NCBI GenBank assembly: GCA_029906195.1
Contig: JARWSJ010000001.1
Span: forward strand, 2,542,001 to 2,606,000
Source of the DNA: Chitinophagaceae bacterium 26-R-25
GTDB taxonomy: Bacteria > Bacteroidota > Bacteroidia > Chitinophagales > Chitinophagaceae
DNA length: 64,000 nt
Direction: 5' to 3'
The notes under the pieces: model-generated
Databases searched by the model: none
Seen by the model: the letters and a program-made list of their open reading frames with translations, nothing else
Told to the model about the DNA's origin: nothing
Translations under genes and position numbers: made by a program
Shown here: in pieces, positions 1-64,000 of the stretch
Layout of the letters: each line of letters opens with the position of its first letter
Position numbering within the stretch: position 1 is the first letter of the stretch

Positions 1-410
1 AACGCTCCTTTTACTGCTGCTTCAGGCCCGCTATACTCCGTGCCCCACATAGGATGCGAGGCAACGAATCTTTTACGTTTTGGATGGTTACGAACTGCTT
101 CTATCAAAAGATGTTTTGTCGATCCCATGTCGAATACCACCTGCTTGTCGTTTACTTTATCAAGTATCGAAGGCAGTATTTCAATCATTTTGTCTACCGG
201 AATGGCCAAGGCAATTACATCACAATTTGCGATGGCTTTGTCAAGATCCATTGCTTCATCGATCAGGCCGAGATCAAGCGCTTTCTTTAAATGCGCGGGG
301 CTTGCATCTACACCAACGATGTTGGATGCGATTCCGTTTGCATTTAACTGCAAAGCCATTGAGCCTCCTATGAGACCTATACCGACGATTGCAATTCTTT
401 TTCGTTCCAT
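1..410 (-). CDS. tyrA: Prephenate dehydrogenase, 3' end outside window
   Basis: Oxidative decarboxylation of prephenate to 4-hydroxyphenylpyruvate, the tyrosine branch of aromatic synthesis. The ATG is at 408-410 and the visible 136 codons run off the left edge. The N-terminus has the Rossmann motif GIGLIGGSMA, then VDAS as the likely end of the second strand, and the SHPMWGTE motif typical of the family. It is third in a minus-strand run with pheA and an aminotransferase, so Phe and Tyr synthesis are probably co-transcribed. The 158-bp gap to the aminotransferase is filled by repeats. Whether a fused domain follows cannot be seen. Confidence 0.93.
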   Translation of the reverse strand, partial: MERKRIAIVGIGLIGGSMALQLNANGIASNIVGVDASPAHLKKALDLGLIDEAMDLDKAIANCDVIALAIPVDKMIEILPSILDKVNDKQVVFDMGSTKHLLIEAVRNHPKRKRFVASHPMWGTEYSGPEAAVKGA

Positions 411-462
411 TGGTTATGCTTTGAAATTTTTGCTATTCTTATTTTCAATTAACTCTCACCTA

Positions 463-583
463 ATCATTTTCAACTTTCAACTTTCAATTTTCAATTCTAA
501 CGCCTTTTGGGTGTAACAGGGCGAATGCGATTCGCCCCTACGGAGTCCTCATTTTCAACTTTCAATTTTCAACTTTCAATTCT
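463..583. repeat. Word-repeat array (CAACTTTCAATTTT) around a REP hairpin
   Basis: Two blocks of TTTTCAACTTTCAA-type words (about 465-496 and 550-580) lie in the same orientation and flank the palindrome at 519-537. The right block contains the last codons and the TGA stop (569-571) of the aminotransferase gene, which ends Ile-Glu-Ser inside the repeat word. Confidence 0.85.
519..543. repeat. REP-like palindrome, copy 1
   Basis: Stem GGGCGAAT (519-526) pairs with ATTCGCCC (530-537) over a 3-nt loop and is followed by CTACGG. A second copy with the same stem and the same CTACGG tail is at 1855-1879. Short GC-rich palindromes of this kind are typical REP sequences mobilised by RAYT transposases; the link to the RAYT in this window is not shown. 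Confidence 0.75.
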
Positions 584-1723
584 CCTAATCGCTTCTTCAA
601 ACTTTTCCACCGGCGCACACAAGCTCACGCGGATGTAACCGTTGCCATTGCTACCAAATATGCCGCCTGGCGTGATGAATACATTTGATTCGTACAACAC
701 TTTATCGCTTAGCGCATATCCGTCTGCGTAAGTCGCTGGTATTTTGGCCCAAACAAACATTCCGGCTTGCGTGGTATCGTATTCGCATTGTAACATATCC
801 AGCAATTGAAATACTTTTTTTCTTCTTTCACGGTAAACGTTGTTCACACTGTCGTACCATTCTTTACCGAGGTTCAAAGCCGTTGCAGCAGCCAGTTGCA
901 CAGGCAGGAACATGCCGCTGTCCATATTGCTTTTGAAGCGTAACACTTCTTCTATTCTTTCTTTTGCTGCGACTAAAACACCCACTCTCCAACCGGCCAT
1001 ATTCTGGCTTTTGCTGAGCGAGTTTAATTCTATCACAACGTCTTTTGCACCTTCTACAGATAGCAAACTTTCCGGTTGCTCATTTAAAATGAAGCTGTAT
1101 GGATTGTCGTGAACGAGTAACAAATTATTTTTCTTAGCAAATGCGACAACGGCTTCAAATGCTTTCCTGGTTGGCAGTTGACCGGTTGGCATGTGCGGAT
1201 AGTTAACAAACATCAGCTTAACATTGCCTTGTTCTTTTACCACTTTTTCAAGCGCTTCAAAATCAGGGAACCAATTGTTTGCTTCTGTAAGATCGTAGTA
1301 CAAAGGCGTTCCACCAGCGAGCTTTGCAGCACTTGTGTAGGTTGGGTAACCGGGATTTGGCACCAATACCTTATCGCCTTCATTCAGGTAAGTCATGCAG
1401 ATATGCATGATGCCTTCTTTACTGCCAATCAACGGCAATACTTCCGTATCAGGATTCAGATCAACATTGTACCATTTTTTGTACCAATCGCTTACAGCTT
1501 TGCGCAAAACAGGAGAACCCTGATAACTCTGGTATGCGTGCACGTTTGGCTTTGCGCTTTCTTCCTGTAATGTTTTGATCACGTCAGGGTGCGGTGGCAT
1601 ATCAGGACTTCCAATTCCCAAATTAATGATGTTTTTTCCTGCCTTGTTCAGCTCGCCTATCTCACGCAACTTTTGTGAAAAGTAGTATTCGCCTATTCCG
1701 TTTAACCTGTTTGCTGTCTGCAT
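569..1723 (-). CDS. PLP-dependent class I/II aminotransferase (probable aromatic aminotransferase)
   Basis: 384 residues of fold-type I aminotransferase. N-terminal INLGIGSPDMPPHP is the substrate-loop region, VPNPGYPTY is the cofactor-phosphate area, VNYPHMPTGQ stands where NPxNPTG is usual, and LNSLSKSQNMAGWRVG holds the Schiff-base Lys; IRVSL near the C-terminus carries the carboxylate-binding Arg. The sequence resembles LL-diaminopimelate aminotransferase-like enzymes, but its place between pheA and tyrA argues for transamination of phenylpyruvate and 4-hydroxyphenylpyruvate. The last residues (IES) and the stop are encoded by a repeat word. Substrate is inferred from context. Confidence 0.9.
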   Translation of the reverse strand: MQTANRLNGIGEYYFSQKLREIGELNKAGKNIINLGIGSPDMPPHPDVIKTLQEESAKPNVHAYQSYQGSPVLRKAVSDWYKKWYNVDLNPDTEVLPLIGSKEGIMHICMTYLNEGDKVLVPNPGYPTYTSAAKLAGGTPLYYDLTEANNWFPDFEALEKVVKEQGNVKLMFVNYPHMPTGQLPTRKAFEAVVAFAKKNNLLLVHDNPYSFILNEQPESLLSVEGAKDVVIELNSLSKSQNMAGWRVGVLVAAKERIEEVLRFKSNMDSGMFLPVQLAAATALNLGKEWYDSVNNVYRERRKKVFQLLDMLQCEYDTTQAGMFVWAKIPATYADGYALSDKVLYESNVFITPGGIFGSNGNGYIRVSLCAPVEKFEEAIRRIES

Positions 1724-1734
1724 GTTTTTATTAA

Positions 1735-1879
1735 TTCAAAAATTAAAATTCAAAATTCAAAAACCTGTTGTGTTTATACTTTCCGATTGTTTTGCATCCT
1801 CATTTTCAACTTTCAACTTTCAATTTTCAATTCGGACATCGCTTCGGTGCTCCAGGGCGAATTCGATTCGCCCCTACGG
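1735..1879. repeat. Word repeats and second REP palindrome between pheA and aminotransferase
   Basis: ATTCAAAA-type words at about 1735-1763 and TTTTCAACTTTCAA words at about 1800-1832, then the palindrome GGGCGAAT/ATTCGCCC at 1855-1873 with tail CTACGG to 1879. The TAG stop of pheA (1874-1876) lies in this tail, so the REP supplies the end of the gene. Confidence 0.85.
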
Positions 1880-2701
1880 TTTTAACACCCCTTTCTTGTA
1901 CACTCCGTACACTTTCAAATCTTCTGTCATCGGCGTTATTTTCTCCACTACTGTATTGAATTGCTCCAATGAATCGAATTCCATATCCGCGTGGAAAGAG
2001 TATTTAAAGTCGCTGCCCGGAATGGGGAAGCTTTGCAATTTGCTAAGGTTGATGCCGCCTTCGGCGATGTTGGTGAGCACTTTTGCGAGACTGCCTCTGG
2101 AGTGATCTGTGTGGAAATTAATGGAAGCTTTGTCTGCGTTGGATATTTCCTGTGCTATATTTTCTGGCTGTAATATCAGGAACCTTGTGTAGTTGTTCTT
2201 TAGCGTGTGGATGTTGGGGGCGATCATATCCAAATCGAAGAGTTCTGCGGCGAGTTTGCTGGCGATGGCGGCGATGTGCTTGCTTTTGTGCTGGTGAACA
2301 TGTTTTGCGCTGAGTGCGGTATCTTCCGTTTCGACCAATTTCCAGTTGTGCTTTTCGAGGAAATCTATACACTGCAAAATCGCCATCGGGTGTGAGTGAA
2401 CTTCTCGTATATCCTCCAGTTTTACGCCGCGGTTTACCATCAGGTTTTGCGCGATATGAAGGTAAACTTCTCCCACTACCTTCAATTTGCCTTTCTGGAG
2501 CAAATTGTAGTTGGGTAAGATGCTTCCGGCAATAGAATTTTCAATGGCCATCACGCCGCCGTCGCTTTCCTTTTTGTTGGCTGCTATTTTAACCACATCA
2601 CGAAATGTGGGGCATGTAATGACCTCTACGTCCTTCCCGAAAAATTGCCTTGCGGCCACCTGGTGAAAACTACCTTCGTATCCCTGAATCGAAACTTTCA
2701 T
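1874..2701 (-). CDS. pheA: Prephenate dehydratase
   Basis: Converts prephenate to phenylpyruvate, the committed step to phenylalanine. 275 residues, the usual size of a stand-alone dehydratase without a chorismate mutase domain. Residues 1 to about 185 are the catalytic lobes, with GYEGSFHQVAA at the start, VMAIENSIAGS, and NNYTRFL, which holds the conserved Thr-Arg-Phe. An ACT regulatory domain follows (about 195-275; SRGSLAKVLTNIAEGGINLSK and the SFPIPG turn that replaces ESRP), suggesting feedback by Phe. It is the first structural gene of the operon and lies 18 nt after an attenuator terminator. Its TAG stop lies inside a REP tail. Confidence 0.96.
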   Translation of the reverse strand: MKVSIQGYEGSFHQVAARQFFGKDVEVITCPTFRDVVKIAANKKESDGGVMAIENSIAGSILPNYNLLQKGKLKVVGEVYLHIAQNLMVNRGVKLEDIREVHSHPMAILQCIDFLEKHNWKLVETEDTALSAKHVHQHKSKHIAAIASKLAAELFDLDMIAPNIHTLKNNYTRFLILQPENIAQEISNADKASINFHTDHSRGSLAKVLTNIAEGGINLSKLQSFPIPGSDFKYSFHADMEFDSLEQFNTVVEKITPMTEDLKVYGVYKKGVLKP

Positions 2702-2718
2702 TTTTGTTACGGTTTAAA

Positions 2719-2748
2719 ACAAAAAATCCCGGCGTTTCTGCCGGGATT
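2719..2748 (-). terminator. Attenuator terminator of the pheA operon
   Basis: Read on the minus strand, AATCCCGGC (2748-2740) pairs perfectly with GCCGGGATT (2733-2725) over a 6-nt loop and runs into TTTTTGTTTT. It sits between the leader peptide and the pheA ATG, so termination here would silence the operon. The 3' arm sequence GCCGGGATT occurs again at 2804-2796 inside the leader ORF and can compete for the same partner as an antiterminator. Confidence 0.9.
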
Positions 2749-2773
2749 CATTTATGTTGTTAGTTGTTTTTAT

Positions 2774-2860
2774 TTAACGACGATTCAACAAAAGCAATCC
2801 CGGCTTCTGACTAAAGAAGAAGTAAAAATAAAATCGGTTATGCTTTTTCGAGTTGATCAT
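2774..2860 (-). CDS. Phe/Tyr-rich leader peptide of the pheA attenuator
   Basis: A 28-codon ORF starting ATG at 2860 and ending TAA at 2774-2776, too short for normal ORF calling. Residues 10-16 are FYFYFFF: five Phe and two Tyr codons in a row, the signature of a leader peptide that senses charged tRNA-Phe and tRNA-Tyr. Right after these codons the ORF contains GCCGGGATT (2804-2796), identical to the 3' arm of the terminator at 2725-2733 and complementary to its 5' arm. A ribosome stalled on the Phe/Tyr run would leave this segment free to form the antiterminator and let pheA be read. Analogous in role to enterobacterial pheL, though not evidently homologous. Confidence 0.88.
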   Translation of the reverse strand: MINSKKHNRFYFYFFFSQKPGLLLLNRR

Positions 2861-2867
2861 TATTTGT

Positions 2868-2898
2868 CAAAAATATAAACTATTTGAAACTATCAAAA
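2868..2898 (-). promoter_or_regulatory. Promoter of the pheA leader
   Basis: Minus strand: TTTTG (2898-2894), an 18-nt spacer, then TATTTTTG (2875-2868), matching the Bacteroidota TTTG-N19-TAnnTTTG consensus. Transcription would start only a few bases before the leader ATG at 2860, so the 5' end of the leader mRNA is very short. Confidence 0.65.
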
Positions 2899-2963
2899 TT
2901 TATTTTAAAAATGTGTTACGTTATTCAAATAAAGCCATTCTTTATTAAACGCAGTATTTACAG

Positions 2964-3527
2964 CTATTGCAGGCGATTTAAAATCTGTTGGTCAATTTTC
3001 TTGAAAAGATGGTATGGCTTGTAAATCCGCCAGTTATCTATCTCCATCAGCTCGACGTAATAATTCAGTTTTGCCTTTTTGAAGTCATACTGCGTTTGTT
3101 CTGGCATGTTAAGGCACACGATCCAGCCCTCGTTATCGGTCACTTCTTCAAACCATTCCTGGTAATAATCCTTGTCGCCGCTATGGAAATTGAGCACATT
3201 TTCCGTTATCAAAATGAATTTCGTGATGCCTTCGTATTCCATTTTGTCGATCACATCCCGTTTCAGGGTCATGATGTCGTTTTCAATCGCATCGTTCCAT
3301 TCGCCGATCATTTCGAGGATCACGTATTTCTCTTCGTAATCGGCCATTATTTCCTTCATGTACAGGGTGCGTGAGCCAAATTCATCCCACTGCGGGTGTA
3401 TATAGTAGTTATACACCGTGTGTGTAAACTCGAATTCAGAGTACACCCTTCCATAAAAAGGCGACCGCTCGTCTTCCTCGCTGGTATAAATATGCCGCCA
3501 GTTATAAAAAGGTTCTATTTCGTGCAT
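2964..3527 (-). CDS. Conserved hypothetical protein, soluble, acidic
   Basis: 187 residues, rich in aromatic and acidic residues, with no signal peptide or membrane segment. The N-terminus reads MHEIEPFYNWRHIY and a central stretch (about 92-108) MEYEGITKFILITENV looks like a buried strand. No catalytic motif is recognised. It has the look of a lineage-restricted Bacteroidota protein. The gene is on the same strand as pheA, but 100 bp and the leader promoter separate them, so it is probably not part of the amino acid operon. Confidence 0.8.
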   Translation of the reverse strand: MHEIEPFYNWRHIYTSEEDERSPFYGRVYSEFEFTHTVYNYYIHPQWDEFGSRTLYMKEIMADYEEKYVILEMIGEWNDAIENDIMTLKRDVIDKMEYEGITKFILITENVLNFHSGDKDYYQEWFEEVTDNEGWIVCLNMPEQTQYDFKKAKLNYYVELMEIDNWRIYKPYHLFKKIDQQILNRLQ

Positions 3528-3534
3528 TTTAGTA

Positions 3535-3740
3535 ATTAATAATTAATAATGAATAATTAATAGGGCGCTATTCAATTAAGAATTAGGAATTAAGAATTAA
3601 GAATGCCTTCTGTGAAGTTCCAAAGCCTACTGGCTAACGATCTTCTTTGCATCAAATCTAAAATCTTAACAAATCATCAAAATCATGACAATCTGCGTTC
3701 CATAATTTTCAAATCTTCAAATTCTCAAATTTTCAAATTA
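3535..3740. repeat. Composite repeat region between murQ and the hypothetical gene
   Basis: Holds in order: TAATTAATAAT and GAATTAAGAATTAGG words (about 3535-3603), one arm of the ATCATG/ATCTGCGTTCC family (about 3655-3700; close to the arm at 63104-63136), and TTCAAATTTTCAAAT words (about 3707-3740). The murQ stop (3725-3727) is inside the last block. No gene is seen in 3528-3724. Confidence 0.8.
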
Positions 3741-4537
3741 TCCATCGCCCGCTTCACGCTTCCATACTTCAACAGCAATTCTTTTGCCTTGCCTGCGTCG
3801 GTGAGGCCAGCTTTTTCCATTAACATTTTTGTGCCACGCTCTATCAGTTTGGCGTTCGTAAGCTGCATGTTCACCATTTTATTATCCTCTACCCTGCCGA
3901 GCTGTATCATAAGCGTGGTCGAGATCATGTTCAGCACCAGCTTTTGTGCGGTGCCGCTTTTCATGCGGGTGCTTCCAGTGATAAACTCCGGACCAACAAT
4001 AACTTCTATCGGAAAATCAGCGCTGGCGCTGATCGGTGCATTTTCATTACAGCTTATTGACCCTGTTATAATGTTGTGCTTTCTGCACTCCTCCAGGGCG
4101 CTTATCACGTAAGGAGTTGTGCCGCTGGCTGCAATACCTATTACTACATCTTTTTCGCTTATAAAATGGCTCTGCAGATCTTTCCAGCCTTGCGTAGTGC
4201 TGTCTTCCGCATTTTCCACCGGTATCTGAATGGCTTTTTGGCCACCGGCGATAATGCCAATAATTAAGCCTTGCGGCATGCCATACGTAGGTGGAATTTC
4301 ACTCGCGTCTAATATGCCCAATCTGCCGCTGGTTCCGGCTCCCATGTAAAATAGACGACCGCCCGCCAACATTTTATCGGCGATCGCATTGACCAACTTT
4401 TCTATTTGCGGGATTGCTTTTTCAACAGCTATAGGCACAGTTTTATCCTCCGTATTCATGTTTGCGAGTAGATCATGTACGGTCATCTTTTCCAAATGTC
4501 TGTAGCGACTGGACTGTTCTGTGGTTTGAATAAACAT
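3725..4537 (-). CDS. murQ: N-acetylmuramic acid 6-phosphate etherase
   Basis: Cleaves the lactyl ether of MurNAc-6-phosphate, giving GlcNAc-6-phosphate and lactate, during peptidoglycan recycling in the cytoplasm. 270 residues, slightly short of E. coli MurQ. A SIS domain is evident: FYMGAGTSGRLGILDASEIPPTYG (about 65-88) binds the sugar phosphate, GIAASGTTPYV follows (about 134-144), and ITGSTRMKSGTAQKLVLNMIST (about 186-207) is the family signature. It lies downstream of a BadF-type kinase on the same strand; the 157-bp gap is an inverted word repeat. The final codons and stop are in a TTTGAAAAT word repeat. Confidence 0.95.
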   Translation of the reverse strand: MFIQTTEQSSRYRHLEKMTVHDLLANMNTEDKTVPIAVEKAIPQIEKLVNAIADKMLAGGRLFYMGAGTSGRLGILDASEIPPTYGMPQGLIIGIIAGGQKAIQIPVENAEDSTTQGWKDLQSHFISEKDVVIGIAASGTTPYVISALEECRKHNIITGSISCNENAPISASADFPIEVIVGPEFITGSTRMKSGTAQKLVLNMISTTLMIQLGRVEDNKMVNMQLTNAKLIERGTKMLMEKAGLTDAGKAKELLLKYGSVKRAMDNLKI

Positions 4538-4561
4538 TGGATCAAGTTGTTAGTTACCTGG

Positions 4562-4690
4562 ACTAATTAATAATTAATAAAGAATAATTAATAGGGCACC
4601 AGTTTTTAAAGTTTCAAACTTGGTACTACTTCAACGAATATTAAATGTCGCAAGTATTAATTCTTAATTATTAATTATTAATTCCTAATT
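4562..4690. repeat. Inverted word repeat (TTAATAATTAATA)
   Basis: Left arm about 4562-4595 (TTAATAATTAATAAAG words), right arm about 4660-4690 with the reverse-complement words, core of about 65 bp. It fills most of the gap between the kinase and murQ genes. Confidence 0.85.
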
Positions 4691-4694
4691 GAGC

Positions 4695-5534
4695 TTACTT
4701 GCTATGATATTTAATGAGCCCATCCATCGGATTCTTCAAAATATTGCCCATTTCAAACTCATAGCTGTGACAAAGTTCTGTAATTACATCCTTAAAACCA
4801 TAAGCTACGCTTCCCACAAAATTTATAGGATTGCTCCAGCTTTCGGTAAACTTACAAATATGGTGGAAGAAGAAGTCGTTCAGACCGTCTTCAATAATGT
4901 TCTCAATCATAAAGTGGCCGCGGTTTTCAGCGAGAAATACCGCGAATGAGGCGAGGTAGCGATTGGGAAATTCGCCTTTGTAAACATTGGTTAACATATC
5001 CGCTTCGGAGACACCAAATTTTTCCTCGAAACGATATTTTAATTCCTCGTCGAAGGTGCCATACAGGTAATATTGTACGACATTTTTACCCAGGTAAGCG
5101 CCGCTTCCTTCATCTCCCAGAATATAACCAAGCCCGGTTCTTTCTTTTACAATTTTGCTGCCGTTGTAAAAAGAGGAACTACTCCCGGTACCCAAAATGC
5201 AGGCAACGCCTTTTTTGTCTCCGCACAGGCCTTTGGCCGCGCCACTCAGATCGTGGTCGACATTTATTTCGGCTTCCGTAAAGACTTTTTGCAGGGCCTT
5301 TTTAACCATTTTTCGGTTATCAGGGTTTTTGCACCCGGTTCCGTAATAAAATATCTCCTCAATGCTTACATTTTTCAGCTTGCCTACCAGTTCTTTTTCT
5401 ATGAGGGCTTTTATTTCGTTGCCATTCAAAAAGTACGGACTGATGCCTGTAGTGAAAATCCTTTTCGTCTTCTTTCCGTCAACTACACACCATTCGCATT
5501 TTGTGGAGCCACTGTCTGCTATTAATAGGGCCAT
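4695..5534 (-). CDS. BadF/BadG-family amino-sugar kinase (GlcNAc/MurNAc kinase-like)
   Basis: 279 residues of the ASKHA fold. LIADSGSTKCEWCVVDG (4-20) is phosphate-1, ACILGTGSSSSFYNG (about 111-125) is phosphate-2, and GYILGDEGSGAYLGK (about 136-150) is the family signature of GlcNAc-kinase-like proteins. It probably phosphorylates GlcNAc or MurNAc. Being directly upstream of murQ makes a MurNAc kinase role attractive, since that product is the MurQ substrate; clostridial MurK is a BadF-family enzyme acting on both sugars. Substrate remains inferred. Confidence 0.87.
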   Translation of the reverse strand: MALLIADSGSTKCEWCVVDGKKTKRIFTTGISPYFLNGNEIKALIEKELVGKLKNVSIEEIFYYGTGCKNPDNRKMVKKALQKVFTEAEINVDHDLSGAAKGLCGDKKGVACILGTGSSSSFYNGSKIVKERTGLGYILGDEGSGAYLGKNVVQYYLYGTFDEELKYRFEEKFGVSEADMLTNVYKGEFPNRYLASFAVFLAENRGHFMIENIIEDGLNDFFFHHICKFTESWSNPINFVGSVAYGFKDVITELCHSYEFEMGNILKNPMDGLIKYHSK

Positions 5535-5702
5535 AATGGATGATTTGGAGATTATTTATTAAGTAAAAATGTTGTCAGGCTTGGGGCCGGGAAAACTCAG
5601 CTGGCAAATATCTCGCAACGTTATCACAATACTACCTTAAAAAAGCAAGCAAAGCGACTTTTCGTTCAATATTTTCCCAACTAACTTGTTGATTCACAAA
5701 CT

Positions 5703-5797
5703 TTGTTAAGTAAAAAGTTAAAAATCAAAACGTAGGTGTCCATGTCTTGCGATCGCTTTTTTACTTTTACTTTTTGACTTTTTATTTTTTGCTTAAC
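5703..5797. repeat. Inverted word repeat (AAAAAGT) upstream of the S41 protease
   Basis: Left arm about 5703-5731 (GTTAAGTAAAAAGTTAAAA), right arm about 5757-5797 with reverse-complement words ending GCTTAAC, core only about 25 bp. The gap 5535-5863 separates two divergent genes and holds nothing else recognisable. Confidence 0.85.
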
Positions 5798-5863
5798 CAC
5801 TTACAAATTAATTACAATCGGCAAAACAAGTTTGGATATTTCCGGTAATTTGCAACCTTATTT

Positions 5864-7477
5864 ATGGAAATGCACAGAAATTCTAATAACAAAAAAATAC
5901 AGGTATGGTTGCCTCTGCTTTTCGCTTTGGTAATGGTACTCGGTATGACGCTTGGCTATTTGCTTAGAGGAAACGGTTCTCAAACTCGTGGAATCTTGAT
6001 GTTGCCGGGAAAAAGAAGTCCGCTGCAGGAAGTGGTTGACCTGGTGAATGCAAAATATGTTGATCCAATTACAGACACTTTGAATGGCGACATGGCGCAG
6101 GCGATGCTTGCGAAACTTGACCCACACTCGGTGTTTATTCCCGCAGTAGATTTAAGTGAAATAAATGAGGACCTCCAGGGAAACTTCCAGGGTATTGGTG
6201 TTGAGTTCCAGATTTTTAATGATACGGTAAACGTTATCAATGTGTTGCAAGGCGGTCCCAGCGAAAAAGCAGGGCTACAGGTGGGTGATAAATTTGTGAA
6301 AGTGGGCGACAGTATTGTTGCAGGCAACAAAATAACCAACGGACGTATCCGCAATCTACTGCGCGGTCCCGGTGCCAGCAAAGTTTTGGTGACCATGATG
6401 AGAAACGGGAAACTACAGCAGTTCACCATTAACCGTGGACTCATTCCCATTCCATCTATTGACGCCTCGTATAAACTCGATTCCTCCACGGGCTATATCC
6501 GCATTAATAAATTTTCGGAAACAACCTACGAAGAGTTCATGGCTTCACTGGAGAAATTACAAAAACAAAAGATTTCCCAGTTGATGCTGGATCTGCGTGG
6601 CAACGGCGGCGGCATCCTGACGGAAGCAGTTGATATTGCAGATGAATTTTTGGATGGAAATAAATTGATCGTCTACACACAAGGCGATAAAATGCCACGA
6701 CAGGAATACCGCTGCAAACGTGATGGCATTTTTGAAAAAGGTAAACTGGTGGTGTTGGTGGATGAAAACTCTGCAAGCGCAAGTGAGGTGCTTACCGGTG
6801 CTTTGCAGGACTGGGACAGGGCAACAATTGTGGGAAGACGAACTTTCGGCAAGGGTCTGGTGCAGGAGCAATATGACCTGAGTGATGGTGCTGCATTAAG
6901 ACTTACTGTGGCAAGATACTACACACCCAGCGGCCGCAGCATCCAAAAACCTTACACACATGATGGCAATGGTGATTATGGCAACGATCTTTTGAAACGC
7001 TATCAACATGGCGAACTGGCAAACGCGGATAGTAACAAAGTTCAAAATGGCAAGGCTTATCAAACCAAGGGCGGACGTACTGTTTATGGCGGTGGTGGCA
7101 TTATGCCGGATGTTTTTGTTCCGTTTGATACAAGCATGATTTCAGCAAGTGTGAACAAGGTACTTAACCGTACCACGGTGAGCAATTTCGTTTACCAATA
7201 TTATGTACAAAATAAAAACGAGCTGACTGCATATCACTCTGGTATTGAGTTTGCACAAAAATTCAATAAAGAAGAAGACCTGTGGAACGCGTTTGCAAAC
7301 TTTGCTTCGAAAGATTCTTTGTCTGTAAACAGTATTTCCAGTAAAGACAAAGACTTTTTGAAAGATCATCTGAAAGCTTTGCTGGGAAGACAAATCTGGC
7401 GCAATGAAGGACTTTATGAGATCCTTAATGCCGATGATGAAATGATTAAGAAAGCACTGGAAGCAGTGAAAAAATAA
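5864..7477 (+). CDS. C-terminal processing (S41) protease with PDZ domain
   Basis: 537-residue Ctp/tail-specific protease. One N-terminal membrane segment (about residues 12-35, WLPLLFALVMVLGMTLGYLL) anchors it with the bulk in the periplasm. A PDZ domain (about 90-175) carries FQGIGVEFQ and GGPSEKAGLQVGD. The catalytic region has LDLRGNGGGILTEAVDIAD, then ENSASASEVLTGAL with the nucleophilic Ser, and RRTFGKGLVQ with the general-base Lys. An extended C-terminal helical part (about 390-537) follows. Ctp proteases trim or degrade periplasmic proteins. Monocistronic, divergent from the kinase-murQ pair, with an inverted repeat just after the stop. Confidence 0.93.
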   Translation: MEMHRNSNNKKIQVWLPLLFALVMVLGMTLGYLLRGNGSQTRGILMLPGKRSPLQEVVDLVNAKYVDPITDTLNGDMAQAMLAKLDPHSVFIPAVDLSEINEDLQGNFQGIGVEFQIFNDTVNVINVLQGGPSEKAGLQVGDKFVKVGDSIVAGNKITNGRIRNLLRGPGASKVLVTMMRNGKLQQFTINRGLIPIPSIDASYKLDSSTGYIRINKFSETTYEEFMASLEKLQKQKISQLMLDLRGNGGGILTEAVDIADEFLDGNKLIVYTQGDKMPRQEYRCKRDGIFEKGKLVVLVDENSASASEVLTGALQDWDRATIVGRRTFGKGLVQEQYDLSDGAALRLTVARYYTPSGRSIQKPYTHDGNGDYGNDLLKRYQHGELANADSNKVQNGKAYQTKGGRTVYGGGGIMPDVFVPFDTSMISASVNKVLNRTTVSNFVYQYYVQNKNELTAYHSGIEFAQKFNKEEDLWNAFANFASKDSLSVNSISSKDKDFLKDHLKALLGRQIWRNEGLYEILNADDEMIKKALEAVKK

Positions 7478-7479
7478 AA

Positions 7480-7573
7480 CCATGTACGGTGTACGAAGTA
7501 CGATGAACGACATTCTTTAGAACGTTACATCACAATGAATTTCGTACACCGTACTTCCTACCTCGTACATCCC
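7480..7573. repeat. Inverted word repeat (GTACGGTGTACGAAGTACG)
   Basis: Left arm about 7480-7509 begins right after the protease stop. Right arm about 7541-7573 is built from TTCGTACACCGTAC and CTCGTACATCC. Same architecture as the other intergenic elements but an unrelated word. It could act as a 3'-end hairpin for the upstream mRNA. Confidence 0.85.
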
Positions 7574-7652
7574 CTCTCCGTACACTTTTTGTTCGAAATC
7601 GAACACTCCTTTTAGTTCTGCAAAACACAATTCCATAATAATCAGCACTCTA

Positions 7653-7660
7653 TAGTTTTG
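7653..7660 (+). promoter_or_regulatory. -7 box for the ABC-type permease gene
   Basis: TAGTTTTG fits the TAnnTTTG consensus and lies 16 bp before the first ATG at 7677. No convincing -33 element. Confidence 0.45.
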
Positions 7661-7676
7661 GCATCAGCTTGGCCCT

Positions 7677-10145
7677 ATGATAGGCACTATGCTTATCAAC
7701 TACTTTAAAATAGCACTAAGAAACTTATCCCGAAGCAAACTCTTTTCGAGTATCAATCTTTTTGGTCTTGCCATTGGAATGGCTTGTTGCATGTTGCTGC
7801 TGCTTTACATTTTGAGTGAGCTGTCTTTCGATAAACATCATCGTCATGCAAAGAACATATACATTATCCGCTCTGAAAGTTATTTTGGCGGAAGCAGAAA
7901 AGAAGGTGCTACAATATCCGCTCCTTATGCTTTTACACTAAAGCAATATTTCCCCGAAGTGGAACAGGCAACTCGTTTGTTTGTCAACATGGTGGCAGCA
8001 AAAACTTTGTTGCAAACACATGAGGATGGCAAAATCGCCCAATCCATTTATGAAGACAATGGCTATGCAGTCGATTCTACTTTCTTTGATGTCTTCACGT
8101 ATCGCTTTACTGCAGGCAACCCTGCTACTGCTTTGCAGGAACCTAATACAGTTGTTCTATCAGAAAACACGGCCCAAAAACTTTTTGGCAGCGAATCTCC
8201 TATCAACAAAACCGTTACTGTTGGCGGAACAACGGGCAACGGAGAACCATTTAAAGTGACAGGTGTTTTTAAAAGTGAAAACGGCCGTTCGCACATCAAC
8301 GCAAACTTTTTTGTGCCGATTTCATCTGGTTGGGTGGGTCAATTTTTACGTGGCAATACGTTGAATTTTTCTTACAACAACATGTTCTATACTTACCTGC
8401 GCCTGGGTCCCGGCACAGATGCAAAACAATTGGAAAGCAAATTGCCAGCCTACATGGAACGCTTTGCCAACAATGATTTGAAGGTTGCAGGCTTCAAAAA
8501 ATACATGCATTTGCTGCCAGTTACTGATATTCATTTGTATAGCGCTATTAACAGCGTGGTTACTTCTACCAACAGCAAAACCTATTTGTACATACTTGGT
8601 TGTATTGCAGCTTTCACATTGATCATTGCGTGCATCAACTTCATGAATCTTTCCACTGCAAGATCAGCGAAACGCGCTGTGGAAGTAGGTGTGAGAAAAG
8701 TTTTGGGAGCTGAAAAAAGTGAACTGGTAAAACAATTCCTTGGTGAGTCTATGGTGCTGTGCCTGCTATCACTCATCATTGCTTTGTTTGTTGTAGCGCT
8801 TGTGCTTCCATCATTCAATTTGCTTACTGGAAAAAGCTTTGCAATAAGTGACGTATTGAAACCTTCTATACTTGGCTGCTTTGTTTTGCTGGCCGTTGTT
8901 ACAGGATTTATTGCAGGAAGTTATCCGGCATTTTATCTTTCAGTTTTTAGGCCCGCACAGGTTTTAAAAGGTCGTTTTGCAAATTCTATTTCTGCAACCT
9001 CTCTCCGCAAAGGTCTCGTTGTATTTCAGTTTGTCATTTCCATAGTGCTTGTTTTGGCAACATTGATCATCCAAAAGCAAATGAAGTTTATGCATGATCA
9101 GCCACTGGGTTTTAACCAGGACCAACAAGTGATCATTCCCTTGCGCAGCAGCCAAACACGTGCCGCCTATACAGGTTTGAAGAACGATATCATGCAAAGC
9201 AATCTCGTTCTTGGTGCTTCCGGTGCTGACTACTATCCAGGCATTTTTAATGCATCAGATCTCAGCATCCGCAAACCTGAACAAAACATGAATGAGGTGC
9301 AACTGATGAAAACAAATGCTGTTGCACCGGATTACCTGCAAATGATGGGCTTCGAACTAAAACAGGGACGCATTTTTTCACGCGACCTCATGAGCGATAC
9401 CAATAACAAAATGGTGGTGAACGAAGCTGCTTTAAACAAATTCTCCATTCCCGCAGATAAAGCAATTGGTCAAAAACTTTTATGGGGTGCACCCGGTTCA
9501 CCGGAGTTTACAACCCTTGAAATTGTTGGTGTTGTAAAAGATTTTCATTTTGAAGATCTGCATCACAGCATTTCGCCTTATGCTTTCTTTTTGGCAAGCA
9601 ACACAAACCTTAATTACCTGATCGTTCACGCCAAAACTGCCAACATGGACAACGTGTTAAACATGCTTTCTGATAAATGGAAAAAGTATTGTGCAGATGA
9701 GCCTTTTGATTACAGTTTCCTTGACCAGGATTTCCTACGCAACTATAATGCAGAAGTAAAAACGATGAGCATTGTAAGCATTTTCACAGGCATTTCTATT
9801 TTCATTTCATGCCTTGGTTTGTTTGGTCTTGCAGTGTTTACGGCGCAACAAAGAACAAAGGAAATAGGCATTCGCAAAGTGCTTGGCGCTTCTGTAATAA
9901 ATATCACCACAATGCTGTCAAAAGATTTTGTAAAGCTTGTATTGGTTGCAATTGTTATTGCAAGTCCACTGGCTTATTACTTTATGCATGAATGGTTGAA
10001 TGATTTTGCTTACCGTACCAATATCAATGTGTGGGTGTTTATGTTGGCGGCTATTGTAGCCATTGCATTTGCGCTAATAACAGTAAGCATTCAGGCGGTG
10101 AGATCTGCGATGGTGAATCCGGTGGAAAGCTTGAGAACAGAGTGA
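7677..10145 (+). CDS. MacB/FtsX-type ABC transporter permease
   Basis: 822 residues; an ATG at 7689 (MLINYFKIALRN) is an equally good start. Family layout: N-terminal membrane segment (about 22-45), a large periplasmic MacB-like domain, an FtsX domain with three membrane segments (about 300-435), a fourth after RKGLVVFQF, a second periplasmic domain, and a C-terminal FtsX domain (about 690-815) with the conserved EIGIRKVLGA motif; EVGVRKVLGA marks the first FtsX copy. Such duplicated-FtsX permeases are very common in Bacteroidota and work with a separate ATPase, which is not adjacent here. Substrate unknown; efflux or lipoprotein handling are possible. Confidence 0.9.
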   Translation: MIGTMLINYFKIALRNLSRSKLFSSINLFGLAIGMACCMLLLLYILSELSFDKHHRHAKNIYIIRSESYFGGSRKEGATISAPYAFTLKQYFPEVEQATRLFVNMVAAKTLLQTHEDGKIAQSIYEDNGYAVDSTFFDVFTYRFTAGNPATALQEPNTVVLSENTAQKLFGSESPINKTVTVGGTTGNGEPFKVTGVFKSENGRSHINANFFVPISSGWVGQFLRGNTLNFSYNNMFYTYLRLGPGTDAKQLESKLPAYMERFANNDLKVAGFKKYMHLLPVTDIHLYSAINSVVTSTNSKTYLYILGCIAAFTLIIACINFMNLSTARSAKRAVEVGVRKVLGAEKSELVKQFLGESMVLCLLSLIIALFVVALVLPSFNLLTGKSFAISDVLKPSILGCFVLLAVVTGFIAGSYPAFYLSVFRPAQVLKGRFANSISATSLRKGLVVFQFVISIVLVLATLIIQKQMKFMHDQPLGFNQDQQVIIPLRSSQTRAAYTGLKNDIMQSNLVLGASGADYYPGIFNASDLSIRKPEQNMNEVQLMKTNAVAPDYLQMMGFELKQGRIFSRDLMSDTNNKMVVNEAALNKFSIPADKAIGQKLLWGAPGSPEFTTLEIVGVVKDFHFEDLHHSISPYAFFLASNTNLNYLIVHAKTANMDNVLNMLSDKWKKYCADEPFDYSFLDQDFLRNYNAEVKTMSIVSIFTGISIFISCLGLFGLAVFTAQQRTKEIGIRKVLGASVINITTMLSKDFVKLVLVAIVIASPLAYYFMHEWLNDFAYRTNINVWVFMLAAIVAIAFALITVSIQAVRSAMVNPVESLRTE

Positions 10146-10293
10146 GGAATTAGGAACTAGAAATTAGGAATTAGAACGTGGGGGCAGTATAAGTGATGTT
10201 CGTTCTTTTCCTTACGATAGCAAGGAGTTAATATTCAATTTTTCTGCAACACAGAAAGCGTCTCTAATTCCTAATTCCTAATTTCTAATTCCT
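10146..10293. repeat. Word-repeat element, copy A of a pair flanking the DUF6249 gene
   Basis: Left arm 10146-10178 (GGAATTAGGAACTAG words) starts on the base after the permease stop. Right arm about 10263-10293 has CTAATTCCTAATTCC words. The core ends with CAATTTTTCTGCAACACAG. Copy B at 10820-10968 shares the core (GCAGTAT near the left arm; CAATTTTAATGCAACGCAG near the right) in the same orientation. Confidence 0.85.
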
Positions 10294-10295
10294 GC

Positions 10296-10667
10296 TTAAG
10301 CTGCATTCTTAATCTCACGCTGCTGATCCAGTACTTCTTTCTTCTCTATTTTGTAAGAGTAGATCAATCCGATGCCGCCGCCGATGGCGATGAGAGCGAA
10401 CCATAAAGCTGGATTTTCTGTATCGTGTAAAACGTATTGAGTAATGAAGTAAGCAAGCGCTAATCCGATACCGGCGCCGAGGAGCAAAAGACCCCATTTC
10501 AGGCTGCGATAAGGAGCAGGAATGTTGGCGAACTCTTTGGGATTTAATCCTCTGTCAATCAACGCCATGTTTTCTTTGTTTACGAGGTAGCGCCATCCAA
10601 ATATCATTGCAAAGCCGCTTACAAACGATATGATTAACCAGAGTATTGCTAATTGACCTGTTTCCAT
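10296..10667 (-). CDS. DUF6249-like integral membrane protein
   Basis: 123 residues with three membrane segments (about 6-26, 57-79 and 85-105) separated by a short loop NKENMALIDRGLNPKE, which is the recognisable DUF6249 feature, and a charged C-terminal tail KKEVLDQQREIKNAA. Function unknown. In Bacteroidota such proteins are often found beside ECF sigma/anti-sigma genes, as here (sigma gene at 11008 on the other strand). The gene is bracketed by two direct copies of a word-repeat element. Confidence 0.8.
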   Translation of the reverse strand: METGQLAILWLIISFVSGFAMIFGWRYLVNKENMALIDRGLNPKEFANIPAPYRSLKWGLLLLGAGIGLALAYFITQYVLHDTENPALWFALIAIGGGIGLIYSYKIEKKEVLDQQREIKNAA

Positions 10668-10809
10668 TTTAATGATTTTAATGAATTTATAATTAGTTTT
10701 TTAAGAGTTTCTTTCTTGTCAGACTACCCTTTTGTTTTTGAGGTTACATCTTTCAGGAAATATTTTTTATCAACCGGTTTCAAAATATCAGACTAGGAAT
10801 GAGGGGAAA

Positions 10810-10976
10810 AGGTTACAACAATTAGGAATTAAGAATTAGGAATTAGGAATTTAGGGGTGCTGCAGTATCAGGCATATCCGGCCCTGTCTTTATTGTAGCA
10901 GGAAATTTGCACCCAATTTTAATGCAACGCAGAAAGAATTCTAATTCCTAACTCCTAATTTCTAATTCGTGTAACC
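10810..10976. repeat. Word-repeat element, copy B
   Basis: Arms 10820-10856 (ATTAGGAATTAAGAATTAGG words) and about 10936-10968, enclosed by a further unique inverted pair GGTTACA (811-817) and TGTAACC (970-976). The core is related to copy A. The gap 10668-11007 holds only this element and AT-rich sequence; no gene seen. Confidence 0.85.
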
Positions 10977-11007
10977 TCAACCCTTCCAAAGTCGTCAAAC
11001 AATACCA

Positions 11008-11589
11008 ATGACAACACAACCTTCAGACAATGATTTAATTGTGCAGGTGCTTCGGGGCAATCAGCAGATGTTTGCGGAGTTGGTGAAACGATACCAGAAT
11101 TTCGTTTTTACCATTATTCTGCGATATGTTGAGAGTCGCGAGGATGCGGAAGAGATTTCGCAGGATGTTTTCGTTAAAGCTTATCGCAGCCTGGCAGATT
11201 TTCGCGGCGATAGTAAATTCAGCACGTGGCTTTATACAATTACCTCTACAACCTGCATTACACATTTAAGACGCAAAAAACAGGATGTATTTTCTCTTGA
11301 CCAGGAAAATGTATTTGCAAGAGCCGAGAACCTGAATTCCGGTTTTACAGCAAATGAAGTGGAGCAAAAATCTAAAATCAATATGGTGAACAGTGCTATC
11401 GCGCTGCTTTCACCGGACGACGCCCAGGTGATCACCTTATTTTACAAGGCAGAACAGAGCCTGGATGAAATTGCAACCATCATGGGCCTGGAAACAAACA
11501 CGGTAAAGGTGCGGCTGCACAGGGCAAGGCAACGATTAAAAGAAAAAATGGAAAAGCATTTCGTCGCCGAATTAAGCGATCTTAAATAA
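11008..11589 (+). CDS. ECF-type RNA polymerase sigma factor
   Basis: 193 residues. Region 2 (about 25-95) has LVKRYQNFVFTIILRYVESREDAEEISQDVFVKAYRSL; region 4 (about 130-185) has LSPDDAQVITLFYKAEQSLDEIATIMGLETNTVKVRLHRARQRL with a clear helix-turn-helix. No region 3 and no extra C-terminal domain. It lies 62 bp upstream of an anti-sigma-like membrane protein and then an Omp85-like barrel, suggesting an envelope-responsive circuit. The target promoters cannot be told from the window. Confidence 0.93.
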   Translation: MTTQPSDNDLIVQVLRGNQQMFAELVKRYQNFVFTIILRYVESREDAEEISQDVFVKAYRSLADFRGDSKFSTWLYTITSTTCITHLRRKKQDVFSLDQENVFARAENLNSGFTANEVEQKSKINMVNSAIALLSPDDAQVITLFYKAEQSLDEIATIMGLETNTVKVRLHRARQRLKEKMEKHFVAELSDLK

Positions 11590-11651
11590 TTCTTAAGAAA
11601 AACCATTTACGAATCTGACTTTGATCTTTTACTTTTATAAAACACATTATT

Positions 11652-12185
11652 ATGGACACAAATAGCAATATGGAAGAAAGATTATGGGACTACGTTGACG
11701 GTATTTCCAGTGCCCATGAAAAAAGTGTGATTGAAAAATTGCTGGAAACCGATAGCGAATGGCGCCATAAATACAAAGAGATTCTGAAGGCCAACATTCT
11801 TTTGCAGGAAAGCATTGACCTCGACGAGCCTTCAATGCGCTTTACGCAAAATGTTATGGAAGATATCGCCAAATACAAAATTGCTCCGGCTGCTTCTACC
11901 TATATCAACAAGAAGATTATCTACGGCATCGCGGCCGTCTTTTTAACCATTATTGTGGCGATGTTTGTATACGTTTTTGCAAACGTAGACTGGGCTACTA
12001 CAGGATCTGGCGGTGGTATACCATTTGATATTTCTAAGATTAATTATGGCAAAATATTCAGCAGCACATATGTAAACATGTTCCTGATGCTGAACGTGAT
12101 GATCGGCCTGGTATTTTTAGATAAGTATCTTTCGGTTAGGAAGAAAAAACTGCTGGAGCAGGATTTAACAAACACATCCATTTAA
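11652..12185 (+). CDS. Putative anti-sigma factor, membrane protein
   Basis: 177 residues. The N-terminal cytoplasmic part (1-85) begins MEERLWDYVDGISSAHEKSVIEKLL, which resembles the zf-HC2-type anti-sigma domain but lacks the Zn-binding His and Cys residues. Two membrane segments follow (about 89-110 and 139-157) with a Gly-rich periplasmic loop between, and a short basic tail (SVRKKKLLEQ). Position directly after the ECF sigma gene is the main support. It could instead be an unrelated small membrane protein. Confidence 0.75.
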   Translation: MDTNSNMEERLWDYVDGISSAHEKSVIEKLLETDSEWRHKYKEILKANILLQESIDLDEPSMRFTQNVMEDIAKYKIAPAASTYINKKIIYGIAAVFLTIIVAMFVYVFANVDWATTGSGGGIPFDISKINYGKIFSSTYVNMFLMLNVMIGLVFLDKYLSVRKKKLLEQDLTNTSI

Positions 12186-12294
12186 CCGTTTAATCAATTA
12201 AACTTACTCTATTTAATCAGGTCGAATCCGCTAAATTTGCCGTTTAGTTGTAAATCAGCACTGTTCAGCATTTTGAACAAAGGATATTGACCTA

Positions 12295-13524
12295 TTGACA
12301 AAGAATCTTCTAATAACGCTTACTTTTATAATTTGCGGAGTTTTCTCCGCAAACGTTTTTGCACAGGATACATCCATTATCAGGCAGTTTAAACCGACGA
12401 TCGATACCAGCCGCGAGGCAGTACCTGAAAAGGATTTGATCGACGTAATGCACTCCTTACGAAAAAATAAACCGGCCAAAGTTGTCGATACGACCATCCA
12501 GCCACAAAAGTTTCTTTACTCCGTTGTGCCAGCTGTTGGCTATACCCTTTCCAGTGGTTGGACTGCGATTCTGAGCGCGAATGTTGCGACCTATTTAAGC
12601 GATCCCAAAACAACCAATATCTCCAGCCTTACGGTAAGCGCCAATTATACCCAATACAGCCAGTTAACGCTTCCTGTTTTTTTAACGGTCTGGACAAAAG
12701 ACAACAAATGGAATATTTCGGCGGATTGGCGATTTTACAAATACCCGCAGGATACTTACGGCCTGGGCGGCCATAGCCAGATTGAAAATGCAGATAATAT
12801 CGACTACTATCATTTGCGGCTGCATCAGTCAGTACAAAAGAGAATAACAAGCTCTTTATACCTTGGCCTGGGCTACTTTCTGGACTACCATTGGGATATA
12901 GATGAAAAAGGATACAACAAAGACGTAGCGGAATATGGCCTTCCGGCAAAAACACTTGCCTCTGGCCCGGTTGCAACCATTTTATTTGACAGCCGGAAAA
13001 ACTCGATCAATCCTTCACAGGGCTTTTTCGCAAATGTTGTGTACAGGCCCAACCTCACCATATTTGGAAGCGATAATAACTGGCAGTCGCTAACAATCGA
13101 CGTAAGAAAATACATCAATTTTCCAAAGGGCAGCAAAAACGTATTGGCGTTTTGGAACCTCGACTGGCTCACACCATCAGGCAAGCCGCCTTACCTTGAT
13201 TTGCCCAGTACTGGCTGGGACTCTTTTAACAACACTGGCCGTGGTTATATTCAGGGGCGCTACAGAAGCTATAACATGCTGTATCTCGAAAGCGAATACC
13301 GCTTCCAGATTTCGCGCAACGGGCTGTTCGGGGGCGTGGTGTTTGCCAATGCGCAAAGTTTTTCCAACGGCCCCGGTCTTCATTTCGATAATGCTGCACC
13401 CGCCGCAGGACTTGGTCTCCGTATCAAAGTGAACAAAATTTCAAAAGCAAACATTGCTATTGACTACGGCTTCGGACTCAATGGATCGAGAGGTCTGTTT
13501 GTGAATCTGGGAGAAATCTTTTAG
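12295..13524 (+). CDS. Omp85/BamA-like outer membrane barrel without POTRA domains
   Basis: 409 residues from a TTG start (12295); no ATG lies in frame between the upstream stop (12274-12276) and the signal peptide. Signal peptide about 1-24 with cleavage after VFA. After a short linker the rest is amphipathic beta strands of the surface-antigen (D15) type: LFDSRKNSINPSQGFFANV is the usual strand signature, GRGYIQGRYR stands where the conserved RGY/RGF element is expected, and GLGLRIKVNKISKANIAIDYG and a terminal strand ending in IF close the barrel. No POTRA repeats fit before the barrel. Possibly in one transcript with the sigma/anti-sigma genes. Function unknown. Confidence 0.82.
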   Translation: MTKNLLITLTFIICGVFSANVFAQDTSIIRQFKPTIDTSREAVPEKDLIDVMHSLRKNKPAKVVDTTIQPQKFLYSVVPAVGYTLSSGWTAILSANVATYLSDPKTTNISSLTVSANYTQYSQLTLPVFLTVWTKDNKWNISADWRFYKYPQDTYGLGGHSQIENADNIDYYHLRLHQSVQKRITSSLYLGLGYFLDYHWDIDEKGYNKDVAEYGLPAKTLASGPVATILFDSRKNSINPSQGFFANVVYRPNLTIFGSDNNWQSLTIDVRKYINFPKGSKNVLAFWNLDWLTPSGKPPYLDLPSTGWDSFNNTGRGYIQGRYRSYNMLYLESEYRFQISRNGLFGGVVFANAQSFSNGPGLHFDNAAPAAGLGLRIKVNKISKANIAIDYGFGLNGSRGLFVNLGEIF

Positions 13525-13533
13525 AATAAGAAT

Positions 13534-14316
13534 TTATTGGGAGAATAAAATCTTCATAGGCTCCGCATTTTTTAGTTCAACCTTTTTCGGTATCTCAAGC
13601 AAAAAACGCAACAGTTCGTTGGCTTCGTACGGAAAGAACGCGGATTTAAAAAACCTCACCTTGTTGTTATAATGCACTTCAAGCGTAAAAGTTGGCGCAT
13701 CGATATTAAATTGCTTAGGATCTATAAGTTTATCAAGTTCTGAGACAGCAAGTATTTTAAGCAATTCATCGTAAAGTTGATCAGTTAGGACAGCAGTACA
13801 GGAGCCCTTTTTAACAGCATAATTATCCCCATGAAATTTCATCTGCTTTTTGTTGTCGATCTGAAACTCCATAGCAGGGCATACGCCATAACACGTTGTT
13901 GAACTGAACAGAATCTTCTCTAAGCGGATGGTGTCAGTAGATATCATCTGCCGGCTTCGGAAGGTCAGTACTTTTTTCGGAATTTCTGTGAAAGCAAGCA
14001 ATCTTGAATCAGGGTCGAGGGATACTAATTTTAACTCATCTGTTGTTAGAGTTTCAATAATAAAATCATGATTTTTGTTGCCGTTAAAGTCGTGCTCAAC
14101 TACGCGGAGCGTATCGCTTATTGTCAAATATCTGTACGCTCGTTTTATTAAGTGCTTTTTTCCGTCATATTCTAAAACATATTCCACCCGCATTGCATCG
14201 GAGTCGACTTCCAAATGATTATTGGCGTCTCCAACCCACAACTTATTTAAAGGAATCTTTTGGCTAAATGCAAAAGAGGAGGCAAAAAAAACAATTAACG
14301 TTAAAATTAGCTTCAT
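13534..14316 (-). CDS. Secreted DUF6438-like protein
   Basis: 260 residues from the ATG at 14316; an upstream start would add 11 residues and spoil the signal peptide. Signal peptide MKLILTLIVFFASSFAFSQ. The region at about 140-240 has STTCYGVCPAMEFQID followed by a KKG turn, like the C-x-G-x-CP core of DUF6438; the two cysteines may form a disulfide. Periplasmic or outer-surface location is expected. The gene converges on the Omp85-like gene with only 9 bp between stops and lies after a strong hairpin downstream of tex. Function unknown. Confidence 0.75.
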   Translation of the reverse strand: MKLILTLIVFFASSFAFSQKIPLNKLWVGDANNHLEVDSDAMRVEYVLEYDGKKHLIKRAYRYLTISDTLRVVEHDFNGNKNHDFIIETLTTDELKLVSLDPDSRLLAFTEIPKKVLTFRSRQMISTDTIRLEKILFSSTTCYGVCPAMEFQIDNKKQMKFHGDNYAVKKGSCTAVLTDQLYDELLKILAVSELDKLIDPKQFNIDAPTFTLEVHYNNKVRFFKSAFFPYEANELLRFLLEIPKKVELKNAEPMKILFSQ

Positions 14317-14364
14317 AAAAATTATCGAAAACTTTTGCGCATTTGGCATGGCTGGATATAATAA

Positions 14365-14400
14365 ACTGAAAAGAGACGCGAAAATTGCGTCTCTTTCAGT
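14365..14400. terminator. Bidirectional-type terminator hairpin after tex
   Basis: AAAGAGACGC (370-379) pairs with GCGTCTCTTT (387-396) over a 7-nt loop, extended by ACTGA/TCAGT with one bulge. It lies 9 bp after the tex stop on the minus strand. Confidence 0.8.
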
Positions 14401-14408
14401 TATAAAAA

Positions 14409-16685
14409 TTAGTCGTTGAACTTCTTCTTAATATCCATCAGTTTTGCCTGGAACGGATTCAATGGCTGTGGTTTGCCGCCGCCCTGTTGTGGCTTCTTGG
14501 CGCTTTGGTTGCCACCACTCCTTTGGCCCTGCTCTTTGTTTTCTCTCGCAGGTTTGCTGCCGTCTTTCATGGTAAGACCAATACGTTTTCTTGCAACATC
14601 CACTTCAGTTACCGTAACCATTACTTTTTGCTGCAATTTCACGGCTTCGTTCGGATCGCTGATGTAAGAATTACTAAGCTGAGAAATGTGGACCAAACCA
14701 TCTTGTTTTACACCAATGTCAACAAACGCACCGAAGTTGGTAATGTTTGTAACGATCCCCGGCACGGTCATTCCCACTTTTACATCTTCAATGGTTTTGA
14801 TGGTTTCATCAAAACGGAACTCTTCAATCTGGGCACGTGGGTCACGGCCAGGTTTTTCAAGCTCTTTCAAAATATCATCAATAGTGAACTCACCTACTTT
14901 TTCAGATACATACTGCTTGCGGTTGATCTGTTTGCGCAAATCATTTTGCTTGATCAGATCTTCCACCGAACAGTTCAGATCTTTGGCCATAGCCTGCACA
15001 ACTGAATAACTTTCAGGGTGAACGGCGCTGTTATCCAGCGGATTTTCAGCATTGCGAATGCGTAAGAAGCCCGCACACTGTTCGAATGTTTTTGGCCCCA
15101 TCAGACTCACTTTTTTCAGCTCGTCACGGGTTTTAAAAGCACCATTTTTTGTTCTGTATTCAACAATGTTTTTTGCCAGTGTTGCGCTCAGACCGGAAAC
15201 GTAGTTCAGCAAATGCTTACTTGCAGTATTCAAATCAACTCCTACGTGGTTTACCGCACTTTCCACTACTTTATCGAGACTTTCTTTCAAACGTGTTTGG
15301 TTTACGTCGTGCTGGTACTGACCAACGCCAATTGACTTTGGATCGATTTTTACCAATTCACTCAGCGGATCAAGCAAGCGACGGCCAATGCTGATAGAAC
15401 CACGAACGGTTACATCCTGATCAGGAAACTCTTCACGTGCCACTTCTGATGCAGAGTAAATAGAAGCGCCGCTTTCATTTACCATGAATATACTTAGGTG
15501 CTTGCCAAAGTCAATGTTTCGAACGAGTTGTTCTGTTTCACGACCTGCAGTACCGTTACCAACACCAATGGCTTCGATGTCGTATTTGTTTACAAGATAT
15601 TTTAACTCGTGGATCGCTTCATCCGTTTGATGTTGCGATAATGTATAGATCGTTGTGTTGTGCAGGAAATTACCCTGCTCATCAAGGCAAACAACTTTAC
15701 AACCGGTACGGTAACCCGGATCGATTGCCAGCACACGTTTTGAGCCCAGTGGAGAAGCCAGCAACAACTGACGAAGATTTTCCGCGAATACTTTTATCGC
15801 TTCTTCATCAGCATCTGTTTTACTAAGCAGGCGGTATTCATTTTCGATAGAAGGTTTCAGCAAACGATCGAATGAATCGTCAATCGCTTTTTTCACTTCA
15901 CCGGCAGCTGGATTGCTTGCTTTTACAAATATTCTTTCAAGGTCCTCAACACCGGTTGTTTTGTCGATGTTAAGATCCATGATCAAATAACCTTCTTTTT
16001 CACCGCGACGAATAGCTAGAATTCTATGTGAAGGGCTTTGGGAAAGCGGTTCGTTAAATTCAAAATAATCGCGGTATTTCTGCGCTTCAGGGTCTTCTTT
16101 TTTGCTCGACAAAACTTTCGCCTGCAACACAGAAGTTTCTTTAAATATCTGGCGCACTTTGTTTCTTGCCTGCTCATTTTCGCTCACCCACTCTGCGATG
16201 ATGTCTCTTGCACCCTGCAATGCTTCTTTATTATCTTTTACAAGATCGTTGAGGTATTTTGCCGCTTCTTCATCCGGAACTTCGTTGCCTTGTTCGAAAA
16301 GCAATTTTGCCAACGGCTCCAAACCTTTTTCAATGGCTTGAGTGGCCCTTGTTTTACGTTTTGGTTTGTAAGGCAGATAAATATCTTCCAGTTCGGTAGC
16401 GTCATAACAATCGTCAATACGTTGTTTAAGCTCTGGCGTTAATTTACCCAGGCCCTCGATTGTTTTGATAACTGTTTCTTTACGTTTCTCAAGCTCGTTG
16501 AAATACTTGATTTCTTCCACTACATTGTTGATCACCACCTCGTCGAGGTTTCCTGTAGCTTCCTTCCTGTATCGCGCCATAAACGGAATGGTTGCCCCTT
16601 CAGCGTTCATGTCATGAATATTGGTAATCTGCTTAATAGATAGGCTTAATTTTTCCGCAGCTTTTTGTACGTACTTCGGTTCCAT
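14409..16685 (-). CDS. tex: Tex-family RNA-binding transcription accessory protein
   Basis: 758 residues in the family order: N-terminal helical domain (ATIPFMARYRKEATGNLDE), a YqgF/RNase-H-like domain beginning KRVLAIDPGYRTGCKVVCLDEQG (about 318-440), helix-hairpin-helix motifs (NTASKHLLNYVSGLSATLAKNIVEYR, about 485-560), and a C-terminal S1 domain (VGMTVPGIVTNITNFGAFVDIGVKQDGLVHISQLS, about 635-705). A low-complexity Gly/Gln/Lys tail follows. Binds nucleic acid and is linked to transcription or RNA turnover. Monocistronic. Confidence 0.95.
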   Translation of the reverse strand: MEPKYVQKAAEKLSLSIKQITNIHDMNAEGATIPFMARYRKEATGNLDEVVINNVVEEIKYFNELEKRKETVIKTIEGLGKLTPELKQRIDDCYDATELEDIYLPYKPKRKTRATQAIEKGLEPLAKLLFEQGNEVPDEEAAKYLNDLVKDNKEALQGARDIIAEWVSENEQARNKVRQIFKETSVLQAKVLSSKKEDPEAQKYRDYFEFNEPLSQSPSHRILAIRRGEKEGYLIMDLNIDKTTGVEDLERIFVKASNPAAGEVKKAIDDSFDRLLKPSIENEYRLLSKTDADEEAIKVFAENLRQLLLASPLGSKRVLAIDPGYRTGCKVVCLDEQGNFLHNTTIYTLSQHQTDEAIHELKYLVNKYDIEAIGVGNGTAGRETEQLVRNIDFGKHLSIFMVNESGASIYSASEVAREEFPDQDVTVRGSISIGRRLLDPLSELVKIDPKSIGVGQYQHDVNQTRLKESLDKVVESAVNHVGVDLNTASKHLLNYVSGLSATLAKNIVEYRTKNGAFKTRDELKKVSLMGPKTFEQCAGFLRIRNAENPLDNSAVHPESYSVVQAMAKDLNCSVEDLIKQNDLRKQINRKQYVSEKVGEFTIDDILKELEKPGRDPRAQIEEFRFDETIKTIEDVKVGMTVPGIVTNITNFGAFVDIGVKQDGLVHISQLSNSYISDPNEAVKLQQKVMVTVTEVDVARKRIGLTMKDGSKPARENKEQGQRSGGNQSAKKPQQGGGKPQPLNPFQAKLMDIKKKFND

Positions 16686-16799
16686 GAGTAAATATTTTTA
16701 AAGAAACGATTTTCGCTTTTTTTGGAAAAGCGGGGAGCAAATGTAAGGTATGAATTGAAAGAAAAAACTTTGATTTTTTATCCGGAAAGACGTATTAAA

Positions 16800-16887
16800 C
16801 AAGTCAAAATTAAAAAGTCAAAAGTCAAAAAGGAAACCTGATTTTCGCGGAGTCTTTTTTAACTTTTGACTTTTGATTTTTGACTTC
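16800..16887. repeat. Inverted word repeat (AAGTCAAAAGTCAAAA)
   Basis: Left arm about 16800-16832, right arm about 16854-16887 (CTTTTGACTTTTGA words), core about 20 bp. It sits just beyond the thioesterase stop and upstream of tex. Confidence 0.85.
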
Positions 16888-16895
16888 TGGTATAG

Positions 16896-17411
16896 CTAGT
16901 CTTTAATAAACAATGCCTTTAGCTCTTTCGCATCATCTGGCTTCATTTTTCCACCCAAAATCAGGCGAAGCTGGCGACGGCGCAATGCCCCTTCAAAAAG
17001 CGCCTTTTCTTCGTCCGTTTCCGCAACAAAACCCGGTACAGCCGTAGGTTTGTTGTTTTCGTCAAGCGCCACGAATGTATAGTATGCCTCGTTGCTTTTA
17101 TATTTTACCCTTTTCGCCAGATCTTCCCCCCAAATTCTTAAATGCACCTCCATGGAAGTGGTAAATGCCCGGCTCACCTTGGCTTCAATATGCACCACAT
17201 TGCCCAGTTTAATAGGCGATTCAAATGAAATATTGTCAACGGAAGCCGTTACAACAGGCATATTGCAATGTTTTTGTGCAGCCAGTGCCGCTGCGATGTC
17301 CATCCAATACATTAAGCGACCGCCCATAAGATTGTTGAAGAGATTGGTGTCATTCGGCAACACCAATTCCGTCATTATGATTGCGCTTTCTGCTGCTCTT
17401 TTTACGTCCAT
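16896..17411 (-). CDS. Acyl-CoA thioesterase, hotdog fold
   Basis: 171 residues, one hotdog domain of the BFIT/YciA type. LVLPNDTNLFNNLMGGRLMYWMDIAAALAAQKHC (about 17-50) contains the hotdog helix with the catalytic-type Asp in WMD; VTASVDNISFESPIKLGNVVHIEAKV gives the central strands. A C-terminal extension RRRQLRLILGGKMKPDDAKEL is charged. It hydrolyses acyl-CoA; chain length cannot be predicted. Lies 175 bp from the epimerase gene on the same strand. Confidence 0.88.
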   Translation of the reverse strand: MDVKRAAESAIIMTELVLPNDTNLFNNLMGGRLMYWMDIAAALAAQKHCNMPVVTASVDNISFESPIKLGNVVHIEAKVSRAFTTSMEVHLRIWGEDLAKRVKYKSNEAYYTFVALDENNKPTAVPGFVAETDEEKALFEGALRRRQLRLILGGKMKPDDAKELKALFIKD

Positions 17412-17448
17412 ATTTAATTTTTATAATGTGGCGCAAAACTAGGTCTTT

Positions 17449-17585
17449 AATTGAAAATGGAAAATTGAAAGTGGAAAATGAGTTGAGAGTTGAGAATGGA
17501 GAGTTGAGAGTTACGATCTAAAAGCATTTTCAACTTTCAATTTTCAATTTTCAACTAATTCTCCACTCTCAATTCTCAACTCTCC
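17449..17585. repeat. Two-word repeat element between thioesterase and epimerase genes
   Basis: Order is A-B-core-A'-B'. A is TTGAAAATGG words (about 17450-17482), B is GAGAGTTGAGAATGG words (about 17483-17513), the core is about 12 bp, then TTTTCAACTTTCAA (A') and CTCCACTCTCAATTCTC (B') to 17585. The complements are not in nested order, so the element was probably built in steps. Confidence 0.85.
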
Positions 17586-17586
17586 A

Positions 17587-18690
17587 CTAAATTATGGCGC
17601 TTTCCAGCGACTTCAAAAACTCCCCATCCACCTCCGCGCCCACACCCGGCTCTTCGGGAACGGTAACAGAAAAATTGTTGAAGGAAACGCCACCTTTAAC
17701 CGGATCAAGTTTGTGGCCCAGCATACAAGTGTCCATATCATAAAAACGGATATTGTCGGTCGCTTTGGCGAAATGAGCAAAAGCAGTAAGGGCAAGTCTG
17801 CTTTCCAACATGCCCCCCATCATGCAAGGGATGTTACTTTGCCTGCAGACTTCGTTTATCTTTATCGCTTCAAGAATACCACTGCTTTTGGCGAATTTTA
17901 TGTTCACATAATCACATGCCTTGGTAGCGATCAGGCGCTTCGCATCGTGATGATCAAACACGCTTTCATCCGCCATTAATTTTACAGGAGAGTTTAAGAC
18001 AAGTTCGGGCAAAACAGGATCATGGTGCCTTCGCATTGGCTGTTCGCAAAATTCAATATCAAAGCGGCTGATCTCGTTCAATGCAAACTCCGCATCAGCA
18101 TAACTCCAGCCCTGGTTCGCATCCACACGCAGAGTGGTAGATGGATGAACAGCTTCCCTGATCTGTTTTACTCTTTCTACATCCTCAGCAGGATGTTTTC
18201 CCAACTTTATTTTAATGATCTGCACACCACGTTCAATAAACTCTTTTGCTTTTGCAGCCATATTTTCCGGTGTGTCTATGCCGATTGTAAGATCGGTGAT
18301 CATCTCTTTTTGCTTTGCATTTGGATTAAGAAGTGAATACAACGGTTTACCCGCGTGCTTTGCAGCAATGTCGTACAGCACCATATCAAACGCACTTTTA
18401 ATGGTTGCGTTGTAAGCTGTAAATGCATGCAATTCGCTCATTCTTGCCTGAATGTCCAGTGCGTCCTTGTTTTTCCATAACTGCGCAAAATCTTTTGCCA
18501 TCACAAAACACGTCTCCTGAGTTTCACCCACGATCATTGGAAACGCAGAGCACTCCCCCACGCCAACAATGTTCTCACTTGTATAGGCTTTGATGAAAAT
18601 GTTTTGCGCAAAATTCATTGTTCCCGTTGCAATAGTAAAAGGATGCATGGGGATGCTGTATTTGTATATTTCGAATGCTGTAAAAATCAA
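17587..18690 (-). CDS. Dipeptide epimerase (L-Ala-D/L-Glu epimerase-like), enolase superfamily
   Basis: 367 residues. Capping domain about 1-120, then a TIM-like barrel. KIKLGK carries the KxK acid/base motif (about 160-165); metal ligands appear as VDANQGW, FCEQPM and MADESVF; INIKFAKSSG-type strand DYVNIKFAKSSGI holds the second Lys. The late YDMDT matches the DxD motif that binds the dipeptide amino group in Ala-Glu epimerases. It would convert L-Ala-D-Glu from murein turnover to the L,L form. Specificity is inferred. Confidence 0.87.
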   Translation of the reverse strand: MIFTAFEIYKYSIPMHPFTIATGTMNFAQNIFIKAYTSENIVGVGECSAFPMIVGETQETCFVMAKDFAQLWKNKDALDIQARMSELHAFTAYNATIKSAFDMVLYDIAAKHAGKPLYSLLNPNAKQKEMITDLTIGIDTPENMAAKAKEFIERGVQIIKIKLGKHPAEDVERVKQIREAVHPSTTLRVDANQGWSYADAEFALNEISRFDIEFCEQPMRRHHDPVLPELVLNSPVKLMADESVFDHHDAKRLIATKACDYVNIKFAKSSGILEAIKINEVCRQSNIPCMMGGMLESRLALTAFAHFAKATDNIRFYDMDTCMLGHKLDPVKGGVSFNNFSVTVPEEPGVGAEVDGEFLKSLESAII

Positions 18691-18786
18691 GATATAAGTT
18701 TTGAGTTCTGAGTTTTGACGTTTTGAGTATATCCTTGCAGTGGCGATATTTTGACTTTTGACTTTTTATTTTTGACTTTTGACTTT
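18686..18786. repeat. Word-repeat array (GTTTTGA / TTTTGACTTTTGA)
   Basis: AAGTTTTGAGTTCTGAG words at about 18690-18728 and TTTTGACTTTTGACTTTT words at about 18750-18786. Here the two blocks are not clean reverse complements. The array ends a few bases from the META lipoprotein stop. Confidence 0.7.
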
Positions 18787-18797
18787 TGCCTTCCGCC

Positions 18798-19562
18798 TTA
18801 CTTTCCTGCTGCCTTAAAAATCGCCAGTGTTTTCGAGCCTTCGCGGAGCTGTAGCTCATCCCCCACTATGAAATAATTATTGGTAGATTGTATGTAGGCA
18901 AATAGTTTTGTTTCTACACCATTAATTTCAGGCGTACACATTTTTTTGGTGCTCGCGAGATGGCTCATTCTTAGCGAAGCAATGCCTGTTCTGTAATTGC
19001 CCCGAATAAAATTGCATCCCCCGAAGCCGGTAAATTTAAAGCCAGTTGTATCAAATTGAATGTAAGCACTGTCGCTGATCAGTGCGCCATCCATTCTCGT
19101 AAGTTTCCAATTAGCGGCGGTTAAGACAACATTCGGCATGTTTTGTTTCCTGTAAGTCGTCCTTGCGCTGCCTTTTTGAATCGCCGCAGTTACAAGGGAG
19201 TCATTATTTACTTTCAACACTATGATTGTATCATGCAGCGTTGTTGCCGGCGCGTTGCCCATATTGCTTTCAATTACAAACACGAGTGTGTCGCCAGTGA
19301 GCCACCATTTCTTATAATCCAGTGTTGGTGTATTAATCGATTCAGCAATGCTGTCTTCCTTTAACGTGAAACCCTCTACCTGCCCGCCTTTCCCGGGCTT
19401 CTGACAGATCCAGGCGCCAAGATATTTCCCCGCATCGGGATTTACTTTTTCCGCTTTCACCATTGCTATCGTGTCTTTACCCTCATTTTTCGATTGCGAG
19501 GCATTGTTACATGCGCTCATAAACATCAATGCAAAAAACAGTACTCCGATAATATTTTTCAT
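18798..19562 (-). CDS. Lipoprotein with META domain
   Basis: 254 residues. N-terminal lipoprotein signal MKNIIGVLFFALMFMSAC places the lipidated Cys at 18. The first half (about 45-140) looks like a small beta-barrel of the lipocalin-like type (KYLGAWICQKPG...). The second half (about 148-250) is a META domain: WKLTRMDG, FTGFGGCNFIRGNY, and the late TKKMCTPEI are its hallmarks (HslJ-like). Probably outer-membrane attached; function unknown. The 344-bp gap upstream (19563-19906) is AT-rich with no gene seen, apart from the proline dehydrogenase promoter region. Confidence 0.85.
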   Translation of the reverse strand: MKNIIGVLFFALMFMSACNNASQSKNEGKDTIAMVKAEKVNPDAGKYLGAWICQKPGKGGQVEGFTLKEDSIAESINTPTLDYKKWWLTGDTLVFVIESNMGNAPATTLHDTIIVLKVNNDSLVTAAIQKGSARTTYRKQNMPNVVLTAANWKLTRMDGALISDSAYIQFDTTGFKFTGFGGCNFIRGNYRTGIASLRMSHLASTKKMCTPEINGVETKLFAYIQSTNNYFIVGDELQLREGSKTLAIFKAAGK

Positions 19563-19852
19563 CTGTCTACTTTTTATTGTTTGTTAATGATCAGATGCCA
19601 GCCTGAATTGTTCGATATAATATCATGCCTTAACTGGAAAAGTTCATAGAGTAACCCGATCAGCAATTTATAAAAGTGTTTATATATTATTCTTTAGTAA
19701 AAAAAGAACTTATATATTCTTTGCAAGTCTCTTGCCAATTTGATGTATTTCAACAAACAAGGTAATTTATTTAAAAATAACTATCACCATTCTATTTTTC
19801 TATACTTCAATTCACTAATCAATCGATTGTGTCATTTTTCTCTAAAAAATAC

Positions 19853-19880
19853 TTACCGGTAAAGGGTTTCCGTAATTTTG
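19853..19880 (+). promoter_or_regulatory. Promoter region of the proline dehydrogenase gene with palindrome
   Basis: TAATTTTG at 19873-19880 fits the -7 box, 27 bp before the ATG. The perfect 10-bp palindrome TTACCGGTAA (19853-19862) lies just upstream in the region between -33 and -7 and could be an operator. Confidence 0.4.
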
Positions 19881-19906
19881 CTCATTCATTTTTTTAAAAT
19901 GTCACT

Positions 19907-21139
19907 ATGAATACACTCCCCAAAATTTCTTTTGACAATACAGCTAATGCATTTGAGTACAAGTCCGACAAACTCTTGAAGAAAGCTCGCTTCCTTTTCT
20001 CTTGCATGAAAAATAATTTTCTTGTAAAAGCAGGAATAGCCCTCACCCCATTGGCGATCAAATTAAGACTGCCAGTAAAAGGCCTGATCCGTAGTACCAT
20101 TTTCCAACAGTTTGTTGGCGGCGAAACACTCGAGCAAACAAAATCTGTTGCCGAAACACTAGGCAAATATCATGTTCAGGTTATCCTTGATTATGGTGTG
20201 GAAGGCGGCAACGACGGTGAGCACGGATTTAATCATGCGACCGAAGAATTTCTGCGCGTTGTCAACTATGCCGCTACACAGAAAAATATTCCGTTCATGA
20301 GCATCAAAGTAACAGGTCTTGCAAGATTTGAGTTACTTGAAAACATCAATGCTTTGATGAACAAACAACGAGGCGATTTGCTACAATGCTATGAAAAAGC
20401 CCTGCAACAATTAAGCGCAGAAGAAAAGGCAGAATGGCAAAGAGTTGTAGAGCGTGTTCAAAAAATCAGCCAGGCAGGTTACGAAAAAAAGGTCGGGGTT
20501 TTGGTAGATGCCGAGGACTCCTGGATACAAGAACCTGTAGATGCGCTGACAACAAAAATGATGGAACAATTCAATCACCAGTCAGTTGTTATCTACAACA
20601 CGCTGCAAATGTACAGGCATGATCGTTTGTCGTTCCTGGAAGAAGCATTGCAAATGGCCATTGAAAGAAAATATGTTCTGGGAGCAAAAATCGTGCGTGG
20701 TGCTTATATGGAAAAAGAAAGGGACCGCGCTGAAGAAATGGGCTACCCTTCTCCTATACAACCCAATAAAGAAGCGACTGACAGAGATTACAATGCAGCC
20801 ATGGATCTTTGCATTGACAATATCAACAACGTTGCTTTGATAGTTGCTTCGCACAATGAATACAGCAATCTGTTTGTTACCGAACAACTACTTCTAAAAG
20901 GCTTCGCACTGGACCACCCACACGTGCACTTTTCACAATTGTACGGCATGAGCGATAACATCACGTTCAACCTTGCGAAAGCAGGCTGTAGCGTTAGTAA
21001 ATATTTGCCTTTCGGTCCCATCGAAGATGTAATTCCTTACCTGATGCGCCGTGCAGAGGAAAATAGCTCTCTAAGCGGACAAACAGGAAGAGAGTTGAGT
21101 TTGATTGAAAAAGAAATTAAGAGAAGAGAGAACAATTAA
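19907..21139 (+). CDS. Proline dehydrogenase
   Basis: 410 residues, a stand-alone FAD-dependent proline dehydrogenase oxidising L-proline to P5C, without the PutA aldehyde dehydrogenase half. FMSIKVTGLARFELL, VGVLVDAEDSWIQEPVD, VIYNTLQMYRHDRL, KIVRGAYMEKER, ASHNEYSNLF and FSQLYGMSDNITFNL follow the barrel order of the family. The C-terminal PFGPIEDVIPYLMRRAEENSS contains the Arg-Arg-x-x-Glu-Asn element contacting substrate. Monocistronic and convergent with the fsr gene; the TAA stop lies in a GAATTAA word repeat. Confidence 0.93.
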   Translation: MNTLPKISFDNTANAFEYKSDKLLKKARFLFSCMKNNFLVKAGIALTPLAIKLRLPVKGLIRSTIFQQFVGGETLEQTKSVAETLGKYHVQVILDYGVEGGNDGEHGFNHATEEFLRVVNYAATQKNIPFMSIKVTGLARFELLENINALMNKQRGDLLQCYEKALQQLSAEEKAEWQRVVERVQKISQAGYEKKVGVLVDAEDSWIQEPVDALTTKMMEQFNHQSVVIYNTLQMYRHDRLSFLEEALQMAIERKYVLGAKIVRGAYMEKERDRAEEMGYPSPIQPNKEATDRDYNAAMDLCIDNINNVALIVASHNEYSNLFVTEQLLLKGFALDHPHVHFSQLYGMSDNITFNLAKAGCSVSKYLPFGPIEDVIPYLMRRAEENSSLSGQTGRELSLIEKEIKRRENN

Positions 21140-21287
21140 GAATTAAAAATTAAGAATTAAGAATTCTAAGAGGGCTGCATTCTTTAAAGATTGCAGCCCT
21201 CTTACATTTGGAATGAAGTTTAATATTCTCCGTGTGCCATAATTCTTAATTCCTAATTCCTAATTATTAATTATTAATTATTAATTT
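21137..21287. repeat. Inverted word repeat enclosing a terminator
   Basis: Left arm about 21137-21166 (GAATTAAGAATTAAAAATT words), right arm about 21237-21287 (CTTAATTCCTAATTCC, then ATTAATTATTAATT). The stops of both convergent genes are inside the arms (21139 and 21274). Confidence 0.85.
21167..21204. terminator. Bidirectional terminator between proline dehydrogenase and fsr genes
   Basis: TAAGAGGGCTGCA (167-179) pairs perfectly with TGCAGCCCTCTTA (192-204). The loop region is itself palindromic (TCTTTAAAGA). Nested inside the word-repeat arms. Confidence 0.85.
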
Positions 21288-22497
21288 TCTTCAAATTCGG
21301 TAAAAACCCCGTCAACAACCCTATCAGCGGCAAAAACGCACACACCTGGTACACATGCTGAATGCTGGTTTGGTCAGCTAGTTTTCCTAAAATCGCAGAG
21401 CCGATCCCACCCATACCAAACGCGAAGCCAAAAAACAAACCGGCAATCGTGCCTACTTTGCCCGGTATCAACTCTTGCGCATACACTAAGATGGCAGAGA
21501 ATGCAGAGGACAATATCAAGCCTATAAACACACTTAAAATGCCTGTCCAGAAGAGGTTAACATGAGGCAACAAAAGTGAAAACGGCGCCACGCCAAGTAT
21601 AGAAATCCAGATCACATATTTACGACCGATCCTATCGCCCAAAGGCCCGCCCAGAAAGGTTCCTGCAGCCACCGAAAACAGGAACACGAAAAGATAAATC
21701 TGTGCGCTTTGAACCGACACATGAAACTTGTCGATCAGGTAGAAAGTATAGTAGCTTGTCATGCTGGCCATGTAGAAATACTTGGAGAAAATAAGCACTA
21801 GCAAAATGGCGACAGACAATACAATTTTTGATTTTGGCAAATGATTGTCCATGCTAACCGTTCTCGATTTCTTGCTCTTAATGCGATTAGTGTTTTGCTT
21901 ATACCATTTCCCAATGTTTATCATGATCACTATCGCTACCAAAGCAGCTAAAGAAAACCAGATCACATGTCTTTGGCCCAACGGCACAATGATCGCAGCC
22001 GCCAATAAGGGACCCAAAGAACTACCCGCATTTCCACCCACCTGGAACAGTGATTGCGCCATGCCGTGCTTACTTCCCGCCGCCATGTGCGCGAGTCTTG
22101 AAGCTTCAGGATGAAAGATGGAAGAACCAACTCCCACCAACGCCACCGACACAAGGACCATTGGAAAGGTTGATGCAAAAGACAAACAAACCAATCCGCT
22201 TAATGTAAAGCTCATGCCTATTGCAAGGGAAAATGGTTGGGGTTTTTTATCCGTATATAAACCAACAAGAGGTTGCAATAAAGAAGCCGACAATTGAAAC
22301 ACCAACGTGATCAATCCTATTTGTGTAAAGTTCAGCTTAAGCGATTCCTTCACCAGCGGATAGATTGCCGGTATTAAAGATTGCAAAGTATCATTTAATA
22401 AATGCGAAACACTTAATGCAATCAATACCGAATAGATTGTTTTTTCTGCTACTTCCGTTGCCACGGCTACCGAGGGTTCTTCTGCTGTTGTTTTCAT
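21274..22497 (-). CDS. MFS exporter, Fsr (fosmidomycin resistance) family
   Basis: 407 residues, about 12 membrane segments. VSHLLNDTLQSLIPAIYPLVKESLKLNFTQIGLITL is the characteristic Fsr N-terminus; GLYTDKKPQP is the loop 2-3 motif; FHPEASRLAHMAAGSKHG follows segment 4; GPLGDRIGRKYV is the duplicated loop motif in the second half. A proton-driven efflux pump; the natural substrate is unknown. Transcribed after a GntR regulator, 18 bp upstream on the same strand. The C-terminal KINN and stop are encoded by an AATTAATAATTAA word. Confidence 0.88.
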   Translation of the reverse strand: MKTTAEEPSVAVATEVAEKTIYSVLIALSVSHLLNDTLQSLIPAIYPLVKESLKLNFTQIGLITLVFQLSASLLQPLVGLYTDKKPQPFSLAIGMSFTLSGLVCLSFASTFPMVLVSVALVGVGSSIFHPEASRLAHMAAGSKHGMAQSLFQVGGNAGSSLGPLLAAAIIVPLGQRHVIWFSLAALVAIVIMINIGKWYKQNTNRIKSKKSRTVSMDNHLPKSKIVLSVAILLVLIFSKYFYMASMTSYYTFYLIDKFHVSVQSAQIYLFVFLFSVAAGTFLGGPLGDRIGRKYVIWISILGVAPFSLLLPHVNLFWTGILSVFIGLILSSAFSAILVYAQELIPGKVGTIAGLFFGFAFGMGGIGSAILGKLADQTSIQHVYQVCAFLPLIGLLTGFLPNLKKINN

Positions 22498-22515
22498 TAT
22501 CTGATCATTTGTAGT

Positions 22516-23184
22516 TTACTTTCTATGAATTGCTATATTTTTCGAAACAATCAAGGCCCGCTGCAAATCCTTATCAGCAATGGCTTTCAGGAGTTGCTCG
22601 TGCATGTCCTGTGTTTCCACGAAGACATCAGCGCTTTGAATCTTTTCTAAAAACATATTCTTTAAATGCATCGCAACAGTCTGGTAGATCTCTACCATAA
22701 TGCTGTTGGCCGATGCTTCTGCAATGGCTACGTGAAAGTCAATATCTGCCTGTATACAACCGGCAAGATTTTGCGCCAGCGCATATTTTCTTCGTAATAA
22801 AATTGCATGTTTCATTTTCGTAACATCCGCCTCAGACCTGCGCCCAACAGCCATTTCCACTATCTTTTCTTCTATAGCAAGACGCACTTCATTTACTTCA
22901 TCAAATTTCGCTCTCATTAATCTTTGCGACAAGGGCTCACCAAAGCCGGTTTTGGAAACAATGGTTGTCCCCGTCCCTTGCCTTACTTTTATAAATCCGT
23001 CATTTGTGAGAATTCTTATTGCCTCCCGAATAGACGAGCGACCTACGCCAAACTGTTCCATTAACTCCGGTTCAGTGGGCAGCTTGTCGCCAACCTCGTA
23101 TCGGTTGGAACCAATCAAATCTTTCAATCGTCCCGCTACTTCTTCTGCAAGACTCAATTTATTTATTTTAGTTTCATTCATCAT
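22516..23184 (-). CDS. GntR/FadR-family transcriptional regulator
   Basis: 222 residues. N-terminal winged helix (about 8-75): YEVGDKLPTEPELMEQFGVGRSSIREAIRILTNDGFIKVRQGTGTTIV. C-terminal FCD all-helical ligand domain (about 90-215) with the metal-type residues DIDFHVAIAEAS. The start may be the second ATG. It directly precedes the Fsr-type exporter and probably controls it and itself. A -7 box TAGTTTTG is at 23207-23200, minus strand. The effector is not predictable; FadR-type regulators usually bind carboxylates. Confidence 0.9.
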   Translation of the reverse strand: MMNETKINKLSLAEEVAGRLKDLIGSNRYEVGDKLPTEPELMEQFGVGRSSIREAIRILTNDGFIKVRQGTGTTIVSKTGFGEPLSQRLMRAKFDEVNEVRLAIEEKIVEMAVGRRSEADVTKMKHAILLRRKYALAQNLAGCIQADIDFHVAIAEASANSIMVEIYQTVAMHLKNMFLEKIQSADVFVETQDMHEQLLKAIADKDLQRALIVSKNIAIHRK

Positions 23185-23355
23185 ATCATCAGATGTTTAC
23201 AAAACTAGAAGTTTGGCCCGTCAAATCATAATTACATTGGCCTGTTTTTGGGGTAGTTTTCCACAAACCTGAAATTACGCTGCTATTCAAGCGAAAGTGC
23301 CGATTAAAAGGGCTTATCCTGCGGCCTCTGATCATACTCTTTCCGGCCAATACCT

Positions 23356-23363
23356 TAACTTTG
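23356..23363 (+). promoter_or_regulatory. -7 box of the alpha-oxoamine synthase gene
   Basis: TAACTTTG matches TAnnTTTG; the ATG is 43 bp downstream. It faces away from the GntR promoter in the shared 221-bp gap. Confidence 0.5.
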
Positions 23364-23405
23364 CGATTATTTTTTTTAAAAAACCCATAATCCACATTTT
23401 TTAAT

Positions 23406-24662
23406 ATGGCAGACGTTTTTGAAAAACTAGTGAAGGACGGAGGTCCGATAGGTCAGCACATGAAAAGAGCACATGGTTATTTTGCATTTCCAAAACTGGA
23501 AGGTGAACTGGGGAGCAGAATGACATTCAGAGGAAAAGAAAGAATCGTTTGGAGCTTAAACAACTACCTTGGACTTGTAAACCATCCGGAGGTGAGAAAA
23601 GCAGATACAGAAGCCGCTGCAAGATGGGGCATGGGTTATCCGATGGGTGCCCGCATGATGAGTGGTAACACGAAATATCATGACCAACTGGAAAAAGTGT
23701 TAGCCAGTTTTACAAAAAGAGAAGATGCAATGTTGCTGAACTTCGGCTACCAGGGTATCATGAGCTGTATTGATGCATTGGTAAACAGAAGAGATGTTAT
23801 AGTATATGATGCGGAATGCCACGCTTGTATTGTTGATGGCGTTCGTTTGCACATGGGTTATAGTTATACTTTCAAACACAACGATATTGAAGATTGCGAA
23901 AAGCAATTGCAACGTGCTGCTAAAATGGTTGAAAAAACCGGTGGTGGTATCTTGTTGATCACAGAAGGTGTGTACGGAATGAGTGGCGATCAGGGTAAAT
24001 TAAAAGAGATCGTTGATCTTAAGAAGAAATATGAGTTCCGCATTTTGATCGACGATGCGCATGGTTTTGGTGCAATGGGTAAAACTGGTGCCGGAACCGA
24101 CGAAGAACAAGACGTTCAGGATGAAATTGATCTTTACTTCTCTACATTCGTAAAATCAATGGGTAGCATCGGCGCATTTATCTCCGGCCGTAAAGATGTT
24201 TTGGCTTACCTGCGCTACAACACTAGATCCCAGATCTTCGCGAAAAGCTTACCGCTTATTATCGTGGAAGGGATGTTGAAACGCATGGAAATGTTGCAAA
24301 CAATGCCTGAACTGAAAAACAGATTGTGGGATGTTACCAATAAACTTCAAAATGGTCTTCGCGAAAGAGGTTTTGATCTTGGTAAAACCAACACAATGGT
24401 TACGCCGGTTTATATGAAAGGCGACGTTCCTGAAGCGACTGCAATGGTGCTGGACCTGAGAGAAAACTACAATATTTTCTGCTCCATCGTAGTTTACCCG
24501 GTAATACCTAAAGGTCACATCATCTACAGGCTTATTCCTACTGCAGCTCACACAGATGAAGACATCGAATTAACATTGATTGCATTCACAGAAACGAAAA
24601 AGAAACTGGATGAAGGGCAATACCGTGTTGCGGAAATCCCTGACATGGCAGAAGCGATGTAA
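23406..24662 (+). CDS. Alpha-oxoamine synthase (serine palmitoyltransferase / KBL-like)
   Basis: 418 residues, fold-type I PLP enzyme. WSLNNYLGLVNHPEV and GMGYPMGARMMSGNTKYHDQLE are the N-terminal oxoamine-synthase signatures; YDAECHACIVDGVRLHMG contains the His stacking on PLP; LIDDAHGFGAMGKTGAG holds the Asp and His; STFVKSMGSIGAF holds the Schiff-base Lys. These enzymes join an amino acid to an acyl-CoA with loss of CO2. Bacteroidota make sphingolipids with such an enzyme, but this sequence differs in the N-terminal and active-site loop from the studied Sphingobacterium SPT, so the acyl donor and amino acid are open. Followed by a strong terminator; single-gene unit. Confidence 0.85.
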   Translation: MADVFEKLVKDGGPIGQHMKRAHGYFAFPKLEGELGSRMTFRGKERIVWSLNNYLGLVNHPEVRKADTEAAARWGMGYPMGARMMSGNTKYHDQLEKVLASFTKREDAMLLNFGYQGIMSCIDALVNRRDVIVYDAECHACIVDGVRLHMGYSYTFKHNDIEDCEKQLQRAAKMVEKTGGGILLITEGVYGMSGDQGKLKEIVDLKKKYEFRILIDDAHGFGAMGKTGAGTDEEQDVQDEIDLYFSTFVKSMGSIGAFISGRKDVLAYLRYNTRSQIFAKSLPLIIVEGMLKRMEMLQTMPELKNRLWDVTNKLQNGLRERGFDLGKTNTMVTPVYMKGDVPEATAMVLDLRENYNIFCSIVVYPVIPKGHIIYRLIPTAAHTDEDIELTLIAFTETKKKLDEGQYRVAEIPDMAEAM

Positions 24663-24682
24663 TTTTACTTAGTATAGATTTC

Positions 24683-24720
24683 AAAAAAAAAGAGTAGTTC
24701 CACGAACTACTCTTTTTTTA
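24683..24720 (+). terminator. Terminator after the alpha-oxoamine synthase gene
   Basis: AGAGTAGTTC (691-700), loop CAC, GAACTACTCT (704-713), then a T run; A run on the left makes it usable both ways. Confidence 0.9.
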
Positions 24721-24740
24721 TAACTATTTGTGACTTAATG

Positions 24741-24824
24741 CAAAAAAATCCCGCCTGTTGGGCGGGATGCACTAATCAAATACCATTAACCATTAAACCT
24801 TATCCTATGAAAATTCAAATATAA
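24741..24824 (+). other. Hairpin plus five-codon ORF, unit 1
   Basis: TGCAAAAAAA leads into stem ATCCCGCC/GGCGGGAT (748-755, 761-768). After an AT-rich spacer comes ATCCTATGAAA with the five-codon ORF 24807-24824 (MKIQI). A second unit with the same order is at 24959-25029. The rest of the 557-bp gap 24663-25219 holds no gene. Confidence 0.55.
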
Positions 24825-24958
24825 GATGTTGAAATGATAACTTTAGTTGCACTTGGATTTTTTTTTGCAAACTTTGGTACTTTATTGATCGAAATCAAAT
24901 CCATCTCGGAAATATCATATATAAATCGCGTACTTCTACCTGATCCACAGGGTTTAGT

Positions 24959-25029
24959 GCAAAAAAAAGGGCCAGGATAGAAATCCAGCCCAAATTTTAA
25001 TCCAATATCCTATGAAAAACCTAAAGTAA
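24959..25029 (+). other. Hairpin plus five-codon ORF, unit 2
   Basis: TGCAAAAAAAA leads into GGGC/GCCC (969-972, 988-991) with inner GGAT/ATCC (975-978, 983-986), then an AT-rich spacer and ATCCTATGAAA with the five-codon ORF 25012-25029 (MKNLK). The stem sequence differs from unit 1 while the layout is kept. Confidence 0.5.
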
Positions 25030-25192
25030 AGACAACGCGGCAAATTGATTTGTTGCATAAGTCTTCAAATAAATTTTAATATTTTATTTAGACATTGTTG
25101 CAAATTTCACGTTTGACAATGGCAGCGACCTACTTTTTCCCGATCCCCTGATTTTCTGTGAATTATTTATGCAATTAGACAATCTTCCTCTA

Positions 25193-25200
25193 TACTTTTG
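25193..25200 (+). promoter_or_regulatory. -7 box of ubiX
   Basis: TACTTTTG fits TAnnTTTG, 19 bp before the ATG; an AAGGA-like sequence precedes the start codon. Confidence 0.5.
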
Positions 25201-25219
25201 ATATTAGAAAAAAGGAACA

Positions 25220-25786
25220 ATGGCAAAAAACAGAATAGTTATAGCAGTAACAGGCGCAAGTGGCTCTATTTACACGAAAATATTGATGGACAAACTCATG
25301 CTTCTGAAAGAGCAATGGGACGAAGTGGGCGTGGTTATGACCGAAAATGCCAAAACCGTCTGGAGCACCGAACTCGGTAACGAAGATCACAAAAAGTACC
25401 CTTATAAATTTTACACGCAACAGGACTTTTTCGCACCTTTCGCCTCCGGATCCGGTCAATATAACATAATGATAATAGTTCCCTGCTCTATGGGCACCCT
25501 GGGCCGGATTGCTCATGGAATTTCAAATGACCTCATTACAAGAGCCGCAGATGTAATTCTAAAGGAAAGAAGAAAGCTCATTTGCGTCGCGAGGGAAACA
25601 CCCTACAACCTTATCCACATTCGTAATATGGAAACAATTACGCTTGCGGGGGGAATTATTTGCCCTGCTACCCCATCATTTTACAGTAAACCGACAACTA
25701 TAGACGAAGCCGCAGCAACGGTTGTAGACAGAATAATTGACCTTGCCGGACTATCTCTAACAACTTTTCGCTGGGGAACGAACTAG
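25220..25786 (+). CDS. ubiX: UbiX-family flavin prenyltransferase
   Basis: 188 residues. VIAVTGASGSIYTKILMDKL is the FMN-binding N-terminus; VPCSMGTLGRIAHGISNDLITRAADVILKERRKLICVARETPYNLIHIRNM is the strongly conserved core; ICPATPSFYSKP is the C-terminal signature. It makes prenylated FMN, the cofactor of UbiD-type decarboxylases. No ubiD-like gene is in the window. The AraC-type regulator gene starts 44 bp downstream. Confidence 0.94.
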   Translation: MAKNRIVIAVTGASGSIYTKILMDKLMLLKEQWDEVGVVMTENAKTVWSTELGNEDHKKYPYKFYTQQDFFAPFASGSGQYNIMIIVPCSMGTLGRIAHGISNDLITRAADVILKERRKLICVARETPYNLIHIRNMETITLAGGIICPATPSFYSKPTTIDEAAATVVDRIIDLAGLSLTTFRWGTN

Positions 25787-25830
25787 TTTAACCCCATAAT
25801 TGTTATTATATTCAACAAAACTTATTTGCT

Positions 25831-26823
25831 TTGTTTAAGTTTGAATATACCACCACCGACTACCGAACCTTTCTGCAAGACTTTGCCGCTGCTTTGGGAA
25901 CAACTGTTATCAATGACCGCATTATTTTTCCGGAGCATATAGGTCACGGTTTTATGCAACTGATAGAATTGCCAAACGATTTGCAAGCTATCATTTCTGA
26001 CTACACCATCCACGGGACTTATTGTATCAGGCGATTAAAAACGTATGACGACTACTATACGTTGCGATATGAGGAAATAACCATCAACGATAACTTCACT
26101 TTTTTGATAGACGCGGACGAGCAAAAGGAAACGAACGACAAGCATTCCGCCATTTATCTCACTAGCACCATTTTCGATATTTCGTATCTCGTAACAAAAG
26201 GGGGATCATTAAAAGGCCTTAACGTTATTTTCAACAAAGAATGGTTAGGTAAACACCTGGGCATTACCGACTCTGATGATGTGTTAAGCACTTACATAAA
26301 TTTAAAAACAGCCAGCAGCAATATAGAGCCGCTGGATGCAGAATATAAAAGGCTCTTTAACGAAATCATGGAAACCAGCGCCGACAATCCACTGTGGCTA
26401 GGCATAGTACAGAATCGCGTGATGCTGATCATCGAACGTTTCTTTACACGTTTGTACGACAAAAATCAATCGCTTACAAAACATGTTCGCATATCAAGGC
26501 ACGATATTTCCAGTTTGCAGGAAGTAGAAGAAATTCTCACAAAAGATGTCACCGTCTCTCCTCCCACTATTGAGGAACTGGCAACAACTGTAGCCATGAG
26601 TCCTGCTAAATTAAAGCGCATATTCCGCGAGGTTTACGACAGCGGCATATATTCCTACTATCAAAAGCAACGCATGGTAAAAGCCAGGGAAATGCTGTTA
26701 ACAGGCGATTATTCAGTAAAAGAAGTAGGCATGCACGTTGGCTACTCCAATCTGAGCAACTTTGCTACAGCCTTTAAAAAGGAATTTGGCATTTTACCAG
26801 GAACGTTGAAGCACGCGGGGTAG
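25831..26823 (+). CDS. AraC-family transcriptional regulator
   Basis: 330 residues from a TTG start; the frame is open back only to a stop at 25789 and has no ATG there. N-terminal about 220 residues are a ligand or dimerisation region unlike the classical arabinose domain. The C-terminal double helix-turn-helix (about 235-328) reads TIEELATTVAMSPAKLKRIFREVYDSGIYSYYQKQRM and MVKAREMLLTGDYSVKEVGMHVGYSNLSNFATAFKKEFGILPGTLK, the AraC signature. Possible co-transcription with ubiX; target unknown. Confidence 0.85.
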   Translation: MFKFEYTTTDYRTFLQDFAAALGTTVINDRIIFPEHIGHGFMQLIELPNDLQAIISDYTIHGTYCIRRLKTYDDYYTLRYEEITINDNFTFLIDADEQKETNDKHSAIYLTSTIFDISYLVTKGGSLKGLNVIFNKEWLGKHLGITDSDDVLSTYINLKTASSNIEPLDAEYKRLFNEIMETSADNPLWLGIVQNRVMLIIERFFTRLYDKNQSLTKHVRISRHDISSLQEVEEILTKDVTVSPPTIEELATTVAMSPAKLKRIFREVYDSGIYSYYQKQRMVKAREMLLTGDYSVKEVGMHVGYSNLSNFATAFKKEFGILPGTLKHAG

Positions 26824-26824
26824 T

Positions 26825-27015
26825 CAGGAATTAGGAGTTAGGAATTAGGAATTAGCGAGCGCGATTGTCGTAATCAACAATTATCAGGATAACAAAAAGG
26901 GTCGCACTCATTACTGAGCGCGACCCTTTTTATTGTGAACATAACTAAGCTTACTAATTATACAGAGTGCAACATCTTCTAATTCCTAATTCCTAATTCC
27001 TAACTCCTAATTTTT
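26825..27015. repeat. Inverted word repeat enclosing a terminator
   Basis: Left arm about 26825-26855 (GGAATTAGGAGTTAGG words) starts one base after the AraC-gene stop; right arm about 26980-27015 carries the reverse-complement words and includes the plsC stop (27007). Confidence 0.85.
26894..26931. terminator. Bidirectional terminator between AraC-type gene and plsC
   Basis: AAAAGGGTCGC (895-905) pairs with GCGACCCTTTT (920-930), with inner CTCA/TGAG and loop TTAC; A and T runs on the two sides. Confidence 0.9.
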
Positions 27016-27792
27016 AATCCCCAACCTCTCCCTATGATGCGGCCCCTTAAGCATATACGTCTTACTCTGCTCTATCGCGTCCATTACTTTTTCAAGAATG
27101 TTTTCGGTAGTATCGTCATAATCAATCTCCATAGGTTCTTTGAATCTTACCGTTAACAAGGAGCCTTTCTTTTTAAAACGCAACCCTTTTTTATCGAAAG
27201 CACGCCAAAAGCCGCTAATGACAACGGGCACCACAATTGGTTTTGTTTGCTTAATGACCAATGCCGTTCCTTTTCGTCCGGGCGCGTAAGCCTTCGTGGT
27301 TCCCTGCGGAAATGTGATTACCCAGCTGGTGTCCAATGCACGCAGGATCTTCCTGGTATCGGAAGGATCAAGCCCCTTACGAACTTCTTTTTTATCTTTT
27401 TCAACCCATGTTCGTTTTACCGTTATAGCACCTGCAAGCGCAAAAAAACGGCTCACCCAATTGGCCTGCATTGTTTCCGCGGCAGATACGAAATATACAT
27501 TGGTGAAAGGATTAAGCAAATAGTACGGAACGCCCAAAGTGTTCTTATAACGTCCCCATTTAGATGCACAAAAGATATGAAGGAACGCAATTACGTCGGC
27601 GAAATATGTCTGGTGGTTGCTTACAAAAAGCACATTGTTCCGGGGAAGTGTTTTAAGATTTTCAACACCCTCAATTCTAAACTTGTTTACCCATACAAGT
27701 CTTGGATATGAGAATATACCAACAATTGTGTAAACCACTTTACGTACAATATTCATATTTTTCAAGCGATCAATTATTGGTTGTGAACTCAT
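27007..27792 (-). CDS. plsC: 1-acyl-sn-glycerol-3-phosphate acyltransferase
   Basis: 261 residues of the PlsC family, acylating lysophosphatidic acid in phospholipid synthesis. FVSNHQTYFADVIAF (about 54-68) is the catalytic HX4D motif. The substrate-binding motif, usually FPEGTRS, reads FPQGTTKAYAPGRKG (about 155-169), with Gln for the usual Glu, as in some Bacteroidota paralogues. VVPVVISGFWRAF is motif IV. An N-terminal hydrophobic segment (about 16-30) may tether it. The last codon and TAG stop lie in an AATTAGG word. Confidence 0.87.
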   Translation of the reverse strand: MSSQPIIDRLKNMNIVRKVVYTIVGIFSYPRLVWVNKFRIEGVENLKTLPRNNVLFVSNHQTYFADVIAFLHIFCASKWGRYKNTLGVPYYLLNPFTNVYFVSAAETMQANWVSRFFALAGAITVKRTWVEKDKKEVRKGLDPSDTRKILRALDTSWVITFPQGTTKAYAPGRKGTALVIKQTKPIVVPVVISGFWRAFDKKGLRFKKKGSLLTVRFKEPMEIDYDDTTENILEKVMDAIEQSKTYMLKGPHHRERLGIKN

Positions 27793-27860
27793 CTCATGCG
27801 TTAGTTATATTCGAAAATGGCGTGCAATTTAAGTCTTTTGAACAATTAATTTACGGAAAA

Positions 27861-27985
27861 AAGTTGTGAGTTATCAGGGAAGTTTCCAGTTTCAGGTTCT
27901 GAGTATTAAGTAGGGCTTCAAAATGTAAAGCATCCATGAAGATGATCTCCATAAATTACCCAAAACTCATAACTCATAACTCACC
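27861..27985. repeat. Word repeat (GAGTTAT / ACTCATAACTCATAAC)
   Basis: Left part about 27861-27910 (GTGAGTTATCA and TTTCAGGTTCTGAG), right part about 27963-27985 (ACTCATAACTCATAACTCAC). The arms are less regular than elsewhere. Confidence 0.65.
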
Positions 27986-28010
27986 GGTTATAACTTAAAA
28001 ACTTCCACCC

Positions 28011-28018
28011 TATCTTTG
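28011..28018 (+). promoter_or_regulatory. -7 box of the HAD phosphatase gene
   Basis: TATCTTTG matches TAnnTTTG exactly; the ATG is 20 bp downstream. Confidence 0.6.
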
Positions 28019-28037
28019 CGCCACTTAAATACTCAAG

Positions 28038-28694
28038 ATGCTGAACACTGTTATTTTTGATATGGATGGCTTGTTGATCGATTCTGAACCTTTGTGGGAA
28101 AAAGCAGGCATTGCTACACTGGCGCAATACAATGTTGCAATCACGCAAGATGAATATCACAAAACAACCGGCTTGCGCACACAAGAATGGATCGAATACT
28201 GGTTCAGGCATTTTGGTATTACAGCACCAGCAAAGCCCGCTGTTGACGTTATTATTGAGAAAGCGATAGATTCTATAAGAGAGTTTGGCAAACCAATGTC
28301 TGGCGTTGAGTATATCTTCAACTATTTCAGTGACCGCGGTTTCAAAATCGGTTTGGCAACTTCATCACCTAAAAGCCTGATTGATGTTGTAGTTGCAAAA
28401 CTCAATATTGGTCACTATTTGCAAGCCATTACATCTGCAGAGCATTTGCCTTATGGCAAACCACACCCCCAGGTGTTTCTGAATTGCGCAGAAGCATTAA
28501 ATTCATCGCCACTGGAATGCATATGCTTTGAAGATTCTTTTAACGGTATGATCGCTGCAAAAGCTGCACGCATGAAATGCGTGATCATTCCTGCGCCTCA
28601 ACAAAGAAACGAGCATAAATGGGAAGCAGCAGATCTGAAGCTTTCATCGCTGTTGAACTTCAACGATCTGCTACTGGAAAGACTAGCGAAGTAG
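28038..28694 (+). CDS. HAD-superfamily sugar-phosphatase-like hydrolase
   Basis: 218 residues. VIFDMDGLLIDSEPLWEKA contains the DxD nucleophile pair; a helical cap (about 18-85) follows; LATSSPKSLIDVV is motif II; GKPHPQVFLNCAEAL is motif III with Lys; CICFEDSFNGMIAAKAA is motif IV. Closest in style to E. coli hexitol/2-deoxyglucose-6-phosphatase YniC/HxpB. Substrate not determined. Confidence 0.88.
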   Translation: MLNTVIFDMDGLLIDSEPLWEKAGIATLAQYNVAITQDEYHKTTGLRTQEWIEYWFRHFGITAPAKPAVDVIIEKAIDSIREFGKPMSGVEYIFNYFSDRGFKIGLATSSPKSLIDVVVAKLNIGHYLQAITSAEHLPYGKPHPQVFLNCAEALNSSPLECICFEDSFNGMIAAKAARMKCVIIPAPQQRNEHKWEAADLKLSSLLNFNDLLLERLAK

Positions 28695-28700
28695 TTTTTC

Positions 28701-29282
28701 CTAAAACCAATAACCATATACGAAATCATCTTTCGCGACAACAAGATCGAATCTTCCCTTTCGCAACGTTACCGGCCCGTTACTACGGGTTCCGGATAGA
28801 TCAAAGGTTCCGGAAATGATTACTCCGCTAACGGCAGTATTGATTACAAGCTTTCTGCATCGTTTGATATTCAAACTTCCAGATTGTACATTAATGAGCT
28901 CGTTGTCAATTTTCACTTTGTAATCAGTATTGGATAAATCAAATGTCGAATCATTCAGAAAAACGAGGTCTTCCAATCTGCCTATTGTATGTTTTGGTAT
29001 AAGAAACTTCACCTCATAAATTCCCGGCGCGCCTCTTAATCCTACTACTATAGAATCTGCCCTATAGCCAACAGCAATTGATCCGGATCCATTGTTGTTC
29101 GAAGTCCAATACATATTGTTGTAATACGCACCCAAAGTATTCAAACCCGTTTCTGAATACGCCGGCAACTGAGGATCGGTGGGATCAGGAACTAAAACAG
29201 TTCCCAAATCTCTCGGGCCTATCGTACGTGTACATGCGCAGAAAAAAAATAAGGTGGTCAGTAATATTGTAAATCTTAACAT
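28701..29282 (-). CDS. Hypothetical lipoprotein
   Basis: 193 residues. Signal MLRFTILLTTLFFFCAC with the lipidated Cys at 15 or 17, then a Pro-rich linker (VPDPTDPQLPAYSE). The remainder is predicted beta-rich with repeated Ser/Asn/Gly turns; no known domain recognised. It lies 10 bp downstream of an OMP gene on the same strand, so the two are probably one transcript. Confidence 0.75.
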   Translation of the reverse strand: MLRFTILLTTLFFFCACTRTIGPRDLGTVLVPDPTDPQLPAYSETGLNTLGAYYNNMYWTSNNNGSGSIAVGYRADSIVVGLRGAPGIYEVKFLIPKHTIGRLEDLVFLNDSTFDLSNTDYKVKIDNELINVQSGSLNIKRCRKLVINTAVSGVIISGTFDLSGTRSNGPVTLRKGRFDLVVAKDDFVYGYWF

Positions 29283-29292
29283 GGCTGTTTTT

Positions 29293-30015
29293 TTAAAGAT
29301 GGATAAGGAAAATATAACTTAGTTTATAACCAACACCGAGTTTGTTGGTACCGGCATGTGAAGTAATCGGAATGGTGAGGCCCCCTTCAAAATGCGACAT
29401 GGATTTTTCGGGGTTTCCAAAGCTTATCCCGAGCAATGAGTTCCCTTCCACATAGATATTGCTATTGTGGAAGTAATTGCCTTTTAAATCGTCCTGTATT
29501 GTTATATCTCTATTCTCAATAGCTGCCTTTGAAGCAGATACCGCAAATGAAGTATTTACGCCGCCCTTCAGATATAATCCAAAATGCCTTGCCTGGTACA
29601 TACTGAACCTGAGAAGAGCGGGAATTGTGATATAGTTTCTACTGATATAAAACTGGTTAGTTGCCTCATATGCTACTTCCTGCGCATTGTTAGCAGTTAG
29701 TATAAAAAAGTTGGGGGATGATCCTGAACTTGACTGATCCCAGGTGCGGGCAACGAGGCTGAAATAGGTCCATTGCACACCGGATTGTACAAACAGGTTT
29801 TTGGTAATTTTTCGTTCTGCGGAGAATCCAATGTTCCACTGATTCGCGTGAAATTGAATGGCATCTGTTTCTCCGCGAAAGTAGATTGGATTTATAGGCC
29901 CCGTATTTTTATAAGAGCTGTAGCTACCGGCGCCACCTACCCACCATTCTGATTGGGAGTAAGAAGTTGTTGAAAAAAATAAGAGTAAGCAAAAGAGCAG
30001 AATAAAACGGTTCAT
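29293..30015 (-). CDS. Outer membrane beta-barrel protein, porin-like
   Basis: 240 residues. Signal peptide MNRFILLFCLLLFFSTTSYSQ. The rest alternates amphipathic strands ending in aromatic residues (FGLYLKGGVNTSFAVS, HFEGGLTIPI, LGVGYKLSYIF), fitting the OMP_b-brl family. No plug or TonB box. Upstream of a lipoprotein gene in the same direction. Function unknown; probably a small 8-12 strand barrel. Confidence 0.8.
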   Translation of the reverse strand: MNRFILLFCLLLFFSTTSYSQSEWWVGGAGSYSSYKNTGPINPIYFRGETDAIQFHANQWNIGFSAERKITKNLFVQSGVQWTYFSLVARTWDQSSSGSSPNFFILTANNAQEVAYEATNQFYISRNYITIPALLRFSMYQARHFGLYLKGGVNTSFAVSASKAAIENRDITIQDDLKGNYFHNSNIYVEGNSLLGISFGNPEKSMSHFEGGLTIPITSHAGTNKLGVGYKLSYIFLIHL

Positions 30016-30097
30016 GGGTATTTTTTTAATAAGGTTTTACGGCTGACAGCAAAATAAGTAAAAACGCGGCATGGCTCGCCTGTTAAAAAAAATGTAA

Positions 30098-30125
30098 CAA
30101 AAAAGCCCTCCGCTAAGCGGAGGGC
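30098..30125 (-). terminator. rpsA terminator
   Basis: GCCCTCCGC/GCGGAGGGC (105-113, 117-125) with 3-nt loop, followed on the minus strand by TTTTTTG; 28 bp after the rpsA stop. Confidence 0.93.
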
Positions 30126-30152
30126 CATATAAAGATTAAACTATAATCTTAA

Positions 30153-32039
30153 TTACTGAGCAGCTTCGTCGCCACCTTCCATTTTCTTTTTCAACTCTGC
30201 CAATACACCAAGGTCACCTAGAGTAGCTTTCTCTACTTTACCTTGAATGTTCTTAACAGCTTTCTTCGTTTTGTCAGCGTCAGCTTTTGCTTCTTTTCTA
30301 GCAGCGTCTTTTTCGTCAGCTTTAGCTTGTTCCCAAATACGAGCGTGAGAAAGAACGATACGTTTTTCGTTGCGGTCGAACTCGATTACCATGAACTGAG
30401 CAGTTTCATCTGCTGTCACAGTTTTGCCGTCTTCTTTTCCAAGGTGACGAGCAGGAGCGAAACCTTCTAAACCGTAAGGCAATTGAACGATAGCGCCTTT
30501 GTCATCTTTACGGATAACAGTTCCTTCGTGCAGTGTACCAACAGCAAATGTGTCTTCCAATGCATTCCAAGGATCTTCTTCCAGTTGTTTATGACCAAGT
30601 TGCAATTTGCGGTTTTCTTTGTCAATACCAAGGATGATGATGTCGATGTGCTCACCAACTTTAGTGTACTCAGATGGGTGATTGAAACGTTTCAACCAGC
30701 TCAAATCGCTGATGTGGATCATACCACCGATACCTGGCTCAAGTTCAACAAATACACCGTAAGGAGTGATGTTTTTCACCAAACCTTTGTGTTTGCTGTC
30801 AACCGGATATTTAGTTTCGATCTCGTTCCAAGGATCTGGAGTCATTTGCTTGATAGACAAGCTCATTTTTCTGCTGTCCTTGTCAAGAGTAACGATTTTA
30901 GCTTGATGCTCGTCGCCCAATTTGAAGAATTCTTTTGCGTTGATTGGAGTGTTAGCCCATGTAATTTCACTTACGTGTACCAAACCTTCAACACCTGGCA
31001 AAATTTCAAGGAAAGCACCGTAATCTTCGATATTTACAACTTTACCTTTTACAACTTCACCTTCTCTGATTGCTTCAGGCAACACATCCCAAGGATGAGG
31101 AGTCAATTGTTTCAAACCAAGGCTGATACGTTTTTTGTCGTCGTCGAAATCCAACACAACAACGTTCAGTTTTTGGTCCAGTTTCAACACCTCTGAAGGG
31201 TGTGTGATACGTCCCCAGCTGATGTCTGTGATGTACAACAAACCATCTAAGCCGCCAAGGTCCATAAATGCACCAAAGTCTGTGATATTTTTGATTGTAC
31301 CTTCCAATACCTGACCTTTCTCCAGTTTGCTCATGATCTCTGCACGTTGTGCTTCGATATCGCTTTCGATCAAAGCTTTGTGAGAAACTACAGCATTTTT
31401 AATTGCTTCGTTTACTTTCACTACTTTGAACTCCATAGTCTTGTTAACAAACTGATCGTAGTCCGTAACTGGTTTAACGTCAATTTGAGAACCTGGTAAG
31501 AATGTTTCCATGCCAAACACATCAACGATCAAGCCGCCTTTGGTTTTGCTGGTAACAGTACCGGTAACAATTTCGCCAGTCTTGTGAACTTCCACAATTC
31601 TTTCCCAAGCACGAGTGATACGAGCTTGTTTGCGGCTAAGATGTAAGTTACCTTCTCTGTCTTCTTTCTCAACTACCATAACTTCAACTTCATCACCTAC
31701 TGAAAGGTTTTGAAGATCGCGGAATTCGTTGAAAGAAACCAATCCATCACTTTTAAACCCAATGTTGATAACAACATCAGTTTTAGTCAATGCTACAACA
31801 GCACCTTTAACCAATTCACCGTCAGTGATTGTTACAAAAGTATTGTCGTAAACTTTGTCGTACTTTTCTTTTTCAGCTTGGCTGTAAGTAGAAACGTTAC
31901 GTTTGTCAATGCTCCAGTCGAAATCGTCGTGAGCAGTCTGAACAGGTACATTTGTTGTCGCTGTAGCTACTTCTGCAGTTTGTGCAGCAGCAGGCTCCTG
32001 TCCTTCAGCGTTTGAGTTAATAATTTGATTTTCAGACAT
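30153..32039 (-). CDS. rpsA: 30S ribosomal protein S1
   Basis: 628 residues with six S1 OB-fold repeats at about 70-135, 150-215, 235-305, 322-390, 408-478 and 495-560. Typical strand phrases are KNITDFGAFMDLGGLDGLLYITDISW and VNIEDYGAFLEILPGVEGLVHVSEITW. The N-terminal 60 residues are Ala/Gln-rich and the C-terminal tail (about 575-628) is Lys/Ala/Asp-rich. ATG at 32039 is chosen over an upstream TTG because promoter and hairpin leave it as the first ATG. S1 helps unfold mRNA on the 30S. Monocistronic. Confidence 0.95.
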   Translation of the reverse strand: MSENQIINSNAEGQEPAAAQTAEVATATTNVPVQTAHDDFDWSIDKRNVSTYSQAEKEKYDKVYDNTFVTITDGELVKGAVVALTKTDVVINIGFKSDGLVSFNEFRDLQNLSVGDEVEVMVVEKEDREGNLHLSRKQARITRAWERIVEVHKTGEIVTGTVTSKTKGGLIVDVFGMETFLPGSQIDVKPVTDYDQFVNKTMEFKVVKVNEAIKNAVVSHKALIESDIEAQRAEIMSKLEKGQVLEGTIKNITDFGAFMDLGGLDGLLYITDISWGRITHPSEVLKLDQKLNVVVLDFDDDKKRISLGLKQLTPHPWDVLPEAIREGEVVKGKVVNIEDYGAFLEILPGVEGLVHVSEITWANTPINAKEFFKLGDEHQAKIVTLDKDSRKMSLSIKQMTPDPWNEIETKYPVDSKHKGLVKNITPYGVFVELEPGIGGMIHISDLSWLKRFNHPSEYTKVGEHIDIIILGIDKENRKLQLGHKQLEEDPWNALEDTFAVGTLHEGTVIRKDDKGAIVQLPYGLEGFAPARHLGKEDGKTVTADETAQFMVIEFDRNEKRIVLSHARIWEQAKADEKDAARKEAKADADKTKKAVKNIQGKVEKATLGDLGVLAELKKKMEGGDEAAQ

Positions 32040-32043
32040 GATA

Positions 32044-32101
32044 AATCCCAATGGTTTTTTATTTGGGATTGCAAAGATAAATTAAAATAACGATCTGACA
32101 A
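32044..32101 (-). promoter_or_regulatory. rpsA promoter and leader hairpin
   Basis: Minus strand: TTG (32101-32099), 19-nt spacer, TATCTTTG (32079-32072), then a hairpin AATCCCAA (32070-32063) / TTGGGATT (32051-32044) ending 4 nt before the ATG. Nearly the whole leader is the hairpin, a candidate site for S1 autocontrol. Confidence 0.7.
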
Positions 32102-32191
32102 GGTTTTCAGGCCTTTTCAGGTATAATTTTTCCGTTGATTTGCGAGTTCAAAAGAAAATACCATCATACTGATAATCATCGCTCTGCGTGC

Positions 32192-32221
32192 AAAATAAAA
32201 AGGAATGCCGTTAGACATTCC
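32192..32221 (-). terminator. Terminator of the 32256-32744 gene
   Basis: GGAATG/CATTCC (202-207, 216-221), then TTTTTATTTT on the minus strand. Confidence 0.75.
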
Positions 32222-32255
32222 CTGTGGTTTTAGATATCGAAATTGGATTTCAGCG

Positions 32256-32744
32256 TTAAGCTGCAAAAATTACGTTGTCATGTTGCCTGAACGGCTTGAT
32301 TTTCTTAATGTATAGTGCTTTTCTGGTCTGAGGCAGCCAATGTACCTCTATCCAATCCCACATTTGTATCTGATCGCTGTGCTTTGCGCTGATAGCTCCG
32401 CCAAAAAACACTTTTTGACCGTCCAGAGTAAAGTAGGAATTGTTCAGAAATTGATTTTTTCTCGAAAATTTATCCGTGATAATGCCGGCATACACATACT
32501 TGTTACTATTCATCATATTTCTATGATAATCAACGTACGCGTTGATCATGGCAAGCGGAAGAATACTTGCTATCATGCAAATTATTACTTCTCCTACTGA
32601 CCAATTATTATTTTGAATAAAGAAAAATACAAGTGCTGACAAAAAAGCTATCGTCACAAAAAGTGTAACTAAAAAGGCTATTGTCATATTTTTCGACAAT
32701 ATCCTTCTGTCAGTAGTGTCTAATGGAAGTTTTTTGGTGATCAT
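32256..32744 (-). CDS. Hypothetical membrane protein
   Basis: 162 residues. Two membrane segments near the N-terminus (about 22-44 and 52-72), then a soluble domain with YVYAGIITDKFSR, YFTLDGQKVFFGG and WDWIEVHWLPQTRKALYIKKI that looks like a small beta-barrel. No recognised family. Single gene with its own terminator, unlinked in function to rpsA downstream. Confidence 0.75.
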   Translation of the reverse strand: MITKKLPLDTTDRRILSKNMTIAFLVTLFVTIAFLSALVFFFIQNNNWSVGEVIICMIASILPLAMINAYVDYHRNMMNSNKYVYAGIITDKFSRKNQFLNNSYFTLDGQKVFFGGAISAKHSDQIQMWDWIEVHWLPQTRKALYIKKIKPFRQHDNVIFAA

Positions 32745-32879
32745 GGTAATGTTAGTTTATAAAACGTAAAACTGTTTCCAGTTCGTTAGCAACATCGCTA
32801 ACATGAGAACAAAGTTCTATTTGTTTTATAAATTCACTTTTTACATTTCGTCAAAAAACTATCAAAAAAAGACAAGAAC

Positions 32880-34109
32880 CTACTGCACATTGGCAATCGC
32901 GTTACCAGCAATAAAGCCAGTGGTCCATGCATTCTGAAAATTAAATCCACCCGTAATACCATCTACGTCAACTATTTCGCCGGCAAAAAACAAGTTTTTA
33001 ACTTTTCTGCTCATCATCGTATTACTGTCTATCTCACTAAGATCAATCCCTCCTGCTGTGACAAACTCTTCTTTAAAAGTTGTTTTACCATTTACAATAT
33101 GTTCTTGTGCGCAAACATTTTTGATCAGTTTATTTTGCTCTTTCGCGGGAAGATCCGCCCAGTTAATATTTGCGTTTACTTCTGATTGTTCAAGCAAATA
33201 TTCCCATAAACGCTGAGGTAGTTGAAAGGGATTTTTATTTATAATTTTTTGCGTAGCTTTTTCAAATCTGTATTGTTGAATAAATTCTCTCAAAGAATTT
33301 TCATTGTATTCAGGAACCCAGTTTACGACAATTGAAAAGGAATAATTTTTCTCTGCAAACTCCCGCGCGCCCCATGCACTAAGCTTCAAAACTGCAGGAC
33401 CGCTCATTCCCCAGTGTGTTATCAAAAGAGGTCCTTGTTGTGAAAGTTTAGAACCCACAATTTTCACCAACGCATCCTCCACACTAATACCCATAAGGCT
33501 CGTTATCTTATTGCCCGGCATATTGAATGTAAACAACGATGGTAGTGGCGAAATAACAGTGTGACCGATTTCCTTGAGCCAATCAAACATTGAAAGTTTT
33601 GGATAACCTCCGCAGGCAATACAAATAAAATCCGCTTCAAAATTTCTACCATCAGCAAGCTGTAAACGAAACTCATCAGTTCCCGTTTCAATCTTTTTGA
33701 CATCAGCATTTAGAAGGATCTGAATCTTGTTTTTATTGGCTTCGCGAAGCAAACAATCTATAATTGTTTGAGAAGAATCTGTCACCGGAAACATTCTTCC
33801 ATCTTCTTCCGTTTTAAGTTCAACACCCCTTTGTTTAAACCATTCGATCGTGTCTGTTGTGAAAAAATGATGAAAAGTTTTCTTTACAAAATTTCCTCCG
33901 CGGGGGTACTTCTTTGTCATTTCTGCAATAGAAAAACATGCATGCGTAACATTACATCTTCCTCCCCCGCTAACCTTCACCTTACTAAGAAGCTTGCTGC
34001 TTTTTTCTACAATCACAACCTCGAGCGACGGGTTTGCTAAAACTGAATTGATGGCGCTAAAAAAACCAGCAGCACCACCTCCAATAACAATAAGTTTTTT
34101 TCTTTTCAT
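32880..34109 (-). CDS. BaiN/RdsA-like NAD(P)/FAD-dependent oxidoreductase
   Basis: 409 residues from the ATG at 34109; an upstream in-frame start would add an unrelated 20-residue tail. LIVIGGGAAGFFSAINS (about 6-22) is the FAD dinucleotide motif, KVKVSGGGRCNVTH (about 44-57) is the family signature, CIACGGYPKLSMFDWLKEIGHTV and LLITHWGMSGPAVLKLSAWGA are internal motifs, and the C-terminal FFAGEIVDVDGITGGFNFQNAWTTGFIAG closes the FAD site. HI0933-like family; substrate unknown. Confidence 0.9.
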   Translation of the reverse strand: MKRKKLIVIGGGAAGFFSAINSVLANPSLEVVIVEKSSKLLSKVKVSGGGRCNVTHACFSIAEMTKKYPRGGNFVKKTFHHFFTTDTIEWFKQRGVELKTEEDGRMFPVTDSSQTIIDCLLREANKNKIQILLNADVKKIETGTDEFRLQLADGRNFEADFICIACGGYPKLSMFDWLKEIGHTVISPLPSLFTFNMPGNKITSLMGISVEDALVKIVGSKLSQQGPLLITHWGMSGPAVLKLSAWGAREFAEKNYSFSIVVNWVPEYNENSLREFIQQYRFEKATQKIINKNPFQLPQRLWEYLLEQSEVNANINWADLPAKEQNKLIKNVCAQEHIVNGKTTFKEEFVTAGGIDLSEIDSNTMMSRKVKNLFFAGEIVDVDGITGGFNFQNAWTTGFIAGNAIANVQ

Positions 34110-34177
34110 CGTGTCAAATGTATGCGACAATTCATGAAAATAAAAGGTCGTCGCATTACTGGCTCCCAATATTTGTC

Positions 34178-34215
34178 AAAAGAATGGGGACACAAAAATG
34201 CGTCCCCATTCTTTT
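34178..34215. terminator. Bidirectional terminator hairpin
   Basis: AAAAGAATGGGGAC (178-191) pairs perfectly with GTCCCCATTCTTTT (202-215) over a 10-nt loop; it lies 28 bp after the 34244-34648 gene on the minus strand. Confidence 0.85.
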
Positions 34216-34243
34216 ATATGAAAGGAAGTCTCTTTCTAAAAAA

Positions 34244-34648
34244 TCAGATTTTCCCTTGCCACTCTTCTCGTTCAGCCCTTCGAACAACGGCATCAGCTTC
34301 TAGTTTCTTGTTATAGTAACCACCGTATAAAATGGCAATCACAAGGAGATTGTACATAAAAAGAATTGAAGCGACAAGAGAAAATAATCCCGAGATCAAT
34401 AATGAAAGTAGTGCTGCCAGCGACAATCCCAATTCTATTGTGAGAAGCAAGGGAGCTGTAGACCTCAAACGCGCAAGAAGAACATACGCGAAAATGGCGA
34501 AAATATAAACGGCCATTACAAATGCATGTATCAAATGAAATCCTGCCATTAAAACCAAAAGTTGAATCAGGCAGGTTGCGGATAACATTGCTCCTCCGAT
34601 ACCAAAATAAAGACAGGTATCTTGTTGGGACTGGGTTAGGGTGCTCAT
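34244..34648 (-). CDS. Hypothetical membrane protein, four segments
   Basis: 134 residues from ATG at 34648 (MSTLTQSQQ). Four hydrophobic segments (about 13-35, 37-58, 67-87, 90-112) and a charged C-terminus RRAEREEWQGKI. No family recognised. It occupies the place after map where infA and the rpsM-rplQ block often follow. Confidence 0.7.
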   Translation of the reverse strand: MSTLTQSQQDTCLYFGIGGAMLSATCLIQLLVLMAGFHLIHAFVMAVYIFAIFAYVLLARLRSTAPLLLTIELGLSLAALLSLLISGLFSLVASILFMYNLLVIAILYGGYYNKKLEADAVVRRAEREEWQGKI

Positions 34649-34700
34649 AAGATATGTGTTGTTCAAAAATTTAAATCAAGATAATACTTCTTCTATTTCA

Positions 34701-34736
34701 CTCAAAAACAAAAGCCGCAAATGTTGTTTTTGCGGC
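34701..34736 (-). terminator. Terminator of map
   Basis: GCCGCAAA/TTTGCGGC (714-721, 729-736), then TTTTGTTTTTG on the minus strand, 39 bp after the map stop. Confidence 0.9.
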
Positions 34737-34774
34737 CTTCAAAAAATTCGTATTCTGATATTCTATGCTAATCC

Positions 34775-35578
34775 CTACAAATAACTCGAGTTCAAATGTG
34801 GATTTGCTTTTTCATTCTTCTCAATTTCAGTAAATGAAGAAAGTATATCAGCAGTTCCCTTTCTAACACACACATTGTGCTCATAGTGCGCAGAAGGAAG
34901 ACCATCTTTTGTACGAACGGTCCAACCGTCATCATCATAGAATACTTCCTTTTTACCAAGGTTAATCATTGGCTCAATAGCGATTACCAGACCATCACGA
35001 AGTTTCTGGCCACTGCCTCTTTTACCATAGTTTGGCACCTGTGGATCTTCATGCAAACTCTTCCCAAGACCATGTCCCACCAACTCACGAACAACACCGT
35101 ACTTGTGTTTCTTCTCTGTATACTCCTGAATGGCAAACGAAATATCGCCAACGCGATTATTGCTTACCGCTTTTTCAATTCCCAGATTCAACGACTCTTT
35201 TGTAACACGAAGCAACTGTTTTACTTCGTCACTTATCGAACCAATTGCAAACGTATAAGCACTGTCCCCATGAAATCCGTTCTTATAAACCCCAACATCC
35301 ACAGATACAACATCGCCATCTTTTAGCGGGACATCATTTGGAAATCCATGCACAACCGCATCGTTAACTGATATACATGTAGCAAAAGGATAACCTTTAT
35401 AGTTCTTGAAATTAGGAACGGCTTTATTATCCAGTATAAACTTCTCTGCGATAGCATCAACTTCCAGGGTAGTCATGCCTGGCTTAAGAATTCTAGCCAC
35501 CTCTGCGAGCGTTGCACTTACAAGCAAGCTACTCTCTCTCATTAATTCCACTTCGGCCTGAGTCTTATAATAAATCAT
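34775..35578 (-). CDS. map: Type I methionine aminopeptidase
   Basis: 267 residues from ATG at 35578 (MIYYKTQAEVELMRESS); longer frames start inside the secY terminator. Removes N-terminal Met from new proteins. Metal ligands are in VDVGVYKNGFHGDSAYTF (Asp pair), ELVGHGLGKSLHEDPQVPNYG (His and Glu region), AIEPMI and the late HYEHNVCV. Pita-bread fold, no N-terminal Zn extension. It follows secY, separated by a terminator, so it may have its own promoter. Confidence 0.95.
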   Translation of the reverse strand: MIYYKTQAEVELMRESSLLVSATLAEVARILKPGMTTLEVDAIAEKFILDNKAVPNFKNYKGYPFATCISVNDAVVHGFPNDVPLKDGDVVSVDVGVYKNGFHGDSAYTFAIGSISDEVKQLLRVTKESLNLGIEKAVSNNRVGDISFAIQEYTEKKHKYGVVRELVGHGLGKSLHEDPQVPNYGKRGSGQKLRDGLVIAIEPMINLGKKEVFYDDDGWTVRTKDGLPSAHYEHNVCVRKGTADILSSFTEIEKNEKANPHLNSSYL

Positions 35579-35600
35579 AAGTTTATCTATTTTTCGTCTT

Positions 35601-35634
35601 AAAAAAAAACCTGACAAGTCTTTCACTTGCCAGG
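35601..35634 (-). terminator. Terminator between secY and map
   Basis: Minus strand: CCTGGCAAGT/ACTTGTCAGG stem (one mismatch) with loop GAAAG and a nine-T run; 26 bp after the secY stop. Confidence 0.92.
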
Positions 35635-35659
35635 TTAAATATCTTTCAGTAACAAAAGA

Positions 35660-36994
35660 CTAGATTATTGAGGTCTGAGTCGCTTGACGACCTTGTATAC
35701 GGCCAGTATTCATCAAACCATCGTACTGTCTCATCAATAACTGAGTTTCGATTTGCTGTAATGTATCCAAAATTACACCTACCATGATTAGTAGTGAAGT
35801 TCCTCCAAAGAAAGAAGAGAACCCTTGTGTAACGTTTGCCCACTGAGCAAATCCTGGTAGAATACCTGCGATAGCTAAGAAGATAGCTCCAGGTAATGTT
35901 ATTCTATCCATAATAGCCCCGATATAATCTGCAGTGGGTTGACCAGGTTTAACACCAGGAACAAAACCATTATTGCGTTTCAAATCTTCAGCTATTTGTT
36001 TTGGATTAAAGATTAATGCTGTATAAAGAAACGTAAATGCAATAACGATTACAGCATAGATGATCATGTGCCAGCCATTCTTGGGATCTGCGAAAATCTT
36101 CGCGATACCTTTTCCAGATTCAAAGCTTGAATAAGAAATCAACGTAGGCAGGAACATAATAGCCTGAGCGAAGATGATTGGCATAACACCTGCACCATTC
36201 ACTTTCAAAGGCAGGAACTGACGGGCACCACCAAACTGACGGTTTCCTACAATCTGTTTTGCGTATTGTACAGGTACTTTTCTAACACCTTGTACCAACA
36301 CTATCAGCCCCATAATGATAGCAACCAAAATCACTATCTCAACAAGGAAAATCAAAAGTCCACCGCCACCACGAACGGATTTTGCTTCCCATTCCTGGAA
36401 CAAAGACTGTGGAAGACGAGCAAGGATACCAACCATGATGATCAGAGAAGTACCATTACCCAATCCTTTATCAGTAATTTTTTCGCCCAACCACATTACG
36501 AATAATGTACCTGCAGTTAGAACGATCATCGTTGACACCCAAAAGAATTCTTTATAAGATTCAAATAAAGCGTTAGAGTTAGTTTGGCGCAAGTATGCTA
36601 CATAGGCACCAGCTTGTACCATTGTAACAGCTACAGTAAGATATCTTGTCCATTGGTTAATCTTCTTACGACCACTATCCCCATCTTTTTGAATCTTCTG
36701 CATCTGAGGAACGAGAATTGTCATCAGTTGCATAAAGATAGATGCAGAGATATAAGGCATGATACCAAGAGCGAAAATAGAAGCTTGAGAAAATGCTCCA
36801 CCCGCAAAGGCGTCAATTAAACCCAATGCACCGGATTTAGCACCGGCTAAGTTAATTTTGTTAGGATCCAATCCTGGCAATACAATGTGCGCACCCAGTC
36901 TGTAAATTAATATAAGAAGTAAAGTAGTGATGATTTTGCTTCTCAACTCTTCAATACTCCAAATATTTTTCAGGGTCTGTATGAGTTTCTTCAC
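35660..36994 (-). CDS. secY: Protein translocase subunit SecY
   Basis: 444 residues, ten membrane segments, the channel of the Sec translocon in the inner membrane. LRSKIITTLLLILIYRLGAHIVLPGLD is segment 1; GALGLIDAFAGGAFSQASIFALGIMPYISASIFMQLM covers the plug and segment 2; KVPVQYAKQIVGNRQFGGARQFLPLKVNGAGVMPIIFA is the large cytoplasmic loop region. Last gene of the main S10-spc transcript, 176 bp after rplO with a terminator-like hairpin between. Confidence 0.96.
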   Translation of the reverse strand: MKKLIQTLKNIWSIEELRSKIITTLLLILIYRLGAHIVLPGLDPNKINLAGAKSGALGLIDAFAGGAFSQASIFALGIMPYISASIFMQLMTILVPQMQKIQKDGDSGRKKINQWTRYLTVAVTMVQAGAYVAYLRQTNSNALFESYKEFFWVSTMIVLTAGTLFVMWLGEKITDKGLGNGTSLIIMVGILARLPQSLFQEWEAKSVRGGGGLLIFLVEIVILVAIIMGLIVLVQGVRKVPVQYAKQIVGNRQFGGARQFLPLKVNGAGVMPIIFAQAIMFLPTLISYSSFESGKGIAKIFADPKNGWHMIIYAVIVIAFTFLYTALIFNPKQIAEDLKRNNGFVPGVKPGQPTADYIGAIMDRITLPGAIFLAIAGILPGFAQWANVTQGFSSFFGGTSLLIMVGVILDTLQQIETQLLMRQYDGLMNTGRIQGRQATQTSII

Positions 36995-37041
36995 GGATTC
37001 AAGAAGTTTTTTAAATTAAAATTCTTTTTTTCAAAAACCAA

Positions 37042-37090
37042 AAACAGGTTTGCCTATACGATTAAAAATATTTCGCATGCAAACCTGTTT
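37042..37090 (-). terminator. Terminator-like hairpin between rplO and secY
   Basis: AAACAGGTTTGC (37042-37053) and GCAAACCTGTTT (37079-37090) pair perfectly; on the minus strand the stem is followed by TTGGTTTTTG. The 25-nt loop has a weaker inner stem. Possible attenuation of secY relative to ribosomal proteins. Confidence 0.7.
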
Positions 37091-37170
37091 CAAAGTTAAG
37101 TAATCAATTATTAATATCACTTAAGTCAGTCGCATATTTGTAAATATATGCAATAACTCAAGATTAGAAA

Positions 37171-37620
37171 TTATTTTACCACTTCTACGGAACCACCAGC
37201 AGCTTCAATAGCAGCTTTGGCTTTTTCACTAACAGCGTTTACTTTGAAAGTAGCTTTAGCTTTCAACTCACCATTTCCAAGAATTTTCACTCTGTCAGTT
37301 TGTGCAATCAAGCCATTCATGTACAAATTCTCCAAAGAGAATTCAGTAAAACCATATTTCTCAACCAATTGGTCAATTTGACCTAAATTGAACACTTTGT
37401 ATTCAACACGGCTGATATTTTTGAAACCTCGTTTTGGAACACGTCTTTGAATAGGCATCTGACCACCTTCGTGAGCCATTTTGCTTTTGTAACCAGCGCG
37501 GCTTTGACCACCTTTGTTACCTTTTGTTGAAGTTCCACCTTTACCGGAAGCTTCACCACGTCCAAGACGTTTTTCTTTATGAGTAGCACCTTTCGCAGGT
37601 CTAAGAGTATGTAATTTCAT
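37171..37620 (-). CDS. rplO: 50S ribosomal protein L15
   Basis: 149 residues. N-terminal KGATHKEKRLGRGEASGKGGTSTKGNKGGQSRAG is the Gly/Lys-rich extension of L15; GGQMPIQRRVPKRGF is the conserved core; the C-terminal AAIEAAGGSVEVVK closes the domain. Separated from rpmD by 144 bp containing a word-repeat element, an unusually wide gap for this operon. Confidence 0.96.
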   Translation of the reverse strand: MKLHTLRPAKGATHKEKRLGRGEASGKGGTSTKGNKGGQSRAGYKSKMAHEGGQMPIQRRVPKRGFKNISRVEYKVFNLGQIDQLVEKYGFTEFSLENLYMNGLIAQTDRVKILGNGELKAKATFKVNAVSEKAKAAIEAAGGSVEVVK

Positions 37621-37661
37621 CTTTTTTGATTTTAAACTTAACGGGGAATCGCCCCTCGCGA

Positions 37662-37763
37662 ATTAATTTGATTTGCGAATTTGAAAATAATCGATGTGAA
37701 ACATTTTATATTGAGCTGTTATACCCAAGTTTCGAATCATCACATTTTCAAATTTTTAAATTG
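37662..37763. repeat. Inverted word repeat inside the spc operon (rplO-rpmD gap)
   Basis: AATTTGATTTGCGAATTTG words (about 37662-37702, ending CGATGTG) and CACATTTTCAAATTTTT words (about 37735-37763). The rplR-rplF gap holds a related element. Confidence 0.8.
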
Positions 37764-37764
37764 A

Positions 37765-37944
37765 CTAAGCTTCTTCCACTTTCAACATATGGCTAACTTT
37801 TCTAACCATACCCAAAATTTGAGGAGTAGCTTCTACTTCTTTAGTAACATGCAATTTGTTTAACCCTAAAGCCTTCAAAGTTAATTTTTGACGCTCTGGT
37901 CTGTCAATTGCACTTTTAATTTGTGTTATTTTAATTTTTTTCAT
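37765..37944 (-). CDS. rpmD: 50S ribosomal protein L30
   Basis: 59 residues, ATG at 37944 and TAG at 37765-37767. MKKIKITQIKSAIDRPERQK then LKALGLNKLHVTKEVEATPQILGMVRKVSHML: the normal short bacterial L30. Lies between rpsE and rplO, the standard order. Confidence 0.95.
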   Translation of the reverse strand: MKKIKITQIKSAIDRPERQKLTLKALGLNKLHVTKEVEATPQILGMVRKVSHMLKVEEA

Positions 37945-38013
37945 GTTAAACCAGTTAAGGTGTAAGGCGTAAATTATTATAAAGAAGATTCTCTATACTT
38001 TACTCCTCAACAT

Positions 38014-38532
38014 TTATCCATTAAATACTTTCTTAAGTCCTACTGTACGAGTTTTAGCAACCTGGATTGGTTCTCTCAATAAAGCCAACGCTTTAACTGT
38101 AGCTTTAACCACGTTGTGTGGGTTAGCAGAACCAAGAGATTTAGCCAAAACGTCAGTGATACCTGCGCTTTCCAATACGGCACGCATGCTACCACCTGCG
38201 ATCACACCAGTACCATGAGCTGCCGGTTTAATCAGTACTTTAGCAGCACCTTCTTTTGCCAGCTGATCGTGAGGAATAGTACCGTGCATTACCGGAACTT
38301 TAATCAAGTTCTTCTTTGCATCTTCAATTCCTTTTGTGATAGCTTCTTGTACTTCTTTAGCTTTTCCAAGACCATGACCAACAACACCACCTTCGTTACC
38401 TACAACAACCAAAGCGGAGAAGCTGAATGCACGACCACCTTTTGTAGTTTTTACAACACGGTTGATTGCAACTACCTTTTCTTTTAATTCCAGGTCGCCG
38501 GCCTTTACTTTATTTGCGATTACTTTAGACAT
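38014..38532 (-). CDS. rpsE: 30S ribosomal protein S5
   Basis: 172 residues. Double-stranded-RNA-binding-like N-domain [50 protein letters not shown] and C-domain [46 protein letters not shown]. Helps decoding accuracy on the 30S. Confidence 0.97.
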
Positions 38533-38568
38533 TATTTCAATTTGAAATTCGAAATGTAAAAAATTAAA

Positions 38569-38922
38569 TTAGAATTGTAAGCCTCCCTCACGTGCTCCAT
38601 CAGCTACAGCTTTAACACGACCATGGTATAAATAACCACCACGATCAAATAAAACCTCTTTTACACCTAATTCAGTTGCTTTACGTGCAATAGCAGCACC
38701 AACTAGTTTACTTTTTTCAACTTTAGGAGCTTTTTGCGCTGCAATATCCTTATCTCTAGATGAAGCAGATGCTATTGTAGTGCCAGTTTGATCGTCGATA
38801 AGCTGAGCGTAAATATCTGCGTTGCTTCTAAAAATCGCCAAACGAGGTTTCGCGGTAGTTCCAGCAACTTTTCTACGGATGCGGTATCTGATCTTCTGGC
38901 GCCTGATAACTTTAGTATCCAT
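38569..38922 (-). CDS. rplR: 50S ribosomal protein L18
   Basis: 117 residues, binds 5S rRNA. RIRRKVAGTTAKPRLAIFRSNADIYAQLIDDQTG and the C-terminal LFDRGGYLYHGRVKAVADGAREGGLQF are typical. Downstream of rplF after a 147-bp gap with repeats. Confidence 0.97.
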   Translation of the reverse strand: MDTKVIRRQKIRYRIRRKVAGTTAKPRLAIFRSNADIYAQLIDDQTGTTIASASSRDKDIAAQKAPKVEKSKLVGAAIARKATELGVKEVLFDRGGYLYHGRVKAVADGAREGGLQF

Positions 38923-38940
38923 TGTTTTTTATTTTGTTCC

Positions 38941-39066
38941 TCCGATGCTGCCGGAGGCTAATTTGAAAATTTATGAATTTGAAAATTTGAAAATGCGATG
39001 TGTAATTTTTCTTTTAAGGCTTGAACCAGAATTGTCAAACTACCACATTTCCAAATTTTCAAATCA
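38941..39066. repeat. Hairpin and inverted word repeat in the rplR-rplF gap
   Basis: CCTCCG/CGGAGG hairpin at about 38940-38956, GAAAATTTATGAATTTG words about 38960-39002 ending GCGATGTG, and CACATTTCCAAATTTTC about 39043-39064. Words and the GATGTG/CACAT ends resemble the rplO-rpmD element. Confidence 0.75.
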
Positions 39067-39069
39067 ATC

Positions 39070-39624
39070 TTATTTACCAGCTGATTTACCAGCTTTCTTA
39101 CGTACAACTTCGTTGCTGTAGCGAACACCTTTACCTTTGTAAGGCTCTGGTTTGCGCAAGCTGCGGATTTTAGCCGCAACCTGACCTAGCAATTGTTTAT
39201 CGCTTCCTTCCAAAGTGATTTTAGGGTTTTGACCTTTTTCAGTAATAGTTACTACTTTTATTTCACTTGGAACTTCAATCAAAATATTGTGAGAGTAACC
39301 TAATGCAAGATCAAGCATGTTACCTTGGTTAGCGGCTTTAAAACCCACACCCACTAACTCGAGTTCTTTCTTAAATCCATCAGTTACACCTTTTACAAGA
39401 TTAGCAACTAACGCACGGTACAAACCATGCATTGCGCGGTGACGGATCTGATCTGTTGGGCGTGTAATGATTACTTCGCCATCTTTTACCTCAACTTTAA
39501 TATCCCTGTCAATTGGTTGTTTCAACTCACCTTTTGGCCCTTTAACTGTGATAACGTTATCTGCGCCATTAGTGATTGTAACACCTGCAGGAACTTTAAT
39601 CGGCTGTTTACCTATACGAGACAT
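39070..39624 (-). CDS. rplF: 50S ribosomal protein L6
   Basis: 184 residues with the two L6 repeats. MSRIGKQPIKVPAGVTITNG is the usual start; the second repeat ends PEPYKGKGVRYSNEVVRKKAGKSAGK, the conserved rRNA-binding tail. Confidence 0.97.
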   Translation of the reverse strand: MSRIGKQPIKVPAGVTITNGADNVITVKGPKGELKQPIDRDIKVEVKDGEVIITRPTDQIRHRAMHGLYRALVANLVKGVTDGFKKELELVGVGFKAANQGNMLDLALGYSHNILIEVPSEIKVVTITEKGQNPKITLEGSDKQLLGQVAAKIRSLRKPEPYKGKGVRYSNEVVRKKAGKSAGK

Positions 39625-39717
39625 GATAAATAATTTGTCTGCTTGTTTAATAATACTGCTAATCGGTCAGCTTAGTATAGCTCAGCTTAATGTATCAGCA
39701 GCTGGTTGTTATATATA

Positions 39718-39748
39718 GTCAAAATTGCAAACCCGTTAAGGTTTGCAA
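39718..39748 (-). terminator. Terminator-like hairpin between rpsH and rplF
   Basis: TTGCAAACC (725-733) and GGTTTGCAA (740-748) form a perfect 9-bp stem; minus-strand continuation TTTTGAC is only weakly U-rich. Sits 11 bp after the rpsH stop, inside the operon. Confidence 0.65.
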
Positions 39749-39758
39749 TAATTATGTA

Positions 39759-40157
39759 TTAGTATATGTTGCACAATACTTCACCACCTACATTCTGTGA
39801 TTTCGCCTCTTTATCAGTCATCACACCTTTAGAAGTACTGATGATAGCAATACCTAAACCATTTTTAACTCTGTTAAATTCATTCGGTTTAGCATATTGA
39901 CGCAAACCAGGACGGCTTACTCTTTCCAAAGATTGGATAGCAGGCTGCTTTGTAGAAGGATCATATTTCAAAGCTATTTTGATAACACCTTGTTTGTTAT
40001 CGTCCTCGAATTTGTACTTTAAAATGTATCCTTTGTCGTAAAGAATTTCGGTAATGCGTTTTTTCAAGTTAGATGCAGGAATCTCAACTAAACGATGACC
40101 TGCCATCTGAGCATTACGGATTCTTGTCAGAAAATCTGCTATAGGATCAGTTACCAT
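39759..40157 (-). CDS. rpsH: 30S ribosomal protein S8
   Basis: 132 residues. MVTDPIADFLTRIRNAQMAGH start, and the C-terminal GLGIAIISTSKGVMTDKEAKSQNVGGEVLCNIY with the Ser-Thr-Ser-Lys-Gly motif. Primary 16S binder; in E. coli the spc-operon autoregulator. No S8-binding site is identified here. Confidence 0.97.
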   Translation of the reverse strand: MVTDPIADFLTRIRNAQMAGHRLVEIPASNLKKRITEILYDKGYILKYKFEDDNKQGVIKIALKYDPSTKQPAIQSLERVSRPGLRQYAKPNEFNRVKNGLGIAIISTSKGVMTDKEAKSQNVGGEVLCNIY

Positions 40158-40241
40158 TTTTTATTCAATTAAAATTGTGTTCACAAATTGTTTAATGGGG
40201 ATGCGTGATATCCATACCCGCATCACTCAATATTTTTTTTC

Positions 40242-40511
40242 TTACCAGCTTGCTTTTTTAACACCTGGTATTTTACCTGCCAAAGCCATGTCGCGGAAAG
40301 TCACCCTTGACAAACCGAAGTAACGGATGTAACCTTTAGGACGACCTGTTAACTGGCAACGATTTTTCAAACGCACAGGAGAAGCATTTTTGGGCAATGA
40401 GTCCAATGCCTGGTAGTCTCCAGCTGCTTTCAATGCTGCTCTTTTTTCAGCAAATTTAGCAACCATTGCTTCTCTCTTCCTTTGTCTGGCTTTTACTGAT
40501 TCTTTCGCCAT
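40242..40511 (-). CDS. rpsN: 30S ribosomal protein S14
   Basis: 89 residues, the longer Zn-free type (no CxxC pairs). [17 protein letters not shown] and C-terminal [39 protein letters not shown]. Confidence 0.97.
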
Positions 40512-40523
40512 AGTGGTTGTTGA

Positions 40524-41099
40524 TTAGTTGTTGTCTTTTTTAATATTTTTAAAAGGCATACCCAATTCTTTCAAAAGTTCGTATGCTTCTTCGTTTGTAT
40601 TGGCAGTAGTCACGAAAGTGATATCCAGACCTGTAATCTTATTTACTTTATCGATATCGATTTCCGGGAAAATGATCTGCTCAGTTACGCCCAAAGTGTA
40701 GTTACCACGACCATCGAAAGATTTTTCGTTGATACCTTTAAAGTCACGTACACGAGGTAATGCAACAGCAATTAAACGATCAAGAAACTCATACATTCTT
40801 TCACCGCGCAAAGTAACTCTTGCACCAATTGGCATGTTCTTACGCAACTTGAAATTTGAAATGTCTTTTTTAGACGTAGTTGCTACTGCTTTTTGACCAG
40901 TGATGTTAGTCAGCTCGTCAACAGCGATATCAACTAATTTCTTGTCATTTACTGCTCCGTTAACACCACGGTTCACGCAAATCTTTTCCAATTTGGGAGC
41001 TTGCATTACAGTGCTGTAACCGAATTTCTTCATTAAGGCAGGAATCACTTCTTTAGTGTATTTGTCTGCCAAACGCGGAGTGTATTTTACTGTGCTCAT
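40524..41099 (-). CDS. rplE: 50S ribosomal protein L5
   Basis: 191 residues, 5S rRNA binder. [11 protein letters not shown]-type strand [51 protein letters not shown], and [23 protein letters not shown]. Its ATG shares the A at 41099 with the rplX TAA stop (TAATG), indicating translational coupling. Confidence 0.97.
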
Positions 41100-41437
41100 T
41101 ATTTAATTACCTCCCCTGATTTTTTTGAAATACGAACTAGTTTACCATTGTCCCTGGTACGTTTTACTTTAGTTGGCTCGCTTTTTTTAGCGTCCCAAAG
41201 CATTACATTAGAAATGCTAAGAGCAGCTTCAACTTTTACGATGCCGCCTTTTGTATTTTGGGCAGATGGTTTAGTGTGTTTGGTAACGATGTTAACACCT
41301 TCTACGATTACTTTACCTTTATCAACAATCACTTCCAAAACCTTACGAGGTTTTTTCAGATCTTTATCGTCACCAGCGATCACAACTACTGTATCGCCCT
41401 TTTTTATGTTGTATTTCGGTTTGAATCTTGTACTCAT
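41099..41437 (-). CDS. rplX: 50S ribosomal protein L24
   Basis: 112 residues, KOW domain protein starting large-subunit assembly. [27 protein letters not shown] contains the KOW motif. One-base overlap with rplE. A -7 box inside the end of rplN suggests an internal promoter just upstream. Confidence 0.96.
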
Positions 41438-41477
41438 TGAGATTCTATTTATGCTTAATTAGCTACTTTTTATTGAT

Positions 41478-41504
41478 ATGCGTCCCAATCGGGGCGCAAA
41501 GGTA
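41478..41504 (-). promoter_or_regulatory. Possible internal promoter and hairpin before rplX
   Basis: TACCTTTG (41504-41497, minus) fits the -7 consensus and overlaps the gap after rplN; it is followed at once by hairpin GCGCCCC-GATT-GGGACGC (one mismatch). Confidence 0.45.
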
Positions 41505-41507
41505 CGA

Positions 41508-41876
41508 TTATAATACTTCCGGAGCAAGAGAAATTATTTTCATATATCCCTTGTCGCGCAATTCTCTTGCAACTGGTCCGAAAATACGTGTACCTCTTGG
41601 TTCATCCGAGTTGTTCAATAACACTACGGCGTTGTCATCGAAACGGATATAAGAACCATCTTTACGACGCAACTTGCTTTTCGTGCGTACGATAACTGCT
41701 TTTGCAACAGTACCTTTTTTAATACCGCCAGCTGGAATTGCATCTTTCACAGTAACCACAATCTTGTCGCCAATGTGGGCGTTGTTCTGGCCACTGTTAC
41801 CTAATACACGAATACATAGTACCTCTTTGGCACCACTGTTATCAGCTACATTCAGTCGGCTTTCTTGCTGAATCAT
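41508..41876 (-). CDS. rplN: 50S ribosomal protein L14
   Basis: 122 residues. [26 protein letters not shown] is the standard start and [28 protein letters not shown] the core. Confidence 0.98.
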
Positions 41877-41919
41877 CTTTAATTAATTTAAATCGTGTTT
41901 ATAATGTAAAACAGAGGGA

Positions 41920-42177
41920 TTATTTCACTTTCTCCACCACTTCAACCAGTCTCCAGCGTTTTGTTTTGCTAAGAGGACGTGTTTCCATGATTTTTACAGT
42001 GTCACCAATGCTGCACTCGTTCTTTTCGTCGTGTGCATGAAAACTGGTAGTTTTTTTCAGGAACTTACCGTAGATAGGGTGCTTAATTTTTCTTTCAACC
42101 GCAACAGTGATGGTTTTTTCCATTTTATTGCTGGTTACCACCCCAATCCTTGTTTTACGTAAATTTCTTTCAGCCAT
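41920..42177 (-). CDS. rpsQ: 30S ribosomal protein S17
   Basis: 85 residues, OB-fold primary 16S binder. [48 protein letters not shown] and [17 protein letters not shown] are conserved. Confidence 0.97.
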
Positions 42178-42267
42178 TGTTATTCAAATTTTAGCTTTGA
42201 GCTCTCAGCGAATGCATCGAGCAACTTTATTTTTATGCCTTTGCTTTTTAGCTAAGGCTCACAGCTT

Positions 42268-42477
42268 TTACGCTTCTAATTCTCTTTTTCTCAATTCTGT
42301 TTTCAAACGTGCTACATCTCTTCTCAAAGAGCGGATGTTTACCGGGCTCTCTAATGGAGTGATAGCATGAGCAAATTCAAGCTTTTTCAAGCGAAGCTCA
42401 TCTTCCTGTATCTTGGCTTTCAGATCTTCTTTAGTAAGATCTTTAAGTCCTTTTACAAAGTCTATTCTGTTTGACAT
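42268..42477 (-). CDS. rpmC: 50S ribosomal protein L29
   Basis: 69 residues, two-helix L29. DLTKEDLKAKIQEDELRLKKLEFAHAITPLESPVNIRSLRRDVARLKTELRKRE. The 90-bp gap to rpsQ has AGCTTTGAGCTCTCAGC-like repeated words. Confidence 0.96.
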   Translation of the reverse strand: MSNRIDFVKGLKDLTKEDLKAKIQEDELRLKKLEFAHAITPLESPVNIRSLRRDVARLKTELRKRELEA

Positions 42478-42508
42478 CGTTATTACGATTTATAATGTTT
42501 GCAAATGA

Positions 42509-42928
42509 TTAGGCTTGCAGGTCTCTGCGAACCACAAATTTTGTTTTGATCGGCAATTTCTGCGCTGCCAATTCAAACGCTTCTTTTGCCAATTGAACAG
42601 GAATACCATCTGCTTCAAACAAAATTCTTCCTGGTTTTACAACAGCTGCCCAATGGTCAGGGTTACCTTTACCTTTACCCATTCTCACCTCTGCGGGCTT
42701 CCTTGTAACTTGTTTATCAGGGAAAATACGGATCCACACGCTACCTTCACGTTTCATGTGACGCGTCATTGCCTGACGAGCAGATTCAATTTGTCTGTCG
42801 GTCATCCAAACTTGTTCCAAAGCTTTCAAACCGAATGAACCAAATGAAAGTGTAGTACCTCTTTTAGCGTCGCCTTTCATGCGACCCTTCTGCATCTTCC
42901 TATGTTTCGTTCTTTTAGGTTGTAACAT
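42509..42928 (-). CDS. rplP: 50S ribosomal protein L16
   Basis: 139 residues. [19 protein letters not shown] start; [25 protein letters not shown] and [22 protein letters not shown] are the conserved blocks. Confidence 0.98.
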
Positions 42929-42950
42929 CTTTTTTAGTTTTTGAGTTGCC

Positions 42951-43024
42951 GGCTATCAGTATCCTGGTAGCAGCTTATCAACTATTTTTTATTATAACCG
43001 GCAACTGCTTATCAGTAACCGAAA
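42951..43024. repeat. Inverted word repeat in the rplP-rpsC gap
   Basis: GTTGCCGGCTATCAGTATCC (about 42952) and AACCGGCAACTGCTTATCAG (about 42994), with the GTTGCCGG/CCGGCAAC pair as the clear inverted part. A similar GTTGCCGG/CCGGCAAC pair is at 55323-55411. Confidence 0.7.
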
Positions 43025-43032
43025 ACAATTAA

Positions 43033-43824
43033 TTACGCTTTTCTTTCTCTTCTGTCTCCACCACCGCGGTTGTCTCTTCTATCACCACCTCTTCTGTCAC
43101 CACCGCCTCTTCTGTCATCTCTTCTATCGTCAGTTCTTTCTCTTCTTTCACCACCTTCTTTACCGCTTACCAGGTTTGGATTCAAATCTCTCTTAGCCAA
43201 AACTTCGCCTTTAGAGATCCAAACTTTGATACCGATTTTACCGTAAACAGTCAGTGCGAATACGCTTGCATAGTCAATGTCCATACGGTATGTATGCAAA
43301 GGAACACGACCTTGTTTGATTTCTTCGCTACGAGCGATTTCAGCACCACCCAAACGACCGCTTACTTTTACTTTGATACCTTCTGCACCCATACGAAGTG
43401 CTGAAGCGATCGCCATTTTAATCGCGCGTTTATAGTTGATACGGTTTTCGATTTGTTTTGCAATGGTGTCACCAACGATGTTGGCATCCAATTCAGGACG
43501 ACGAATTTCGAGGATGTTAATCTGAACGTCATCTTTACCTGTGAGTTTTTTCAACTCTTCTTTAATCCTGTCAACTTCGTTACCACCCTTTCCTATAATG
43601 ATACCAGGTTTAGAAGTGTGAATTGTAACGATCAATTTACCCAAAGTACGCTCAATAACGATTTTAGATATCCCACCTTTATTGATACGTGCATTCAGAT
43701 AAGTGCGGATTTTGTGATCTTCGATCAACTTAGTCGAGTAATCTTTTTTATTACCATACCAGTTGCTCTCCCATCCGCGGATGATGCCTAACCTGTTACC
43801 AATAGGATTTGCTTTCTGACCCAT
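43033..43824 (-). CDS. rpsC: 30S ribosomal protein S3 with Arg/Gly/Asp-rich tail
   Basis: 263 residues. N-domain [24 protein letters not shown], a KH domain with [26 protein letters not shown], and the C-domain [19 protein letters not shown]. From about residue 222 to the end the chain is a low-complexity tail of RR, DR and GGD units, ending DRRERKA. Family members often have short basic tails; this one adds about 40 residues and is probably disordered. Confidence 0.97.
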
Positions 43825-43852
43825 ATGTTTGGTATATTAAGTTTACGTTTGA

Positions 43853-44188
43853 TTATTTAGTGTCTACAATTACAGTTACATGATTGCTGCGTTTGCGAAC
43901 GCGGTAACCACGGCCTTGTGGTGCAGGACGCATACGCTTGATGGTTCTTGCTCCATCAACAAAAATGGTTTTTACAATCAGAGTTGATTCATCGCCACCT
44001 TCGTTCTTTTGTTTCCAGTTGCTGATAGCGCTAACTACCAGTTTACGCAAAGGAACTGCAGGGTGTTTTGGATTGTGTTCCAATTGTGCCAATGCTTTTT
44101 CCACTTCCATGCCGCGAATCATATCTGCCAGCAAGCGCATTTTTCTTGGCGATGTAGGGTAATTGTTAAGTTTAGCTACTGCTTCCAT
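43853..44188 (-). CDS. rplV: 50S ribosomal protein L22
   Basis: 111 residues from the ATG at 44188 ([26 protein letters not shown]), which fits the family start better than a TTG 15 nt upstream. The C-terminal [28 protein letters not shown] is the hairpin that lines the exit tunnel. Confidence 0.96.
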
Positions 44189-44244
44189 TTTATTTAGTTT
44201 CAAGCTCCGAGCCTAGATGTTACTCTTCGACTCTTTACTGATTA

Positions 44245-44514
44245 TTACATTTTTTTACTTGAGTGTCCTTTGAAGTTACGAGTTGGTGCAAATTCACCTA
44301 GTTTGTGACCAACCATAAATTCAGTTACGTATACCGGGATAAACTTGTTACCGTTGTGTACCGCAAATGTGTGGCCTACGAAATCTGGAGAAATAGTAGA
44401 ACGACGGCTCCAGGTTTTGATAACACCCTTCTTTGCTTTGCCTTCGTTTATTGCTACCACTTTGCCCTCAAGTTTGGTGGCGATGTAAGGACCTTTTTTA
44501 ATTGAACGAGCCAT
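44245..44514 (-). CDS. rpsS: 30S ribosomal protein S19
   Basis: 89 residues. [19 protein letters not shown] and [53 protein letters not shown] are diagnostic. Confidence 0.98.
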
Positions 44515-44576
44515 GCTATTTTATTTATCGTTTATTTGTCCCAGTCCGAAGGCCGGGACCATTTTAACTATTATAA

Positions 44577-45416
44577 TTATTTAGAAAGTTTTTTACCGTT
44601 GCTACGTTGGATGATCAGTTTGTCACTTCCTTTTCCTTTCGTACGAGTTTTTAAACCTCTTGATTTTTGACCAGTTCTAGAACGAGGCTGACCACCTGAA
44701 GCTCTACCTTCACCACCACCCATTGGGTGATCTACAGGGTTCATAGCTACACCACGAACGCGAGGGCGAATACCTTTCCACACATTTCTACCTGCTTTAC
44801 CCATGCTCTGCAAGTTGTGGTCGCTGTTAGAAACAACACCTACAGTTGCGTAGCAATTGATCAATACTTTTCTCAATTCGCCAGAAGGCATTTTCAATAC
44901 TGCGTATTTCTCTTCCTTGGCGTTCAATTGGGCAGAAGTACCAGCACTTTTTGCCATTTTACCACCCTGACCTGGTTGCAATTCGATGTTGTGAACGTTA
45001 GTACCCAAAGGCATGTTCTTCATCATCAAAGCATTTCCAATTTCAGGTGCTACTGCATCACCGCTGATCACTTTCGTTCCAACTTGCAATCCCTGAGGAG
45101 CAATGATGTAACGTTTTTCACCATCAGCATAGTTCAACAATGCGATGAATGCTGTACGGTTTGGATCGTATTCAATAGAAACTACTGTAGCTTCGATATC
45201 TTTCTTGTTACGTTTGAAATCTACAAGGCGATATTGTTTTTTGTGACCACCTCCAATATAACGCATTGCTCTTCTACCCTGGAAGTTTCTACCACCAGTA
45301 CGTTTCATTGGCTCCAGCAAACTTTTTTCCGGAGTGTCGCTTGTGATTTCTGCGTATGCATTTCCTACTCTCCAGCGTGTGCCGGCTGTCATAGGTTTAT
45401 ATTTCTTAAGTGCCAT
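44577..45416 (-). CDS. rplB: 50S ribosomal protein L2
   Basis: 279 residues. N-terminal OB region and the SH3-like domain; [28 protein letters not shown] near the C-terminus contains the His important for peptidyl transfer. A perfect 14-bp palindrome GGCAGTTAACTGCC (45436-45449) lies 20 bp upstream of the start in the rplW-rplB gap. Confidence 0.98.
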
Positions 45417-45475
45417 TGTCTGTTTTAACTTTTGCGGCAGTTAACTGCCATTCTTAATTTAATTAGATTCAACTA

Positions 45476-45775
45476 TTAAATTGCGCCGTAAAGGTCAATT
45501 GCTTCACCTTCGGCGATCGTGATCAAAGCTTTTTTATAAGCAGGCTTGCGACCTTGGATATAACCAGCTTTTGTAAAACGATTTTTTGCTTTGCTTGGAA
45601 CAACAGCAGTATTCACATCAATTACAGATACACCGTAAAATTCTTCAACTGCTTTCTTAATTTCCAATTTATTAGCCTTTCTGTTAACTTTAAAAGCATA
45701 TCTTCTCAGCTTTTCTTGCTGTGCGTTTGCTTTTTCTGTCAAAATTGGCTTTACTAATACTTCAGAAAGTTTCAT
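45476..45775 (-). CDS. rplW: 50S ribosomal protein L23
   Basis: 99 residues. VLVKPILTEKANAQQEKLRRYAFKVNRKANKLEIKKAVEEFYGV, and a tail GYIQGRKPAYKKALITIAEGEAIDLY. At the tunnel exit; docking site for trigger factor and SRP. Confidence 0.97.
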   Translation of the reverse strand: MKLSEVLVKPILTEKANAQQEKLRRYAFKVNRKANKLEIKKAVEEFYGVSVIDVNTAVVPSKAKNRFTKAGYIQGRKPAYKKALITIAEGEAIDLYGAI

Positions 45776-45802
45776 TTCTTTCTTATTTATATTTTAATTC
45801 AA

Positions 45803-46441
45803 TTATACATTTACTTCAGCTTCGTCTTCAGAGAAGATTTTCGCTGTTGTTTCACTAAGTACAAGAACATCTGCGTTTACGATGTCGTAAGTGTTGATGT
45901 CGCTCAAAGTAACACCTTCAACACCTGGGATGTTTCTCAAAGACAAGTAAACATTATCAGTGTATTCAGGAAGAACAAACAATGATTTTTTACCATTGAT
46001 GCTAAGTGCTGTTAATGCACCAGCGAAGTCCTTGGTTTTTGGAGCGTCAAGCTTGATGTCTTCAACAACAACGATAGCGTTAGCTTTCGCTTTGTATGCA
46101 AGAGCAGACATTTTAGCAAGATCTTTCACTTTACGGTTCAATTTGATATCGTAAGCGTGAGGTTTAGGTCCGAAGATTGTACCACCACCTTTGTATAGAG
46201 GGTTACGGATGTTACCTTTACGGCTACCACCAGTACCTTTTTGCTTGTGAAGTTTACGGCTTGCACCCTTTACTTCCGCACGAGTTTTTACTTTGTGTGT
46301 ACCTTGACGCTGAGCAGCGAGGTATTGTTTCACAGCAAGATAAATAACGTGATCATTCGGCTCGATTCCGAAAATTTCTTCGGGCAATTCAACCGTTCTG
46401 CCGGTCTTTTGTCCTTTTATATTTAAAATATCTACTTGCAT
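45803..46441 (-). CDS. rplD: 50S ribosomal protein L4
   Basis: 212 residues. KTRAEVKGASRKLHKQKGTGGSRKGNIRNPLYKGGGTIFGPKPHAYDIKLNRKVK is the tunnel loop and conserved core. In E. coli L4 represses its operon; a structured leader lies upstream of rplC, two genes before rplW. Confidence 0.98.
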   Translation of the reverse strand: MQVDILNIKGQKTGRTVELPEEIFGIEPNDHVIYLAVKQYLAAQRQGTHKVKTRAEVKGASRKLHKQKGTGGSRKGNIRNPLYKGGGTIFGPKPHAYDIKLNRKVKDLAKMSALAYKAKANAIVVVEDIKLDAPKTKDFAGALTALSINGKKSLFVLPEYTDNVYLSLRNIPGVEGVTLSDINTYDIVNADVLVLSETTAKIFSEDEAEVNV

Positions 46442-46460
46442 CTTTTTTCAGATTAAAAGT

Positions 46461-47078
46461 TTACTTCTGGATTAAAACAATAGAACCGTTATGACCTGGT
46501 ACAGATCCACTAACGAGGATGTAATTTTTATCAGCAAAAATTTTCAGGACTTTCAAGCCTTTCATTTTTACTCTGTCACCACCCATGCGGCCTGCCATGC
46601 GCACACCTTTCATTACACGGGAAGCGTCAGAAGAGTTACCCAAGGAACCTGGAGCTCTTTGACGATCGTGCTGACCGTGAGAAGCGCCGCCAACCCCACT
46701 GAACCCGTGACGTTTAACAACACCCTGGAAACCTTTACCTTTTGTAGTACCAACTACTTCAACATTTTCACCTTCAGTGAAAATCTCTACGGTAACTGCT
46801 TCACCCAGAACTTTTTCTATTGAATAATCGCGAAACTCTTTTACGAATTTTTTAGCGCTTGTGTTAGCTTTTGCGAAGTGATTGATTTCGGCTTTAGGAG
46901 CGTGTTTTTCTTTTTTGTCGCCGAATGCTAATTGCAGGGCATCGTAGCCATCTGTCTCTTTTGTTTTAACCTGCGTAACAACGCAAGGACCGGCTTCAAT
47001 GATGGTACAAGCTGTTTGCTTGCCATCGGGACTGAAGATGCTGGTCATGCCAATCTTTTTACCAATAATCGCTTTCAT
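46461..47078 (-). CDS. rplC: 50S ribosomal protein L3
   Basis: 205 residues. [15 protein letters not shown] start; [35 protein letters not shown] holds the Gln methylated by PrmB in other bacteria. Preceded by a 331-bp structured gap after rpsJ, so its expression may be partly separate. Confidence 0.98.
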
Positions 47079-47409
47079 GTTCTTTGTTTGCGCTGTAAGG
47101 TTGAAAGGACAATCTTTTATAATAGTACCGGAGAGGTATCTAATATTAGGACTTCAATCCCCGTTTAACAACCGACCTTTTCCGTTTTGCGACTGAACTT
47201 GTAGTATAATGTCGCTGGAAGTACCGGCAGTAAACAAACCCTGAACAGCTTGTTTATATTTTTTTATTCGCTGACCAAAGCAATATGCTTTGATCAATAT
47301 TTTACAATCAGAGCTCTTTTCTCCCGATCTGTAGATCGGGATTGAGAGATAATTTTTATTTTAAGAACTTTTTTTTCCCGCTAACCGGGATGTCAAACGA
47401 ATCTGATGA
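47079..47409 (-). promoter_or_regulatory. Structured leader between rpsJ and rplC
   Basis: No ORF of note. Stems visible: TAAACAA/TTGTTTA (47231-47237, 47250-47256), CAAAGCA/TGCTTTG (47276-47282, 47286-47292), TCCCGATC/GATCGGGA (47322-47329, 47334-47341) and TCCCG/CGGGA (47376-47380, 47386-47390). None is followed by a T run on the minus strand, so read-through from rpsJ is likely. Candidate ribosomal-protein leader. Confidence 0.5.
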
Positions 47410-47715
47410 TTACGCTTTGATTTCAACTTCCACACCAGAAGGCAGATCAAGTTTAGAAAGAGCATCTACAGTTCTTGAAGAAGAAGTATAGATATCTAAT
47501 AAACGTTTGTGAGTGCACAATTGGAACTGTTCACGTGCCTTTTTATTTACGTGCGGGGAACGCAAAACTGTAAAGATCTTTTTATGAGTAGGTAAAGGAA
47601 TTGGACCTGTAACTACTGCTCCTGTGCTACGAACTGTTTTTACGATTTTTTCAGCAGATTTATCTACCAGATTGTGATCGTAAGATTGTAATTTAATTCT
47701 GATTCGCTGTGACAT
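47410..47715 (-). CDS. rpsJ: 30S ribosomal protein S10
   Basis: 101 residues from the ATG at 47715 ([25 protein letters not shown]); upstream in-frame codons overlap the promoter and are not used. [33 protein letters not shown] is diagnostic. First gene of the S10-spc cluster here; the upstream neighbour is an unrelated divergent gene rather than fusA or tuf. Confidence 0.97.
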
Positions 47716-47744
47716 ACGTAAAATCCAACTTTTAATTGGGAGTG

Positions 47745-47776
47745 CAAAGGTAAGAGGATGTGATATAACATCAAAA
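47745..47776 (-). promoter_or_regulatory. Promoter of the S10-spc operon
   Basis: Minus strand TTTTG (47776-47772), 19-nt spacer, TACCTTTG (47752-47745): a near-perfect Bacteroidota promoter about 30 bp before rpsJ. Confidence 0.8.
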
Positions 47777-47969
47777 TATTTTGAAAACATTTTTTAGTAA
47801 TCAGCCAATTAATGATGGCTTTTAACAAAATTTGCCCTCAGTTTATCCACCTCTCTGCCCTCCCCTTGGTTAAAAAAAGTTACGCAAGTTACGGAAATAA
47901 TATGACTCGGCGCGAGTTATTTTCTATTAAGAATAATTTATAAACAATTGAAAATTAATAAATTAAAAG

Positions 47970-48869
47970 ATGACGTACCAAATTTTGGGGAAATTGGATT
48001 TGGCGATCAGCAAAGTTGGTTTCGGCTGCATGTCGCTTCAAAAAAATTATTATGCCGAGAATGAAAAATTGTTACTGAGAGCATTCGAAAAGGGGATTAA
48101 TTTTTTTGACACGGCAGATTTATACGATAATGGCGAAAACGAAATAACCCTGGGAAGGGCTTTAAAATCAATTCGGGAGAGGGTAATTGTTTCCACGAAA
48201 GTCGGTAATCAAATGCGGCCAGATGGAAAGAGCTGGGATTGGAACCCGACTAAAAATTATATCCTTTCGGAGGTGAACGAAAGCTTGAAACGTCTGCAAA
48301 CAGACTATATCGATTTATATCAATTGCATGGTGGTACAATTGGCGACCCGATAGATGAGACAATCGAGGCATTCGAAATATTGAAGCAACAAGGCAAGAT
48401 TCGGTTTTATGGGATCTCGTCTATACGGCCCAATGTAATCAGGGAATATGTTAAGCGCTCCGATATTGCGAGTGTGATGATGCAATATAGTCTCCTGGAC
48501 CGCAGACCTGAACAAACCTGTTTCCCACTTTTGCAGGAAAATAGTATCGGTGTTCTGGTGAGGGGCTCTTTAGCAAAAGGGATTTTGACAGGTAAGTCTG
48601 CTGATAATTATTTGGACTACAACCAGTTGGAAATCAACAAGGCTGCCGACCGCATTAGAGAATTTTCAACAAATGACCGAACCCCGGCACAAATAGCTAT
48701 TCAATTTGCGTTGCATCACCCTGTAGTCACTAGTGCTGTCGTTGGAATTCGCACCGAGGAGCAATTAGATGACGCAATTGGCGCGGTGGAAAAACCTATG
48801 CTTACCGAAGAGGAGCGCTCCCAAATTGCTCAGACAGTTCCGGTGAATTATTATACGGAGCACCTATAG
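47970..48869 (+). CDS. Aldo/keto reductase
   Basis: 299 residues, (beta/alpha)8 barrel using NADPH. GINFFDTADLYDNGENEITLGRAL contains the catalytic Asp and Tyr; STKVGNQM the Lys; YIDLYQLHGG the His. GVLVRGSLAKGILTG and TSAVVGIRTEEQLDDAIGA form the cofactor site. Substrate unknown. Its stop is directly adjacent to the rlmB stop on the other strand, with no base between. Confidence 0.9.
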   Translation: MTYQILGKLDLAISKVGFGCMSLQKNYYAENEKLLLRAFEKGINFFDTADLYDNGENEITLGRALKSIRERVIVSTKVGNQMRPDGKSWDWNPTKNYILSEVNESLKRLQTDYIDLYQLHGGTIGDPIDETIEAFEILKQQGKIRFYGISSIRPNVIREYVKRSDIASVMMQYSLLDRRPEQTCFPLLQENSIGVLVRGSLAKGILTGKSADNYLDYNQLEINKAADRIREFSTNDRTPAQIAIQFALHHPVVTSAVVGIRTEEQLDDAIGAVEKPMLTEEERSQIAQTVPVNYYTEHL

Positions 48870-49637
48870 TTATAGGCGCTGTTTCATTGCTTCATAAAGG
48901 ATCATGCCGGTTGCAACGGACACGTTTAAGGATTCAAAGTTGCCTGCCATTGGAATATTAAAGTTCTGATCACAGATCTTCATGAGCGCCGGCGTTACGC
49001 CTTTATCTTCGCTGCCCATAACGACAGCGCAAGGTTCACTAAAATCAAGTTCAAAGACTTTTGCAGAGGCTGTCATTTCGCTGGCAAATACTTTTATGCC
49101 ATTCATGTGGAGTTCGTCAACCGCTTTCATCAAGCTATTTACGCGGCATACGGCAATTTTCTCAAGCGCACCTGCTGAAGTTGTGATCGCATCTTCGTTT
49201 AGGGCCCCTACCCCTTTGTCTGGAATTATAATTGCCTGTACCCCACAGCAGTATGCAGTCCTAGCGATGGCACCGATGTTACGAATGTCTGTAACACCAT
49301 CTAATATTACGAATAGTGGAGTTTGGCCTTTATCAACAATGAAAGAAATTACCTGCTGGAGATCCTGGTATTGTATTTTGGAAATTACAGCTACGCAACC
49401 CTCGTGGTCCTGAATGTTAAAACCATTCAATTTTTCAACCGGCACTTTGTTTATGGGAACATTGTGTTGCTGAGCCAGTTTGACTATATCACCTGCAGCC
49501 GCTGCTCCAAGTGTTTGTTGCAAATAAATGCGCTCTAATTGTTTGCCCGTTTTCAATGCATTGATAACGGCTTCTCTTCCTATAACCAAAGAACTCTTCT
49601 TGGGTCTGCTTTGTTGCTGCTGTCTGAAATTTTTCAC
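48870..49637 (-). CDS. rlmB: 23S rRNA 2'-O-ribose methyltransferase, RlmB/TrmH family
   Basis: 255 residues from the GTG at 49637; no ATG exists before the conserved LVIGREAVINALKTGKQLERIY. N-terminal substrate-binding domain about 20-95, then the SPOUT domain with LDGVTDIRNIGAIARTAYCCGVQAIIIP, CAVVMGSEDKGVTPALM and IPMAGNFESLNVSVATGMILYEAM, the three SpoU motifs. The -7 box TACTTTTG ends only 5 nt before the GTG, so the mRNA may be nearly leaderless. Probably methylates G2251 of 23S rRNA. Confidence 0.9.
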   Translation of the reverse strand: MKNFRQQQQSRPKKSSLVIGREAVINALKTGKQLERIYLQQTLGAAAAGDIVKLAQQHNVPINKVPVEKLNGFNIQDHEGCVAVISKIQYQDLQQVISFIVDKGQTPLFVILDGVTDIRNIGAIARTAYCCGVQAIIIPDKGVGALNEDAITTSAGALEKIAVCRVNSLMKAVDELHMNGIKVFASEMTASAKVFELDFSEPCAVVMGSEDKGVTPALMKICDQNFNIPMAGNFESLNVSVATGMILYEAMKQRL

Positions 49638-49641
49638 GGTG

Positions 49642-49649
49642 CAAAAGTA
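49642..49649 (-). promoter_or_regulatory. -7 box of rlmB
   Basis: TACTTTTG on the minus strand, matching TAnnTTTG, almost touching the GTG start at 49637. Confidence 0.5.
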
Positions 49650-49656
49650 GGATATA

Positions 49657-49798
49657 AGTGGAGAGTTGAAAATTGAAAATGAAGAAGAACGCAGATTTTC
49701 ATGATTTTCATGATTTGATATGATTTTTGAGCCAGGAAATTGATTTTGAAATACCATCTCGTGTCTTGAACATCTTGAAGACCTGCGTCCTTTCAATA
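49657..49798. repeat. Word repeat and partial ATCTGCG-family element
   Basis: GAGAGTTGAAAATTG words (about 49660-49680), then GAACGCAGATTTTCATGATT words (49686 on) as in the element at 63010, and a degenerate partner near 49771-49795 (CATCTTGAAGACCTGCGTCC). Confidence 0.7.
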
Positions 49799-49801
49799 CA
49801 T

Positions 49802-49833
49802 AAAAAAAATCCCCTTGCTTGCGCAAAGGGATT
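49802..49833 (-). terminator. metK terminator
   Basis: AATCCCTTTGC/GCAAGGGGATT on the minus strand (one wobble), loop of 4 nt, then a T run; 21 bp after the metK stop. Confidence 0.9.
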
Positions 49834-49854
49834 GTAGTTTATTATTTGATTCGA

Positions 49855-51108
49855 TTATTTCAAACCGAACTCTTTTTTAACTTTTGCTACGTGATCAAGT
49901 TTTTCCCATGTGAATAGTTCAACTTTCACATTTTTCTCTTTGCCATCCGGAGTTTTGAAAGTTTTTGTAACTACTTCCGGCTTGCGGCCCATGTGTCCGT
50001 AAGCAGCAGTTTCGCTGTAGATCGGCGTACGCAATTTCAAGCGTTGCTCGATGAAGTAAGGACGCATGTCGAACAGTTTAGAAACGCGTTTTGCGATTTC
50101 GCCGTCAGACAATTTTACTTTAGCAGTACCATAAGTATTTACGTAAATGCTTGTTGGCTGAGCAACACCGATAGCGTAAGAAACCTGTACCAATACTTCG
50201 TCGCAAAGACCAGCAGCTACAAGGTTTTTAGCGATGTGTCGAGTTGCGTAAGCAGCAGAACGGTCAACTTTGGAAGGATCTTTACCGCTGAACGCACCAC
50301 CACCGTGTGCACCTTTGCCACCGTAAGTATCAACGATGATTTTACGGCCAGTCAATCCTGTATCGCCGTGTGGTCCACCGATTACGAATTTACCAGTTGG
50401 ATTGATGTGGTATTTGATACCATCATTAAACAACTTAGCGTATTTTTTATATTTAGTTTTTACGCGAGGAATGAGGATTGAAATGATGTCTTTCTGGATC
50501 TTATCCTGCATTTTAGCTTCTGTATCGAAGTCGTCGTGCTGAGTAGAAACAACGATTGCGTCGATGCGAACTGGTCTATTCTTGTCGTCGTACTCAAGAG
50601 TTACCTGGCTTTTAGCATCAGGACGCAAGTATTTGATTTGCTTGTTTTCTCTTCTCAATGCAGCCAATTCAAGCAAGATCTTGTGTGCAAGATCAAGTGC
50701 CAATGGCATATAATCTTCAGTTTCGTTGGTTGCGTAACCGAACATCATTCCCTGGTCACCCGCACCTTGTTCTTCTTTTTTCTTTTTATCAACACCCTGG
50801 TTGATGTCAGAAGATTGCTCGTGGATAGCAGAAAACACGCCGCAGCTGTTAGCTTCGAACATGTATTCGCTTTTTGTGTAACCGATTTTACGGATTACAC
50901 CTCTTGCGATTTCCTGTACATCGAGATATGCTTTTGATTTTACTTCTCCGGCCAAAACCACTTGTCCGGTTGTAACCAGCGTTTCGCAAGCCACTTTAGA
51001 GTTTGGATCGAAGGCTAAAAAGTTATCAATCAAGGCATCTGAGATCTGATCGGCCACTTTATCCGGATGGCCCTCTGAAACGCTTTCAGAAGTAAACAAA
51101 TAAGGCAT
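49855..51108 (-). CDS. metK: S-adenosylmethionine synthetase
   Basis: 417 residues, makes SAM from methionine and [27 protein letters not shown] is the start with the catalytic His; [18 protein letters not shown] is signature 1; [33 protein letters not shown] is signature 2. Longer than E. coli MetK, with insertions typical of Bacteroidota. Its leader has a 13-bp perfect hairpin but no recognisable SAM riboswitch. Confidence 0.97.
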
Positions 51109-51140
51109 GATTCTAATTTTGTTGGTTTATTTATTAATGC

Positions 51141-51204
51141 AAAATCCATTAATCATTAAGTAAGCAAACGATTAATGGATTTTAATAAAATCGTGACAAA
51201 GATA
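51141..51204 (-). promoter_or_regulatory. metK promoter and leader hairpin
   Basis: TATCTTTG -7 box (51204-51197, minus). Shortly downstream AAAATCCATTAAT (51183-51171) pairs perfectly with ATTAATGGATTTT (51153-51141) over a 17-nt loop, 32 nt before the ATG. Confidence 0.6.
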
Positions 51205-51355
51205 ATCGCCAGTTTGATATTTTAGAATTTTAAACATCAATTTAATGGTAAAATATAGGTTATTAAATACTTTAAACGTTTCAAACATACCTAAAAACCA
51301 CGAAAACAAAAGTCTATAAAATTAATAGAGTTCTAAATATATCTTCAAAAAAGTC

Positions 51356-51385
51356 AATAAAAAAGCCTGTTTTGTCAACAGGCTT
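51356..51385 (-). terminator. Terminator of the glycogen synthase gene
   Basis: AAGCCTGT/ACAGGCTT (363-370, 378-385), followed on the minus strand by TTTTTATTG; 22 bp after the stop. Confidence 0.9.
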
Positions 51386-51407
51386 TGATTTTATTCTATA
51401 GAAGGTT

Positions 51408-52220
51408 CTATTTAGTAAGATCTGTATATAATTGTAAATAATCTGTAAGATCTGATTCTGCGTTGTATTGCAAAACTTTTTTACCGCGTACTTTACCAAA
51501 CTCTTCCACTAATTTTTTGTCTACTTTTTCTGAGCCGAATGTGATAGCATCTGCGCTTAACGCACCACCTCTGAACATATCGACGTTGCCTGGGTTCTTG
51601 AATGGCTCAAGGTCTTTTTCTTTTATTGTAGCATGGATGTTGGCAAATTTCGCAAAGTCTGCACCCAATTTTTCTTTAAAAGTAGTTTGGCCGATTGTGT
51701 AGATAACTTTGCTATGGCTGAAAACGGGCTCTTTCTTGTAAGCAGTTTTCAGATACATAGGGATCAAACCGGTCATCCAACCGCTGCAATGGATGATATC
51801 AGGAGGCCAACCGAATTTTTTTACAGTCTCTAAAGCGCCTTTACAGAAGAAAACAGTTCTTAGGCCGTTGTCATCATACCATTTTTCGCTTTCGTCAGCG
51901 AAAACAAATTTTCTTTTAAAAAGGTCTTCGTTATCAAGGAAGTATATCTGCAAACGTGCATTTGGCAGAGAAGCTACTTTGATCTGTAACGGATAGTCGT
52001 CATTATCAACCGATACATTTATACCAGATAAACGTACAACTTCATGGAGCCTGTGACGTCTTTCATTGATGGTACCAAACCGCGGCATAATACAACGCAC
52101 TTCAAAATTGTTGTCATTTGCTTTAATTGCCAGCCTGTTCACAATTTCAGAGAACTCTGTCATTTCCAGGTATGGAGACATTTCGTTGGCAATGAATAAA
52201 ATTCTTTTCTTTGTTGACAT
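51408..52220 (-). CDS. Glycogen/starch synthase, catalytic N-domain form
   Basis: 270 residues of the glycosyltransferase-5 N-domain: ILFIANEMSPYLEMTEFSEIVNRLA (about 7-31) replaces the usual KxGGLADV loop, which lacks the ADP-glucose-binding Lys-x-Gly-Gly. PDIIHCSGWMTGLIPMYLKT is the domain's HxxDW region in altered form. The C-terminal GT-B lobe is absent: usual glycogen synthases have about 480 residues. Short forms beside panC are common in Bacteroidota. Glycogen synthesis activity is therefore doubtful. Confidence 0.8.
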   Translation of the reverse strand: MSTKKRILFIANEMSPYLEMTEFSEIVNRLAIKANDNNFEVRCIMPRFGTINERRHRLHEVVRLSGINVSVDNDDYPLQIKVASLPNARLQIYFLDNEDLFKRKFVFADESEKWYDDNGLRTVFFCKGALETVKKFGWPPDIIHCSGWMTGLIPMYLKTAYKKEPVFSHSKVIYTIGQTTFKEKLGADFAKFANIHATIKEKDLEPFKNPGNVDMFRGGALSADAITFGSEKVDKKLVEEFGKVRGKKVLQYNAESDLTDYLQLYTDLTK

Positions 52221-52261
52221 TATCGGTATCGGTTATAAAAAAAGGAACTGAAAATAGTGTG

Positions 52262-52283
52262 CAAAGGTAAGACTTTTTACCTA
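52262..52283. promoter_or_regulatory. Divergent promoter region with inverted repeat
   Basis: TACCTTTG (52269-52262, minus) is the -7 box of the glycogen synthase gene. AGGTAA-GACTTT-TTACCT (52266-52283) is an inverted repeat overlapping it, between this gene and panC. Confidence 0.45.
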
Positions 52284-52327
52284 AAATAGGCTACTATCGT
52301 AATTTTCCGCTTATAAAAGCTCAAAAA

Positions 52328-53173
52328 ATGACTATAATCAAGGGAATTTCTGCGCTGCAGGAAAATGTTAGTTTCCTGAAAAACAACGGTAAAACCATCG
52401 GATTTGTCCCAACCATGGGTGCTTTGCACGAGGGGCACATCTCACTTATTGCCGCCTCTAAGGCTGAAAATGACATAACGGTTTGCAGCGTTTTTGTGAA
52501 TCCGACCCAGTTCAACGATCCTAAAGATTTTGAGAAATACCCAATAACGATTGAGGCAGATATTGAAAAACTGGAGCTTGCGGGCACAAATATTCTCTTT
52601 TTGCCTTCTGTTAAAGAGATGTATCCGGATGGGTTTGACAAGGCGCCGCATTACGACCTGGGGTTTATTGAAACTATTTTGGAGGGCAAATACAGGCCAG
52701 GGCATTTTCAGGGCGTTTGCCAGATTGTTCACAAGCTTTTGCTTGCTGTGCGTCCACATAATCTATATATGGGGCAAAAAGATTATCAGCAGTGCATGGT
52801 AATCAACAAATTGATAGAGCTTGAGCACCTCGAAACCAAGCTTCACACAAGACCCACGCTTCGCGAAAAGGATGGTTTGGCGATGAGCAGCCGCAATGTG
52901 CGTTTGAATGAGGAGGAAAGGAAAAATGCACTGACGATTTACCGGGTACTCAATTATTTGAAGGAGCACATTGAAAAAGAAAGCATTGCCTATTTACTTG
53001 ACAGAAGCAATTTGATGCTTACGGATAATAATTTCCGGCCGGATTATGTTTCTATCGCTGATGCTGAAACTCTCGCCCCTGTTGAAAACTGGGACGGACA
53101 TCAAAAAATCGTGGCTTTAATCGCAGCTTACCAGAATGAGGTGAGGTTGATTGATAATATGGTACTTGACTAA
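52328..53173 (+). CDS. panC: Pantothenate synthetase
   Basis: 281 residues, joins pantoate and beta-alanine with ATP. GFVPTMGALHEGHISLI contains the HxGH-type motif; FVNPTQFNDPKDFEKYP, GKYRPGHFQGVCQIVHKLL, YMGQKDYQQ and LREKDGLAMSSRNVRL are all conserved, the last being the KMSKS-like loop. Followed by panD across a 180-bp repeat-filled gap. The TAA stop abuts the TTGAAAG word repeat. Confidence 0.97.
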   Translation: MTIIKGISALQENVSFLKNNGKTIGFVPTMGALHEGHISLIAASKAENDITVCSVFVNPTQFNDPKDFEKYPITIEADIEKLELAGTNILFLPSVKEMYPDGFDKAPHYDLGFIETILEGKYRPGHFQGVCQIVHKLLLAVRPHNLYMGQKDYQQCMVINKLIELEHLETKLHTRPTLREKDGLAMSSRNVRLNEEERKNALTIYRVLNYLKEHIEKESIAYLLDRSNLMLTDNNFRPDYVSIADAETLAPVENWDGHQKIVALIAAYQNEVRLIDNMVLD

Positions 53174-53289
53174 TTGAAAGTTGAGAATTGAAAGTTGAAA
53201 GTTGTTTTGGTGTTGCAGTCGTGAGTGGCGGCAACGATTTAACTACTTTTTCTAACATTTTCAACTTTCAATTTTCAATTTTCAATTCT
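53172..53289. repeat. Inverted word repeat (TTGAAAGTTGAGAATTG) between panC and panD
   Basis: Left arm about 53172-53204, right arm about 53255-53289 with TTTTCAACTTTCAA words, core about 50 bp. Confidence 0.88.
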
Positions 53290-53353
53290 TCTCATCAATT
53301 CCCAAATTCTTCTTAGCTTGCACGCCGCTAAAAAGCGGTTTTAATTAAACAAG

Positions 53354-53698
53354 ATGGACATCGAAATTTTAAAATCAAAGGTGCACAGAGCCGTAATCAC
53401 TGAGGCGAACTTACATTATGTTGGTAGTCTTACGCTTGATGAGGATCTGATGGATGCAGCGAATATGATCGAAAATGAGAAAGTACAAGTTGTGAATGTT
53501 AATAATGGTTCCCGCATTGAAACGTACCTTATCAAAGGAAAAAGAGGTTCTGGCGTATGTTGCCTGAACGGACCTGCTGCCAGGCAAGGTGCTGCCGGCG
53601 ATATCGTGATCGTTATTTCTTATGCACGTATGTCATTCGACGAAGCCAAACAATTCAAGCCCTGGATTGTTTTCCCCAAAGACGGAAATAGACTTTAA
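53354..53698 (+). CDS. panD: Aspartate 1-decarboxylase
   Basis: 114 residues; makes beta-alanine for Pan[34 protein letters not shown] has Gly24-Ser25, the self-cleavage site that forms the pyruvoyl group. [42 protein letters not shown] completes the barrel. The Leu codon before the stop and the TAA lie at the edge of a TTGAAAATGG word. Confidence 0.97.
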
Positions 53699-53782
53699 TT
53701 GAAAATGGAAAGTTGAAAATTGAAAATGTGTTATAAATAAGATACATTTTCCATTTTCAATTTTCAACTCTCCATTTTCAAT
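53697..53782. repeat. Inverted word repeat (TTGAAAATGGAAAG) after panD
   Basis: Arms about 53697-53731 and 53743-53782; the core is only about 11 bp and the two arms can form one long imperfect hairpin ending at AAAATG/CATTTT. Confidence 0.9.
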
Positions 53783-53807
53783 TACCTTTAAGGCCAAACC
53801 AACCTGT

Positions 53808-54821
53808 ATGAAGAAAAAGGTGTTTCAGTGGCTTCAATATGCGTTTTTTTTAGCTTTGGCAATATTTTTAGTTTGGTGGTCGGTCGGTAAGATTAAAGGT
53901 CATGACTGGGAAGAGATGAAAGGAGCACTTCGTACTACAGACTATTGGTTACTTGTGCCCGTTGTATTAATTTTATTGGCCAGTCATTACAGTCGCGCAT
54001 TAAGATGGAAAATTTTAATGCAGCCCCTGGGTTACTCCCCTTCTACTCTCAATACTTATTTTTCCGTACTTATTGGATACCTCGCAAATCTCGCCGTACC
54101 AAGGCTGGGAGAAGTTTTGAAATGCACTATTCTTGCCCGCTATGAAAAAATTCCTGCAAATAAACTCGTAGGAACTATTGTAGCAGAAAGAGCTTTTGAC
54201 CTTATATGTTTATTGATCGTTTTTGCCGTTACCATATTTTCCCAAATAGACATTATCGGAAAGTTTGCAACGGACATGATCAAAAAGATAATTAGTTCCA
54301 AAACGGGTGGAGTAGACTGGATGAAGATCGCAATTGTCCTAGGAGGACTGGTTGTTTTTTTAGTGGTGGCGAGATTTATCATGCACAAGTTTGCCCACAT
54401 TCATGTTATTGGAAAAATAAAAGAATTCCTAAGGGGAATCTGGCAAGGCCTGATCAGCGTGCGGTATGTAAAAAACAAAGGTTGGTTTTTCTTTCACACA
54501 ATAATGATTTGGGTGGGTTATTTGCTAAGCATACAAATGGGATTTTATGCAATGCAAGCCACCAGTGGACTGGGAATAAAAGCATCATTATCTGTACTCT
54601 CGTTGGGTAGTATAGGAATGATTGTGACACAAGGTGGAATCGGCGCTTATCCATTGCTGGTACAGGAAACGATGATGCTATATGGAATAACGGAAAATAT
54701 CGGGAGGGCTTTTGGATGGCTTCTTTGGCTGGTTCAATTTTTCCTCGTGATAGTATTTGGATTTTTAAGTTTAGGATTATTACCGATAGTTAACAGAAAA
54801 AAAAGTTTACAACATGCGTAA
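53808..54821 (+). CDS. Lysylphosphatidylglycerol synthase/flippase-like membrane protein (UPF0104)
   Basis: 337 residues, about eight membrane segments. [20 protein letters not shown] is the family's first signature, [39 protein letters not shown] the second, and [27 protein letters not shown] the third. It is the YbhN/AglD-like integral part without a soluble synthase domain; role in lipid or glycan transport is inferred only. Overlaps rfaE2 by 8 bp (ATGCGTAA), so the two are translationally coupled. Confidence 0.87.
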
Positions 54822-55305
54822 CTCAGATGTAATCGAAAAGAAAATTTATGAACCAATAGCACTGGAAGAACAAATTTACCGTTGGAAATTTCTCGGACAA
54901 AAGATAGCTTTTACGAATGGTTGTTTTGATATACTCCACAAAGGGCATATCGCATCGCTCAGTCAGGCGGCGAAAGAGGCCGATGTGCTTGTTGTTGGTC
55001 TGAACTCAGATGCTTCTACCAAAAGATTGAAAGGCGAAGGCAGGCCTGTTAATGACGAAAGTGCCAGGGCCAAAGTTTTAGCGTCACTTTTAATGGTGGA
55101 TGCTGTTATTCTTTTTGATGAAGACACTCCTCTTGAACTTATAAAGAAAGTAATGCCGGACGTTATTGTAAAAGGCGGCGATTATACCATTGACCAGATT
55201 GTTGGTGCCAAAGAAGTGATGGCCCATGGCGGCCGTGTGGTAATCAATCCGATTGTGGAGGGCTATAGCACCACGGGGATTTTGGGCAAGATCGCGGCGC
55301 TGTAA
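54814..55305 (+). CDS. rfaE2: D-glycero-beta-D-manno-heptose 1-phosphate adenylyltransferase
   Basis: 163 residues, the nucleotidyltransferase half of HldE as a separate protein. [22 protein letters not shown] has the HxGH motif (H in HKGH), [33 protein letters not shown] and [18 protein letters not shown] are conserved. Makes ADP-heptose for lipopolysaccharide core. The matching kinase gene is not in the window. Confidence 0.93.
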
Positions 55306-55516
55306 ATGGCGGCCAGTCGCCAGTTGCCGGCAGCCAGTATTGCTGAATTACGAGAGATATGTATGAATATTGGCGACGAACCGGCTACAGGCATTCCGGA
55401 AACCGGCAACCTCTTTTGGCTATTTCCTCATTGTAAAGTAGCTTCGCACATCTCAAAAATTAATCATCCAATAACCTTGTACTTATTTTATTGCAAGGCA
55501 TTTAAAATCAAAACAT
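55306..55516. repeat. Gap with GTTGCCGG/CCGGCAAC repeats
   Basis: GCCAGTTGCCGGCAGCCAG (about 55317-55336) and ACCGGCTACAGGCATTCCGG-AACCGGCAAC (about 55380-55411). The ORF beginning at 55306 in this gap looks like repeat read as codons and is not called. Confidence 0.6.
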
Positions 55517-56920
55517 ATGGCATACGATGTTCTGGTGATAGGTAGTGGACCCGGCGGTTATGTAGCTGCGATCCGTGCCTCACAACTAGGCTTTAAGACA
55601 GCAATTGTAGAAAAGGAGAGTCTTGGTGGTATCTGTTTGAACTGGGGTTGTATTCCTACAAAGGCGTTATTGAAAAGTGCTTCGGTACTTGAATCTATAA
55701 AACACGCTGAAGCTTACGGCTTGAAAGCCAGCGGCGAAGCGGATTTTGCTGCTGTTATCAAACGCAGCCGTGGTGTAGCGGACAAAATGAGCAAAGGCGT
55801 TCAGTTTTTGATGAAAAAGAACAAGATCGATGTGATCATGGGCTTTGGTGTATTGAAAGCTAAGGGCCAGGTAGAAGTTACCAAAGCTGATGGTGCTAAA
55901 GAAGTTGTAGAAGCGAAACACATCATTCTTGCAACTGGTGGCCGCAGCCGCGAATTGCCAAACCTGAAACAGGATGGCAAAAAAGTAATTGGTTACCGTG
56001 AGGCAATGATTTTGCCTGAGCTTCCAAAATCTATGATCGTTGTAGGTTCTGGCGCGATAGGCGTTGAATTTGCTTATTTCTACAATGCAATGGGAACAAA
56101 AGTTACCATTGTTGAGTTCCTTCCTCGCGTAGTGCCGGTTGAAGATGAAGACATCTCTAAAGAACTGGAAAAACAATACAAGAAAAACGGTATCGACATA
56201 TTGGTAAATGCTTCTGTTGAAAGCGTTGATGTTAGCGGAAACGGTGTTAAAGCGAACGTGAAAAAAGCTGACGGAAATGTAACGCTGGAAGCTGACATCG
56301 TATTGAGCGCTGTGGGTGTTTCTTCAAATATTGAAGGCATTGGTCTTGAGCAGGTAGGTGTTAAAACAGATAAAGGTAAAATCGTTGTTGACAAATTCTA
56401 CCAGACAAATATTCCTGGTGTTTATGCGATCGGCGACTGCGTTCCTGGTCAGGCATTGGCACACGTTGCGAGCAAAGAAGGTATTATTTGCGTAGAAAAT
56501 ATTGGTTACAACGAGAAAAAATACAATCACCAGCCTGAAGCCCTGGATTACGGCAATGTACCGGGTTGTACTTATTGCACACCGGAAATCGCTTCTGTTG
56601 GTTTAACTGAAAAAGCTGCTAAAGAAGCAGGTTACGAAATTAAAGTAGGTAAATTCCCGTTGAGCGCAAGCGGTAAAGCCTCTGCTGCCGGTGCTACTGA
56701 AGGTTTCGTAAAAGTGATCTTTGACGCTAAATACGGCGAATGGTTAGGTACGCACATGATCGGTTACAATGTAACTGAACTGATCGCTGAGACTGTAGTT
56801 GCCCGCAAACTGGAAACTACTTATCACGAAGTACTGAACAGCATTCACCCGCACCCAACTATCAGCGAAAGCATTAAAGATGCGATCGAGGTAGCTTATG
56901 GTGAAGCGATTCACTTGTAG
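55517..56920 (+). CDS. lpdA: Dihydrolipoyl dehydrogenase (E3)
   Basis: 467 residues, FAD and NAD domains with a redox disulfide. DVLVIGSGPGGYVAAIRASQLG binds FAD; GGICLNWGCIPTKALL is the active-site Cys pair; VVGSGAIGVEFAYFYNAMG binds NAD; the C-terminal HPHPTISESIKDAIEVAYG holds the His-Glu dyad. E3 of pyruvate and other 2-oxo acid dehydrogenases; the E1 and E2 genes are not adjacent. Single gene with terminator. Confidence 0.97.
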   Translation: MAYDVLVIGSGPGGYVAAIRASQLGFKTAIVEKESLGGICLNWGCIPTKALLKSASVLESIKHAEAYGLKASGEADFAAVIKRSRGVADKMSKGVQFLMKKNKIDVIMGFGVLKAKGQVEVTKADGAKEVVEAKHIILATGGRSRELPNLKQDGKKVIGYREAMILPELPKSMIVVGSGAIGVEFAYFYNAMGTKVTIVEFLPRVVPVEDEDISKELEKQYKKNGIDILVNASVESVDVSGNGVKANVKKADGNVTLEADIVLSAVGVSSNIEGIGLEQVGVKTDKGKIVVDKFYQTNIPGVYAIGDCVPGQALAHVASKEGIICVENIGYNEKKYNHQPEALDYGNVPGCTYCTPEIASVGLTEKAAKEAGYEIKVGKFPLSASGKASAAGATEGFVKVIFDAKYGEWLGTHMIGYNVTELIAETVVARKLETTYHEVLNSIHPHPTISESIKDAIEVAYGEAIHL

Positions 56921-56945
56921 TTTTGAGTAAATTAAAAATATACCG

Positions 56946-56976
56946 AAGGACTGTCAGAAATGGCGGTCCTTTTTGT
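56946..56976 (+). terminator. lpdA terminator
   Basis: AAGGACTGTCA (946-956) pairs with TGGCGGTCCTT (961-971) through G-U pairs, loop GAAA, followed by a T run. Confidence 0.85.
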
Positions 56977-57078
56977 TTGTATACAAAACATCAATATCTT
57001 TACTTAAATTACTGCTGTTCAAGTTAGTATACTTATTTTCCCCGAAAGTCCTGTCTTCAATACTTGCCTATAAGTTAT

Positions 57079-57525
57079 ATGAAAATAGACAAGTATCTGC
57101 TTAAGTCTGAAAGCAGCTTCATTATATATGAATTTACTAGCGATGGTCCCAAAGGCAACATTCATAAAGTAATTCATTTTCAAGAAACCGATCAAGCTGG
57201 AGTCTATAACCTAGCTTTTGGAGATAAGAATTTGGATACAGGTGAAATTGACGACTTGTCTATTTCTAATAATAATGACAGCGAAAAAGTGCTTGCCACT
57301 GTAGTTTCAGCAGTCTATGCTTTCTTTGAAAAACATCCTAACTCATTTGTCTACGCAACGGGTAGTACTAAATCAAGAACCAGACTTTACCGAATGGGGA
57401 TAAGCAAATATTATTGTGAAATGGTCGCAGATTTTTATCTATATGGGCGAACCGAAGACAATTTTCAAGAATTTGAACTTAATAAGGACTATATAGGATT
57501 TCTGGCTCAACGAAAAATTAATTAA
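57079..57525 (+). CDS. DUF6934-like protein
   Basis: 148 residues from the ATG at 57079 (MKIDKYLLKSESSFIIYEF); an upstream TTG is less likely. Features SDGPKGNIHKVIHFQETD, YNLAFGDKNLDTGEIDDLSISNNND and FVYATGSTKSRTRLYRMGISKYYCEM, the typical DUF6934 phrases. Soluble, no signal. A 52-residue basic protein follows 11 bp later. Such two-gene units recur in Bacteroidota genomes and resemble toxin-antitoxin layout, but no function is known. Confidence 0.78.
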   Translation: MKIDKYLLKSESSFIIYEFTSDGPKGNIHKVIHFQETDQAGVYNLAFGDKNLDTGEIDDLSISNNNDSEKVLATVVSAVYAFFEKHPNSFVYATGSTKSRTRLYRMGISKYYCEMVADFYLYGRTEDNFQEFELNKDYIGFLAQRKIN

Positions 57526-57536
57526 ATTGCATTATC

Positions 57537-57695
57537 ATGAAAGCTGTACAGCAACTAAAAAATAACAAGGTGCCAGTAGTTCAAATTGATCCTTCTCTTG
57601 AAAAGTATAGGAATGAAACACTTTTTCCTAAAAAACTGGCAAAAGCAAACGAGCATCTTAAAACAGCAAAGTTGCCTACCAGAAAAGGCAAATAA
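57537..57695 (+). CDS. Small basic protein paired with DUF6934
   Basis: 52 residues, ATG 57537-57539 and TAA 57693-57695; below common ORF cutoffs. Lys-rich with ETLFPKKLAKANEHLKTAKLP in the second half and a KGK C-terminus. No known domain. Spacing of 11 bp and same strand indicate an operon with the upstream gene. Confidence 0.7.
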   Translation: MKAVQQLKNNKVPVVQIDPSLEKYRNETLFPKKLAKANEHLKTAKLPTRKGK

Positions 57696-57704
57696 CTCCA
57701 AGTA

Positions 57705-57746
57705 CAATCCGTTCAAATCTGCGTCATCTGTGTGCTAATCGCGTTT
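57705..57746. repeat. Repeat copy (AAATCTGCGTCATCTGTGTGC)
   Basis: A single arm of the ATCTGCG/ATCTGTGTG family, in words like those at 62097-62228 and 63104-63146. Confidence 0.6.
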
Positions 57747-57840
57747 ACATACATTTCCCAATTGTTAATGGCTTAAATTCCTCCAACATCCATTAAACTT
57801 CGGGCGTTATCATATATCCAAGAGAAAATTATTGGTGACT

Positions 57841-58563
57841 ATGAAACCACAACGCAGTTTCCTTTTAATATTTACCGCACTATTTTGCACACTTGCCTCT
57901 GAAGCTCAGCACGGTTATTACCCGGCACCTCCACCCCCACCACCTCCCGGTTATTATTACTATGGACCTGGCATGGGTGGCGGCGTATATATGCATCCGG
58001 CACCTCCGCATTACAGGCAGCGAAAACCACAGCAGCCTAAGTTGCCTCCCTTTGAGCCTGCTTTACATTTGAATTTGGGCTACGGCTTTCCTAATCTCGA
58101 CCAATATTACATGGCGGACTTCTATGGCGCTTACAAAGGAAATCCCAGCCAGGTGGGGCCCATTAACGCTTCGCTGGATTACCAGTTTAGCCGCTACATG
58201 AGCCTTGGCGTTATGGGGATGTATGGCAAGGTGAATATGCCGTATTATGACTACAATACCTATGGCCAGGCAATGCGTGGTACGCTGGAAGGCTGGACCA
58301 TCATGGCCAACATGATGAACTACATTCCAGCGGGGCCGCATGTTATGCCATACTTGCGTGTAGCGATGGGCGTGAATATCTGGAACCAGGATTATGTGGA
58401 TTATGATGCAGGGGTTAAGGTTAACTACGTTCAGCATCCACCTGATTTTGCCTACCAGTTCAGCTTTGGCTGTAAGTTTAATGTGAGCGAGCATATGGGC
58501 CTTTTCGTCGAGGGAGGATATGGCAAATACATTATGAATGCGGGACTTTCATTTAAGCTATAG
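57841..58563 (+). CDS. Outer membrane beta-barrel protein with Pro/Tyr-rich N-terminus
   Basis: 240 residues from ATG 57841. Signal peptide about 1-22 ending SEAQ. A Pro-rich stretch (YPAPPPPPPPGYYYYGPG) and Gly-rich segment precede the barrel (about 70-240), strands such as FEPALHLNLGYGFPNL, YMSLGVMGMYGKV and MGLFVEGGYGKYIMNAGLSFKL. Ends in the aromatic-type terminal strand. Function unknown. Confidence 0.78.
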   Translation: MKPQRSFLLIFTALFCTLASEAQHGYYPAPPPPPPPGYYYYGPGMGGGVYMHPAPPHYRQRKPQQPKLPPFEPALHLNLGYGFPNLDQYYMADFYGAYKGNPSQVGPINASLDYQFSRYMSLGVMGMYGKVNMPYYDYNTYGQAMRGTLEGWTIMANMMNYIPAGPHVMPYLRVAMGVNIWNQDYVDYDAGVKVNYVQHPPDFAYQFSFGCKFNVSEHMGLFVEGGYGKYIMNAGLSFKL

Positions 58564-58606
58564 CAAGCATGTCGGAATATTTAGTTACAAACCTTATCGC
58601 TTTTGT

Positions 58607-58637
58607 AAAGGGTCGTTTTTTGTAAACGGCCCTTTTG
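58607..58637 (+). terminator. Terminator after the OMP gene
   Basis: AAAGGGTCGTTT (607-618) and AAACGGCCCTTT (624-635) with one wobble, loop of 5 nt, short T run. Confidence 0.85.
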
Positions 58638-58694
58638 CATTTGAACGTATGAATTCTTTGTTTTAAATTTCTTTATCAATTCAAAAACAATCAA

Positions 58695-59831
58695 ATGCAA
58701 CAAGCTTCCATTTGGGAAAAAGAAAGCTTTTTTGCGCACCAGGATGTTATCATAGTTGGCAGTGGCTTTACAGGATTGTGGAGCGCATTTTACTTAAAAA
58801 AATACCACCCTAAACTGAGAATTCTTATCGTGGACAGAGGCATTGTACCTTATGGTGCCAGTAGTCGCAACGCGGGTTTTGCATGTTTTGGCAGCATTAC
58901 GGAATTACTCAATGATGCAAGAAAAATGGGCGAGGAAAAAATGCTGCATTTGGTGGAAATGCGATACGAGGGATTAAAGCGCATTCGCAAAACTTTCAAC
59001 AAAAAAGATATTGAGTTTGAAAAGCTTGGTGGATATGAATTGATCACGCCGAAACAATACGAAAAAGAAAAACAGCTGAAAAATGATGTTGGCTGGATGA
59101 ACATTTTGTTAAGAAAATCGCTGAAGGAAGAAAAAGTCTTCAAAATATCGGATAAGAAAATTACCAGCTTCGGTTTTGCGAATGTTAGTCATTTGGTTGA
59201 AAACAGATTGGAGGGCCAACTACACTCCGGCAAGTTGTTGCAACAATTACTACTAAAGGTGCAATCGCTTGGCGTGTCCGTTCTACCAAATATAGAAGTA
59301 AATGGTTATGAAAAAAGCAATGGCAAAGTTTTTCTGCACAGCAATTTGCCGGTTACTTTGACTTCCGATCAATTGCTGATTTGCACAAATGCATTTGCAA
59401 AGGAACTATTGCCAGAACTCAATGTGGAGCCCGTTCGCGGACAGGTGCTTGTTACTTCTCCGATCAAAAAATTAAATTTCACCGGCACTTTCCACTACGA
59501 TGAAGGCTATTACTATTTCCGCAATATCGCTGACAGAATTCTTCTCGGAGGTGCCCGCAACAGCGACTTCGCTGCAGAGGCAACGAACGAGTTCAATACA
59601 ACCGAATCGATCCAGGAGATATTGGAAAACTTTCTCAAGGAAAATATAATCCCCGGCAAAAAATTCTCAATCGACTATCGCTGGAGCGGCATCATGGGGA
59701 TGGGAAAAGATAAAATGCCGATCGTGAAAAAAATAAAGCCAAACATCTTTTGTGCTGTTCGGCTTAGCGGTATGGGAGTTGCGTTGGCGCCGGTCGTAGG
59801 GGAACAGGTTGCGAGGCTAATGACTGAATAA
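58695..59831 (+). CDS. FAD-dependent amine/amino acid oxidoreductase (DAO family)
   Basis: 378 residues. VIIVGSGFTGLWSAFYLKKYHP binds FAD; GASSRNAGFACFGSITELLNDA is typical of gamma-glutamylputrescine oxidase and related enzymes. VRGQVLVTSPI, YYYFRNIADRILLGGAR and WSGIMGMGKDKMPIVKKI are conserved in DAO proteins, and CAVRLSGMGVALAPVVGEQVA closes the FAD site. Substrate unknown. Its stop (TAA) is in a TGAATAA word. Confidence 0.88.
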   Translation: MQQASIWEKESFFAHQDVIIVGSGFTGLWSAFYLKKYHPKLRILIVDRGIVPYGASSRNAGFACFGSITELLNDARKMGEEKMLHLVEMRYEGLKRIRKTFNKKDIEFEKLGGYELITPKQYEKEKQLKNDVGWMNILLRKSLKEEKVFKISDKKITSFGFANVSHLVENRLEGQLHSGKLLQQLLLKVQSLGVSVLPNIEVNGYEKSNGKVFLHSNLPVTLTSDQLLICTNAFAKELLPELNVEPVRGQVLVTSPIKKLNFTGTFHYDEGYYYFRNIADRILLGGARNSDFAAEATNEFNTTESIQEILENFLKENIIPGKKFSIDYRWSGIMGMGKDKMPIVKKIKPNIFCAVRLSGMGVALAPVVGEQVARLMTE

Positions 59832-59917
59832 TTGAGTAACTGAATAACTGAAAGTTCTCTGTGCACCCCTTTTCAATTATTCTATCATTCAGTTATTCGG
59901 TTACTCGGTTATTCAGT
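59825..59917. repeat. Inverted word repeat (GAGTAACTGAATAACTGA)
   Basis: Arms about 59825-59854 and 59883-59917, core about 28 bp. The stops of both convergent genes (59829-59831 and 59913-59915) lie inside the arms. Confidence 0.9.
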
Positions 59918-60413
59918 AAACCAACTTATGCGTCTGCTTAATCACACCCATCACAAACACGCTCTGGGTTTGGCCTACGTTATCGATATTGCTTAATTTG
60001 TTTACATGGAAATTGTAGTACGCGTCCATGTTTTCGACTGCGACTTTTAGCATGAAGTCAAATTCGCCCGAGATGTTGTAGCATTCTATCACTTCGTGGA
60101 GTTCCTGTATAGCTTTGATAAAGATGGTTCCCGCTTTTTTACTGTGTTGTTTTAGTGAGACATAGCAGATAACCATTAGGCCCCTTTTCACCTTTGCCTG
60201 GTCTACCAGTGTTACATATTGTTTGATCACTCCGGCGTCTTCCATTCGCTTTATCCTGTCGTGGACGGGCGTTGGGCTTAAATGGACCAGATTGGATATT
60301 TCGCGTACGGTTATCTTTGCATTTTCCTGCAACAAACGAAGGATGGACATGTCCTTTTCGTCAAGGACAAGATTCTGGGTAGTTAAATCTTCTTTTTCTT
60401 TCTTTTCTTCCAT
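59913..60413 (-). CDS. Lrp/AsnC-family transcriptional regulator
   Basis: 166 residues. N-terminal HTH (about 17-65): LDEKDMSILRLLQENAKITVREISNLVHLSPTPVHDRIKRMEDAGVI. C-terminal RAM/AsnC ligand domain (about 75-160): VMVICYVSLKQHS-type strand, HEVIECYNISGEFDFMLKVAVENMDAYYNF. Divergent from ahcY, 292 bp apart; control of the neighbouring amine oxidase or ahcY is possible. Lys-rich N-terminal extension. Confidence 0.9.
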   Translation of the reverse strand: MEEKKEKEDLTTQNLVLDEKDMSILRLLQENAKITVREISNLVHLSPTPVHDRIKRMEDAGVIKQYVTLVDQAKVKRGLMVICYVSLKQHSKKAGTIFIKAIQELHEVIECYNISGEFDFMLKVAVENMDAYYNFHVNKLSNIDNVGQTQSVFVMGVIKQTHKLVY

Positions 60414-60504
60414 GTCAAACTGCGTATTTGTTCTTCAAAATTATCAAATTCAATGTATTTTTTCTGTTTTTGACAGATCAGACATTATTTTATCCTGCAA
60501 ATTA

Positions 60505-60512
60505 TAGCTTTG
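60505..60512 (+). promoter_or_regulatory. -7 box of ahcY
   Basis: TAGCTTTG fits TAnnTTTG and points to ahcY 190 bp away, so the word repeat at 60545-60676 would lie in the mRNA leader. Confidence 0.5.
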
Positions 60513-60544
60513 CGTGTTATTCGTTTTTAAAACAGACACTAGGT

Positions 60545-60676
60545 TAAGTAAAAAATAAAAAGTAAAAAGTAAAAACTCGTTCGCGTCCTGGCTTATGAAT
60601 TTTATTTATCGCTTAAAAGAGATTGATAACTCCGGAACTGCGGCTTTTTAATTTTGACTTTTTATTTTTTACTTGA
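60545..60676. repeat. Inverted word repeat (AAAAAGTAAAAAGT) in the ahcY leader
   Basis: Left arm about 60545-60575, right arm about 60644-60676 with CTTTTTATTTTTTACTT words; it resembles the 5703-5797 element. Confidence 0.85.
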
Positions 60677-60705
60677 TACTGGACACTAACAAATACAAAA
60701 AAGAT

Positions 60706-62031
60706 ATGTCTACAATTTCATCTACCATCGACTTCAGCCTTAAGAATAAGGTTGCTGACATGAGCCTAGCAGAATGGGGCCGCAAAGAAATCAGACTTGC
60801 AGAAGCAGAAATGCCAGGTTTGATGTCTTTAAGAGCAGAATACGGTGCTTCTCAACCTTTGAAAGGTGCACGTATTGCGGGTTGTTTGCACATGACAATC
60901 CAGACTGCAGTGTTAATCGAAACTTTGATCGCTCTTGGAGCAGAAGTTAAATGGAGCTCTTGCAACATTTTCTCTACGCAAGATCACGCTGCTGCTGCTA
61001 TCGCTGCTGCAGGTATCGGCGTATTTGCATGGAAAGGCCAGTCTTTGGAAGAAGCTGACTGGTGCATCGAGCAAACTTTGTTCTTTGGCGCAGCTGACCG
61101 TCCTTTGAATATGATCCTTGATGATGGTGGTGATTTGACAAACATCGTGTTTGATAAATATCCTGAGCTGATCCAGAACATTAAAGGTCTGAGCGAAGAA
61201 ACTACAACTGGTGTTCACCGTTTGTATGAAAGAATGGCGAAAGGTACTTTGCCTATCCCTGCTATCAACGTAAACGACTCTGTAACCAAATCTAAATTCG
61301 ACAACAAATACGGTTGTAAAGAATCTTTGGTTGATGCAATCCGCCGTGCTACTGACGTTATGTTGGCTGGTAAAGTGGCTGTAGTTGCGGGTTACGGTGA
61401 TGTTGGTAAAGGTTCTGCTGCTTCTCTTGCTGGTGCGGGTTGCCGCGTGATCGTTACTGAAATCGATCCTATCTGTGCTTTGCAAGCTGCTATGGACGGT
61501 TTCGCAGTTAAGAAAATGACTACTGCTATTAAAGAAGCTGATATCGTTGTTACCACTACAGGTTGCCGCGACATCATCACTGGTGAGCATTTCAAACTGA
61601 TGAAAGATAAAACCATCGTTTGTAACATCGGTCACTTCGATATCGAAATCGACGTTGCCTGGTTGAACACAAACTATGGTCATACAAAAGATACAGTTAA
61701 ACCTCAGGTTGATATTTACAACGTTGATGGTAAAGACATCATTCTTTTGGCTGAAGGCCGCCTTGTTAACCTTGGTTGCGCTACAGGTCACCCATCATTT
61801 GTAATGAGTAACTCATTCACTAACCAAACTTTGGCTCAGATCGAACTGTGGACAAACAGCTCAAGCTATGAGAACAAAGTATATGTGTTACCAAAACACC
61901 TTGATGAGAAAGTTGCTCGTTTGCACCTTCCAAAAATCGCGGTTGAATTGGATGAACTTTCTGATGCACAGGCTTCTTACCTGGGTATTCCTAAAGAAGG
62001 TCCGTTCAAACCAGAGCACTATCGTTACTAA
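60706..62031 (+). CDS. ahcY: S-adenosylhomocysteine hydrolase
   Basis: 441 residues from ATG 60706 ([19 protein letters not shown]); the 11 codons before it are repeat-derived. [42 protein letters not shown] is the substrate region; [34 protein letters not shown] is the NAD motif; the C-terminal [10 protein letters not shown] is the usual end. Splits SAH to adenosine and homocysteine, working with MetK to keep the methyl cycle running. Confidence 0.98.
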
Positions 62032-62058
62032 GAGAGCTTTGTTTTTTGATGAATATGA

Positions 62059-62088
62059 GCCGCTCCGTTTTTCGGAGCGGCTTTTTTT
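62059..62088 (+). terminator. ahcY terminator
   Basis: GCCGCTCCG (059-067), loop of five T, CGGAGCGGC (073-081), then seven T. Confidence 0.95.
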
Positions 62089-62096
62089 ATGGGAAC

Positions 62097-62228
62097 ATTG
62101 GCACACAGATGACACTGATTAGACTGATGTACACAGATTTTTTCCTAAATGTTTGCCTCAGCAAACTCTGTTATTCAATAAAAAGATCCGTGCAAATCCG
62201 TCTAATCCGTGTCATCCGTGTGCCAAAA
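62097..62228. repeat. Inverted word repeat (CACAGATGACACTGATTAGAC)
   Basis: Left arm about 62097-62146, right arm about 62180-62228 (ATCCGTCTAATCCGTGTCATC), core about 35 bp. It begins just after the ahcY terminator. Confidence 0.88.
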
Positions 62229-62255
62229 GCAGCTGCGACACTAGATTTATTAATC

Positions 62256-62263
62256 TATCTTTG
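62256..62263 (+). promoter_or_regulatory. -7 box of the OB-fold gene
   Basis: TATCTTTG, exact TAnnTTTG match, 19 bp before the ATG at 62282. Confidence 0.6.
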
Positions 62264-62281
62264 ACGCTATCAAATGTTATC

Positions 62282-63010
62282 ATGAGTACAGCAACTAGAG
62301 GTAAAATCAGTTTTATTCAACACGACAAGCAATATGCTACAATCGAATATATGGTGGATGGAAAGAAGAAATCGATTAACGGCATTGTATCAGAGTTTGA
62401 GCAGAAAAAATTGAAGGAACAAAAGCTGATTAAAAAAATTCACCACTTTCATGTGGGCGATGAAGTGAATTTTGTTATTGATAAATCTCCGCGAGGCGAT
62501 AAAATGGTCGCGACAAAAATTCAGTATATTACCAATAACGAGCTGGCTAATGTTCTTTACAAGGCATCGCTTGATAATAAATTGGTGGGGTATTTGAAAG
62601 AGGTAGACGGCAAACTCTTTGTAAAAGAAACAAGCACCCATTTTTTCTTTCCGCTTGTTCTTTCTCCATGGGAATATGAGCCATCTTCACAATTTGTCAA
62701 CGAACACATATTATTTTCCTTAGACAATATAGAAAACCCTGAAAAGGTCAGCGCTCGCTTGTTTAAACCACATTACATTCCCGAATTTAAAACTGCTCAG
62801 CAACTGTACAAGAACAAGGCTGTTATTGAGGCACCGGTATTTAAGGTAACGCAACACGGCATTTATGTAAATATTGTTGGAGAGATTATCCAGGGAAAAC
62901 TGCCTGTTGCTGAAGGGGATGAAAGTCAAATGCCAAAGGAAGGTGACAAAATAAAAGTGCGTATAAGCTATTTGAGTCCGATGCGCATTGTGGTAGAAAG
63001 ACTGAGTTAA
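62282..63010 (+). CDS. Cold-shock/OB-fold-like hypothetical protein
   Basis: 242 residues from ATG 62282 (MSTATRGKISFIQHDKQYATIEYM); upstream in-frame codons come from a repeat. The first about 75 residues resemble a CSD-type OB fold (GKISFIQHDKQYATIEY, HVGDEVNFVID), and the last about 45 look like a second small barrel (GIYVNIVGEIIQGKL, GDKIKVRISYLSPMRIVVERL). The middle has no recognised domain. Possibly RNA-binding. Stop followed directly by a repeat arm. Confidence 0.7.
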   Translation: MSTATRGKISFIQHDKQYATIEYMVDGKKKSINGIVSEFEQKKLKEQKLIKKIHHFHVGDEVNFVIDKSPRGDKMVATKIQYITNNELANVLYKASLDNKLVGYLKEVDGKLFVKETSTHFFFPLVLSPWEYEPSSQFVNEHILFSLDNIENPEKVSARLFKPHYIPEFKTAQQLYKNKAVIEAPVFKVTQHGIYVNIVGEIIQGKLPVAEGDESQMPKEGDKIKVRISYLSPMRIVVERLS

Positions 63011-63146
63011 AAACGGAACGCAGATTTTCATGATCGTCATGATTACAGATGATTTTCTAATTTGAGATTTGGATAACCTCTAAAATCCTAAATCAAAAGA
63101 TCTTGACAAATCATGATAATCATGAAAATCTGCGTTCCGTTTTTAC
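63010..63146. repeat. Inverted repeat of the ATCATG / ATCTGCGTTCCG family
   Basis: Left arm about 63010-63056 (AAAACGGAACGCAGATTTTC, then ATGATCGTCATGATT), right arm about 63104-63146 (ATCATGATAATCATGAAAAT, then CTGCGTTCCG), core about 50 bp. Close copies of one arm at 3655-3700 and 49686-49715. Confidence 0.9.
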
Positions 63147-63893
63147 TCTCCAAATTTCTTCAGCTCTGCAAGGCTTGTAGTCTTGCAGCATTGTTCTATT
63201 GCCTTTGGCAACTTCAATACAACAAGTCCATTTCTATTAACCCACTTTTTCCTTCGTAATTGGACGCACTGCTGTATAAATAATCCGATGGATTCTGCAC
63301 AATACCAGCCCTTACTGGATTGTTATGAATGTAATCAAGCTTGGTCCTCATAAAGTCGACGCTGTATATGATTTCAGGATGATTGTTGCCTGACCACAAT
63401 TTGTACTTATCGTTCGCGTTGGTCCTTTTTCCAAAGAACTCAAACATATATAACAGCCAATCACGCCTGCTTTCGACTTGTCCTTTATCTGCAATTGATC
63501 TCAAAATTTCTTTGCTGGTAAATGTTTTGAAATCACGCATAATGTCGCTTAGTGATTTTTCTGTAGCCGTCCAAATGACATGAACATGATTTGACATGAT
63601 TACGTACGCATGTAGCCGTAGTCCTTTTTTGGCGATACAAAATTTAAAGCTTTCCAGAATAATATCACGGTAGCGTTGTCGCGAAAAAATATCTATCCAG
63701 CCTTCAACTGTGAATGTGAGAAAGTGAGTAGCAAATTGATCCCGGATTCTAAATCCTTCCGTAAACATGTTTTTCATAAGGTATAAGGTGTTAAAACATT
63801 TTGTCGCCAGAGGCGACAGAATAAGGCTGCAAGGCTAAAAGCCTTGCAGAGCCTCATTAATCCAACTAGTTGGGTAAAATTTACTCTCCAAAT
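63142..63893. mobile_element. RAYT unit with flanking hairpins and 14-bp direct repeat
   Basis: The transposase gene (63214-63777) has on its left a CTGCAAG/CTTGCAG hairpin (63166-63188) and TTGCC/GGCAA hairpin (63199-63211). On its right are GTCGCC/GGCGAC (63803-63817), CTGCAAGGC/GCCTTGCAG (63827-63849) and the palindrome CCAACTAGTTGG (63862-63873). TTTACTCTCCAAAT occurs at 63142-63155 and again at 63880-63893, bracketing everything. Confidence 0.75.
63214..63777 (-). CDS. REP-associated tyrosine transposase (RAYT), Y1/IS200-like
   Basis: 187 residues of the Y1 transposase fold. SNHVHVIWTATEKS (about 62-75) is the HUH motif. The N-terminal ATHFLTFTVEGWIDIFSRQRYRDIILESFKFC and later DYIHNNPVRAGIVQNPSDYLYSSASNYEG are RAYT-like; the catalytic Tyr is probably the one in LDYIHNNP or the following helix. 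RAYTs process REP palindromes in single-strand form rather than moving as autonomous IS elements. Flanked on both sides by CTGCAAG-type hairpins. Intact and probably active. Confidence 0.93.
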   Translation of the reverse strand: MKNMFTEGFRIRDQFATHFLTFTVEGWIDIFSRQRYRDIILESFKFCIAKKGLRLHAYVIMSNHVHVIWTATEKSLSDIMRDFKTFTSKEILRSIADKGQVESRRDWLLYMFEFFGKRTNANDKYKLWSGNNHPEIIYSVDFMRTKLDYIHNNPVRAGIVQNPSDYLYSSASNYEGKSGLIEMDLLY

Positions 63894-64000
63894 CTTTTAT
63901 CACTCACCACCTCTTTTACAGCTGCCTTCGCATCTCGTGTATTCTTTTGCACAGCAATGGCACCGAATACACTAAGCAAGAATGCAAACGCATAAAAACC
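63883..64000 (-). CDS. C-terminal end of a membrane protein, start outside window
   Basis: Only the last 38 codons are visible, ending ...DKRFGE and TAA at 63883-63885. They start with a hydrophobic stretch GFYAFAFLLSVFGAIAVQK (a membrane segment), then a charged tail. Too little to name the family. Its stop region is the right copy of the 14-bp repeat that brackets the RAYT unit. Confidence 0.6.

Follow-up and report, generated by a model that had tools for sequence, protein, structure and literature searches.

A conserved Phe/Tyr leader upstream of pheA in Pinibacter as a probable ribosome-mediated transcription attenuator

The pheA gene of the 64,000-nt stretch of DNA analysed here (i.e. 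the window) is preceded by a real, complete and conserved attenuator, as seen from its parts, geometry, conservation, covariation and genomic context. We are highly confident that this element acts as a ribosome-mediated transcription attenuator for Phe and Tyr, and its mechanism is very likely the classical one. On sequence comparison, the window is part of a Pinibacter (Chitinophagaceae) genome, with a pheA that is 97% identical to those of P. aurantiacus and P. soli. All of the parts originally predicted were present on the minus strand of the window, and the locus has the following features:

2894–2897, minus strand: -33 TTTG box of a predicted Bacteroidota (sigma-ABfr type) promoter, by match to the consensus TTTG / TAnnTTTG
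2868–2875, minus strand: -7 box TATTTTTG, at a distance of 18 nt from the -33 box; the leader ATG follows after 7 nt
2774–2860, minus strand: leader ORF MINSKKHNRFYFYFFFSQKPGLLLLNRR, 28 codons plus stop, ATG at 2860
2813–2833, minus strand: sensor codons FYFYFFF, the Phe/Tyr run inside the leader ORF
2804–2819, minus strand: P1, small hairpin CTTCT / AGAAG of the last Phe/Tyr codons with the bases immediately 5' of arm 2, its position being taken from relatives by analogy (the window's own fold pairs this region slightly differently)
2786–2804, minus strand: arm 2, antiterminator 5' strand GCCGGGATTGCTTTTGTTG, wholly within the leader ORF (fold and covariation)
2740–2759, minus strand: arm 3 CAACATAAATGAATCCCGGC, pairing with arm 2 or, via its 3' half, with arm 4
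2720–2733, minus strand: arm 4 GCCGGGATT and the start of the T-rich tail, 3' side of the intrinsic terminator
1874–2701, minus strand: pheA, prephenate dehydratase (PF00800; Pfam), ATG at 2701
569–1723, minus strand: class I/II aminotransferase (PF00155; Pfam)
3–410, minus strand: start of tyrA, prephenate dehydrogenase (PF02153/PF20463; Pfam and sequence)

Past the window edge, the same strand carries a DAHP synthase-chorismate mutase fusion, aroB, aroA and aroC. As the first ORFs (i.e. pheA, aminotransferase and tyrA) are separated by gaps of about 150 and 158 nt, their location on a single transcript is put no higher than plausible.

The 28-codon leader ORF with FYFYFFF (i.e. five Phe and two Tyr codons) was found at 2860–2774 as originally described. 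A chance origin of the run was rejected, as no other 7-codon Phe/Tyr run was present in any of the six window frames and none of 100 dinucleotide-shuffled windows contained one. The promoter claimed for this ORF was also recovered, with the -33 TTTG at 2897–2894, the -7 box at 2875–2868 and the ATG at 2860; its consensus, TTTG / TAnnTTTG, is stated in PMC7366714. The transcript is predicted to begin a few nt before the leader ATG (i.e. near-leaderless). According to a passage of PMC7366714, the median 5' UTR of B. thetaiotaomicron is 32 nt and those of <10 nt make up only ~3.7%. A perfect TAnnTTTG with at least three of the four -33 bases and a gap of 4–10 nt to the start codon preceded 67 of 94 distinct leaders, where the start was chosen by script as the last in-frame ATG before the Phe/Tyr run and, for some of the 10-nt gaps, an earlier in-frame ATG is closer to the -7 box. 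The same arrangement (gap of 3–11 nt) before an ATG in the first 40 codons was present in one of 38 long window ORFs. Conservation of the predicted near-leaderless start is therefore wide.

The terminator and T run before pheA and the identical copy of the terminator 3' arm in the leader ORF were both confirmed. The hairpin (2748–2725, minus strand) consists of AATCCCGGC, the loop AGAAAC and GCCGGGATT followed by a T-rich stretch, and the second copy of GCCGGGATT is at 2804–2796. The distance to pheA had been given as 18 nt; the end of the 3' arm is 23 nt from pheA, and the lower figure fits roughly only if counted from a point lower down in the T-rich stretch. The 9-bp antiterminator of the original prediction was its outer half only, as the predicted fold extends to 17 bp with GCCGGGATT and TTTTGTTG pairing with AATCCCGGC and AAA/CAACA. 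The leader stop codon of the window genome is located inside the antiterminator loop, and the inner half of the antiterminator explains a recurring peptide end, '-PGMLLLK'. Location of the competing arm inside the ORF, which had been regarded as unusual, is the norm in relatives and recurs in the trp and ilv leaders of this genome. The element combines a short ORF, predicted to be translated, with a codon run for the end product of the operon, an intrinsic terminator between this ORF and the first gene, and a mutually exclusive antiterminator built on the terminator 5' arm.

Conservation was assessed for 110 pheA loci, comprising 30 from genomes of relatives (L001–L030) and 80 from named records (L031–L110), many of them metagenome-assembled; the two sets partly share genomes, and the number of distinct cores was 94. 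A Phe/Tyr leader preceded pheA in 106 of 109 loci with upstream DNA (L096, with 45 nt upstream only, was left out), including all 79 judgeable named-record loci, and the conservation looked for in related genomes was thus present. A hairpin script kept 102 of the 110 loci. Seven loci (L021, L027, L028, L030, L048, L084 and L096) did not reach the leader criterion of this script and L038 was scored without a hairpin; follow-up scans recovered the element in L021, L038, L048 and L084. The leader was absent from L027, L028 and L030 by both ORF scan and covariance model. These are three of the five same-order loci outside the family and have pheA genes of 42–43% identity.

The spacing of the parts was examined in the 90 of 94 leaders for which the script found an arm 2 core (none was found in four). 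Arm 2 began 7–11 nt after the last Phe/Tyr codon, with a median of 8 and quartiles of 8 and 8. A ribosome with this codon in its A site should reach about 9–10 nt further, such that a stall anywhere in the run would leave nearly all of arm 2 open. The stop codon was 14–43 nt (median 22) from the terminator 5' arm and, with a ribosome covering up to 12 nt past a stop codon (PMC4833913), a terminating ribosome would spare the terminator. The outer half of arm 2 (i.e. GCCGGGATT) is upstream of the assumed footprint of a ribosome at the stop codon and is probably already behind it, so blocking of the antiterminator by this ribosome is a matter of inference. A Trp codon was present in 10 of the 90 measured leaders (L036, L040, L046 and others), in several cases just before the run (WFYF), and could extend sensing to Trp in view of the shared shikimate genes.

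The arm 2 core was in frames 0, 1 and 2 in 74, 7 and 9 of the 90 leaders, respectively, and where it occupied another frame the peptide end mostly differed while the RNA was kept, indicating that it is the RNA and not the peptide end that is conserved. This bears on the proposal, compatible with attenuation, that the leader peptide also acts in trans in the manner of peTrpL of Sinorhizobium meliloti (PMC7298713). The recurrence of the Phe/Tyr run in relatives would fit such a role, but as the C-terminal part shifts in frame and sequence there is no conserved peptide outside the run that needs explaining, and a function in trans is considered improbable.

For the attenuator reading, we infer ribosome stalling, sensing of both amino acids and competition between the two helices in vivo. 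RNA polymerase would start a few nt upstream of the leader ATG, with a ribosome loading almost at the 5' end. When charged tRNA-Phe or tRNA-Tyr is scarce, this ribosome would stall in FYFYFFF with its leading edge at about the start of arm 2, as arm 2 begins 8 nt past the last sensor codon. Arm 2 would then pair with arm 3 over 17 bp, the terminator would be blocked, and pheA and the genes behind it would be transcribed. When Phe and Tyr are plentiful, the ribosome would run to the stop codon in the antiterminator loop and either cover the loop-side part of arm 2 or separate arm 2 from arm 3. Arm 3 would then pair with arm 4 and transcription would end.

Compensatory changes in the arms were sought in an alignment of 93 distinct leaders (A1), from which L025 was excluded as the script had picked the wrong hairpin. 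For the terminator, 90.1% of 1193 cells were paired, with two-sided changes at 11 of 13 pairs. For the antiterminator, 83.3% of 1735 cells were paired, with two-sided changes at 17 of 19 pairs, and these counts are understated where arm 2 is shifted by one base because of misalignment by MAFFT of the species concerned. All five covariation measures of the two helices were reached by none of 500 shuffles, which ignore the kinship of the sequences, and exceeded every slid register. Both helices therefore covary above shuffled and slid controls, as expected from the original prediction and, together with the leader in 106 of 109 loci, supporting its interpretation as an attenuator. The clearest individual cases are L039, with a joint change of arms 2 and 3 (CCAGG/CCTGG) and CCGGG retained in arm 4 via wobble, and L010, L023 and L026, in which all three arms deviate from the usual sequence. 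The last of these (PheA identity of 48%) keeps all three in another sequence, CGAGAC/GTCTCG/CGAGAC.

The covariation of arm 2 with arm 3 and the recurrence of the Phe/Tyr run also tell against an ordinary intergenic terminator accompanied by a chance Phe/Tyr-rich ORF, with the pheA promoter elsewhere. An ORF at 2964–3527 lies upstream of the leader on the same strand, such that a terminator here would not be odd. This terminator is, however, downstream of the predicted promoter and inside the leader transcript, and promoter-like sequence directly precedes the leader in most relatives, making this explanation very improbable. Translational control, in which the hairpin masks the pheA start region, is similarly hard to credit: in the window genome, pheA begins only about 23 nt past the hairpin, but a T-rich tail follows the hairpin and the interval between hairpin and pheA varies from 7 to 230 nt over 102 loci, a spread that masking of the start fails to explain. 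Amino-acid genes of Firmicutes are regulated by T-box and riboswitch elements. Direct sensing of the amino acid by an element of this type, with control of such genes in that phylum as its precedent (PMC2965389), has a negligible probability given that the predicted transcript before arm 2 is nearly all leader ORF and that no T-box model match was obtained at the site, including among permissive Rfam matches.

The P1 hairpin was compared with mononucleotide shuffles of its 26 nt in the 93 leaders, giving a mean z of -2.25 with z ≤ -1 in 74 leaders, and folds of -1 kcal/mol or better were obtained in 84. Two-sided changes occurred in 55 cells, and at two of the pairs both bases differed in 23 and 20 sequences; two of the five covariation measures were not above shuffles (107 and 326 of 500 as high). 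P1 is probably real and is perhaps an RNAP pause hairpin. Folding was also used to look for a separate arm that would sequester arm 2 until arm 3 is transcribed, and gave only P1 and partial pairing. In the folding model of 78 leaders, the mean pairing of the arm 2 core before arm 3 is made was 0.71, as compared to 0.57 with shuffled upstream sequence and 0.98 with arm 3 present, suggesting that arm 2 may not be freely available.

The distribution of the element was examined beyond the family. Among 119 genomes sampled from class Bacteroidia, 33 had a PF00800 match, and a leader ORF of at least five Phe/Tyr in seven codons was present at 20 of 30 loci and absent from 10, or present at 17 of 27 without three loci (L161, L173 and L175) that repeat genomes of relatives, including the window's own. 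In the phylum outside this class, a Phe/Tyr leader was found at one of 38 loci (L159), a count in which absence is a weak statement for chorismate mutase-PheA or longer fusions (frames of about 380–740 aa) because the search range of 400 nt before the aligned part falls partly or wholly inside the gene. In L159, whose pheA is 53% identical, the leader and a terminator precede pheA, and this leader was perhaps transferred together with the gene. From the difference between 20 of 30 and 1 of 38 loci, the element seems to be ancient in Bacteroidia and, in the sample used, rare outside this class.

A covariance model was built from 93 leaders. Applied to 69 loci, L026 being the only one that had contributed to its alignment, it gave 20 matches (E < 0.005), one of which (L170) falls below the leader-ORF criterion. 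Among 59 whole genomes, a match was located just upstream of pheA in 24 of 25 family members with pheA, most of which had also contributed to the model, and none of 11 family members without a pheA match had a model match under E 0.5. One match (G017:C162:930–1049; E 0.0025) was away from the pheA of that genome and might mark another gene. In a search with stricter filters, the window genome contained one match (E 2.9e-14); a second copy was rejected as the next-best match had an E of only 6.5.

Leaders of similar design, each followed by a terminator, were found before hisG, trpE and ilvD in the window genome. The hisG leader (L190, G000:C1) encodes MKINIHIHHHHFISNG, with the terminator gggcttac/gtgagccc and a T run directly before hisG and a predicted promoter, TACATTTG, located 10 nt upstream of the leader ATG; it is likely to be a His attenuator, and folding of its transcript before terminator closure gave another hairpin and no antiterminator. 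The leader before trpE (L191; MKKQVINIQWWWHTNSSGVV, terminator ggccccgaa/ttcggggc), where Rfam Trp_leader scored 38.5 bits, just under the cut-off of 41, is a likely Trp attenuator. An Ile/Val leader, MLQSRIHNVISQIAIIIVVVVIIIPAINGGGIQV, with the terminator gacccgcct/aggcgggtt precedes ilvD (L193/L198). In the trp and ilv leaders, the competing arm is inside the ORF and folds with the terminator 5' arm. Neither of two homoserine dehydrogenase genes examined had a clear attenuator. A Thr leader before thrA was rejected, the ORF MAQLNLHITSSALTATAAATTIAIIATR being present with no T-run terminator seen after it. The short Thr/Ile/Ala-rich ORF at L196:698–784, about 105 nt before a thrA-like gene, has a hairpin, AACCCGTTAAGGGTT, at its end with no T run seen.

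A wider proposal, advanced tentatively and with slightly less than even confidence, is that amino-acid genes of Bacteroidia are controlled by near-leaderless attenuators forming one family (Phe/Tyr, His, Trp and Ile/Val in the window genome) in which SD-free ribosome loading is immediate and the 8-nt spacing serves as a ruler for the ribosome edge. Such a family would require tight transcription-translation coupling in the phylum, for which we know of no test, and an untranslated leader would lead to read-through and not termination. The element offers a ready-made reporter for transcription-translation coupling, near-leaderless initiation and ribosome footprint size in Bacteroidota, and the leader alignment could seed an Rfam family.

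A search of the window with Rfam returned no family above threshold. The best family at the site was RF01859 (Phe_leader; 'Phenylalanine leader peptide'), which scored 29.8 bits over the full model with E values of 0.0022 on 211 bases and 0.15 on 15 kb; as the gathering cut-off of 55 bits was not reached, the element is outside this family. RF01859, which we take to be the enterobacterial pheL leader, has the same gene, pheA, and the same logic of a leader peptide with alternative antiterminator and terminator. The pheL leader presumably has a Phe run and no Tyr run, whereas in Pinibacter the run contains both Phe and Tyr codons, the leader starts near the predicted 5' end and the arm competing with the terminator is wholly inside the ORF. 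In the E. coli trp attenuator, a stalled ribosome selects the antiterminator over the terminator, and a stalled ribosome would make the same choice in Pinibacter. In contrast to E. coli trp, no arm hiding arm 2 was found in Pinibacter, where P1 ends beside arm 2 without pairing to it in the fold; if such an arm is truly lacking, an untranslated leader should read through and not terminate. Leaders for several amino acids are known from ilv and thr of E. coli. A literature search found no description of the element in Chitinophagaceae and priority is uncertain; the comparative survey of attenuators by Lopatovskaya et al. (2010) may include Bacteroidetes. For Flavobacterium psychrophilum, which shares phylum and gene with the Pinibacter element, the section of PMC9723704 on 5' cis-regulatory RNAs reports strong clues that leader-peptide attenuation operates upstream of amino-acid operons, along with conserved 5' elements without Rfam hits before pheA and hisG in Flavobacteriaceae; leader sequence, arms, covariation and amino-acid specificity are not given there. 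The attenuation principle is thus classical but little described in Bacteroidota, and was foreshadowed in print for Flavobacteriaceae. The trpL attenuator of S. meliloti is likewise ribosome-dependent and its transcript begins at the leader ATG (PMC7298713), a precedent for a leaderless start; it differs in responding to Trp, in belonging to Alphaproteobacteria and in having a reported 5' end where that of Pinibacter is predicted. The element described here has three features that recur: a predicted near-leaderless start, a mixed sensor and a competing arm within the ORF.
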